The position numbers and the translations under genes are program-made. The notes under the pieces were generated by a model. The model did not search any database. It was not told the origin of the DNA and saw only the letters and a list, made by a program, of their open reading frames with translations. 42,566 nucleotides of DNA, taken from contig CALPIE020000006.1 in NCBI GenBank assembly GCA_943323545.2, positions 1-42,566 of the forward strand, written 5' to 3'. How positions within the stretch are numbered: position 1 is the first letter of the stretch; the number at the start of each line of letters is the position of its first letter. This document shows positions 1 through 42,566 of the stretch, piece by piece. The stretch comes from Bifidobacterium breve (GTDB lineage Bacteria; Bacteroidota; Bacteroidia; Flavobacteriales; Flavobacteriaceae).

Positions 1-74
1 TTCAGACATAGCTTATAAATCATAATTGTCTAGTCTGCCAAAATCATTTTAATTAGTTTAGAATATGGTGAAAA

Positions 75-2027
75 TTATAGCTTAAGCCATTTTTTTAAAA
101 CAGCTTCTAACTCATTTTGTAGGATAGGTTTAGATAGAAAATCGTCCATTCCTACTTCGAGGCATTTTTCTTTTTCACCTAACATAATTCCAGCAGTTAA
201 TGCAATGATTGGAATACGGTTTTTATTTTCTAATGTCCGAATTTCAGTTGAGGCTTCATAACCATTTTTTATAGGCATTTGCACGTCCATTAAAATAAGA
301 TCCAATTGGTTATTTTTAAATTGTTCTATAGCTTCAGTACCATTAAAAGCTTCATAAATAGTTCCATTTGGAACTAATTTTTTAACCAACGTTTTAGTTA
401 AAAGCATATTTATTGTATTGTCTTCTACAATTAAAATTTTAGTAGCATTTAAAAATGAAGTCACACTATTTTTTACTGTTCCACTTTCATTTAATATTTC
501 AATAGCATCTTTTATTATTTTTTTTGAAGTTTTGAATTGAACATCAAAATAGAAATTACTTCCTTCGCCGAATTTACTTATCAGCTTCAATTGGCTATTC
601 ATTAATTCTAACAATTTATTTGAGATAGCCAATCCTAAACCAGTTCCTCCGTATTTACGTGAAGTAGAATTATCTTCTTGAACAAAAGACAAGAATATTT
701 TTTCTTGATTGAATTCTTTAATTCCAATTCCAGTGTCTTTAACAGAGAATTGAATAGTGGCATTACCATTACTATTTTCATGGCAATGTATATCCAATTC
801 AATTTGTCCAAACGAGGTAAATTTTATAGCATTGCTAATAAGATTGACTAATATTTGTTTCAGTCGAACGGCATCGGCAAAAATGTAAACAGGAACATCA
901 GAATCAATAGCAACAGATAAGGAAATATTTTTTAATAGTGCTTGGTGTTTGAACAGTTCGATAACTTGATTAGTCAGTTCAATTAAATTCAATTCTATGG
1001 GATGCAATTCAAGTTTTCCTGCTTCAATCTTAGAGAAATCCAAAACATCATTTACAATTTCCATTAAAGAAGTTGCAGATTCATTAATGGTCGACATATA
1101 TTCCATTTGGTTTTTATCCAATTCCGTTTTTATAAGTAAATTGGTAAAACCGATAATGCCATTTAAAGGAGTTCTAATTTCGTGACTCATATTTGCTAAA
1201 AATTCTGATTTGGCATTGTTTGCTGCTTCAGCATGAAGTTTGGCTTTAATGAGTTCCATTTCCATTACTTTTCGAGCAGTTATGTCAATGAACGTAATAA
1301 TTATTTCTTTAATTTCACCTTCTTTGTTGTATTCTGGGAATCCATTTACTTGTAACCAAATTATGTCATTAAATGATGGGCGATTAACTCCCATAATGAT
1401 ATTTTTTAAGGACCTGTTTGTTGATTTAATTTCGTTAACAGGATAATTTTCAAATGCTACAGAAGAACCGTCTTCATAAATAAACTTCCATTGAGGATCG
1501 AAAGCTAATTTCCCTCTCATTTGGTCTTCAGTTAAGCCTAATAATTCAGAAGATTTAGCATTACTAATATGAATAGAAGTGTCTGGATTATGAATGACAA
1601 CGCCTGTTTCAAGATTGTTTAAGATGTCTCGATATCTTTTTTCATTTTCAGCTAAGGAATCAACAGCAATTTTTCGCTCGGTAATATCTTTTCCAAAACA
1701 AGCAATACCATAAATTTCCTCTTCTTTATACATTGGATGAATATTAATTTCATACCATGACAATTCTATCAAATCTTTCACAGGACTATCTATTTCTACA
1801 ACCACTTTTTCGCCCTTAAAACCCCTGTCATATAATGCTTTCCAATAGGATAAATAATCTTCTTCAAAATAATCTTTAGAAAGTATAAAATCGTTTATAT
1901 TAAAAACATGACCAGTAAATAATTCTAAATTTTTTTGAAAAACATCGTTAAATGCAATAATTCTGTAGTTCTTATCGATACTCCACATAAGATCTGTTGA
2001 ACTATTTATTAATGCTTGATGTATCAT
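75..2027 (-). CDS. PAS-PAS-HisKA-HATPase_c-REC hybrid sensor histidine kinase
   Basis: 650 aa; H-box '[16 protein letters not shown]', N/G boxes '[10 protein letters not shown]' and 'DTGIGI...GGTGLGLAI', C-terminal receiver '[13 protein letters not shown]'. Confidence 0.93.
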
Positions 2028-2236
2028 ATGAATTGGTGATTTATCATTTAATATAAATTATAATTAAATGGAGTAAAAAGAAACATTAGTTATCTCAAAT
2101 ATATTGATTTTTATTAATTTTCACAATTACTTTGAATTTGATGATTTAGGTATCGTTTATTTTTTACCAAAAGCGATAGGCAAATTTGCTATTGCTTCGG
2201 GTACAAACCTCATCTTAAAAGAAGGGTTTTTGTTTT

Positions 2237-2665
2237 TTACAAGCTCTTTATCACATACGTTACCATTCCCCAAATAATCAATTCGTTTTCTTCAGTTACT
2301 TTTATTGGCTTGAAGGCATTATTTTCGGGCACCAAATAAACACCGTCTTTTTCTACTAAGATACGTTTTATCGTAAATTCACCATCAATAAAGCAAACAG
2401 CTACTTTGTTATTTTGTGGTTCGATGCTTCTGTCAATTACTAAAATGTCGCCATCGTCTATTCCGGCGCCAATCATCGATGTTCCTGAAGCTTTGGCGTA
2501 AAAGGTTGCTTCTCTGTTTTTCACCAATACATTGTCTAAACTAATTTTGCTTTCGTCAAAATCGGCTGCAGGCGAAGGGAAACCTGCTTTTATGCCAGCA
2601 GCAATATACGGAAGTTCATTGGTGTTTTCAAAATCGGGAACAAAGAAATTAATTTTTTTTATCAT
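2237..2665 (-). CDS. umuD: UmuD/LexA-like S24 autoproteolytic peptidase; start likely at internal Met (MIKKINFFV) rather than the ORF-track start at 2722, which runs into a repeat
   Basis: 'GTSMIGAGIDDGDILVIDR' and 'FTIKRI' Ser/Lys catalytic motifs; CAT (start, minus strand) at 2663-2665. Confidence 0.85.
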   Translation of the reverse strand: MIKKINFFVPDFENTNELPYIAAGIKAGFPSPAADFDESKISLDNVLVKNREATFYAKASGTSMIGAGIDDGDILVIDRSIEPQNNKVAVCFIDGEFTIKRILVEKDGVYLVPENNAFKPIKVTEENELIIWGMVTYVIKSL

Positions 2666-2773
2666 AATTTTTAACCGCAAAGAGCGCAAAGTCCTTCGTA
2701 CTCCCGAAGCTTCGGGAGGCAAAGTTTTGACGCAATCCCGAAGCCTCGGGACGCAAAGTTTTTTAAAAAGGGT

Positions 2774-4036
2774 TTAACATTTTACTTCAAAAATTTCTTT
2801 AATATCAGTCGTGTATTTTTTAGACAAATGGTTCTGTTTCATTTTCCAAGTACGTTGTAAATCTTGATTGCCCAGACGAATTTTGCGTTCACCTGTTTTT
2901 TTATGAAAATCGTCAATGACTTTCATTAGTTTTTGATGCTTCGGATTTTCTTCTTCGAACAAATGAAATTGCTTTTGGTCTTGCGGAATAATCTGTGTTA
3001 CAATAATTCCGGCTTTTTTATAAATTTCGCCTTCCTCAAATAGTGCTGCAAGCATTTTTACAGCAACCGAACCTAAAGTAATATTTGAATTACTCGCAAA
3101 AGGTAAGGTTTCCATTTTATAGAAATTATAGCGTTGTCGGTCGACTTTATATTTGTCTTTTCTAAGGTATAAAATTATACCATGGCAACATGAATTTTGC
3201 TTTCGTAATTTTTCAGCGCATACCGTTGCAAAAGTCGAAACGCGTTCTTTCATTTCATCAAACGTGCTAATGTTTCCATCAAAACTTCGTGTAATAGCAA
3301 TTTGTTTTTTGTCTTTTGGTTCTTCCATTTCCAACACCGATTTGCCTTCTAGTTCATACTTCAATCGAAGTCCAACAACGCCCATTTCTTTTTTTATAAA
3401 AGCAGTGTTATGAGACAATGTAAAATCATACGCCGTTAAAATATTTTTGGCTTTCATCTTTTGGGTTAATCGATAACCAATTCCCCAAACGTCTTCTATT
3501 TTAGTCCATTTTAATGCTTTAATACGTTTTTCTTCGGTGTCAATTAGGTAAACTCCTTGCGTGCGTTCTTGGTATTTCTTTGCAATTTTATTGGCTACTT
3601 TTGATAATGCTTTGGTTTCGGCAAAACCAATGCAAGTGGGAATACTTATCCATTTTTGGATGCGTTTTTTCATCTGCAAACCATAATTGTGATAATCAGA
3701 AATTTTCATTCCGTCAAAATTCAAGAACGCTTCGTCAATGCTATACACTTCTACATTGGGCGTAAAACCTTCTAAAATTTTCATCACTCGATTACTCAAA
3801 TCACCGTACAAAGCATAATTGGAAGAAAAAACGTGAATGTTTTGTTGCTTGAGTTGACTTCGAAATTTAAATTCGGGGGCACCCATCGGAATTCCTAAAT
3901 CTTTCGCTTCATAACTTCTCGAAATAACACATCCATCATTATTAGACAAAATAACAATGGGTTTTCCAACAAGTTGCGGTTGAAAAACACGTTCGCAGGA
4001 AGCATAAAAATTATTACAATCGACTAAAGCATACAT
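2774..4036 (-). CDS. umuC: Y-family DNA polymerase V catalytic subunit UmuC
   Basis: 'MYALVDCNNFYASCERVF', 'VEVYSIDEAFLNF' Y-family motifs; 420 aa. Confidence 0.93.
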   Translation of the reverse strand: MYALVDCNNFYASCERVFQPQLVGKPIVILSNNDGCVISRSYEAKDLGIPMGAPEFKFRSQLKQQNIHVFSSNYALYGDLSNRVMKILEGFTPNVEVYSIDEAFLNFDGMKISDYHNYGLQMKKRIQKWISIPTCIGFAETKALSKVANKIAKKYQERTQGVYLIDTEEKRIKALKWTKIEDVWGIGYRLTQKMKAKNILTAYDFTLSHNTAFIKKEMGVVGLRLKYELEGKSVLEMEEPKDKKQIAITRSFDGNISTFDEMKERVSTFATVCAEKLRKQNSCCHGIILYLRKDKYKVDRQRYNFYKMETLPFASNSNITLGSVAVKMLAALFEEGEIYKKAGIIVTQIIPQDQKQFHLFEEENPKHQKLMKVIDDFHKKTGERKIRLGNQDLQRTWKMKQNHLSKKYTTDIKEIFEVKC

Positions 4037-4121
4037 GATGTAAAGTTACAGAATAGTCGAGTAGGAGAAAGTTAAAATTTCGTATTGTTGATAAAAAAAC
4101 TACTAAAATCGCTTTTGTTGT

Positions 4122-4174
4122 TAGCCACGAATTCACGAATTTAAAAAGAGTGATTATTCGTGAATTCGTGGCTA
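4122..4174. repeat. Perfect 19-bp inverted repeat (TAGCCACGAATTCACGAAT / ATTCGTGAATTCGTGGCTA) downstream of nuoN
   Basis: Arms 4122-4140 and 4156-4174, 15-nt loop. Confidence 0.9.
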
Positions 4175-4212
4175 GCTTTTAAAATGGCAAGACTTTATTT
4201 ATATCTGCGCAA

Positions 4213-5592
4213 TTATTTCAATAAATTGGTAAGCAAATCAGGGTGAATTCCGATAAGGATATTTAGCAGAATAGCAACAATTCCTACAACATGATACACA
4301 AGTGGAGTAGTTGTTTTTTCATCCGTTACGTCTTTTGTATACATCGCTAAAATCAATTTGAAATAGTAACCCACACTTATAATCGAGTTGATTACTCCTG
4401 CAATTACAACTACCAAATAACCAGCTTTTATAGTTTGTGTAAACAACATAAATTTGGCAAAGAAACCAGAGAAAATCGGAATACCAGCCATCGATAACAA
4501 AGAAGCAGTCAACACCGCTGCCAATATTGGATTGCTTTTTCCTAATCCGTTGAAGTTGATAATGTCTTCGTTGTCTTTGTCTTTGGTAACATAAATAATT
4601 ACGGCAAACGAGGCGATTCCGGCAAGAGCATACGCAGCCGTATAATACAACAACGTACTTGCCGCTGTGGATAAACTCAACAACGCCATCAACATGAATC
4701 CAGCATGAGAAACACCTGAGAATGCTAACATTCGTTTCACATTACTTTGACGTAATGCCATGATATTTCCTACTGTCATAGAAGCGATTGAAACAATCAC
4801 TATAATAATTTCGAAATTATAAGTTAGGCCAACTGTCAATCCGCTAAGTAATTTATAAAGAGTTGCCATTGCAACTACTTTTGCCAATGTACTCATAGTT
4901 GCTGTTGTAAGCGCTGGTGAACCTTCATATACATCGGGTGCCCAAAAGTGAAAAGGAACTGCAGCAATTTTAAACAACATTCCGATAATCATTAAAGTTA
5001 TTCCGATTGGAAACCAAATAGGCAAACCTGCACCTTGCGATAAATCGTATATTTCGACAACATTAAAATAACCTGTAGCGCCATAAATTAGACAAATTCC
5101 GAATAATATAATTCCGGATGCGAAGGAGCCCAGTAAGAAATATTTCATTCCGGCTTCGTTGCTTTTGATATCTAATCGTTTGCTGGCGGCTAGGATGTAA
5201 AGTGATATTGACAACACTTCAATTCCGAGGAAAAACATTGATAAATTCGTAAACGAAACCATCGCTACAGCTCCCGCTAAAAGGAAGATTTTTATCGCAA
5301 CAAAATCGGAAATCTTCGATTGATGGTCTTTATATACATCGTGACTTAAGGCAATTAAAAAGATGGTAAGTACAATAAATAGCGAAGAGAAAGCATTTGA
5401 AAACGAATTCGCCTGAATCATTGTCACGTATTTCTCATCGAAAGTACTTCCCAAAGACCACACATTTAACGTGATTCCAAGAATGGCAAAAAGCCCTACA
5501 ATTGTTACCGGAACAAGTGCTTTTCTTAGATTAAAGATTTCAGCTAGTAGGCAGAAAACACCGAGTGCTGATATGGCTATTAATGTTTGCAT
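4213..5592 (-). CDS. nuoN: NADH-quinone oxidoreductase subunit N
   Basis: 459 aa polytopic proton-pumping subunit ('PFHFWAPDVYEGSP', 'KRMLAFSGVSHAGFM'); last gene of nuo cluster. Confidence 0.95.
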   Translation of the reverse strand: MQTLIAISALGVFCLLAEIFNLRKALVPVTIVGLFAILGITLNVWSLGSTFDEKYVTMIQANSFSNAFSSLFIVLTIFLIALSHDVYKDHQSKISDFVAIKIFLLAGAVAMVSFTNLSMFFLGIEVLSISLYILAASKRLDIKSNEAGMKYFLLGSFASGIILFGICLIYGATGYFNVVEIYDLSQGAGLPIWFPIGITLMIIGMLFKIAAVPFHFWAPDVYEGSPALTTATMSTLAKVVAMATLYKLLSGLTVGLTYNFEIIIVIVSIASMTVGNIMALRQSNVKRMLAFSGVSHAGFMLMALLSLSTAASTLLYYTAAYALAGIASFAVIIYVTKDKDNEDIINFNGLGKSNPILAAVLTASLLSMAGIPIFSGFFAKFMLFTQTIKAGYLVVVIAGVINSIISVGYYFKLILAMYTKDVTDEKTTTPLVYHVVGIVAILLNILIGIHPDLLTNLLK

Positions 5593-5632
5593 TTTTTATT
5601 TAGGATTTGGGATTTTGAGATTTAGGATTTTA
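5593..5632. repeat. TTTAGGATTT-type degenerate repeat in nuoN-nuoM spacer
   Basis: 'tatttaggatttgggattttgagatttaggatttt'; its reverse complement matches the arm at 14551-14583. Confidence 0.75.
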
Positions 5633-5658
5633 TGTCTCCGTAAAAATCAAAATCTTAT

Positions 5659-7095
5659 TTATCTATTAATATGGATTAAAATCTCTTTTATACTTGGTGT
5701 CACTAATTCTACAATTGGTTTTGGATACAATCCGAAAAACAATAAAAAGCCCAATATAATGACTAAAATGATGGTTTCGTTTAAAGTGACATCCGCAAAA
5801 ACTTTGACATTCGTTTCTCCTAACATTACGTTTTGAAACATTTTCAACATATAGTAAGCGCCCAAAATAATTGTAGTTCCGCCAAGGACAGCATACCAAA
5901 GATTCACTTGTGATAAACTATACAATACCGTAAATTCTCCCACAAAGTTAAAAGTACCAGGCAACGCTACCGATGCTAAAACCAATATCATGAACATCGA
6001 AGTGAACTTTGGCGATTGCGAACGGATGCCTCCCATTTCACCAATTTTTCCGGTTTCATACCTTCTAAAAATGATTTCAGCAATGAAGAACAATCCAACG
6101 ATTACAAATCCGTGCGCAATCATTTGATAAACAGCTCCGTTTAATCCATCAAGAGTTAAAGTATAACATCCTGCGGCGATTAAACCAACGTGAGCCAATG
6201 AAGAATACGCCAATAATTTTTTCAAATCCTTTTGACGCAATGCGACAATTGAACCGTAAATCACACCAGCAATACTCAATCCGATTAACATTGGCATATA
6301 AGTTTTTGATGCTAAAGGAGCAATTGGTAATTGCCAACGAATAACGCTGTACAATCCCATTTTAAGCATAATCCCAGAAAGCAACATCGTTCCAACTGTA
6401 GGTGCTTTTTGATATACTTTTGCCTGCCAGGTATGAAAAGGAATAATCGGAATTTTAATCGCATATGCTAAGAAAAAAGCAAAAAATATCCAGAATTGTT
6501 CAGAAGCCGATAAGTCTAATTTATATAAATCTTCTAATAAAAAGCTTCCAGCTAATTGGTATAAATAGGCAAAAGCAACTAGCATAAATAAAGAACCAGC
6601 TAAGGTATAAATGAAGAATTTAACTACTGCTTTTTTGCGTTCTTCGGCATCGCCATGACCCCAGATTAAAGCGATAAAGTAAATTGGAATTAATGATATC
6701 TCCCAGAAAACATAATACAATAATCCGTCGACAGCTAAGAATGTTCCTATCATCGCAAACGCCATAAATAATACTAAAGCATAAAAGTTTTTGGCATTAT
6801 TAAATTGATTACCGAATGAGGAGAATAAGATTAAAGGAGTTAAAGCCGTCGTCAGTAAAACCATTGCCAATGACAAACCATCGGCTTGAAATGCTAGGGC
6901 TACTTTTGGATTTTCCATCCAACTTCCGATATAGCTGATATTGCTTCCGTTGGTGAAAAGATACAATAAATATGAAGCAAATCCGAAAGCCGCAACGCTA
7001 AAAAGAAATGCGATTTTAGATGCTACTTTGTCTCCCGAAAGAAACGTAGCAATCGAACCAACTAAAAGTAATAGTAATAGAGTAGTTACATCCAT
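5659..7095 (-). CDS. nuoM: NADH-quinone oxidoreductase subunit M (start at MDVTTLLL)
   Basis: 'PFHTWQAKVYQKAPTVGTMLLSGIMLKMG', 'KKLLAYSSLAHVG'; CAT at 7093-7095 overlaps nuoL stop. Confidence 0.95.
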   Translation of the reverse strand: MDVTTLLLLLLVGSIATFLSGDKVASKIAFLFSVAAFGFASYLLYLFTNGSNISYIGSWMENPKVALAFQADGLSLAMVLLTTALTPLILFSSFGNQFNNAKNFYALVLFMAFAMIGTFLAVDGLLYYVFWEISLIPIYFIALIWGHGDAEERKKAVVKFFIYTLAGSLFMLVAFAYLYQLAGSFLLEDLYKLDLSASEQFWIFFAFFLAYAIKIPIIPFHTWQAKVYQKAPTVGTMLLSGIMLKMGLYSVIRWQLPIAPLASKTYMPMLIGLSIAGVIYGSIVALRQKDLKKLLAYSSLAHVGLIAAGCYTLTLDGLNGAVYQMIAHGFVIVGLFFIAEIIFRRYETGKIGEMGGIRSQSPKFTSMFMILVLASVALPGTFNFVGEFTVLYSLSQVNLWYAVLGGTTIILGAYYMLKMFQNVMLGETNVKVFADVTLNETIILVIILGFLLFFGLYPKPIVELVTPSIKEILIHINR

Positions 7096-8978
7096 TAGAC
7101 AATTTTTTGAGCTAAAAATAAATAAATAATTATGGCACACACACCCAAAACAAAAGCGAATAGGTACAAGCCAATACTTCCTGTTTGTAATTTTTTACCT
7201 TGATTTCCAATACCATTTGCAGCAGATCCAAAACTAAATACTACTTTTCCTAAAGCTGGTTCAAGTGTGGTTCTGAAGAAATTAGAAAGTCCGTTCAAAG
7301 GTTTTACAATTAAGAAAGTATACAATTCGTCAACGTAATATTTGTTGTAAATGGTTTTGTTGATTCCGGTGATGGCTTCATCTTCTGCGGGCACAAAACT
7401 TTGTTTGATGTATTTCGAATATGCCCAACCGATTCCGATTAGCGCACCTGCTAAAGCAATTCCCATTAGCATGTATTCGTTACTTCCCAATTCGTGATGT
7501 TCTAATTTGGTTGCCAAAATAGGTTCCATAAAATGGTTCAACCAATTGTTTCCTGGGAAGTTTATCAATCCGCCAACAGTTGCCAAAAATGCTAAAATAA
7601 CTAATGGCAAAGTGATCAAACTTGGACTTTCATGCAAATGGTGTTTTTGTTCTTCGGTTCCTCGGAAGTCTTTGAAGAACGTTAAATACATCAATCGGAA
7701 CATATAAAAAGCGGTCATGATAGAAGCAATAGAACCGACAATCCAAAGTGCTTTATTGTGTTCGAAAGCTACCATTAAGATTTCGTCTTTCGACCAGAAT
7801 CCAGCGAATGGAAAAATTCCTGCTATGGCTAGAGTTGAAATCATCATTGTCCAAAAGGTAATAGGCATAGCTTTACGCAATCCACCCATTTTTCGCATGT
7901 CTTGTTCACCGTGTAAAGCATGTATCACAGAACCTGAGCCTAAGAATAAACACGCTTTAAAGAAAGCATGAGTGATAACGTGGAAAACTGCCACTGTATA
8001 AGCTCCCATTCCCAAAGCTAAAAACATAAGACCTAATTGTGAAACTGTAGAATAAGCCAATACTTTTTTGATATCGTTTTGTAATAATCCGATGGATGCA
8101 GCTACTATTGCTGTGGATGCTCCAACAATGGCGATTATTTCTTGTACTAAAGGTGTTAATTCGAAGATAAAATTCATTCGGGTAACCATAAAAATTCCAG
8201 CCGTTACCATTGTTGCTGCGTGAATTAAAGCAGAAACTGGAGTTGGTCCTGCCATCGCATCGGGTAACCAAGTGTATAATGGTAACTGTGCCGATTTTCC
8301 ACAAGCACCAATAAACAAACAAAAAGCTGCAATAGTTACTAATTTGTCTGGAGTATCTCCTAATGTAGCCGATTGTAAAGTTCCATAATCTAATGAATTA
8401 AAAGTATACGCTAAGAGAAACATTCCGATTAAGAAACCTAAATCTCCAATACGGTTCATGATAAACGCTTTCTTTGCAGCATCGTTGTAGTCTTGGTTTT
8501 TATGCCAGAATCCGATGAGTAAGTAAGAGCAAAGTCCAACGCCTTCCCATCCAATAAACATCACTAATAAATTGCTTCCGACAACCAACGTAATCATAAA
8601 GAAAACAAACAGATTCAAATACGCAAAGAACTTGTGCATGTTCTCATCATCGTGCATGTAGCTTATCGAATATAAGTGTATCAATGAACCAATTCCGGTT
8701 ACGAATAGTAACCACAATAATGATAATTGGTCTAAAAGGATTCCGAAATCCAATTTAAAATTGCTTACCTGAATCCAATCAAACAACGAAACCTGAATGG
8801 GTTTTCCGGTTTGATTGACTTGCATAAAAAAGTAAACGCTTAAAACAAATGGAATCACAATAGCGATAGTTCCGAGTGCACCAGAAAATCCTTTTCCTGT
8901 TTTTTTCCCGAAGAAAACGTTGCATAAAAACCCTATGAATGGGCTTAATAATAATAGTAAGATTAGATTCTTCTCCAT
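7095..8978 (-). CDS. nuoL: NADH-quinone oxidoreductase subunit L
   Basis: 627 aa; 'GWEGVGLCSYLLIGFW', 'LPDAMAGPTPVSALIHAATMVTAG'. Confidence 0.96.
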   Translation of the reverse strand: MEKNLILLLLLSPFIGFLCNVFFGKKTGKGFSGALGTIAIVIPFVLSVYFFMQVNQTGKPIQVSLFDWIQVSNFKLDFGILLDQLSLLWLLFVTGIGSLIHLYSISYMHDDENMHKFFAYLNLFVFFMITLVVGSNLLVMFIGWEGVGLCSYLLIGFWHKNQDYNDAAKKAFIMNRIGDLGFLIGMFLLAYTFNSLDYGTLQSATLGDTPDKLVTIAAFCLFIGACGKSAQLPLYTWLPDAMAGPTPVSALIHAATMVTAGIFMVTRMNFIFELTPLVQEIIAIVGASTAIVAASIGLLQNDIKKVLAYSTVSQLGLMFLALGMGAYTVAVFHVITHAFFKACLFLGSGSVIHALHGEQDMRKMGGLRKAMPITFWTMMISTLAIAGIFPFAGFWSKDEILMVAFEHNKALWIVGSIASIMTAFYMFRLMYLTFFKDFRGTEEQKHHLHESPSLITLPLVILAFLATVGGLINFPGNNWLNHFMEPILATKLEHHELGSNEYMLMGIALAGALIGIGWAYSKYIKQSFVPAEDEAITGINKTIYNKYYVDELYTFLIVKPLNGLSNFFRTTLEPALGKVVFSFGSAANGIGNQGKKLQTGSIGLYLFAFVLGVCAIIIYLFLAQKIV

Positions 8979-8984
8979 TCGGGA

Positions 8985-9305
8985 TTATCCTTTTAAGTTT
9001 TTTAAATTAGCGATATCAATCGAGCCAATATTTCGAAATACCGAAACCAAAATAGCCAATCCTACAGCTACTTCAGCGGCAGCAACTGCCATTGAGAAAA
9101 AAACAAATACTTGTCCTTCGGCATCTTGATGGTAGGTTGAAAAAGCTACAAATAGTAAGTTAACAGCATTCAACATAATTTCGATTGACATAAATACAAT
9201 AATCGCATTACGTCGGTACAAAACACCAAATACCCCGATGCAAAAAAGCAACACCGAAAGGAAAATGTAGTTTTCTATCCCTATTTCATTTAAAATATTT
9301 GTCAT
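8985..9305 (-). CDS. nuoK: NADH-quinone oxidoreductase subunit K (start at MTNILNEIG)
   Basis: '[26 protein letters not shown]'; CAT at 9303-9305. Confidence 0.94.
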
Positions 9306-9306
9306 C

Positions 9307-9813
9307 TTATTTGGTTTCTTTTTTAGACAATAATACAGTTCCAATCATGGCTACTAGCAACAATACAGAGGCAAATTCAAATGGCACCATATATTCGTTT
9401 AACAAAACATTTCCTAATTTTTTTATAGATTGGTAATCTTCACCCGATAAATCATATTCGCCCATGATGGTTTTAGAATTGATGAAAATAGTAATCATCA
9501 CAATACTCAAAATGCAAAACACAATAATGGCTCCCAATCGAGTAATTCGGGGTTTATGGACTTCATCTTCTTTGTTTAAATTCATCAACATAATGGTAAA
9601 TAAAAACAGAATCATAATCGCTCCCGAGTAGACGATGACGTGTACAATCGCTAAAAATTGCGCGTTGAACAACAAGTAATGTCCCGCAATCGAAAAGAAG
9701 CAAATCACCAAATAAATGGCACTGTGTATTGGGTTCTTACTATAGATTGTCAGAAACGCTGTCGACAAAGTGATAGTAGCTAAAATGTAAAATATAATCT
9801 GTACTGGTGACAT
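9307..9813 (-). CDS. nuoJ: NADH-quinone oxidoreductase subunit J
   Basis: '[46 protein letters not shown]'. Confidence 0.94.
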
Positions 9814-10382
9814 TAGTTAGCGTTTTTGAGCTTGCCTTCTGCAAGGAGGTTGTTATTTTTAATAGCCATTTCTAACGGCATTACTAATTTATCTTTTCCG
9901 AAAATAAAATCTTCACGGTGGTAACTCGACGGAACCAATTCTTTGGAAATCGTCAAATAAATAGCATCTTTCGGACAAGCTTCTTCACACAATCCGCAGA
10001 AAATGCAACGCAACATATTGATTTCATAAATCGAAGCGTATTTTTCTTCGCGGTACAAATGCATTTCGTCTGGCTTTCTTTCGGCGGCAGTCATCGTGAT
10101 GGCTTCGGCCGGACACGATAAGGCGCATAATCCGCAAGCCGTACAGTTTTCACGTCCTTGTTCGTCGCGTTTTAACATGTGTTGTCCACGATACACCGGG
10201 CTGAATTCACGGGTTTGTTCCGGATAATGAATGGTTGCTTTTTTTCTGAAAAAGTGCTTAATCGTAATAAGTAATCCTTTTACGATGGCCACCAGATACA
10301 GGCGTTCGAAAAACGTCATTTCCTTATTAGAAACTTGTTTTTTTCTGCCTGATAGTGATATGGATTGAATGGATGCTGACAT
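9813..10382 (-). CDS. nuoI: NADH-quinone oxidoreductase subunit I (2x 4Fe-4S)
   Basis: 'CTACGLCALSCPAEAI' and 'CIFCGLCEEACPKDAI'. Confidence 0.96.
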   Translation of the reverse strand: MSASIQSISLSGRKKQVSNKEMTFFERLYLVAIVKGLLITIKHFFRKKATIHYPEQTREFSPVYRGQHMLKRDEQGRENCTACGLCALSCPAEAITMTAAERKPDEMHLYREEKYASIYEINMLRCIFCGLCEEACPKDAIYLTISKELVPSSYHREDFIFGKDKLVMPLEMAIKNNNLLAEGKLKNAN

Positions 10383-10388
10383 ATTTTT

Positions 10389-11420
10389 TTAATTAAAAGC
10401 TAATAAGCATATTCCTGTTATTATAATGTTGATAATCGAAAGCGGAATCAAAACTTTCCATCCCAAGTTCATCAATTGATCGTATCTAAATCTAGGTATC
10501 GTCCAACGAATCCACATGAAGAAGAAAATGAACCCACATATTTTGATAAACAAGACGATAATTCCCAACACATTGGCGATGTTAACACCCCAATTTTCAA
10601 CCGCCCAACTCATTCCAGGATAGTTGTAACCTCCAAAAAACAAAACCGCTAAAACCGTTGAGGATATAAACATATTCGCGTATTCAGCGAATAAATAGAA
10701 TCCCATTTTCATGGAAGAATATTCTGTATGATAGCCACCAATCAATTCACTTTCGCATTCCGCTAAGTCGAATGGTGTTCGGTTGGTTTCTGCAAAAGCG
10801 CAAATTAAAAAGATTAAAAACGAAACCGGTTGGTACAATACATTCCAGTGCCAACCTGCTTGTTGAATCGAAATTTCTTTTAAACTCAGGGTTCCTGTCA
10901 TCATCAATAAAGCGATTAGCGACAATCCCATTGCTACTTCATACGATACCATTTGAGAAGCGGCACGAACGGCTCCCATTAGTGAGAATTTGTTATTCGA
11001 TGCCCATCCACCAATCATAATTCCGTAAACGCCTAGTGAAACCACTCCTAAAATATATAATAAAGAAACGTCGATATCGGTAGCCTGGAGGTATATGTCT
11101 TTTCCAAACAAGTGTAATTTGTCTCCCCACGGAATCACCGCGCTGGTCATTAAAGCCGTGCTCATCGCAATGGCCGGACCCACAACAAATAAAAATTTAT
11201 TTGGGGTATTAGGAAAAAATTCTTCTTTAGCAAATAATTTCATTCCGTCTGCAAGCGGTTGTAATAACCCTCCCCAACCAGCACGATTCGGACCCACACG
11301 GTCTTGTAAATAAGCCGCAACTTTACGTTCTGCCCATGTAGAATACATTGCCATAATCATGGTAATGGCAAAAACCGTTATAATGATGACACTTTTTTCT
11401 ATGATAAATGCACTATCCAT
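10389..11420 (-). CDS. nuoH: NADH-quinone oxidoreductase subunit H
   Basis: 'RVGPNRAGWGGLLQPLADGMKLFAKEE', 'ETNRTPFDLAECESELIGGYHTEYS'. Confidence 0.97.
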   Translation of the reverse strand: MDSAFIIEKSVIIITVFAITMIMAMYSTWAERKVAAYLQDRVGPNRAGWGGLLQPLADGMKLFAKEEFFPNTPNKFLFVVGPAIAMSTALMTSAVIPWGDKLHLFGKDIYLQATDIDVSLLYILGVVSLGVYGIMIGGWASNNKFSLMGAVRAASQMVSYEVAMGLSLIALLMMTGTLSLKEISIQQAGWHWNVLYQPVSFLIFLICAFAETNRTPFDLAECESELIGGYHTEYSSMKMGFYLFAEYANMFISSTVLAVLFFGGYNYPGMSWAVENWGVNIANVLGIIVLFIKICGFIFFFMWIRWTIPRFRYDQLMNLGWKVLIPLSIINIIITGICLLAFN

Positions 11421-12468
11421 TTTTCTTTGAATTTAGAGGTGTACCATCTACTTTTTCGTTGTAATCTATTTCGGCCATACTGATTTTCTTACGGTCTATA
11501 TCACGTCCATCCAAAATTCCTTTTTCGGTTTCAATGATGACCTTGTCCAATTTTCTAGTATAGTTATTTTGATTGATTACTGAATCTTTTTCGAATTTAC
11601 GTGGACCTTCAATTGTCCAATCGCTTACTTCTTTTTTATCAAAACGACAGGTATTACAGATAAAATCTTCTACTTCGTGGTATTCGTCTTTACGAGCTGT
11701 TACTCTTTGAATTTCGTTTCCGAACATCCAAAGGGTTGTTTTTCCGCAACATCCCGGAGTTGTACATTCTCTGTGCGCATTGAATGGTTTGTTGAACCAC
11801 ACTCTCGATTTGAATCGGAAAGTCTTATCAGTCAAAGCACCAACAGGACAAACGTCAATCATGTTTCCAGAGAATTCATTGTCAATCGCCGCAGAAACGC
11901 ATGTTGAAATTTGAGAATGGTCGCCACGATTCAAAACACCGTGAACACGACCATCTGTTAATTGGTCGGCCACTTCCACACAACGTTGACATACAATGCA
12001 ACGGTTCATGTGCAGTTGAATTTTATCGCCAATATCTTCTGGTTCAAATACTCTTTTTTCTTCAATAAAACGTTGTTGTAATTTTCCGTGTTCAAAACTC
12101 AAATTCTGCAAATCACATTCACCTGCCTGGTCACAAACCGGACAATCCAATGGGTGGTTGATCAAAAGGAATTCGGTTACCGCATTTCTAGCTTCCTTCA
12201 CTCGGTCGGAGGATTTACTTGCGACTTCCATTCCGTCTTGACAACCCGTTACACAAGAGGCCATTAATTTTGGCATTGGTCTAGGGTCGGCTTCGCTTCC
12301 TTTGGTAACGTCCACTAAACAACAACGGCACTTTCCGCCGGTTCCTTTTAGTTTCGAATAATAACACATGGCTGGCGGAACGGATTCTCCACCAATCATA
12401 CGAGCAGCCTGCAGGATGGTTGTTCCTGGAGCTACTTCTATTTCTTGACCGTCTATGGTTACTTTCAT
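11413..12468 (-). CDS. nuoG: NADH-quinone oxidoreductase subunit G, short form (FeS domains only)
   Basis: 351 aa; N-terminal 2Fe-2S, 'NHPLDCPVCDQAGECDLQN', 'CIVCQRCVE'; no large molybdopterin-like domain follows. Confidence 0.92.
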   Translation of the reverse strand: MKVTIDGQEIEVAPGTTILQAARMIGGESVPPAMCYYSKLKGTGGKCRCCLVDVTKGSEADPRPMPKLMASCVTGCQDGMEVASKSSDRVKEARNAVTEFLLINHPLDCPVCDQAGECDLQNLSFEHGKLQQRFIEEKRVFEPEDIGDKIQLHMNRCIVCQRCVEVADQLTDGRVHGVLNRGDHSQISTCVSAAIDNEFSGNMIDVCPVGALTDKTFRFKSRVWFNKPFNAHRECTTPGCCGKTTLWMFGNEIQRVTARKDEYHEVEDFICNTCRFDKKEVSDWTIEGPRKFEKDSVINQNNYTRKLDKVIIETEKGILDGRDIDRKKISMAEIDYNEKVDGTPLNSKKNG

Positions 12469-12487
12469 ATGGATGAAATTCTATTCT

Positions 12488-13855
12488 TTATATTTCTTGC
12501 TTTGCTACTAAATGCTTTACTTTTTCAAAAGGCTCATTAACAAAGTGATCTCTATTTTTTATTTTTTCCGGGAAACGGATGTGGTATTCAAACTCGTCTT
12601 TAAAGTGACGGATTGCGGCAGCCACTGGCCAAGCAGCAGCATCACCCAAAGGACAAATGGTGTTTCCTTCAATTTTTGCCTGAATGCTCCACAACAATTC
12701 GATGTCTTCTTCGCGACCGTGACCGTTTTCGATTCTATGCAATACTTTTTCTAACCAGCCTGTTCCTTCACGACAAGGCGTACATTGACCACAACTTTCA
12801 TGGTGGTAGAATCGTGAGAAATTCCAGGTGTTACGAACGATACATGCTCGATCGTCATAAACAATAAATCCACCGGAACCTAACATAGAACCTGTTGCGA
12901 ATCCACCGTCTGCCAAACTTTCGTACGACATCAAACGGTCTTCTCCTGCAGCGGTTTTGTATATTAAATGCGCTGGTAAAATTGGCACCGAACTTCCTCC
13001 TGGCACTAAGGCTTTTAATGGTCGGTCGGTTTGCATTCCACCACAATATTCATCCGAATTCATGAATTCGTATACCGATAATCCCAAATCGATTTCGAAA
13101 ACCCCTTGATTTTTTATATTTCCGGAAGCTGAAATTAATTTTGTTCCTGTTGAACGTCCGATTCCAATCGCTGCATAATCAGCACCCGAATTGTTTACAA
13201 TCCATGGCACAGCCGCAATCGTTTCAACGTTATTCACCACCGTTGGATTCGCCCAAAGTCCGGAAACTGCAGGGAATGGCGGTTTGATTCTCGGATTTCC
13301 ACGTTTGCCTTCCAAACTTTCGATTAAAGCCGTTTCTTCTCCACAGATGTAAGCTCCTCCTCCAATTTGAACGTACAGTTCCAAATCGTAACCCGAACCC
13401 AATATATTTTTACCCAACCAACCGGCAGCTTTTGCTTCGGCGATGGCTCTTTCTAAAATTTTGTAAACCCACATGTATTCGCCACGAATATAGATGTAGG
13501 ATAAGTTGGCACCCAAGGCATAACTTGAAGTAATCATTCCTTCGATTAGCAAGTGAGGAATGTACTCCATCAGATATCGGTCTTTAAAAGTCCCCGGTTC
13601 AGATTCGTCGGCATTGCACACCAAATGTCTTGGTTTTCCTGATTTCTTGTCGATAAAACTCCATTTCATTCCGGCAGGGAAACCCGCACCACCACGACCG
13701 CGAAGTCCCGAAGTTTTTACTTCTTCTACAACCTCATCAGGAGTCATTTTTTTTAGGGCTTTTTCCACCGATGCGTAACCGCCTTCTTTGCGGTATACTT
13801 CGTAGGTTTTAATACCCGGAACATTGATTTTGTCTAATAATATTTTTCTTCCCAT
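12488..13855 (-). CDS. nuoF: NADH-quinone oxidoreductase subunit F
   Basis: 'GLRGRGGAGFPAGMKWSF', 'ESCGQCTPCREGTGW'. Confidence 0.97.
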   Translation of the reverse strand: MGRKILLDKINVPGIKTYEVYRKEGGYASVEKALKKMTPDEVVEEVKTSGLRGRGGAGFPAGMKWSFIDKKSGKPRHLVCNADESEPGTFKDRYLMEYIPHLLIEGMITSSYALGANLSYIYIRGEYMWVYKILERAIAEAKAAGWLGKNILGSGYDLELYVQIGGGAYICGEETALIESLEGKRGNPRIKPPFPAVSGLWANPTVVNNVETIAAVPWIVNNSGADYAAIGIGRSTGTKLISASGNIKNQGVFEIDLGLSVYEFMNSDEYCGGMQTDRPLKALVPGGSSVPILPAHLIYKTAAGEDRLMSYESLADGGFATGSMLGSGGFIVYDDRACIVRNTWNFSRFYHHESCGQCTPCREGTGWLEKVLHRIENGHGREEDIELLWSIQAKIEGNTICPLGDAAAWPVAAAIRHFKDEFEYHIRFPEKIKNRDHFVNEPFEKVKHLVAKQEI

Positions 13856-13859
13856 TATA

Positions 13860-14390
13860 TTATTTATCGTGTAAAGTGATTTTTCCGTCTTTGCAATCGG
13901 TAATTAATTGGTCGATTTTTGCTTCTGTTAAATGTTCCTGAAAGAAATCACCCAACTGCATCATGGGTGCATAACCACAAGCACCAAGACATTCAACGCC
14001 ACGGATTTCAAAAAGTCCGTCTACTGTTGGTTCACCTACTTTAACCCCTAATTTGTTACACGTGTAATCCATCAAATCTTCTAAACCGTTTTGACAACAA
14101 GGTGAAGTTTGACAGAATTCGAACATGTATTTTCCGATAGGTCTTTGATTATACATCGTATAAAATGTAACGACTTCATAGACTTCAATAGGTTGTATTT
14201 CTAAAATCTCGGCTACTTTGTTTTGCAATTCAATACTTAACCAATTGTCATGTGCATCCTGAACTTCATGCAAAACCGGCAACAATGCTGATTTCTTTTT
14301 GTCTGCAGGATAATGACTGATTAACTCATTGATGCGATCCGTCAAAGCAGGCGTTATGTTTATTTCTTGTTTTATGTGTGATCTTTCCAT
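13860..14390 (-). CDS. nuoE: NADH-quinone oxidoreductase subunit E
   Basis: 24-kDa 2Fe-2S ferredoxin-like; 'CQTSPCCQNG', 'ECLGACGYAPMMQ'. Confidence 0.95.
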   Translation of the reverse strand: MERSHIKQEINITPALTDRINELISHYPADKKKSALLPVLHEVQDAHDNWLSIELQNKVAEILEIQPIEVYEVVTFYTMYNQRPIGKYMFEFCQTSPCCQNGLEDLMDYTCNKLGVKVGEPTVDGLFEIRGVECLGACGYAPMMQLGDFFQEHLTEAKIDQLITDCKDGKITLHDK

Positions 14391-14396
14391 TCTATA

Positions 14397-14583
14397 TTTT
14401 AGATTTTAGATTTAGGATTTAGGATTTAAAAACGTATACATTGTGAATGCGTTTTTCCTAATAATACCAAAAATCTATATTCTTTGTCTTAAATCTATAT
14501 TTATTGCGCTGCGCTCCATACAATTCGGCTACGCCTCGGGTCTTTTTTCTAAAATCCTAAATCTCAATTCCTAAATCTTAAAT
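14397..14583. repeat. Composite intergenic element between nuoE and nuoD: TTTAGGATTT arms, inner hairpin and 31-nt element
   Basis: Left arm ~14397-14427, inner hairpin AAAAACGTAT/ATGCGTTTTT 14428-14456, 31-nt element 14511-14541, right arm 14551-14583. Confidence 0.8.
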
Positions 14584-14585
14584 GG

Positions 14586-15821
14586 TTACGCGTCTAATTC
14601 GCCGGCAATTACATTCAAACTTGATAATATTACGATTGCGTCAGATAACATTGCCCCTTTTATCATTTCAGGATAAGCTTGATAATAGATAAAACAAGGT
14701 CTTCTAAAATGCAAGCGGTACGGCGTTCTGCTTCCGTCGGTAACTAAATAAAATCCCAATTCTCCATTTCCACCTTCTACCGCGTGGTAGACTTCAGCGA
14801 CCGGAACAGGCACTTCACCCATCACAATTTTGAAATGATAGATTAGGCTTTCCATGTTGTTATAAACGTCTTCTTTTGGTGGCAAGTAATAATCGGGAAC
14901 ATCAGCGTGGTATGGTCCTTCCGGCATTTTTTCCAACGCTTGGCGGATGATGCTTAAACTTTCCCAAACTTCGGCATTACGAACGCAAAAACGGTCGTAG
15001 GTATCTCCCGATTTTCCAACTGGAACGATGAAATCAAAATCTTCGTAAGACGAATAAGGCTCGGCGACACGAACGTCGTAATCAATTCCGGCAGCACGCA
15101 AATTCGGACCCGTAAATCCGTAGGACATCGCTTTTTCGGCAGATATTGGTCCAACGTTTACCGTTCTATCGATAAAAATTCTATTTCTTTCAAAAAGGTT
15201 TTCGAATTCTTTCCACGCTGGCGGAAATTCCTCCAAAAATTTATTCAATAATTCAAAAGCTTTTGGTGTAAAGTCTCTTTCAAAACCACCAATTCTTCCC
15301 ATATTGGTTGTTAAACGGGCACCACAAATTTCTTCGTAGATTTCGTATACTTTTTCTCGGAATTGAAATACGTAAAGGAAACCAGTATAGGCTCCAGTAT
15401 CAACTCCAAGAATCGAATTACAAATCAAGTGATCGGTAATACGAGCCAACTCCATTACAATCACTCTTAAATATTGAGCACGTTTTGGCACTTCAATATT
15501 TAATAATTTTTCTAATGTCATCCACCATCCCAAATTATTAATCGGTGATGAACAATAGTTCATACGGTCGGTTAATGGCGTAATTTGGTAAAACGGACGG
15601 TTTTCGGCAATTTTTTCGAAGGCGCGGTGAATGTAACCAATGGTAGGTTCGGCATCTAAAATGCGTTCCCCATCCATCAAAAGAATATTTTGAAAAATTC
15701 CGTGGGTCGCGGGATGCGTTGGCCCTAAGTTCAGGATAGAATACTCGCTGCCATCTTCATTGAGTTGGTCTTTTATTATTTTAGCATAACGATGCTCTGG
15801 TGGTAATAATAGTTCTGACAT
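14586..15821 (-). CDS. nuoD: NADH-quinone oxidoreductase subunit D
   Basis: 'NLGPTHPATHGIFQNILLMDGE', 'IGYIHRAFEK', 'SDAIVILSSLNVIAGELDA'. Confidence 0.97.
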   Translation of the reverse strand: MSELLLPPEHRYAKIIKDQLNEDGSEYSILNLGPTHPATHGIFQNILLMDGERILDAEPTIGYIHRAFEKIAENRPFYQITPLTDRMNYCSSPINNLGWWMTLEKLLNIEVPKRAQYLRVIVMELARITDHLICNSILGVDTGAYTGFLYVFQFREKVYEIYEEICGARLTTNMGRIGGFERDFTPKAFELLNKFLEEFPPAWKEFENLFERNRIFIDRTVNVGPISAEKAMSYGFTGPNLRAAGIDYDVRVAEPYSSYEDFDFIVPVGKSGDTYDRFCVRNAEVWESLSIIRQALEKMPEGPYHADVPDYYLPPKEDVYNNMESLIYHFKIVMGEVPVPVAEVYHAVEGGNGELGFYLVTDGSRTPYRLHFRRPCFIYYQAYPEMIKGAMLSDAIVILSSLNVIAGELDA

Positions 15822-15837
15822 TTATAGAATGTGAAAA

Positions 15838-16371
15838 TTATATTGAGTGTTGACTATTCATTGCTGTTCTTCCGAAGAAACGGTCGTCTTTGTCGGTTCG
15901 TCCGCTGTCTTCCATTGGGAATTCTTTCCGCATTGGGAAAGATACCATTTCATCCATATTTAAAATTCGTTTCAATTGTGGATGTCCTATAAAATTGATT
16001 CCGTAAAAATCATAGGTTTCTCTTTCCATCCAATTGGCAGAAAGGAATAAATTACTTGCGGTTTTTACTTCCGGGTTTTCGCCGTTTAAATAGGTTTTGA
16101 TTTTAATTCTTGTATTTTCAACCCAATTGTGCATATGGTAAACCACTGCGAATTGATGGTTGACATCATTATCTGGGTAATGGATTCCGCATAAATCGGT
16201 TAAAAAATGAAAGTTTAAATCAGCATCTTCTTTTAAAAATCGAATTACATCGTGAATTTTATCAGAAGAAGCTTCGAAAGAAAAAATACCCTGTTGTGTT
16301 TGAAAATCCAATACGTTTGAACCAAATTTCTGAGCTATTTTTTCTTGTATGGTTGCAGTTTCTAATGCCAT
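15838..16371 (-). CDS. nuoC: NADH-quinone oxidoreductase subunit C
   Basis: 'ANWMERETYDFYGINFIGHPQLKRILNMDE'. Confidence 0.95.
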   Translation of the reverse strand: MALETATIQEKIAQKFGSNVLDFQTQQGIFSFEASSDKIHDVIRFLKEDADLNFHFLTDLCGIHYPDNDVNHQFAVVYHMHNWVENTRIKIKTYLNGENPEVKTASNLFLSANWMERETYDFYGINFIGHPQLKRILNMDEMVSFPMRKEFPMEDSGRTDKDDRFFGRTAMNSQHSI

Positions 16372-16373
16372 TT

Positions 16374-16916
16374 TTATAGGTTGTAAGAAGCTAATAATTC
16401 TTTATATTCTGGTGAGTTTCTTCGTCGAACTGATTCGTTTCGTACTAACTCTTGCAATTGCATTACGCCATCAACAATTTGTTCTGGTCTTGGGGGACAA
16501 CCTGGAACGTAAACATCAACTGGAATAACTTTATCAATTCCTTGTAAGACAGAATAGGTATCAAAAATTCCTCCTGACGAAGCACAAGCTCCAACAGCAA
16601 TTACCCAACGTGGTTCTGACATTTGTTCATATACTTGGCGAAGAATAGGTGCCATTTTTTTAGAAATAGTTCCCATTACCATTAACATATCCGCTTGACG
16701 GGGAGAAAAACTCACACGTTCAGAGCCGAAACGGGCCAAATCGTAATGCGATGCCATAGTGGCCATGAATTCAATTCCACAACATGAAGTCGCGAATGGC
16801 AATGGCCAAAGTGAATTAGCACGGGCCATTCCTACAACATCATTTAGTTTTGTTGCAAAATAACCTTCTCCTGAAACTCCTTCTGGCGGAGGAACCAATT
16901 TTGTTCTTGTACTCAT
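16374..16916 (-). CDS. nuoB: NADH-quinone oxidoreductase subunit B
   Basis: 'WPLPFATSCCGIEFMA', 'VGACASSGG', 'VPGCPPRPEQI'. Confidence 0.97.
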   Translation of the reverse strand: MSTRTKLVPPPEGVSGEGYFATKLNDVVGMARANSLWPLPFATSCCGIEFMATMASHYDLARFGSERVSFSPRQADMLMVMGTISKKMAPILRQVYEQMSEPRWVIAVGACASSGGIFDTYSVLQGIDKVIPVDVYVPGCPPRPEQIVDGVMQLQELVRNESVRRRNSPEYKELLASYNL

Positions 16917-16920
16917 TTTT

Positions 16921-17066
16921 AAATTTTAGATTTTACTCCGCTACGCTCCATACAGTTCGGCTGCGCCTCGGGTTGGATTTTAGATTTAGGATTTACCTAA
17001 AACCAAATCTGTCTTTAAAATATTATTAATTTTGAAAATCCTTAATCCTAATTCTCAATATCCTGA
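16921..17066. repeat. Second copy of the composite intergenic element, between nuoB and nuoA
   Basis: 31-nt element 16943-16973 flanked by 'ttttagatttaggattt' (16978-16994) and opposing 'aaaatccttaatcctaattctcaatatcct' (17035-17064). Confidence 0.78.
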
Positions 17067-17070
17067 ATTA

Positions 17071-17436
17071 TTATTCCCATTCTAGTGCTTTCTTCTTAAT
17101 AATGTAAAAGAAACCAACTAAAAGTAACAACATGAAAATGACCATTTTTACCATTCCGTCTACTCCAAGTTCTTTGAAGTTGATTGCCCAAGGATATAGG
17201 AAAATAACTTCGACATCGAAAAGGACAAAAAGAATGGCTACTAAAAAATATTTTACGGAGAATGGAATACGAGCATTACCTACAGATTCGATTCCACACT
17301 CGAAATTTTTATCTTTATTTACAGAACTTCTTTTCGGACCTAATTTTCCGGAAATGATTATGGTTCCCACAACAAAACCTACGGCTAAAAATAGCTGCAT
17401 TAGTATTGGAAAATAATTTATTTGAGTTGTATTCAT
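17071..17436 (-). CDS. nuoA: NADH-quinone oxidoreductase subunit A (start at MNTTQINYFP)
   Basis: 'FECGIESVGNARIPFSVKYFLVAILFVLFDVEVIFLYPWA'; CAT at 17434-17436. Confidence 0.95.
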   Translation of the reverse strand: MNTTQINYFPILMQLFLAVGFVVGTIIISGKLGPKRSSVNKDKNFECGIESVGNARIPFSVKYFLVAILFVLFDVEVIFLYPWAINFKELGVDGMVKMVIFMLLLLVGFFYIIKKKALEWE

Positions 17437-17468
17437 GGAACAATTATAAGTAGTTATAAAAATTAGCG

Positions 17469-17498
17469 CAAATATACATAGCAATATCTAATTAACAA
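17469..17498 (-). promoter_or_regulatory. Predicted Bacteroidetes-type promoter of the nuo operon (TTG-N19-TATATTTG)
   Basis: Minus strand TTG (17496-17498), 19-nt spacer, TATATTTG (17469-17476) upstream of nuoA. Confidence 0.65.
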
Positions 17499-17573
17499 AA
17501 ATAGAGTCATAAACGTTTGTTGTTTATATCTTAAAATCAGCTATTTAAAATAATTCTAAATAAAGGTGGTAAA

Positions 17574-17601
17574 CAAAAAAAAGTCCCGATTTTATCGGGA
17601 C
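17574..17601 (-). terminator. Rho-independent terminator of cold-shock gene
   Basis: GTCCCGAT-TTT-ATCGGGAC followed on the minus strand by a T-run. Confidence 0.85.
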
Positions 17602-17637
17602 GTTTAGATTTTCTAGGTAATCAAAAATTAATTTATA

Positions 17638-17838
17638 TTATTCTTCGATAACTACTACTTGAGCAGCTACTTTACCTTTTCTTCCTTCTTCTTCTTCGTA
17701 AGAAACTTTATCACCTTCATTAAGTGATTCAGCCTTAATACCTGTTGCGTGAACGAAAATGTCTTTTCCATTTTCATCATCTGTAATGAATCCGTAACCT
17801 TTAGACTCATTGAAAAATTTAACTGTACCTGTGCGCAT
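17638..17838 (-). CDS. Cold-shock protein (CspA family); start at MRTGTVKFFN
   Basis: 'GTVKFFNESKGYGFITDDENGKDIFVH'; CAT at 17836-17838. Confidence 0.93.
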   Translation of the reverse strand: MRTGTVKFFNESKGYGFITDDENGKDIFVHATGIKAESLNEGDKVSYEEEEGRKGKVAAQVVVIEE

Positions 17839-17865
17839 TTTGTAATGTAAAAAATTAATAATGGT

Positions 17866-17894
17866 CAAAGATATACTTATTTCTTACATAGCAA
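17866..17894 (-). promoter_or_regulatory. Predicted promoter of csp gene (TTG-N18-TATCTTTG)
   Basis: Minus strand motif match 28 nt upstream of the csp start codon. Confidence 0.6.
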
Positions 17895-18056
17895 ACAAAA
17901 ATCAAATAAAAAGTTAAAATTATTTTTTAGATTTTTTATTATAAACAAATGATTTTCAGATTACTATTTAAATTATCTTGAAAACGAGAATAATATAAGC
18001 TACAATTTTTATAATTTTAAATAATTGTATCTTAAATAGTTGTGAATTTGATAAAA

Positions 18057-19808
18057 TTACTGAAGATTAATTTTAATATGCAATTCTTTTAATTGTGTAT
18101 CATCAATTACGGATGGAGCATCAATCATAACATCGCGTCCTGAATTATTTTTTGGAAAAGCGATAAAATCACGGATGGTTTCTTGTCCGCCTAAAATAGC
18201 TACCAATCGATCCAATCCGAAAGCCAATCCGCCATGTGGTGGAGCACCAAATTGGAAAGCATCCATTAAGAACCCGAATTGATTTCGAGCTTCTTCTTCG
18301 GTGAATCCTAAATATTTGAACATTAATTGTTGTGTTGCTTTATCATGAATACGAATAGATCCACCACCAATTTCATTTCCGTTTAACACCATATCGTAAG
18401 CGTTGGCTCGAACTTTCCCGGGATTGGTTGCTAATAAATCCATGTCTTCTGGTTTTGGAGATGTGAAAGGATGGTGCATTGCGTGCCATCTTCCGCTCTC
18501 TTCATCCAATTCCAACAATGGAAAATCGACTACCCATAATGGTGCAAATACTTCTGGATTCCGCAATCCTAAACGAGTTGCTAATTCCATCCGCAATGCC
18601 GAAAGTTGGGTACGGGTTTTGTCTGCTGGACCAGAAAGCACAAAAATCATATCGCCAGCTTTAGCACCAGTAACTTTAGCCCAATTCGCCAAATCGGCTT
18701 GATCGTAAAATTTATCTACTGACGATTTAAACGTTCCGTCTTCTTCACATTTTACATACACCATTCCGGTGGCACCAACTTGTGGACGTTTAACCCAATC
18801 AATTAAAGCATCAATTTCTTTTCTGGTGAAGGAAGCACAATTCGGAGCTGCAATTCCAACCACCAATTCAGCCGAATTAAAAACACCAAAATCTTTGTTT
18901 TGCGCTACAGCGTTTAATTCGCCAAATTCCATTCCGAAACGGATGTCTGGTTTGTCATTACCGAAGGTTTTCATAGCGTGATCGTATGTCATTCGAGGGA
19001 ATTTTTCTACCTCGATTCCTTTTAATTCTTTAAGTAAATGACGTGTCAATCCTTCAAAAACATTTAAAATGTCTTCTTGTTCTACGAATGCCATTTCGCA
19101 ATCGATTTGTGTAAATTCGGGTTGTCTATCGGCGCGTAAATCTTCATCGCGAAAGCATTTTACAATTTGAAAATACTTATCCATACCACCCACCATCAAA
19201 AGTTGTTTGAAAGTTTGAGGCGATTGTGGTAAAGCATAAAATTGTCCTTCGTTCATTCGGCTTGGAACAACGAAATCACGAGCTCCTTCAGGAGTTGATT
19301 TTATTAAATAAGGAGTTTCAATTTCACAAAAATCTAAATCAGATAAATATTTACGTACTTCCATTGCCACTTTGTGACGGAAGAGTAAACTGTTTTTTAC
19401 TGGATTTCTTCTAATATCTAAGTAACGGTATTTCATTCGGATGTCTTCGCCACCATCAGTTTCATCTTCAATTGTGAATGGCGGAGTAAGAGCCGTATTG
19501 AGTATCTTTAATTCGGAAACTAAAATTTCAATATCGCCGGTAGCCATGTTTTTGTTTTTTGCTTCACGCTCAATAACAGTTCCTTTTACTTGAATGACAA
19601 ACTCTCTTCCAAGCGTTTTTGCCGATTCAAATACAGTTTTATCAGTACGACTTTCGTCGAAAATTAACTGTGTAATTCCGTAACGGTCACGTAAATCGAC
19701 CCAATTCATAAATCCCTTGTCACGTGATTTTTGAACCCATCCGGCAAGCGTAACTTCTTTATTGATGTGCGATGCGTTTAATTCACCACAATTATGACTT
19801 CTATACAT
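18057..19808 (-). CDS. aspS: Aspartyl-tRNA synthetase
   Basis: 583 aa; '[42 protein letters not shown]', '[12 protein letters not shown]'. Confidence 0.97.
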
Positions 19809-19961
19809 TGGAATAAAATTTTTATTTCATACAATAGCTTTGCAGATGCTAAAGCTTAATGCCGAAAATTCGGCATCGGGTGCAAAAGTAAAAAACAAAT
19901 ATCAAAATACTATGGGAATCAACAATTGAATTACAGAATAAATTTTTTGTTAATTAATATT

Positions 19962-19989
19962 TGACACTAAATAAAAAAAGTATCTTTGA
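19962..19989 (+). promoter_or_regulatory. Predicted promoter for the TlpA-like gene (TTG-N17-TATCTTTG)
   Basis: TTG 19962-19964, TATCTTTG 19982-19989, ATG at 20016. Confidence 0.65.
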
Positions 19990-20015
19990 TTTTCAAAAAT
20001 TAAAAAAACACTATT

Positions 20016-21011
20016 ATGAAAAGAATTATTTCATTTTTATTTACAATTCTAATTACAACTATTGGATTTGCTCAAGACAAAGTAAATTTTAAAGCCGACA
20101 TTTCCAATAGAAATGGGGACGTTATTTACATAAAAGACGCCAAAAATCAAACGGTAAAAGAAATTAAAGTAAACGATAAAGGTGTTTTTGAAAGCTCTTT
20201 TGAAGTTGCAGAAGGTAATTATACTATGTATGATGGCGTAGAATATGCCCAATTATTTTTAAAAGACGGCTACGATTTAAAATTAAAATTGGATGCAAAA
20301 AAGTTCGATGAAACTATTGTTTTTAAAGGAAAAGGTTCCAATGAAAATAATTTTCTAGCCCAAATAGCTATGGTAAATGAAAAAGTAGATTTTGAAGCGA
20401 TGTTGGCTTCTGATGAAGAAAATTTCAATATGAAAGTAGCAGAATTAGAAAAATCATTTATTAGTCTTATAGAAAAATCTAAATTAGAAACTGCATTTGC
20501 AGAAAATCAAAAAAAACAATTAACTACTAATTTAGATGGGTTAAAAAAATTCTATACCAAATCGCTAGCAAATAAAAAATTAAATGAAACTGTAGCGCCT
20601 CCATTTGAATACGAAAACCATGCAGGTGGAAAAATAAAATTAGAAGATTTAAAAGGAAAATATGTTTACATAGATGTTTGGGCAACTTGGTGTGGTCCAT
20701 GTAGAGCAGAGATTCCGTTTTTAAAAACTGCCGAAGAAAAATACCACGGTAAAAATATTGAATTTGTTAGTATCTCTGTGGATGTCGCTAAAGATTACGA
20801 AAAATGGAAAACATTTGTAACCGATAAACAATTAGGAGGATTACAATTGTTGGCCGATAATAATTGGAATTCCGATTTTATTAAAGCATTTGGAATCAAT
20901 TCAATTCCACGTTTTATTTTAATTGGTCCAGATGGCAAAGTGGTTGATTCGGATGCAATGCGACCATCTAATCCTAAGCTTTTAGAAAAGTTAGATAAGT
21001 TATTGAATTAA
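20016..21011 (+). CDS. Secreted TlpA-like thioredoxin / disulfide reductase with N-terminal DUF4369-like region
   Basis: Signal peptide 'MKRIISFLFTILITTIGFAQ'; 'VYIDVWATWCGPCRAEIPFLK'. Confidence 0.9.
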   Translation: MKRIISFLFTILITTIGFAQDKVNFKADISNRNGDVIYIKDAKNQTVKEIKVNDKGVFESSFEVAEGNYTMYDGVEYAQLFLKDGYDLKLKLDAKKFDETIVFKGKGSNENNFLAQIAMVNEKVDFEAMLASDEENFNMKVAELEKSFISLIEKSKLETAFAENQKKQLTTNLDGLKKFYTKSLANKKLNETVAPPFEYENHAGGKIKLEDLKGKYVYIDVWATWCGPCRAEIPFLKTAEEKYHGKNIEFVSISVDVAKDYEKWKTFVTDKQLGGLQLLADNNWNSDFIKAFGINSIPRFILIGPDGKVVDSDAMRPSNPKLLEKLDKLLN

Positions 21012-21040
21012 TTTTAAAAATAGTTCCCAGTTAAATTGAA

Positions 21041-21069
21041 AAGAGCTCCAAATTTTGGAGCTCTTTTTA
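21041..21069 (+). terminator. Rho-independent terminator
   Basis: AAAGAGCTCC-AAATTTT-GGAGCTCTTTTT hairpin with T-run after the TlpA-like gene. Confidence 0.85.
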
Positions 21070-21165
21070 TTCATTACACAGAGAGCAAAGAGTTACACGG
21101 AGTTTTAATACTCGTTGTATTTCGGTGCAATTCCTCTGTGTGCTTTGTGTAACAGCTTTTATTTA

Positions 21166-24100
21166 TTACGCTTCTATTGCTTGTCGTTTTAATCTTCTAT
21201 CTCGCAACCAATACTTCGTTCTTTTCACTAAGTAAAACATTACCGGTACCATTACTAAAGTTAACACTGTAGCGTAGGTTAATCCGAAAATAATTGTCCA
21301 CGCTAATGGTCCCCAAAAAATTACGTTATCGCCACCCATAAAAAAGTGCGGATTAAAATCGGTAATCAACGTAAAGAAGTCGAAGTTCAATCCAATTGCT
21401 AATGGTATCAATCCCAACACCGCCGTCAATGCTGTTAGCAATACCGGACGTAGTCTTGATTTCCCCGATTCTATGATCACTTCTTTAATTTCTTCAAGCG
21501 ATAAATCATCGTGACTTTCAAGGTGTTTATCGGCTACTTTTTTGTCCAATAATAAAACAAAGAAATCCATTAATACAATACCGTTTTTCACCACAATTCC
21601 CGCCAGCGATATAATTCCCATCATCGTCATTAAGATTACGAAATCCATATTAGCAATCACATAACCATAAAATACACCACTAAAACTTAGCAAAACCGTA
21701 AACAAAATCACCATAGTTTTAGAAACCGAGTTGAACTGCAATACAATAATAATGGTAATTCCAGCCAATGCTAAGAACAACGCATACATTAAGAAACTTT
21801 GGTTTTTACCTTGCTCTTCTTGCACTCCTGAGAACGAATAGGTAATCCCTTTTGGCAACTGATAGCTTGTTAATTCTGTTGCAATTGCTTTGGTGATTTC
21901 GTCTCCGTTAAAGCCTGTCAACACATTGGAATACACTGTTAAGATACGTTTGTAATTCTTTCTTTTGATTTGATTGTACGTATACGTTTTCTCTGTTTGT
22001 GATACTGCCGAAATAGGAACTTGCATTATTTGCCCATTTGCCTGATTTCGGAACGTCAATGATTGATTAAACAAAATGTTTTCGTCCTTGCGTTGGTCCT
22101 CTTGCATTCGCATAACAATATTGTAATCGTCATCACCTTCTTTATAGGTAGAAATCTCCTGACCGTATACCGAACGACGTAAATTGAATCCGAGTTGCCC
22201 AGTAGAAACTCCAACACTTCCGGCGTTAACACGATCGACTTTTACTTCTAATTCTGGACTCTGTTTATTGACATCGACATTCAATTTTTCAATTCCTTGT
22301 ATGTTTTTACTGTCGATAAATGCAATCATTTTATCGGCTTGAGCAATCATTTCATCATAATCAGAACCTGTAAGTTGTATACTTATTGGGTAACCTGCTG
22401 GCGGGCCATTGGCATCTTTTTCAACGGTAACAGTTGCGCCTGCAATTCCTTTTACTTTACTTCTGATTTCCTCTAAAATGAGAGCTGTTTTAACGCCTCT
22501 TCTAAATTTGAATTCTGAGAAATTGACTGTAACTTTTCCTTTAAAAGGTGTTTCAGAAGCCGAACCCGCATCGACATTTGGATTTCCTGCACCAACACCA
22601 ACTTGTGAAACAATACTTTCTGCTAAAAAGTTTTTATCGGTTTTAGGATCGATATATTTCTTCATTATAGCAATCACCTGATTTTCTACAAACTGAGTTG
22701 CATTGTTGGTTTTTTCAATAGAAGTACCTTGTGGGTACTCGACATAAGCGATTACTTGTCTTGGAATATTATCTGGGAAGAATAACACTTTTCTTGGGAA
22801 AATCCCCAACAATATAAAAGAGAAAAACAACATTCCGATAATCGTAGCTAAGGCAATCCAAGCATTTCTTCCAACAAGTATTTTAGCTAAAAAGGACTTG
22901 TATCGGTCTTCCATTCTTGGAAAGAAGCTGTGCTGAAAATCTTGTGTCCATTGGTAAATTTTCAAACGGTAGGCCCACATTAAGACCAGAGAAATTACAG
23001 ATAAATGTCCGATTGCTCTTGCCGCTTTTACATCGAAAACATTTCCAACAATGATAAATACAAGCGCAAGAGTTCCGAAAATTACCGAATACAATTTAAG
23101 CGATTTCTTAGATACATTTCGATCTTCAATATCCATTGAACCTCCTGTCATTGCAGCGTTGACAATCATTGCCACGAATAAAGACGAGCTCAGTGTAATC
23201 GTTAATGTAATTGGGAAGTACTTCATGAATTTACCCATAGTTCCCGGCCACAAAGCGAATGGTAAAAACGCCATTAAGGTCGTTGCTGTTGAGGAAATAA
23301 CGGGCCAAGCAATTTCACCAATTCCGATTTTAGAAGCTTGAATTCGAGACAATCCTTTTTTCATGTTGGCAAACACATTGTCGACTACCACGATTCCGTC
23401 ATCTACTAACATTCCCAATCCCATAACCAATCCGAAAAGTACCATCGTATTTAAAGTCAATCCTAAAGCCGAAAGAATGGTAAACGCCATTAACATCGAA
23501 AGTGGAATTGCAGCGCCAACAAATAACGAATTTCGCAGTCCCATGGTAAACATCAATACAATCATCACCAATACAATTCCGAAAATAATGTGGTTCGATA
23601 ATTCATCCACCTGATGTTCTACTCGCGACGATTGATCGTTGGTCAATTCTAATTTTAAGTTCTTTGGCAAATAGGTTTCTTGTGCTTCCTTGATTTTTTC
23701 TTTTACCTGATCAATCGCCGATATCATGTTTTGTCCCGAGCGCTTTTTTACGTTCAGCATGACTACTTCTGTCCCTTTTTCTCGGGCATAAGTTGTTTTT
23801 TCTGCTTCTTTGAAACTTACTGTTGCAATATCTTTTAAATATACGGTGCCGCCATTGTGTTTTACAACGATGTTTTCTAGTTCCTTCGGATCTTTGATTT
23901 CACCCACAATTCTGATGTTATTTCGAGAGCCTTGCGAAATTAAATTTCCGCCTGAAAGCGTCATGTTTTCATATTTAACAGCATTTTGAATGTCGTCAAA
24001 TGAGACTTGCGCCGCTGTCATTTTGAAAATATCTACTGCGATTTCGACTTCTTTGTCATCTACACCAAGAATATCTACTTTCTTCACTTCAGCAATTTCC

Positions 24101-24633
24101 TCGATATCATCTTGAAGACGCTCGCCGTATTTTTTTAGTTGTTGCGTGGTATAGTTGCCTTGCAAATTGATGTTCAAAATCGGCACTTCTTCGGAAATAT
24201 TCAATTCAAAAACATTCGGCTCGACTTTACTTCCGTTATCGAGATTTGGCCAATCAGTGTCGGCTTTGGCATTGTCTACTTTATCTTTGATTTTTACTTT
24301 GGCATCTTCAATTCCGACTTTGTCATTGAATTCTGCGATAATCATTCCGTAATCTTGAAATGAACTTGCTGTTACTTTTTCAACGCCACTTATGTTTTTG
24401 ATTTCTTTTTCGAGTGGTTTGATAATTAATTTTTCGACATCTTCTGCTGAATTTCCTGGGAAGACAGAGGAGATGTATACTTTATTTTCGATGATTTCTG
24501 GAAAATCTTCCCGTGGCATCGATACGTAAGCAATTAATCCTGTAATAACAATCAGGAAAGTAAAAATATAGACAGTTACCCTGTTATCGATAGCCCAACT
24601 TGATATGGCGAATTCTTTGTTTTTGTGACTCAT
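21166..24633 (-). CDS. RND-family (AcrB/MexB-like) efflux transporter
   Basis: 1155 aa; 'VSMPREDFPEI', 'GMLVDDGIVVVDNVFANM', 'GIVVKNGIVLMDF'; operon with MFP and TolC. Confidence 0.93.
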   Translation of the reverse strand: MSHKNKEFAISSWAIDNRVTVYIFTFLIVITGLIAYVSMPREDFPEIIENKVYISSVFPGNSAEDVEKLIIKPLEKEIKNISGVEKVTASSFQDYGMIIAEFNDKVGIEDAKVKIKDKVDNAKADTDWPNLDNGSKVEPNVFELNISEEVPILNINLQGNYTTQQLKKYGERLQDDIEEIAEVKKVDILGVDDKEVEIAVDIFKMTAAQVSFDDIQNAVKYENMTLSGGNLISQGSRNNIRIVGEIKDPKELENIVVKHNGGTVYLKDIATVSFKEAEKTTYAREKGTEVVMLNVKKRSGQNMISAIDQVKEKIKEAQETYLPKNLKLELTNDQSSRVEHQVDELSNHIIFGIVLVMIVLMFTMGLRNSLFVGAAIPLSMLMAFTILSALGLTLNTMVLFGLVMGLGMLVDDGIVVVDNVFANMKKGLSRIQASKIGIGEIAWPVISSTATTLMAFLPFALWPGTMGKFMKYFPITLTITLSSSLFVAMIVNAAMTGGSMDIEDRNVSKKSLKLYSVIFGTLALVFIIVGNVFDVKAARAIGHLSVISLVLMWAYRLKIYQWTQDFQHSFFPRMEDRYKSFLAKILVGRNAWIALATIIGMLFFSFILLGIFPRKVLFFPDNIPRQVIAYVEYPQGTSIEKTNNATQFVENQVIAIMKKYIDPKTDKNFLAESIVSQVGVGAGNPNVDAGSASETPFKGKVTVNFSEFKFRRGVKTALILEEIRSKVKGIAGATVTVEKDANGPPAGYPISIQLTGSDYDEMIAQADKMIAFIDSKNIQGIEKLNVDVNKQSPELEVKVDRVNAGSVGVSTGQLGFNLRRSVYGQEISTYKEGDDDYNIVMRMQEDQRKDENILFNQSLTFRNQANGQIMQVPISAVSQTEKTYTYNQIKRKNYKRILTVYSNVLTGFNGDEITKAIATELTSYQLPKGITYSFSGVQEEQGKNQSFLMYALFLALAGITIIIVLQFNSVSKTMVILFTVLLSFSGVFYGYVIANMDFVILMTMMGIISLAGIVVKNGIVLMDFFVLLLDKKVADKHLESHDDLSLEEIKEVIIESGKSRLRPVLLTALTAVLGLIPLAIGLNFDFFTLITDFNPHFFMGGDNVIFWGPLAWTIIFGLTYATVLTLVMVPVMFYLVKRTKYWLRDRRLKRQAIEA

Positions 24634-24640
24634 TTTGTTT

Positions 24641-24715
24641 AGTTATGAGTTGTGAGTTATGAGTTGTGAGATGCGATTAGTGATAACCGATAACTGACAA
24701 CCGACAACTGACAAC
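24641..24715. repeat. Two adjacent degenerate tandem repeats between the RND and MFP genes
   Basis: 'agttatgagttgtg' x2 (24641-24668), then 'gataaccgataactgacaaccgacaactgacaac' (24682-24715). Confidence 0.85.
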
Positions 24716-24718
24716 ATA

Positions 24719-25858
24719 TTAGAAATTAAGTTTCATTCCGTCAGAAATGGTATTAGCACCTTCGGTAACTACTATATCCTCTGCTTCTAAACCGCTTAAA
24801 ATTTCGGTTACATTATCCGATGATTGTCCGACTTTCACCATTACTTTTTTGGCTTTTCCTGTTTTTCCATTTGAATCGGTTACAGTGTACACAAATTTGT
24901 TGTTTTCTCCGTCTTCTTGAATTACATTAGTTGGTACTACAATCGCATTTTTATTGACATAATCGGTGATTTTAAGTTTCGCCACTTGATTTGGTCGAAG
25001 TAAATTCTCTGGATTTGGAACGCTTACTTCGATACCAAAACTTCTGTTATTTGGATTGATAAAATTCCCAACTTGTCGCACTTTTCCTTTATAATTTTTT
25101 CCTAGAGAAGTTAGATAAACATCGACTATAGTTCCAACTTTTAACTTTCCGATATACGTTTCAGGAACACTTGTAGAAACAAACATATTTCCTAAATTCA
25201 CGATACGCATTAATCCTTGTGGACTTGGGGCAACTACTTGTCCTTTTTCCACAAAAACCTCATCGATAGTTCCAGAAAATGGCGCGCGAATAACAGTTTT
25301 AGCTACTTGAGCTCTCATTTGAGCCACCGATTTTTGGGCAGAAATCATTTGCGTTTGCGCTTGTAAGTATTGAATTTCAGAACCAATTTTTTTGTCCCAA
25401 AGATTTTTCTGTCTTTCATAAGTCGTTTTTGCTAACGTGTATTGGTTTTCGATACTTGCCAGTTGCTGACTCATTCCTGCGTCATCTACTCTTCCTAATA
25501 TTTGTCCTTTACCAACACGTTGACCTGCTTTCACGGTAAGTGAAGTTAATGTTCCGCTGAATTCAGGCTGCACTAAAATGTTTTCTTTTGTATCAACATT
25601 TCCCTGAATGTCAAGATAGTGATTAAAAACAGTGTCTTTAATTACTGCAGTTGCCACTAAAGCTTCGTCGATTTTTATATTTAAGGAAGCCAAACCTTCT
25701 TCAATTTTGGCCATTTCGGCTTGAAGTGCGACTTTTTTTGCTTGTAAAGCAGTGACGTTTTTGGCTTTTACTAAAGCGTCAATCGACAGGTTGTTTTCTT
25801 TATTTCCACATGAAAATAAAAACAAAGAGATTAAGATTATAATACTAATTTTTTTCAT
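24719..25858 (-). CDS. RND efflux periplasmic adaptor (membrane fusion lipoprotein)
   Basis: Lipobox-like 'LFLFSCGNK'; 'VIRAPFSGTIDEVFVEKGQVV' HlyD/AcrA signature. Confidence 0.92.
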   Translation of the reverse strand: MKKISIIILISLFLFSCGNKENNLSIDALVKAKNVTALQAKKVALQAEMAKIEEGLASLNIKIDEALVATAVIKDTVFNHYLDIQGNVDTKENILVQPEFSGTLTSLTVKAGQRVGKGQILGRVDDAGMSQQLASIENQYTLAKTTYERQKNLWDKKIGSEIQYLQAQTQMISAQKSVAQMRAQVAKTVIRAPFSGTIDEVFVEKGQVVAPSPQGLMRIVNLGNMFVSTSVPETYIGKLKVGTIVDVYLTSLGKNYKGKVRQVGNFINPNNRSFGIEVSVPNPENLLRPNQVAKLKITDYVNKNAIVVPTNVIQEDGENNKFVYTVTDSNGKTGKAKKVMVKVGQSSDNVTEILSGLEAEDIVVTEGANTISDGMKLNF

Positions 25859-25878
25859 TTGTACCTATGTTATTTTAG

Positions 25879-27225
25879 TTAGTTTTTGTTTAATAATTTT
25901 TCTAATGAAGCTCTTTTGTTAATCACGTCGAGCATCGCTTGTAAATAATTTTGTTGTGACGAATACAATTGGCGTTGCGCTTCTGTTAAATCAAAGCTCG
26001 ATGAAAGTCCTTCTTTGAATTTAATTTGATTTTTATTTTCAATACGTTCTGCCAAATTCAAATTACTTTTGGAAGTGTTCAATTGCGCTATGCTGTAATC
26101 GTAATCGCTTTTGGCGCTTTGAAATTGCAATTTTAATTTTTGTTCGGTTTCTGTTAATTGTGTTTGTGATTGTTCGAAAGCAATTTTGGCTTGTTGTGTT
26201 CTTGAGCTTCGTCCGCCACTACTAAAAATGGGAACGCTTAAATTAACTCCTAAATTGGAAAAGTTGTTCCATTTTTGATCGCCGTTAAAAAAGGTAAACT
26301 GGTTGGCAAAAGAATTGTATCCGAAATTAACTCCAGCAGACAATGTTGGTAACGCTTTACTTTTCTCGTATTTCAAAAGCAATTTTTTACTCGTTTGCAT
26401 GTTCTCGCCAATTTGATAATCTATATTATTCGTTACATTAAATTCGGTGGTAAGCAATTGTAAATCGATGTTGCTTTGCGTTAAAGTATCGAGTTGGTCT
26501 TTTAATTCGAGTTGGTTGTCTAAGTCAATTCCCAAAACCAATTTTAACATGTTTAAGGCGATGGTTCTTTGACGTTTTACATTTTCCAACGAGCTTTCTA
26601 ATGAAGAAAGCGTGATTTGCAGTTGCTCTACATTTTCTTCTTCGATCAATCCGTTTTTGAACGTTTCTTTGGTATCCGACAACGTTTTATTTAAAATACC
26701 TTGATTTTTTTTAAGGATAAGAATACTTTCGTCAGCCAAAAGCACATTTCCATAGGAGTTAATAACGATTTCCTTAATTTCTTGACTGGTTTTGATTTTG
26801 GCGTTTTCTGAAATCTTTAAATAGGTTTTAGCCGATTGCAATCCAACTAAATAGGAGCCATCAAAAAGCAATTGACTTAAAGTGGCGTTCGCTATCATAC
26901 TATTTTTGGTTCCGAAAGCGAAGGTTGATATCCCGTTTGGATCCGCATTTGGATTAAACATATTTCCAGATATACCTTGCTGGGTTACAACAAAATTATT
27001 TTGATAGCCAACAGTTCCGTTAATTTGCGGTAAACCGATAGTGGTGGTTTCCCATTTTTTTTCTTTGGCAGCTGCGACATCTCTATTAGCATTGATTGCC
27101 GAATAGTTGTTTTGAACTGCGTGTTCAATGGCTTCTTTAAGTGTAAAAGAAAAGTTTTCTTTTTTGTCTTGGGCCTGTAAAAGACTCGTTAGAAGCAGTA
27201 AGGTTATTAAAATTTTGTTTTTCAT
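25879..27225 (-). CDS. TolC-family outer membrane efflux protein (start at MKNKILITLL)
   Basis: Signal peptide, TolC-type repeats ('NLNLAERIENKNQIKFKEGLSSSFDLTEAQRQLYSSQQNYLQAML'); CAT at 27223-27225. Confidence 0.9.
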   Translation of the reverse strand: MKNKILITLLLLTSLLQAQDKKENFSFTLKEAIEHAVQNNYSAINANRDVAAAKEKKWETTTIGLPQINGTVGYQNNFVVTQQGISGNMFNPNADPNGISTFAFGTKNSMIANATLSQLLFDGSYLVGLQSAKTYLKISENAKIKTSQEIKEIVINSYGNVLLADESILILKKNQGILNKTLSDTKETFKNGLIEEENVEQLQITLSSLESSLENVKRQRTIALNMLKLVLGIDLDNQLELKDQLDTLTQSNIDLQLLTTEFNVTNNIDYQIGENMQTSKKLLLKYEKSKALPTLSAGVNFGYNSFANQFTFFNGDQKWNNFSNLGVNLSVPIFSSGGRSSRTQQAKIAFEQSQTQLTETEQKLKLQFQSAKSDYDYSIAQLNTSKSNLNLAERIENKNQIKFKEGLSSSFDLTEAQRQLYSSQQNYLQAMLDVINKRASLEKLLNKN

Positions 27226-27246
27226 TGTGTATTGATTTTTTCCGCT

Positions 27247-27277
27247 GAGCTCCAAACAATTCGGCTACGCCTCGGGT
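27247..27277. repeat. Third copy of the 31-nt GAGCTCCAAACAATTCGGCTACGCCTCGGGT element, just 5' of tolC
   Basis: Gap-free alignment with 14511-14541 and 16943-16973. Confidence 0.85.
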
Positions 27278-27282
27278 GATGA

Positions 27283-27876
27283 TTATATGTTAGGATTTGA
27301 TAATTGTTTTTCGAGTTCGATAATACCTTTTTCGGTCGCCATTGCTCTGATATGGTATTCTAAAGCTTGTAATTCGAGTACATTAATATCTTTTTCAAAC
27401 TGATTATTTTCATTAATAGATAAAATCAACTCGTAGTAAAATTTGACAAACATTTCAATGTTGATATTTTCTCTGTACAACCCTTGTTGTATGCCTTTAT
27501 TGATGTTGTTTTTAAACATTTCACCACATAGGCTGACTTGATTTTGACGTACACCCTCATGAATTTGAGGATAATGTTTTTTTAATTGATAAAGAGGCGA
27601 TTCGGAAGTCTTGAACATTTCAGAAAACATTTGTTTAATCACAAAATTTTCTTCAATGGCATTGTAATTTTGAGATTGTATGTCACAAATTTTATTTCTG
27701 ATTTCTGCTTGTACCATTTCAGTCCCTTCTTCAATCAGTAATTCTTTATTCATAAAAAACTTGTAAATGGTTTTTTTAGAAATACACATTTCACAAGCAA
27801 TATCATCCATGGTGACACTCTTAAAGCCCAGCTTTAAAAACATGTCGGTTGCTTTCGCTATTATTTTTTCTTTCAT
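27283..27876 (-). CDS. TetR-family transcriptional regulator
   Basis: 'MKEKIIAKATDMFLKLGFKSVTMDDIACEMCISKKTIYKFFMNKELLIEE' HTH; first gene of the efflux operon. Confidence 0.92.
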   Translation of the reverse strand: MKEKIIAKATDMFLKLGFKSVTMDDIACEMCISKKTIYKFFMNKELLIEEGTEMVQAEIRNKICDIQSQNYNAIEENFVIKQMFSEMFKTSESPLYQLKKHYPQIHEGVRQNQVSLCGEMFKNNINKGIQQGLYRENINIEMFVKFYYELILSINENNQFEKDINVLELQALEYHIRAMATEKGIIELEKQLSNPNI

Positions 27877-27895
27877 AAGCTTCTAAATTCGTGTG

Positions 27896-27935
27896 CAAAT
27901 ATAGAGCGGAAACTTTTAACACCAAAATAGTTTCC
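27896..27935 (-). promoter_or_regulatory. Predicted tetR promoter (TTG-N19-TATATTTG) with overlapping GGAAACT-N14-AGTTTCC palindrome (candidate operator)
   Basis: Minus-strand -33 at 27923-27925, -7 at 27896-27903; palindrome arms 27908-27914 and 27929-27935. Confidence 0.6.
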
Positions 27936-27966
27936 AAAGTATTTACATAAATTTAACAATAGAAAA

Positions 27967-28033
27967 GTTTCAGGTTTAAAGTTTCAGGTTTTTTGACTTA
28001 CTTTTGTACAACCTGAAACTTTAAACTTTAAAC
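27967..28033. repeat. 24-bp inverted repeat (2 mismatches) whose loop carries a TACTTTTG -7 box
   Basis: GTTTCAGGTTTAAAGTTTCAGGTT (27967-27990) vs AACCTGAAACTTTAAACTTTAAAC (28010-28033). Confidence 0.8.
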
Positions 28034-28042
28034 TCAGATTTA

Positions 28043-29017
28043 ATGCACTCCATTTACCAATACCAAGAATTTATTTCAGACTATTTGGAATCCCAGTATG
28101 AAACCAAAGAACCTCAAAATTTATATGACCCGATTCATTATATTTTAAGTCTTGGCGGAAAACGAATGCGCCCAGTGTTAACATTAATGAGTGCTGAGGT
28201 TTTTGATGCCGATTATAAAAAAGCGCTGCCAGCAGCATTAGCAGTCGAAGTATTTCATAATTTTTCATTGGTTCATGATGATATTATGGATGATGCGCCG
28301 CTAAGAAGAGGGAATGAAACCGTACATGAAAAATGGAATCTCAATACTGCCATTCTTTCTGGAGACGCCATGCTTATATTAGCCTATCAATATTTTGAAA
28401 AATACAATTCAGATACTTTTAGAAAACTGGCACAATTGTTTAGTAAAACAGCATTAGAAGTTTGCGAAGGACAACAATACGATGTCGATTTTGAAACGCG
28501 TGAGGATGTTACGATTCCCGAATACCTTAAAATGATTGAATACAAAACTGCAGTTTTAGTGGCTGCTGCTATGAAAATGGGAGCCATAGTTGCCGAAACA
28601 TCGCAAGAAAATGCCGATTTAATTTACGATTTCGGATTGAATTTAGGATTGGCTTTTCAACTACAAGATGATTATTTAGACGCTTTTGGAAATCCAGAAA
28701 CCTTTGGCAAACAAGTCGGTGGTGACATTATAGAAAACAAAAAAACCTATTTGTATTTAAAGGCGATGGAGTTCTCCAATGCCAATCAAAAAGAACAATT
28801 GCTTCATTTGTTTTCTATTCATCCGAGTGATAACAGCGATAAAATTGCAACTGTAAAAGACATATTTAATTCAACCGGAGCCTCGAAAGCCACGCAACAA
28901 GCTATTCAGGACTTCACATTAAAAGCATTTGCGACGTTACAAAAAATCAGTATCGACAATGAAAAGAAAGAAAAACTGCAATCGTTTGGCGAGAATTTAA
29001 TGGGAAGAAAAGTTTAA
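28043..29017 (+). CDS. Polyprenyl (isoprenyl) diphosphate synthase
   Basis: 'GGKRMRPVL', 'LVHDDIMDDAPLRRG', 'FQLQDDYLD' (DDxxD motifs). Confidence 0.93.
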   Translation: MHSIYQYQEFISDYLESQYETKEPQNLYDPIHYILSLGGKRMRPVLTLMSAEVFDADYKKALPAALAVEVFHNFSLVHDDIMDDAPLRRGNETVHEKWNLNTAILSGDAMLILAYQYFEKYNSDTFRKLAQLFSKTALEVCEGQQYDVDFETREDVTIPEYLKMIEYKTAVLVAAAMKMGAIVAETSQENADLIYDFGLNLGLAFQLQDDYLDAFGNPETFGKQVGGDIIENKKTYLYLKAMEFSNANQKEQLLHLFSIHPSDNSDKIATVKDIFNSTGASKATQQAIQDFTLKAFATLQKISIDNEKKEKLQSFGENLMGRKV

Positions 29018-29019
29018 AA

Positions 29020-29373
29020 ATGAATTTTCCCATTCCTATATCAACTGACGAATTACTACTTTCAGCCGAAAACGAAAACCTGTATCAAAAGCTCATTGAG
29101 CAAATCAACAAGGATTTTAATTTGGCAAACGAACCAATAGATTTTCCTAAAAGCACTTCGGCTCAAGAATTAAAAGTGCAACTTCACGAAAAAATCTATC
29201 GACTAATTCAATACAAATTTGCCGAATATTTAAACTTGCTTTATATTATTGATGTTCCCGAAGACCAAGTCAAAAAACTCGATGGTTCGGATCTATTAAA
29301 ATTGTCAGAACAAGTAACCTTTTTAGTTTTAAAAAGAGAATGGATGAAAGTTTGGTTTCGGAATAGAAATTAG
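29020..29373 (+). CDS. Small conserved hypothetical protein co-directional with the prenyl synthase
   Basis: 117 aa, ATG 2 nt after the upstream stop codon, no recognised domain. Confidence 0.7.
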   Translation: MNFPIPISTDELLLSAENENLYQKLIEQINKDFNLANEPIDFPKSTSAQELKVQLHEKIYRLIQYKFAEYLNLLYIIDVPEDQVKKLDGSDLLKLSEQVTFLVLKREWMKVWFRNRN

Positions 29374-29387
29374 ATACGCTAAGCTAC

Positions 29388-29528
29388 AGAAACGCCTTTG
29401 GCTATGGAAACGTTCCGCTGCGCTTCACTTTAGATACGCTTAGATAAAGACGCTTTTCTTCTGGAATCACATTCCCTAAATTTTCTATAGCATAGCGTTT
29501 CTGAAAATCTATAGCCAAAGGCGTTTCT
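29388..29528. repeat. Complex inverted repeat between convergent genes
   Basis: Perfect 18-bp arms AGAAACGCCTTTGGCTAT (29388-29405) / ATAGCCAAAGGCGTTTCT (29511-29528) with further internal repeats. Confidence 0.85.
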
Positions 29529-29534
29529 AAAAAT

Positions 29535-30077
29535 CTAAAAAAACACCCTCACAAAAGGAATAAAAGCATCACCGTAAACTCCTTTATCTACTTGAAATAA
29601 CACGTTGTAACGTGCGCCAATAGTAACGTTTTCCATTCGATAGCCCGCACCAAAAAATAGTCCTGTATTCCAAAAATTATTAGAAACAGAATAAAATCCT
29701 TCTGTTTTTACATTGGCTCTTAATTGTTCTAACTCTATCGATAATTGCACTTCCTCTATCGGATTAAACAAACCAATTACGCTGCCACCATACAAACTAG
29801 AATTGTAAAAATCTCTTTGTTTTAAATAGCTATATTGTAATCCGGTACCTACTGAAACATATTTGTTTACATTGTATATTGCAGTTGGTGAAATAGAAAT
29901 ATTAGTAAATCCAGATCCAAATCCCAAACCAATCCCTCCACCAAATTGAACATTTTGCCAAAAGGCACTTTTAGGTTTAGTTTGGGGTATTTCTTGAGCT
30001 TTTAAATGAAAATGGATTGAAAAAATAAAAACTAAAATCAAATTGGCAATTACTTTAGGCAAACTATTCTTTATCAT
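29535..30077 (-). CDS. Small secreted outer-membrane beta-barrel-like protein
   Basis: Signal peptide; glycine/aromatic-rich beta pattern; C-terminal 'FVRVFF'. Confidence 0.65.
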   Translation of the reverse strand: MIKNSLPKVIANLILVFIFSIHFHLKAQEIPQTKPKSAFWQNVQFGGGIGLGFGSGFTNISISPTAIYNVNKYVSVGTGLQYSYLKQRDFYNSSLYGGSVIGLFNPIEEVQLSIELEQLRANVKTEGFYSVSNNFWNTGLFFGAGYRMENVTIGARYNVLFQVDKGVYGDAFIPFVRVFF

Positions 30078-30119
30078 GGCTATATATCAAAATTTAAAGT
30101 TATAAAAATATAAAAAACA

Positions 30120-30150
30120 TTGAAAGATTGTTTTAATTATTTTACTTTTG
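30120..30150 (+). promoter_or_regulatory. Predicted promoter of sucA (TTG-N20-TACTTTTG)
   Basis: TTG 30120-30122, TACTTTTG 30143-30150, ATG at 30190. Confidence 0.55.
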
Positions 30151-30189
30151 TGCTAATTTTATAATTACTAGATTTCTTATATAAAAAAT

Positions 30190-32964
30190 ATGGATAGGTT
30201 TTCCTTTTTAAATGCAGCTCATACTCAATTTTTTGCCGATTTATATGAACAATATACTCAAAATCCAGATAGCGTAGAACCAAGTTGGAGGGCTTTTTTC
30301 CAAGGTTTCGACTTTGGAATGGAAACGTTTAATGAAGAAAATGCTGGTGAGGCCATCGCAAATTATGCTTCTCAAAGTAATGTTAGCAGTCAGGCTTCCG
30401 AAAAACTTCAAAAAGAGTTTAATGTCTTAAAATTAATAGATGGTTACCGAACTCGTGGACACCTTTTTACCGAAACCAATCCAGTTCGCGACAGAAGAAT
30501 ATACACTCCGAATTTAGATTTAGAAAATTTCGGATTATCGAACGCCGATTTAACTACCGTTTTTGAAGCAACAAAAATACTAGGTCACCAACCGTCTACA
30601 TTACAAGATATTCTTTCGCATCTTAAAAATGTGTACTGCCAACATATTGGAATCGAGTACATGTACATGCGCAAACCCGAAGTAATTCAGTGGATTCAAG
30701 ACCGCATCAACATCAACGATAACCTACCAAAATTTGATGCCGATCAAAAGAAGCACATTCTTGGCAAACTAAACGAAGCAGTTTCTTTCGAGAATTTTTT
30801 ACACACCAAATATGTAGGTCAAAAACGATTTTCTCTCGAAGGTGGCGAAAGTATTATTCCGGCTTTAGATGCGTTAATCGAATCTGCTGCCGAGAAAGGC
30901 GTAGAGCATTTTGTAATGGGAATGGCACACCGCGGGCGATTGAATATCTTAGCCAATATCTTCGGAAAAGCAACACAAGACATCTTCTCTGAATTTGACG
31001 GAAAAGATTATGATAAAGAATATTTCGACGGCGATGTAAAATACCATTTGGGATTGACTTCAGAAAGGAAAACCAAATCAGGTAAAAAAATAAATATCAA
31101 TTTAGCACCAAATCCATCACACTTAGAAACCGTTGGGGCCGTTATTGAGGGAATTACTCGCGCCAAACAAGACAAGTATTTCCCAGACGATTTCTCTAAA
31201 GTACTTCCTATTGCTGTTCACGGGGATGCCGCTGTAGCCGGACAAGGAATAGTATACGAAATTGTGCAAATGGCACAACTCGATGGTTACAAAACAGGAG
31301 GAACGATTCATATCGTAATCAACAATCAAGTCGGATTTACAACGAATTACCAGGATGCGCGTTCGTCGGTGTATTGTACAGATGTGGCGAAAGTTACATT
31401 GTCACCAGTGCTTCACGTAAATTCAGATGATACCGAAGCTGTAGTTCATGCGATGTTATTTGCATTAGATTTCCGAATGAAATTTGCTCGCGATGTGTTC
31501 ATCGATTTATTAGGATATAGAAAATATGGGCATAACGAAGGCGATGAACCTCGTTTTACACAACCCGTTTTATATAAAATCATTGCTAGACATAAAAATC
31601 CACGTGATATTTATGCCGAAAAATTAATTATTGACGGTATTGTAGATCAAGCCTATTTAACAAAAATAGAGAATGATTACAAAGATAAATTAGATGAGAA
31701 TTTACAAGCCTCACGTAAGAAAAACCTAACTATCATAACGCCATTTATGCAGGATGAATGGAACGGTTTTGTACAAGTTTCGGATGACGAAATGCTGAAA
31801 AAAGTCGATACTAAATTCGATAAAAAGAAACTCGGTGAAATCGCTGTTCAAATTGCAACATTGCCTAAAGATAAAAAATTTATTAGCAAGATTTCTAAAA
31901 TTGTTAACGACAGAATAACCATGTACGATAACAACGTTATCGACTGGGGAACTGCCGAAACATTAGCATACGGTTCGCTTTTAACCGAAGGATATGATGT
32001 GCGTATTTCCGGACAAGACGTAGAAAGAGGAACGTTCTCACACCGTCATGCTGTGGTAAAAGTAGAAGATAGCGAAGAAGAAGTAATTCTTTTGAATTCC
32101 GTAAAAGGAAAAAAAGGAAAATTCAATGTATTTAATTCCTTCCTTTCTGAATATGGCGTTTTGGGCTTTGATTACGGTTACGCCTTAGCAAATCCGAATG
32201 CACTAACCATTTGGGAAGCGCAGTTTGGAGACTTTTCTAACGGAGCGCAAATCATGATCGACCAATACATTTCATGCGGCGAAGACAAATGGAACAACCA
32301 AAACGGAATCGTTTTATTATTGCCTCACGGTTACGAAGGACAAGGCGCCGAACACTCGTCAGCACGTATGGAGCGCTACTTGCAATTGTGCGCACGTCAT
32401 AACATGTACGTTGCCGATTGCACCACGCCAGCCAATTTCTTTCACTTGTTGCGACGACAAATGAAAACGAAATTTCGTAAACCATTGGTTGTTTTCTCAC
32501 CAAAAAGTTTGTTGCGTCATCCGCTTTGCGTTTCAACTCAAGAAGAATTGTACAACGGACAATTCCAGGAAACGATTGATGATACTTCGGTAGACAAGAA
32601 AAAAGTAAAAACAGTGGTTTTCTGTACTGGAAAATTCTATTATGATATATTGGCAGAAAGAGAGAATTTACAACGAAATGACGTAGCTTTGGTTCGTATA
32701 GAGCAGTTATTTCCGTTGCCAGTTGAGCAATTGAAGAAAATTATTGCTAGTTATCCTAATGCCGACGATTTCGTTTGGGCACAGGAAGAGCCGAAAAACA
32801 TGGGAGCCTACAGCTTTATGTTGATGAATTTCGATTTGGTAAAATGGAGATTGGCATCGCTAAAAGCCTACGCCGCTCCGGCAGCAGGAAGTCACACACG
32901 CGACAGAAGACGCCACGCCGATGCGATACGAATGGTTTTTGATAAGAATTTATTTAGAAGCTAA
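30190..32964 (+). CDS. sucA: 2-oxoglutarate dehydrogenase E1 component
   Basis: 924 aa; 'HFVMGMAHRGRLNILANIFGK', 'VHGDAAVAGQGIVYEI', 'GYRKYGHNEGDEPRFTQP'. Confidence 0.97.
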   Translation: MDRFSFLNAAHTQFFADLYEQYTQNPDSVEPSWRAFFQGFDFGMETFNEENAGEAIANYASQSNVSSQASEKLQKEFNVLKLIDGYRTRGHLFTETNPVRDRRIYTPNLDLENFGLSNADLTTVFEATKILGHQPSTLQDILSHLKNVYCQHIGIEYMYMRKPEVIQWIQDRININDNLPKFDADQKKHILGKLNEAVSFENFLHTKYVGQKRFSLEGGESIIPALDALIESAAEKGVEHFVMGMAHRGRLNILANIFGKATQDIFSEFDGKDYDKEYFDGDVKYHLGLTSERKTKSGKKININLAPNPSHLETVGAVIEGITRAKQDKYFPDDFSKVLPIAVHGDAAVAGQGIVYEIVQMAQLDGYKTGGTIHIVINNQVGFTTNYQDARSSVYCTDVAKVTLSPVLHVNSDDTEAVVHAMLFALDFRMKFARDVFIDLLGYRKYGHNEGDEPRFTQPVLYKIIARHKNPRDIYAEKLIIDGIVDQAYLTKIENDYKDKLDENLQASRKKNLTIITPFMQDEWNGFVQVSDDEMLKKVDTKFDKKKLGEIAVQIATLPKDKKFISKISKIVNDRITMYDNNVIDWGTAETLAYGSLLTEGYDVRISGQDVERGTFSHRHAVVKVEDSEEEVILLNSVKGKKGKFNVFNSFLSEYGVLGFDYGYALANPNALTIWEAQFGDFSNGAQIMIDQYISCGEDKWNNQNGIVLLLPHGYEGQGAEHSSARMERYLQLCARHNMYVADCTTPANFFHLLRRQMKTKFRKPLVVFSPKSLLRHPLCVSTQEELYNGQFQETIDDTSVDKKKVKTVVFCTGKFYYDILAERENLQRNDVALVRIEQLFPLPVEQLKKIIASYPNADDFVWAQEEPKNMGAYSFMLMNFDLVKWRLASLKAYAAPAAGSHTRDRRRHADAIRMVFDKNLFRS

Positions 32965-33026
32965 TCCCGCTTTCGCCTTTATCTCGCTCCGTAAACTGCG
33001 CGAGGATACCGGCTCTATCGGGGCTA
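32965..33026 (-). ncRNA. Putative structured intergenic element in the sucA-sucB spacer
   Basis: Minus strand: CTAGCCCCGATAGAGCCGGTATCC-TCGC...GCGA-GATAAAGGCGAAAGCGGGATTAGC; resembles 34381-34480. Confidence 0.4.
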
Positions 33027-33068
33027 GAAAGAAACAAAATAGAAACAACACAATAAAATTATAAAAGA

Positions 33069-34295
33069 ATGATTTTAGAAATGAAAGTCCCTTCACCGGG
33101 AGAATCGATAAAAGAAGTTGAAATCGCAACTTGGCTAGTAAAAGACGGCGATTATGTGGAAAAAGACCAAGCCATTGCCGAAGTAGATTCGGATAAAGCG
33201 ACCTTGGAATTACCAGCAGAAGCTAGTGGCATCATCACGTTAAAGGCAGAAGAAGGCGACGCTGTTGCCGTGGGTGCTGTAGTGTGTTTGATAGATACTA
33301 GTGCCCCCCAACCCCCAAAGGGGGAGCAAGCTCCAAAAACTGATGATAAACCTGTAACAGAAGTAACAAAAAAAGTAGAGGTTGTAGCTAAACCAGTAGC
33401 TCAAACTCCCCCTTCGGGGGCTGGGGGGCATCCATCGCCTACTGCAAAAAAAATATTAGACGAAAAAAGCATTCAGCCATCAGACGTTGTCGGAACCGGA
33501 AAAGCAGGTAGAATCACCAAAGAAGACGCTGTAAATGCCGTGCCTTCAATGGGAACACCAACAGGTGGAAACCGTGGTTCGGAACGCACCAAATTATCGA
33601 TGTTGCGTCGTAAAGTAGCCGAACGATTGGTCGCTGCTAAAAACGAAACGGCCATGTTAACGACGTTCAACGAAGTCGACATGACAGCCATTTATGCGTT
33701 GCGCGAACAATACAAAGAAGAATTTAAAACCAAACACGGATTGGGATTGGGCTTTATGTCGTTCTTCACCAAAGCAGTGACAAGAGCATTGCAATTATAC
33801 CCAGACGTGAACTCAATGATTGACGGACAAGAAAAAATTTCTTATAATTTCTGTGATATATCGGTAGCGGTTTCTGGTCCGAAAGGATTAATGGTACCGG
33901 TGATGCGAAGCGCAGAAACCTTATCGTTCAGAGGTGTCGAAGCCGAAATTAAACGATTGGCGATTCGTGCGCGTGACGGACAAATTACTGTTGACGAAAT
34001 GACTGGCGGAACGTTTACTATTTCTAACGGCGGCGTTTTCGGAAGTATGTTGAGTACACCAATTATCAATCCGCCACAATCTGGAATATTAGGAATGCAC
34101 AACGTAGTGGAAAGAGCCATCGTAAAAAATGGTCAAATCGTTATTGCTCCGGTAATGTTTGTAGCCTTATCATACGATCATAGAATTATCGACGGACGTG
34201 AGTCGGTTGGATTTTTAGTAGCAGTAAAAGAAGCGCTAGAAAAACCAGAGGAATTGTTGATGGATGGCAATGTGAAAAGAGCATTGGAATTGTAG
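33069..34295 (+). CDS. sucB: 2-oxoglutarate dehydrogenase E2 (dihydrolipoyl succinyltransferase)
   Basis: Lipoyl 'EVDSDKATLELPA', E3-binding region 'SPTAKKILDEKSIQPSDVVGTGKAGRITKEDA', catalytic 'SYDHRIIDGRESVGFL'. Confidence 0.96.
   Translation: MILEMKVPSPGESIKEVEIATWLVKDGDYVEKDQAIAEVDSDKATLELPAEASGIITLKAEEGDAVAVGAVVCLIDTSAPQPPKGEQAPKTDDKPVTEVTKKVEVVAKPVAQTPPSGAGGHPSPTAKKILDEKSIQPSDVVGTGKAGRITKEDAVNAVPSMGTPTGGNRGSERTKLSMLRRKVAERLVAAKNETAMLTTFNEVDMTAIYALREQYKEEFKTKHGLGLGFMSFFTKAVTRALQLYPDVNSMIDGQEKISYNFCDISVAVSGPKGLMVPVMRSAETLSFRGVEAEIKRLAIRARDGQITVDEMTGGTFTISNGGVFGSMLSTPIINPPQSGILGMHNVVERAIVKNGQIVIAPVMFVALSYDHRIIDGRESVGFLVAVKEALEKPEELLMDGNVKRALEL
33302..33430. repeat. GC-rich inverted-repeat pair embedded in the sucB coding sequence
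   Basis: TGCCCCCCAACCCCCAAAGGGGGAG (33302-33326) vs CTCCCCCTTCGGGGGCTGGGGGGCA (33406-33430): 23/25 inverted match; span 129 nt = 43 codons. Confidence 0.92.
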
Positions 34296-34330
34296 ATTTT
34301 AGATTGCTGATTTCAGATTTAAGAATATAT

Positions 34331-34365
34331 AAAAATCCCGTTTAGGAAACTGAACGGGATTTTTT
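34331..34365 (+). terminator. Rho-independent terminator after sucB
   Basis: AAAAATCCCGTT-TAGGAAACTG-AACGGGATTTTTT. Confidence 0.88.
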
Positions 34366-34380
34366 GTTTATTTGCGTTAG

Positions 34381-34480
34381 GGATTACCTTCGGTCAGTTC
34401 GGCCGATGGCCTCGAGTGTAGTGGAAATCCTTTTGTTTTTTTCTTTAAAAAACAAAAGATTGCAACGTAAAGCCCGACCC
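34381..34480 (+). ncRNA. Putative structured intergenic element between sucB and the MFS gene
   Basis: CGGTCAGTTCGGCCGATGGCCTCGAG... then AATCC-[CTTTTGTTTTTT/AAAAAACAAAAG hairpin]-GATTGCAACGTAAAGCCCGACCC. Confidence 0.45.
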
Positions 34481-34510
34481 TTGTGGTAACGCTCAAAAAA
34501 CTAAGCTACT

Positions 34511-35722
34511 ATGAAGAAAAACAAAAAATCGGCGGCTATTGGTTTCATCTTCATAACCATGTTGATTGATATTACGGGTTGGGGAATTATAATTCCGGTT
34601 ATTCCAAAATTAATCAAAGAACTCATCAATGGCGATATTAGTGAAGCTGCAAAATACGGAGGTTGGCTAACGTTTGCATATGCCATAACACAGTTTATTT
34701 TTGCTCCGTTAGTTGGAAATTTGAGTGATAAGTTTGGAAGGCGTCCTATCATTTTAATCTCGCTTTTCGCTTTTTCTATGGATTATTTATTGTTGGCATT
34801 TGCACCAACTATCACTTGGCTTTTTATAGGAAGAATAATAGCAGGTATTTCGGGAGCGAGTATTACAACAGCGTCTGCCTATATTGCCGATGTTAGTACA
34901 CCCGAAAATAGAGCTAAGAACTTCGGAATGATTGGTGCGGCATTTGGACTCGGATTCATAATCGGACCTGTAATTGGGGGTTTACTCGGGCAATATGGTT
35001 CGAGGGTTCCTTTCTACGCAGCAGCAGTACTGTGTTTGTTGAACTTTTTATATGGCTATTTTATTTTACCTGAATCGTTAGCGAAAGAAAACAGACGGGA
35101 TTTTAATATCAAAAGAGCCAATCCGATTGGGGCTTTTTTAAATTTAAAAAAATACCCTTCTTTATATGGTTTGTTGATTTCACTTTTTTTGGTATATGTC
35201 GCTTCTCATGCTATTCAGGGAAATTGGAGTTATTACACCATGTATAAATTTAATTGGAATGAAAAAATGGTGGGCATTTCTTTGGGTGTAATTGGATTAT
35301 TTGTTGGTTTAGTTCAAGGCGTTTTGATTCGGTGGATCAATCCGAAACTCGGTAATGAAAAGAGTATTTATGTCGGAATGGCATTGTATGCAGCTGGTAT
35401 GTTTTTGTTTGCTTTTGCAACACAAAGTTGGATGATGTTTGTGTTTTTGATTCCGTATTGCCTTGGCGGAATAGCAGGGCCAGCGCTTCAAGCAGTTATT
35501 TCAACACAAGTTCCTGCTAACGAGCAAGGCGAAATTCAGGGGACTTTATCGAGCTTGATGAGTGCCTCGTCGATTATTGGACCACCAATGATGAGTTTGA
35601 TTTTCTTTTACTTCACTCATGATAATGCACCATTTAAATTTGCCGGAGCTCCGTTTGTTTTAGGTGGATTATTGATGTTACTTAGCGCAATCATTACGTA
35701 TTTTTCGTTTCGAAAGAGATAG
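34511..35722 (+). CDS. MFS transporter, TCR/Tet-like
   Basis: '[17 protein letters not shown]', '[47 protein letters not shown]'. Confidence 0.88.
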
Positions 35723-36160
35723 TTATTTCAAATACAAACAATGGTTGTAATAATCGATAATGGCTTTCCCTTGAAGTAAAACATCTGCGCCAATAATACC
35801 ATGTACAGGTTTGGCTTTATGTTGTATTAAAGCTTCGTTTACATGAGACAAATCAAAAATAACCAAATGAAATGCTGTGTTTTTCCATCTGCCTAATTGC
35901 AAGAAATTGTCTTTTGCTTGTTGTGTAAACATTCCGGTTGCTCCGGCTCCTGCCGCTTTGGTTTTTGATTTACCGGCTTTGAGTTGGAACAATTCAACAC
36001 TTTCAAATCCGACACAACTATTACTGGCACCCGTATCGAGAATGAAGTTGCCTTTTATTCCGTTGATCGTTGCTTTGATTAATAAATGTTGGGTTTTAGA
36101 AACCTTGAAGTTTATTTTTTTGTAGTGGTTTTTCTTGAGGGTTTTTTGAAAGTCTTCCAT
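35723..36160 (-). CDS. Retropepsin-like aspartyl protease
   Basis: 'GNFILDTGASNSCVGF' active-site motif, 'HGIIGADVLL'. Confidence 0.85.
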   Translation of the reverse strand: MEDFQKTLKKNHYKKINFKVSKTQHLLIKATINGIKGNFILDTGASNSCVGFESVELFQLKAGKSKTKAAGAGATGMFTQQAKDNFLQLGRWKNTAFHLVIFDLSHVNEALIQHKAKPVHGIIGADVLLQGKAIIDYYNHCLYLK

Positions 36161-36167
36161 TTTTATT

Positions 36168-36220
36168 TAACCGCAAAGGCGCAAAGTTGTTTTGCAAAGG
36201 TCGCAAAGTTTTGGAAGAAC
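36168..36220. repeat. TTAACCGCAAAGGCGCAAAG-type repeat immediately 5' of the aspartyl protease gene
   Basis: 'ttaaccgcaaaggcgcaaagttgttttgcaaaggtcgcaaagtttt'; related to 2671-2762 upstream of umuD. Confidence 0.8.
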
Positions 36221-36305
36221 TCCTACTTCAAACTTCTTATTCTTTTAGTACTTTTGTGGTTCACCCGAGGCCATAGGCCGAACTGAACGAAGTTAAATAA
36301 CAACT

Positions 36306-37076
36306 ATGATTCTCACCGACACGCACACACATTTATATTCCTCACAATTTCAAGACGACCGAAATGAAATGATACAACGAGCTATTGATATAGGTGTTTC
36401 TCGATTTTTTATTCCGGCTATTGATTCTACATATACTCAAAAAATGTACGATTTGGAAAGTCAGTATCCCAAAAATGTATTTCTTATGATGGGATTGCAT
36501 CCATGTTATGTGAAACCAGAATCATTTGAAAATGAACTTTTACAGGTTGAAAATGAATTGTCAAAGAAAAAGTTCTACGCTGTTGGCGAAATCGGAATTG
36601 ATTTGTACTGGGATAAAACCACTTTAGACATTCAAAAAATAGCGTTTAAGCATCAAATACAATTGGCAAAAAAATACCAATTGGCGATTAACATTCACTG
36701 CCGCGATGCTTTTGACGAAATTTTTGAAGTGTTGGAAAGCGAAAAAAGTGATGACTTATTCGGAATTTTTCATTGTTTTACTGGCGATTTTGAACAGGCA
36801 AAAAAAGCTATTTCTTTGAATCTGAAACTAGGAATTGGCGGAGTTGCCACTTTTAAAAACGGAAAGATAGATCAATTCCTGAATCAGATTGATTTAGAAC
36901 ACATCGTATTGGAAACCGATTCGCCCTATTTGGCTCCGGTTCCCCATCGTGGTAAACGAAATGAAAGTAGTTATACGCTTTTAGTTGCACAAAAATTGGC
37001 TGAAATTTATGGCCTTTCAGTTGATGAAATCGCCCGAATTACTACCGAAAACGCCAAAGCAGTTTTTGGGATTTAA
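36306..37076 (+). CDS. TatD-family metal-dependent hydrolase/DNase
   Basis: 'ILTDTHTHLYSSQF', 'AVGEIGIDLYWD', 'INIHCRDAFDE', 'VLETDSPYLAP'. Confidence 0.95.
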   Translation: MILTDTHTHLYSSQFQDDRNEMIQRAIDIGVSRFFIPAIDSTYTQKMYDLESQYPKNVFLMMGLHPCYVKPESFENELLQVENELSKKKFYAVGEIGIDLYWDKTTLDIQKIAFKHQIQLAKKYQLAINIHCRDAFDEIFEVLESEKSDDLFGIFHCFTGDFEQAKKAISLNLKLGIGGVATFKNGKIDQFLNQIDLEHIVLETDSPYLAPVPHRGKRNESSYTLLVAQKLAEIYGLSVDEIARITTENAKAVFGI

Positions 37077-37139
37077 TGACAATATCAAGGATAATTGAGA
37101 AAATTTTTGTTCTTTTGTTCTGTTAATTTCAATTATTAA

Positions 37140-38276
37140 ATGTTTAAATTCGATTCCATTCGCCCTTTTTATGATGCTGAGGTTAATGAGGCTATTCGTG
37201 CTTCTATTAATCATCCTATGTTAAAAGCAATTATGAATTTTACATTTCCAGATGTTGATGAAGAGGTTTGGAAAAACCAACTTATAAAAACGCATTCTAT
37301 TCGCGACTTCCAATGCAATTTTATTTATGAATCGGTGCAAATGGTGTTGCGAAAATCGTCTGAAGGATTAACTACATCGGGTTTTGAAAAATTAGAAAAA
37401 AACACTTCCTATCTTTTTATATCCAATCATAGAGATATTATTTTAGACACTTCTTTATTGAATGCCTGCTTGTTTGAACACGGATTAGTTATGACTGCTT
37501 CTGCAATTGGAGATAATTTGGTGAAGCGCGATTTTATGAATACACTCGCAAAATTAAATAGAAATTTTTTAGTACAGCGTGGTTTATCACCGAGAGAATT
37601 GTTACAGAGTTCTAAATTAATGGCAGAATATGTTGGACAATTATTGTTGCGCGAAAACCGTTCGGTTTGGATTGCACAACGTGAAGGAAGAACCAAAGAC
37701 GGCAACGACGCTACACATTCTGGGGTTTTAAAAATGCTTGGCATGGGCTCAGACGAAAAGAATTTAATGGATTATTTTAAGAAAATAAAGATTGTCCCTG
37801 TTTCTATTTCTTATGAATACGATCCGACTGATGCTTTAAAAATGCCGCAAATATTAGCAGAAGCTAATGATGAAACTTATATTAAAGAAAAAAATGAAGA
37901 TTTTATTACTTTATTAAGTGGAATTATTGGTCAAAAAAAACGCATTCATATCCACGTAGGTGAAATTCTAAATAATGAGTTTGATGTAATTAAGGCAGAA
38001 AACGATAATTCAAATAAACAAGTGCAAGCTTTGGCACAAGTGATAGATGATTCTATATTGCAATCCTATAAATTATGGCCTACAAATTATATTGCTTATG
38101 ATTTGTTAAATAAAACGAACAAATTTAGCCATAACTATTCAGAAAATGAAAAATCGTTATTTGAAAGACGATTGGAAATGAAAATAGACGCTTCAAATGA
38201 GGCATTGAAAGATAGTTTTTTAGCCATGTATGCCAATCCAGTTGTAAATAAACTAAAATACCTCAATGCACTCTAA
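37140..38276 (+). CDS. 1-acyl-sn-glycerol-3-phosphate acyltransferase-like protein
   Basis: PlsC-type HxxxxD 'SNHRDIILDTSLLN', 'IAQREGRTKDG'. Confidence 0.8.
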   Translation: MFKFDSIRPFYDAEVNEAIRASINHPMLKAIMNFTFPDVDEEVWKNQLIKTHSIRDFQCNFIYESVQMVLRKSSEGLTTSGFEKLEKNTSYLFISNHRDIILDTSLLNACLFEHGLVMTASAIGDNLVKRDFMNTLAKLNRNFLVQRGLSPRELLQSSKLMAEYVGQLLLRENRSVWIAQREGRTKDGNDATHSGVLKMLGMGSDEKNLMDYFKKIKIVPVSISYEYDPTDALKMPQILAEANDETYIKEKNEDFITLLSGIIGQKKRIHIHVGEILNNEFDVIKAENDNSNKQVQALAQVIDDSILQSYKLWPTNYIAYDLLNKTNKFSHNYSENEKSLFERRLEMKIDASNEALKDSFLAMYANPVVNKLKYLNAL

Positions 38277-39294
38277 ACCTAGCATATTATTACTATATAC
38301 TGGTGGAACCATTGGTATGATGAAAGATTTTGAATCAGGAGCATTAAAAGCATTTGACTTTAAAAAATTATTGCAAAAAATACCAGAGCTTAAACAATTG
38401 GATTGCAAAGTTGAAACAATCTCTTTTGAAAAACCAATTGATTCTTCTAATATGAATCCGGATCGATGGATTCAAATTGCCTCTATAATTGAAGAAAACT
38501 ACATTAAATTTGATGGTTTTGTGGTGCTTCATGGATCAGACACCATGTCTTATTCTGCTTCAGCATTAAGTTTTATGTTCGAAAATTTGACAAAACCAGT
38601 TGTCTTTACTGGGTCTCAATTGCCAATTGGTGATTTACGAACGGATGCTAAAGAGAACTTAATTACTGCTATCCAAATTGCATCATTACAAGAAAAAGGA
38701 AAGCCAGTTTTAAGAGAAGTATGCTTGTATTTTGAATACAAATTGTATCGTGGCAACCGAACAACAAAAATAAATGCCGAACATTTTAATGCTTTTGCAT
38801 CCCCAAATTTTGCTGCTTTAGCAGAATCTGGCGTACATTTAAAAATAAATCCAAGTGTGCTTTTAACAAGACAATCTAACAAAAAGTTTCTTGTTCATAA
38901 AGAAATGGATGATAATGTAATAATTGTAAAGATGTTTCCAGGCATAAATAAAACAGTTCTCTCTGCTATTATTGCCATTCCGAATTTAAAAGGAATTGTT
39001 TTAGAAACCTATGGTTCTGGAAATGCTCCAACTGAAGATTGGTTAATTCAAATATTAAAAAAAGCGATTAAAAACGGTTTGCATATTGTTAATGTTACAC
39101 AATGCTCAGGAGGCAGTGTTTCTATGGGGCAATATGAAACCAGTACACAACTCAAAAAAATTGGTGTCATTTCAGGAAAAGATATAACCACAGAAGCAGC
39201 TATTACTAAATTAATGTATCTGCTTGGACAAAAAGTGGCAGCAAATGTTTTTAAAACCATTTTCGAAACTTCCTTACGTGGCGAAATGGTTTAA
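38266..39294 (+). CDS. Type I L-asparaginase
   Basis: 'LLLYTGGTIGMMKD', 'DGFVVLHGSDTMSYSASALSF', 'GSQLPIG'. Confidence 0.94.
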   Translation: MHSKPSILLLYTGGTIGMMKDFESGALKAFDFKKLLQKIPELKQLDCKVETISFEKPIDSSNMNPDRWIQIASIIEENYIKFDGFVVLHGSDTMSYSASALSFMFENLTKPVVFTGSQLPIGDLRTDAKENLITAIQIASLQEKGKPVLREVCLYFEYKLYRGNRTTKINAEHFNAFASPNFAALAESGVHLKINPSVLLTRQSNKKFLVHKEMDDNVIIVKMFPGINKTVLSAIIAIPNLKGIVLETYGSGNAPTEDWLIQILKKAIKNGLHIVNVTQCSGGSVSMGQYETSTQLKKIGVISGKDITTEAAITKLMYLLGQKVAANVFKTIFETSLRGEMV

Positions 39295-39341
39295 TTTGCG
39301 CTTTGTTTATTGCTAAATTTTATTGTTCTTTGTATTTCAAT

Positions 39342-39428
39342 AGAGAGGTGGCCGAGTGGCTGAAGGCGCACGCTTGGAAAGCGTGTATATGGGTGACTGT
39401 ATCGAGGGTTCGAATCCCTTCCTCTCTG
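39342..39428 (+). tRNA. tRNA-Ser (anticodon GGA)
   Basis: Acceptor AGAGAGG/CCTCTCT, anticodon loop CTTGGAA, long variable arm, GGTTCGAATCC T-loop. Confidence 0.95.
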
Positions 39429-39455
39429 CAAAAACAATATCATTTTTAATCGAAT

Positions 39456-39487
39456 CCCAATAAATTGTATTATTTATTGGGGTTTTT
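39456..39487 (+). terminator. Terminator downstream of tRNA-Ser
   Basis: CCCAATAAA ... TTTATTGGG followed by GTTTTT. Confidence 0.75.
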
Positions 39488-39679
39488 CTATTTATATCAT
39501 TTCAGATTATTCATTTAATCGCATTACTAAAGTGTCTTTATCGGTGTCTCTTAATTTTAACAGATTACAGACACCGAATTTATCGTAAAGACTTGTGCAA
39601 TAAGGGGTTCAGCAAATGAACATCTTGTAAACAAGAATCTTTAATTGTAAATTTAGTATTAACATAAAGTCACCACAAA

Positions 39680-40939
39680 ATGCAAACAAAAATTTCTACA
39701 CTCTTTTACATAAAGAGAACAAAAGCAAACAATCTAGGGCATGTGCCAATTTATTTAAGAGTCACTGTTGATGGCGATAGATTTGAAATGAGTTCAACAA
39801 AATTTGTCGAACCGAATAAATGGTCCAATGATAACAGTAAAGTTAAAGGTAATTCTGAGGAAGCACGTTTAATAAATAGTTATCTTGATAACCTAAAAAT
39901 TAAAATATTTGTTGCAGAAAAAGTACTTCTAGCGTCTGACGTTCCAATTAATCTCAATAGTTTAAAGAACGAAATATTGGGTATTAGAGAAAAGAAAAGA
40001 ATGTTGATTCCGATATTTGAAGACCATAATAATAAAGTAAAAGAATTAATAGGAAAGGAGTATTCTGGAGCAACTTGGTTGCGATATTGTACGACAGTTA
40101 AGCACGCTGCCGATTTTCTAAAATGGAAATATTCGTCGAATGATATCGAAATAAAACAAATCAATCATTCTTTTATAACTGATTTTGAGTTCTATTTGAG
40201 AACTCAGAGAAGTTGTTGTAATAATACCGCTGTAAAATATATTAAAAACTTTAAGAAGATTGTCAAGATATGTATTGCCAATGGTTGGATTGATAAAGAC
40301 CCATTCATCAATTACAAGTCTAAATTGATTGAAGTTGAACGGGATTATTTATTGCAGGATGAATTAGATGTTATCTATAACAAACAATTTTCAACAACAA
40401 GATTAAATCAAGTTAAGGATATTTATCTATTCAGTTGCTTTACTGGCTTAGCGTATATTGATGCGAAAAAACTAAAGAAAGACAATATTAGTATCGGAAT
40501 CGACGGCAATAGGTGGATTTTTACCCACAGACAAAAAACAGATACCGCTTCTAAAATACCATTGCTGCCAATTGCTGAAGAAATAATTGAAAAATACACC
40601 AATCATCCACAATGTTTAAATGAAGGTAAACTACTTCCTATATTAAGTAATCAAAGGATGAATAGCTATTTAAAAGAGATTGCTGATGTTTGCGGAATTA
40701 ATAAAGGCCTAACTTTTCACACAGCTCGGCATACTTTCGCAACAACAGTAACGCTTTCAAATGGTGTTCCAATTGAAACTGTTAGCAAAATGCTTGGTCA
40801 TACAAATATTAAAACCACGCAACATTATGCTAAAATACTAGATAAAAAAGTAAGCCACGATATGGAGCAATTAAAAGAAATACTAGCTTTAAAATCTATT
40901 AAATCAAATGATGAGAAGGTACAATCCTGTTCCTCTTAA
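39680..40939 (+). CDS. Tyrosine-type site-specific integrase (Bacteroidetes ICE/genomic-island type)
   Basis: SAM-like N-domain; catalytic 'CFTGLAYIDAKKL', 'HTARHTFATTVTLSNGVPIETVSKMLGHTNIKTTQHYAKI'. Confidence 0.95.
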   Translation: MQTKISTLFYIKRTKANNLGHVPIYLRVTVDGDRFEMSSTKFVEPNKWSNDNSKVKGNSEEARLINSYLDNLKIKIFVAEKVLLASDVPINLNSLKNEILGIREKKRMLIPIFEDHNNKVKELIGKEYSGATWLRYCTTVKHAADFLKWKYSSNDIEIKQINHSFITDFEFYLRTQRSCCNNTAVKYIKNFKKIVKICIANGWIDKDPFINYKSKLIEVERDYLLQDELDVIYNKQFSTTRLNQVKDIYLFSCFTGLAYIDAKKLKKDNISIGIDGNRWIFTHRQKTDTASKIPLLPIAEEIIEKYTNHPQCLNEGKLLPILSNQRMNSYLKEIADVCGINKGLTFHTARHTFATTVTLSNGVPIETVSKMLGHTNIKTTQHYAKILDKKVSHDMEQLKEILALKSIKSNDEKVQSCSS

Positions 40940-41011
40940 TTTTAATATGCTTTAATATAATAAAATCATAAAAATTAAGTTATCATTTTTTTAACCGCCA
41001 AATTATTATAT

Positions 41012-41842
41012 ATGCGCCCTTATTCAAATGATTATTTCAAAGACCTCGACGTGCTTTTTAATGAGATAAAAAGCAACAATAACAACCCGATTATAGTTTC
41101 AAATAAGATTATAGAAGTTTTAAATAATGAAATTTTTGATCTGTATATTTGGTTGAGTAATTATAACTTTCCTTCTCCAGAAGTAGAAATACAATTCTTT
41201 AAAGAGCAAAAACCAATAATAATATCTAAACTTATTTATTACACTAAAATCGTTAACATCGAATGCAATTTGCCTACTGCAAAGGAATTCAAAACCAAAT
41301 TCCTAAAAAAAGAGATTGATAAGATTTCCCAATACTCAAAAGACAACTCATTTTTCAATCAATATTATCGTTCCGGGTCAACCCATAATGATCTAAAATA
41401 CTTTACACGTAATCGCAATAAAAATTTTAACTATTACGAGTGTCACATTATAAATTACGATATTAGTGTTTCAACCTCACATGATTTTAATGTGGCACAA
41501 ATTCTGGCTAACGATTTAATTATTTTCTATTTAGAAGACAAGCTTGAGTACCTAAATGGAAATCCTAGGCAAAATCCAAATGCCATAGCTTTAAATTGGA
41601 CAGGTAGCAGAATCGAATTGATCGAATTGCTCTATGCACTCCAAACTCAAAAAGTCATTAATAATGGTAGTATTGAGATGAAAGAATTTGCAACTACTTT
41701 CGGTCAATTGTTTAATATTGAGTTAGAAGAAACCATCTACCGAAGCTATTATGACATCAAACATCGTAAATCTGGAAGAACAAAATTTTTAAATGCTTTA
41801 TCTGAAACGTTTAATAACAGAATGGAAAATGACGAAATGTAA
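41012..41842 (+). CDS. RteC-family regulator
   Basis: C-terminal 'LNWTGSRIELIELLYALQTQKVINNGSIEMKEFATTFGQLFNIELEETIYRSYYDIKHRKSGRTKFLNAL' resembles RteC of CTnDOT-type elements. Confidence 0.85.
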   Translation: MRPYSNDYFKDLDVLFNEIKSNNNNPIIVSNKIIEVLNNEIFDLYIWLSNYNFPSPEVEIQFFKEQKPIIISKLIYYTKIVNIECNLPTAKEFKTKFLKKEIDKISQYSKDNSFFNQYYRSGSTHNDLKYFTRNRNKNFNYYECHIINYDISVSTSHDFNVAQILANDLIIFYLEDKLEYLNGNPRQNPNAIALNWTGSRIELIELLYALQTQKVINNGSIEMKEFATTFGQLFNIELEETIYRSYYDIKHRKSGRTKFLNALSETFNNRMENDEM

Positions 41843-42076
41843 ACTCCCGACTCGGGACACATAGGAATTTTGAAAAATTAAGATACTTTTTCTTATGTTT
41901 TTAACATTTTAGGGAATTGTTCAAATACTTGTATAAGATGGCAACTTCATAATTACCCCTATTTTATTGATTTTTAATAGATTTTGATTAAAAATCGTCC
42001 CGACCTCGGGACAGGTTGGGAAATTTATCCAATCAAACCTTTCAATTTTGTAACATAATAATTTAAAACTCTAGTT

Positions 42077-42364
42077 ATGGCAATTGAAGTAATCACTCGC
42101 GAAGACTTAAACGAATTCAGAACCCTATTATTAAACGACTTAAAAGAAATCTTTTCAGGCAATCAAGAAAAACCAAAGCAATGGCTCAAATCCAAAGAAG
42201 TCAGAAATATGTTGAACATTTCTCCTGGCACACTTCAAAACATGAGAATGAACGGAACACTATCCTACACCAAAATTGGAGGAATTCTCTATTATTCTAC
42301 TAAAGATATCGATAAGCTTTTGGAATTCAACAAAGTCAACACACATCCCAATCTTTTTAAATAG
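42077..42364 (+). CDS. Excisionase/MerR-like helix-turn-helix DNA-binding protein
   Basis: 'KQWLKSKEVRNMLNISPGTLQNMRMNGTLSYTKIGGILYYSTKDIDKLLE'. Confidence 0.87.
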   Translation: MAIEVITREDLNEFRTLLLNDLKEIFSGNQEKPKQWLKSKEVRNMLNISPGTLQNMRMNGTLSYTKIGGILYYSTKDIDKLLEFNKVNTHPNLFK

Positions 42365-42398
42365 GCTTTTTACTCAGTAATTCTACAACTCCAAAATA

Positions 42399-42566
42399 AT
42401 GAACTACATAAAACACCTTACTGGATTTTTCGACAGAGTTGTCCAAGATCGTCACCTCAACCCGACGCACATTAGCTTATACATCGGATTATTCCAATAC
42501 TGGAACATCAACCGATTCCAAAATCCAATAAGCATTACTCGTGACGAAATCATGCGTATCAGTAAA
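42399..42566 (+). CDS. Start of an ICE-associated putative regulator/hypothetical protein, truncated by the window end
   Basis: ATG at 42399; MNYIKHLTGFFDRVVQDRHLNPTHISLYIGLFQYWNINRFQNPISITRDEIMRISK..., open to the end. Confidence 0.7.
   Translation, partial: MNYIKHLTGFFDRVVQDRHLNPTHISLYIGLFQYWNINRFQNPISITRDEIMRISK

Follow-up and report, generated by a model that had tools for sequence, protein, structure and literature searches.

The locus examined here raises the question of how a pair of GC-rich palindromes came to lie within the reading frame of a housekeeping gene. The gene is sucB (33069..34295, + strand), which encodes the 408-residue E2 component of 2-oxoglutarate dehydrogenase and is contained in the window, i.e. 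the whole 42,566-nucleotide stretch of DNA that was analysed. The left palindromic arm (33302..33326), recovered by the repeat-family search, carries the repeat consensus on the − strand (CTCCCCCTTTGGGGGTTGGGGGGCA as read on that strand), is coded as APQPPKGE and is without a counterpart in most Flavobacterium sucB genes. The right arm (33406..33430, + strand; CTCCCCCTTCGGGGGCTGGGGGGCA) is coded as TPPSGAGGH. The two arms are inverted copies of one another, with 23 of 25 positions complementary (92%), and are separated by 79 nt to give a total span of 129 nt. Each contains a perfect CCCCC-N3-GGGGG hairpin: CCCCC-AAA-GGGGG at 33312..33324 on the left and CCCCC-TTC-GGGGG at 33408..33420 on the right (both on the + strand). 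Where up to one mismatch was allowed, the hairpin motif was matched only twice in the 42.6-kb window, both times by the sucB arms, compared to 0.10 matches expected from shuffled sequence. The reading frame continues uninterrupted across both arms (APQPPKGE...TPPSGAGG), and the lipoyl, E3-binding and catalytic domains of SucB are intact according to Pfam. An earlier, sequence-only reading of this DNA had described two 25-nt inverted arms with two mismatches, each itself a hairpin, which spanned exactly 129 nt and were read in frame within the interdomain linker; our measurements bear out this description. The same reading had called the gene very AT-rich, which is incorrect, as the GC content of sucB is 44%. 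The corresponding values are 35.5% for the window, 72–80% for the arms and 35% for the interior between them (33327..33405, + strand), a linker-like segment (QAPKTDDKPVTEVTKKVEVVAKPVAQ) that is not conserved with the repeat family.

The arm region folds far better than shuffled sequence, with a z-score of −5.5 both as RNA and as DNA and no shuffle equalling the native value. Folding in the mRNA might, as the sequence-only reading had suggested, affect translation of E2. A second structure, an inverted repeat (aaaatcccgttt...aaacgggatttttt-like) with a T-run, is located at 34330–34366 of the window, directly after sucB, and resembles an intrinsic terminator. A terminator role for the sucB arms themselves was set aside, as these are inside the ORF. 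The very stable fold might instead indicate that the hairpin works at the mRNA or DNA level to adjust E2 expression or folding, and between two of the alleles described below (G000 and G177) the arms are conserved better than their flanks. However, the hairpin lies ∼235 nt inside the ORF, it is absent from most Flavobacterium sucB genes, and the same repeat is present in many unrelated genes; we regard this explanation as very improbable.

The sucB arms are copies of a 24-bp palindromic family whose members, in frame, occupy loops and linkers in many different Flavobacterium housekeeping proteins. In the genome from which the window is taken (G000; 2.5 Mb in 220 contigs, 87% complete), the repeat CTCCCCCTTYGGGGGYTRGGGGGC is present in seven copies at up to three mismatches, all of them in or at genes, and the reversed control sequence gave no matches at the same threshold. 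sucB accounts for two of the seven. Another two bracket an insertion in metH (contig C112), the gene for the branched-chain oxoacid dehydrogenase E1 subunit (BCKDH-E1; contig C3) has two more, and the last is within the signal-peptide region of a BatE-like protein (contig C17). Additional copies in the host genome had been suspected in the sequence-only reading, which took such motifs to be intergenic repeats of Bacteroidetes; the copies are instead mostly intragenic. The signal peptide of this BatE-like TPR protein (L021:1667–1763) has the repeat at its core, and a degenerate inverted partner was spotted by eye just upstream.

Across the genus, exact copies of the repeat were found in 53 of 300 Flavobacterium genomes, with zero matches for the reversed pattern. 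A search for the repeat in 99 kb of repeat-free orthologue loci likewise returned no matches. The repeat contains no stop codon in any of its six frames, which encode APQPPKGE, PPNPQRG, PPTPKGG, LPLWGLGG, SPFGGWG and PPLGVGG. Both the 24-bp unit and the orientation of pairs are fixed, with all close pairs being outward-facing (30/30); the three ++ neighbour cases have their copies 246–360 nt apart. The spacing of nuclease-free pairs ranges from 15 to about 130 nt.

Most of the repeat-centred loci in other genomes are located within long ORFs of recognisable housekeeping genes, in frame, and most of the remainder lie across the junction between consecutive genes, covering the last part of one and the beginning of its neighbour. 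At L023, L029, L221 and L230, where a repeat pair lies across a gene junction, both proteins gain new ends; apparently the same gene pair is affected in several species. Relative to repeat-free orthologues, the loops are longer by 5 residues in UvrA, 7 in ValS, 12 in MetG, 20 in PurL and about 9 in E1. In IcmF, alignment with orthologues places two repeats around a native segment. At the level of sequence, these alignments establish that the repeat was inserted in frame into loops of UvrA, PurL, ValS, MetG, BCKDH-E1 and IcmF, or replaced part of them. It could be argued that sucB merely has an ordinary Pro/Gly-rich linker whose DNA is palindromic by chance, since the E2 linkers of all relatives are Pro/Ala-rich and variable. 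This is ruled out by the presence of copies in unrelated genes, elsewhere in the genome and throughout the genus, with repeats inserted in the UvrA, PurL and ValS loops and the reversed-pattern control at zero, and we give it practically no credence.

Comparison of sucB among relatives had been put forward as a way of revealing whether the 129 nt, or each arm, is absent elsewhere. The arms are indeed absent from most Flavobacterium sucB genes, but the linkers of relatives are of about the same length, so that the 129 nt does not represent a net insertion. Insertion of a 129-nt unit as a whole, which the sequence-only reading had considered, is unsupported given these linker lengths and the variable spacing of pairs; what recurs is the 24-bp arm, and the interior resembles the native linker.

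Four sucB alleles carry the pair: that of the window (G000), one on a G177 contig, a decayed one in G295 and one in G153. A tree of the catalytic domain places each of these on a branch of its own, with well-supported branches forcing four changes or more, and a single gain in one clade is therefore unsupported. The repeat-free sucB of G177 is the sister of the window allele. The G177 MAG has two sucB loci (L316 and L317), one with the pair and one without, and one of the two contigs may be contamination. In the G153 allele, the right arm is still followed by native TYASGT, but the ending of the other three is HPSP, and at least two of the events were therefore distinct. The broader proposal that a repeat had invaded a tolerant linker and been kept as protein is upheld by the host-genome copies, the lack of arms in most relatives and the four or more sucB branches.

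Between the G000 and G177 alleles, both arms are identical (25/25 and 25/25), compared to 78% and 71% identity in the flanks and 63% in the interior. This indicates either that the DNA is under selection or that the arms were renewed by gene conversion or re-insertion. In the G295 allele (L318), the decayed left arm has a paired change, CCTCC/GGAGG, and the hairpin has thus been kept while its sequence shifts. The perfectly matching arms of two otherwise divergent alleles and the paired change would both be expected if template switching in replication and gene conversion make the palindromes and keep them perfect, with persistence where linkers tolerate them and spread by ordinary recombination; the scatter on the sucB tree could also be recombination. 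Such processes do not readily explain a near-identical repeat shared by dozens of unrelated genes and by 53 genomes, for which copying between loci is required, or a unit fixed at 24 bp with a fixed orientation, and we consider this origin improbable.

In the same inverted arrangement, the repeats form the ends of in-frame DUF559 (Vsr/I-Bth0305I-like) insertions in metH of the window genome and in relatives. In the window genome, the repeat-bracketed insertion (contig C112:1758–2183; L019) encodes a 125-residue DUF559 domain (PF04480, E = 8.9e-35) between its two repeats. MetH-DUF559-MetH is one continuous frame, with the insertion placed in the linker that joins the cap domain to the B12-binding domain, and a Pfam scan of this MetH detected no intein domain. 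The metH insertion is likely to be the full-length relative of the sucB pair. DUF559 occupies the same site in several other Flavobacterium, and many have a short plain linker there; on the metH tree, this pattern of occupancy needs 12 changes, of which at least nine are forced. Empty and occupied alleles can be compared (e.g. G002/G235): no target-site duplication was seen in the empty/occupied metH comparisons, and the occupied allele was without about 24 nt of linker. When the trees are compared, the shallow clades of DUF559 mostly coincide with those of metH, and much of the scatter may therefore be loss, with transfer not proven. Among the matches listed for 385 Flavobacterium genomes (open frames of up to 460 aa), there was no DUF559-sized insertion in the sucB linker, and descent of the sucB pair from a full element has thus not been demonstrated.

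When one genome per species was scanned, 79 related DUF559 loci were identified, all in Bacteroidota or on contigs that look mislabelled. About 77 of these are embedded in frame, unspliced, within larger proteins. From flanking motifs, we take the hosts to include MetH (at three positions), MetRS, IleRS, ValRS, MiaB, a CoA-transferase, adenine deaminase and an Acs-like protein. Two MAG contigs (L102 and L150), assigned by their labels to Bifidobacterium breve and Streptomyces griseus, have a Bacteroidota-type metH or metRS with DUF559 and probably come from mislabelled bins. GC-rich hairpins are found upstream of 82% and downstream of 86% of the DUF559 loci, compared to 5% of random windows. 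Hairpin similarity is 0.687 within a locus versus 0.610 between loci, with a permuted maximum of 0.654. Compensatory changes in these hairpins are suggestive only and were not counted as evidence, because the hairpins had been picked for being paired.

The DUF559 domain itself is under purifying selection, with a dN/dS of 0.06–0.19 in nine pairs, and residues E72, D74, G75 and H78 were invariant in 63 sequences. The AlphaFold model has a mean pLDDT of 82, and the best structural matches are 3hrl, which is endonuclease-like, and 3r3p, the homing endonuclease I-Bth0305I. These alignments and the predicted structure would be compatible with a working nuclease, cleavage being inferred in the absence of biochemistry. 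The low dN/dS could instead reflect the position of the domain in an important enzyme.

The repeat and the nuclease domain are also associated at the level of whole genomes. Fused DUF559 was present in 38 of 53 repeat-positive versus 43 of 247 repeat-negative Flavobacterium genomes, and in 31 of 46 versus 50 of 254 once repeats at DUF559 itself had been removed (p = 4e-10, 300 genomes). Neither comparison was corrected for phylogeny, and 15 of the 53 repeat-positive genomes showed no fused DUF559. An inverted pair of this kind might alternatively be of the REP/REPIN type, moved by a RAYT (Y1 transposase), with DUF559 as a passenger or having landed between the repeats. REPs are typically short palindromes with inverted dimers (PMC3733652), and RAYTs are common, being found in 172 of the 300 Flavobacterium genomes. 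However, genomes with and without the repeat do not differ significantly in carrying RAYTs (34/53 versus 138/247, p = 0.29), and mobilisation by RAYTs was rejected on this basis. No RAYT was found in the window genome, which is 87% complete; the end of the repeat is without a GTAG or CGTC tag, and the copies are within genes rather than between them. We consider a REP-type origin unlikely.

We favour the reading in which the sucB arms belong to a repeat family that also provides the ends of DUF559 elements, with mobilisation by DUF559 being inferred, and assign it a probability of roughly 0.58. An endonuclease element would have the repeat pair as its terminal inverted repeat, with nuclease-free copies such as that in sucB being non-autonomous derivatives. 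Cutting by DUF559, followed by break repair, may result in homing-like copying of the element or its ends into loops, although this has not been shown. Copies may survive because the stop-free palindrome costs the host enzyme no more than an additional Pro/Gly-rich loop, in which case splicing would be unneeded. Against this account, the interiors of the nuclease-free pairs in IcmF and sucB look like host sequence, which transposition of a bounded unit fails to explain. The absence of target duplication is also left unexplained. Whether there is a distinct class of Bacteroidota mobile element, comprising a splicing-free, homing-like DUF559 with palindromic inverted ends that colonises loops of essential enzymes, and 24-bp non-autonomous derivatives (as in sucB) that remodel loops of host proteins, is in our judgement an even call.

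Selfish elements within conserved coding sequence are thought to need introns or inteins. The palindromes of Rickettsia are, to our knowledge, the best-known exception, and we know of no enzyme that mobilises them. Coding palindromes recur here in a second phylum, with ends shared with an unspliced nuclease domain found in MetH, MetRS and IleRS. If the link is true, it would provide a testable explanation for the movement of coding palindromes, as well as a source of new protein loops, and would account for the DUF559 domains within unrelated housekeeping enzymes.

Several known systems share some of these features. REPs and REPINs are multicopy palindromes of 20–40 nt, occurring as singles and inverted dimers and forming GTAG and CGTC families (PMC3733652, PMC12306157); intragenic REPs have already been described, as have REP families that lack a dedicated transposase (PMC3733652). 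The Flavobacterium repeat is similarly short and multicopy, with frequent inverted dimers, but its consensus lacks the GTAG/CGTC tag, its copies are mostly inside ORFs or at gene ends rather than extragenic, and it has no RAYT association. MITEs, e.g. Coxiella QMITE1, are short non-autonomous inverted-repeat elements that can fuse in frame to host ORFs (PMC10969869). Terminal inverted repeats are likewise present in the Flavobacterium pairs; however, target-site duplication was not seen in the empty and occupied metH alleles, and the partner would be an endonuclease, not a transposase.

With the EDxHD homing endonuclease family (I-Bth0305I, PDB 3r3p; reviewed in PMC3943268), the metH-type elements share the catalytic fold, the conserved acidic/His residues and a fixed, sporadically occupied site inside conserved genes. 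They differ in that DUF559 is neither associated with an intron or intein nor free-standing, the host-DUF559-host frame being found at about 77 loci, and in that it is flanked by palindromic inverted repeats, with cleavage inferred only. The sucB pair differs further in containing no nuclease.

The nearest precedent for coding palindromes is the Rickettsia palindromic elements (RPEs; Ogata et al. 2000). As summarised in PMC10969869, these are palindromes of about 150 bp with a conserved internal peptide, located in frame in many unrelated genes and retained in the protein. The Flavobacterium repeat is likewise palindromic and in frame in protein-coding genes, but its conserved unit is the 24-bp arm, with variable interior and spacing, rather than ∼150 bp, and it is found in Bacteroidota with ends common to an endonuclease. 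In the open literature, we found no account of in-frame palindromes in Bacteroidota, alone or with a DUF559 nuclease, and papers that mention DUF559 did not, judging by their titles and abstracts, appear to deal with the subject; subscription literature was not covered. Coding palindromes were thus already known from Rickettsia, and it is the link with DUF559 in Bacteroidota that appears to be new and that may define a new class of element.
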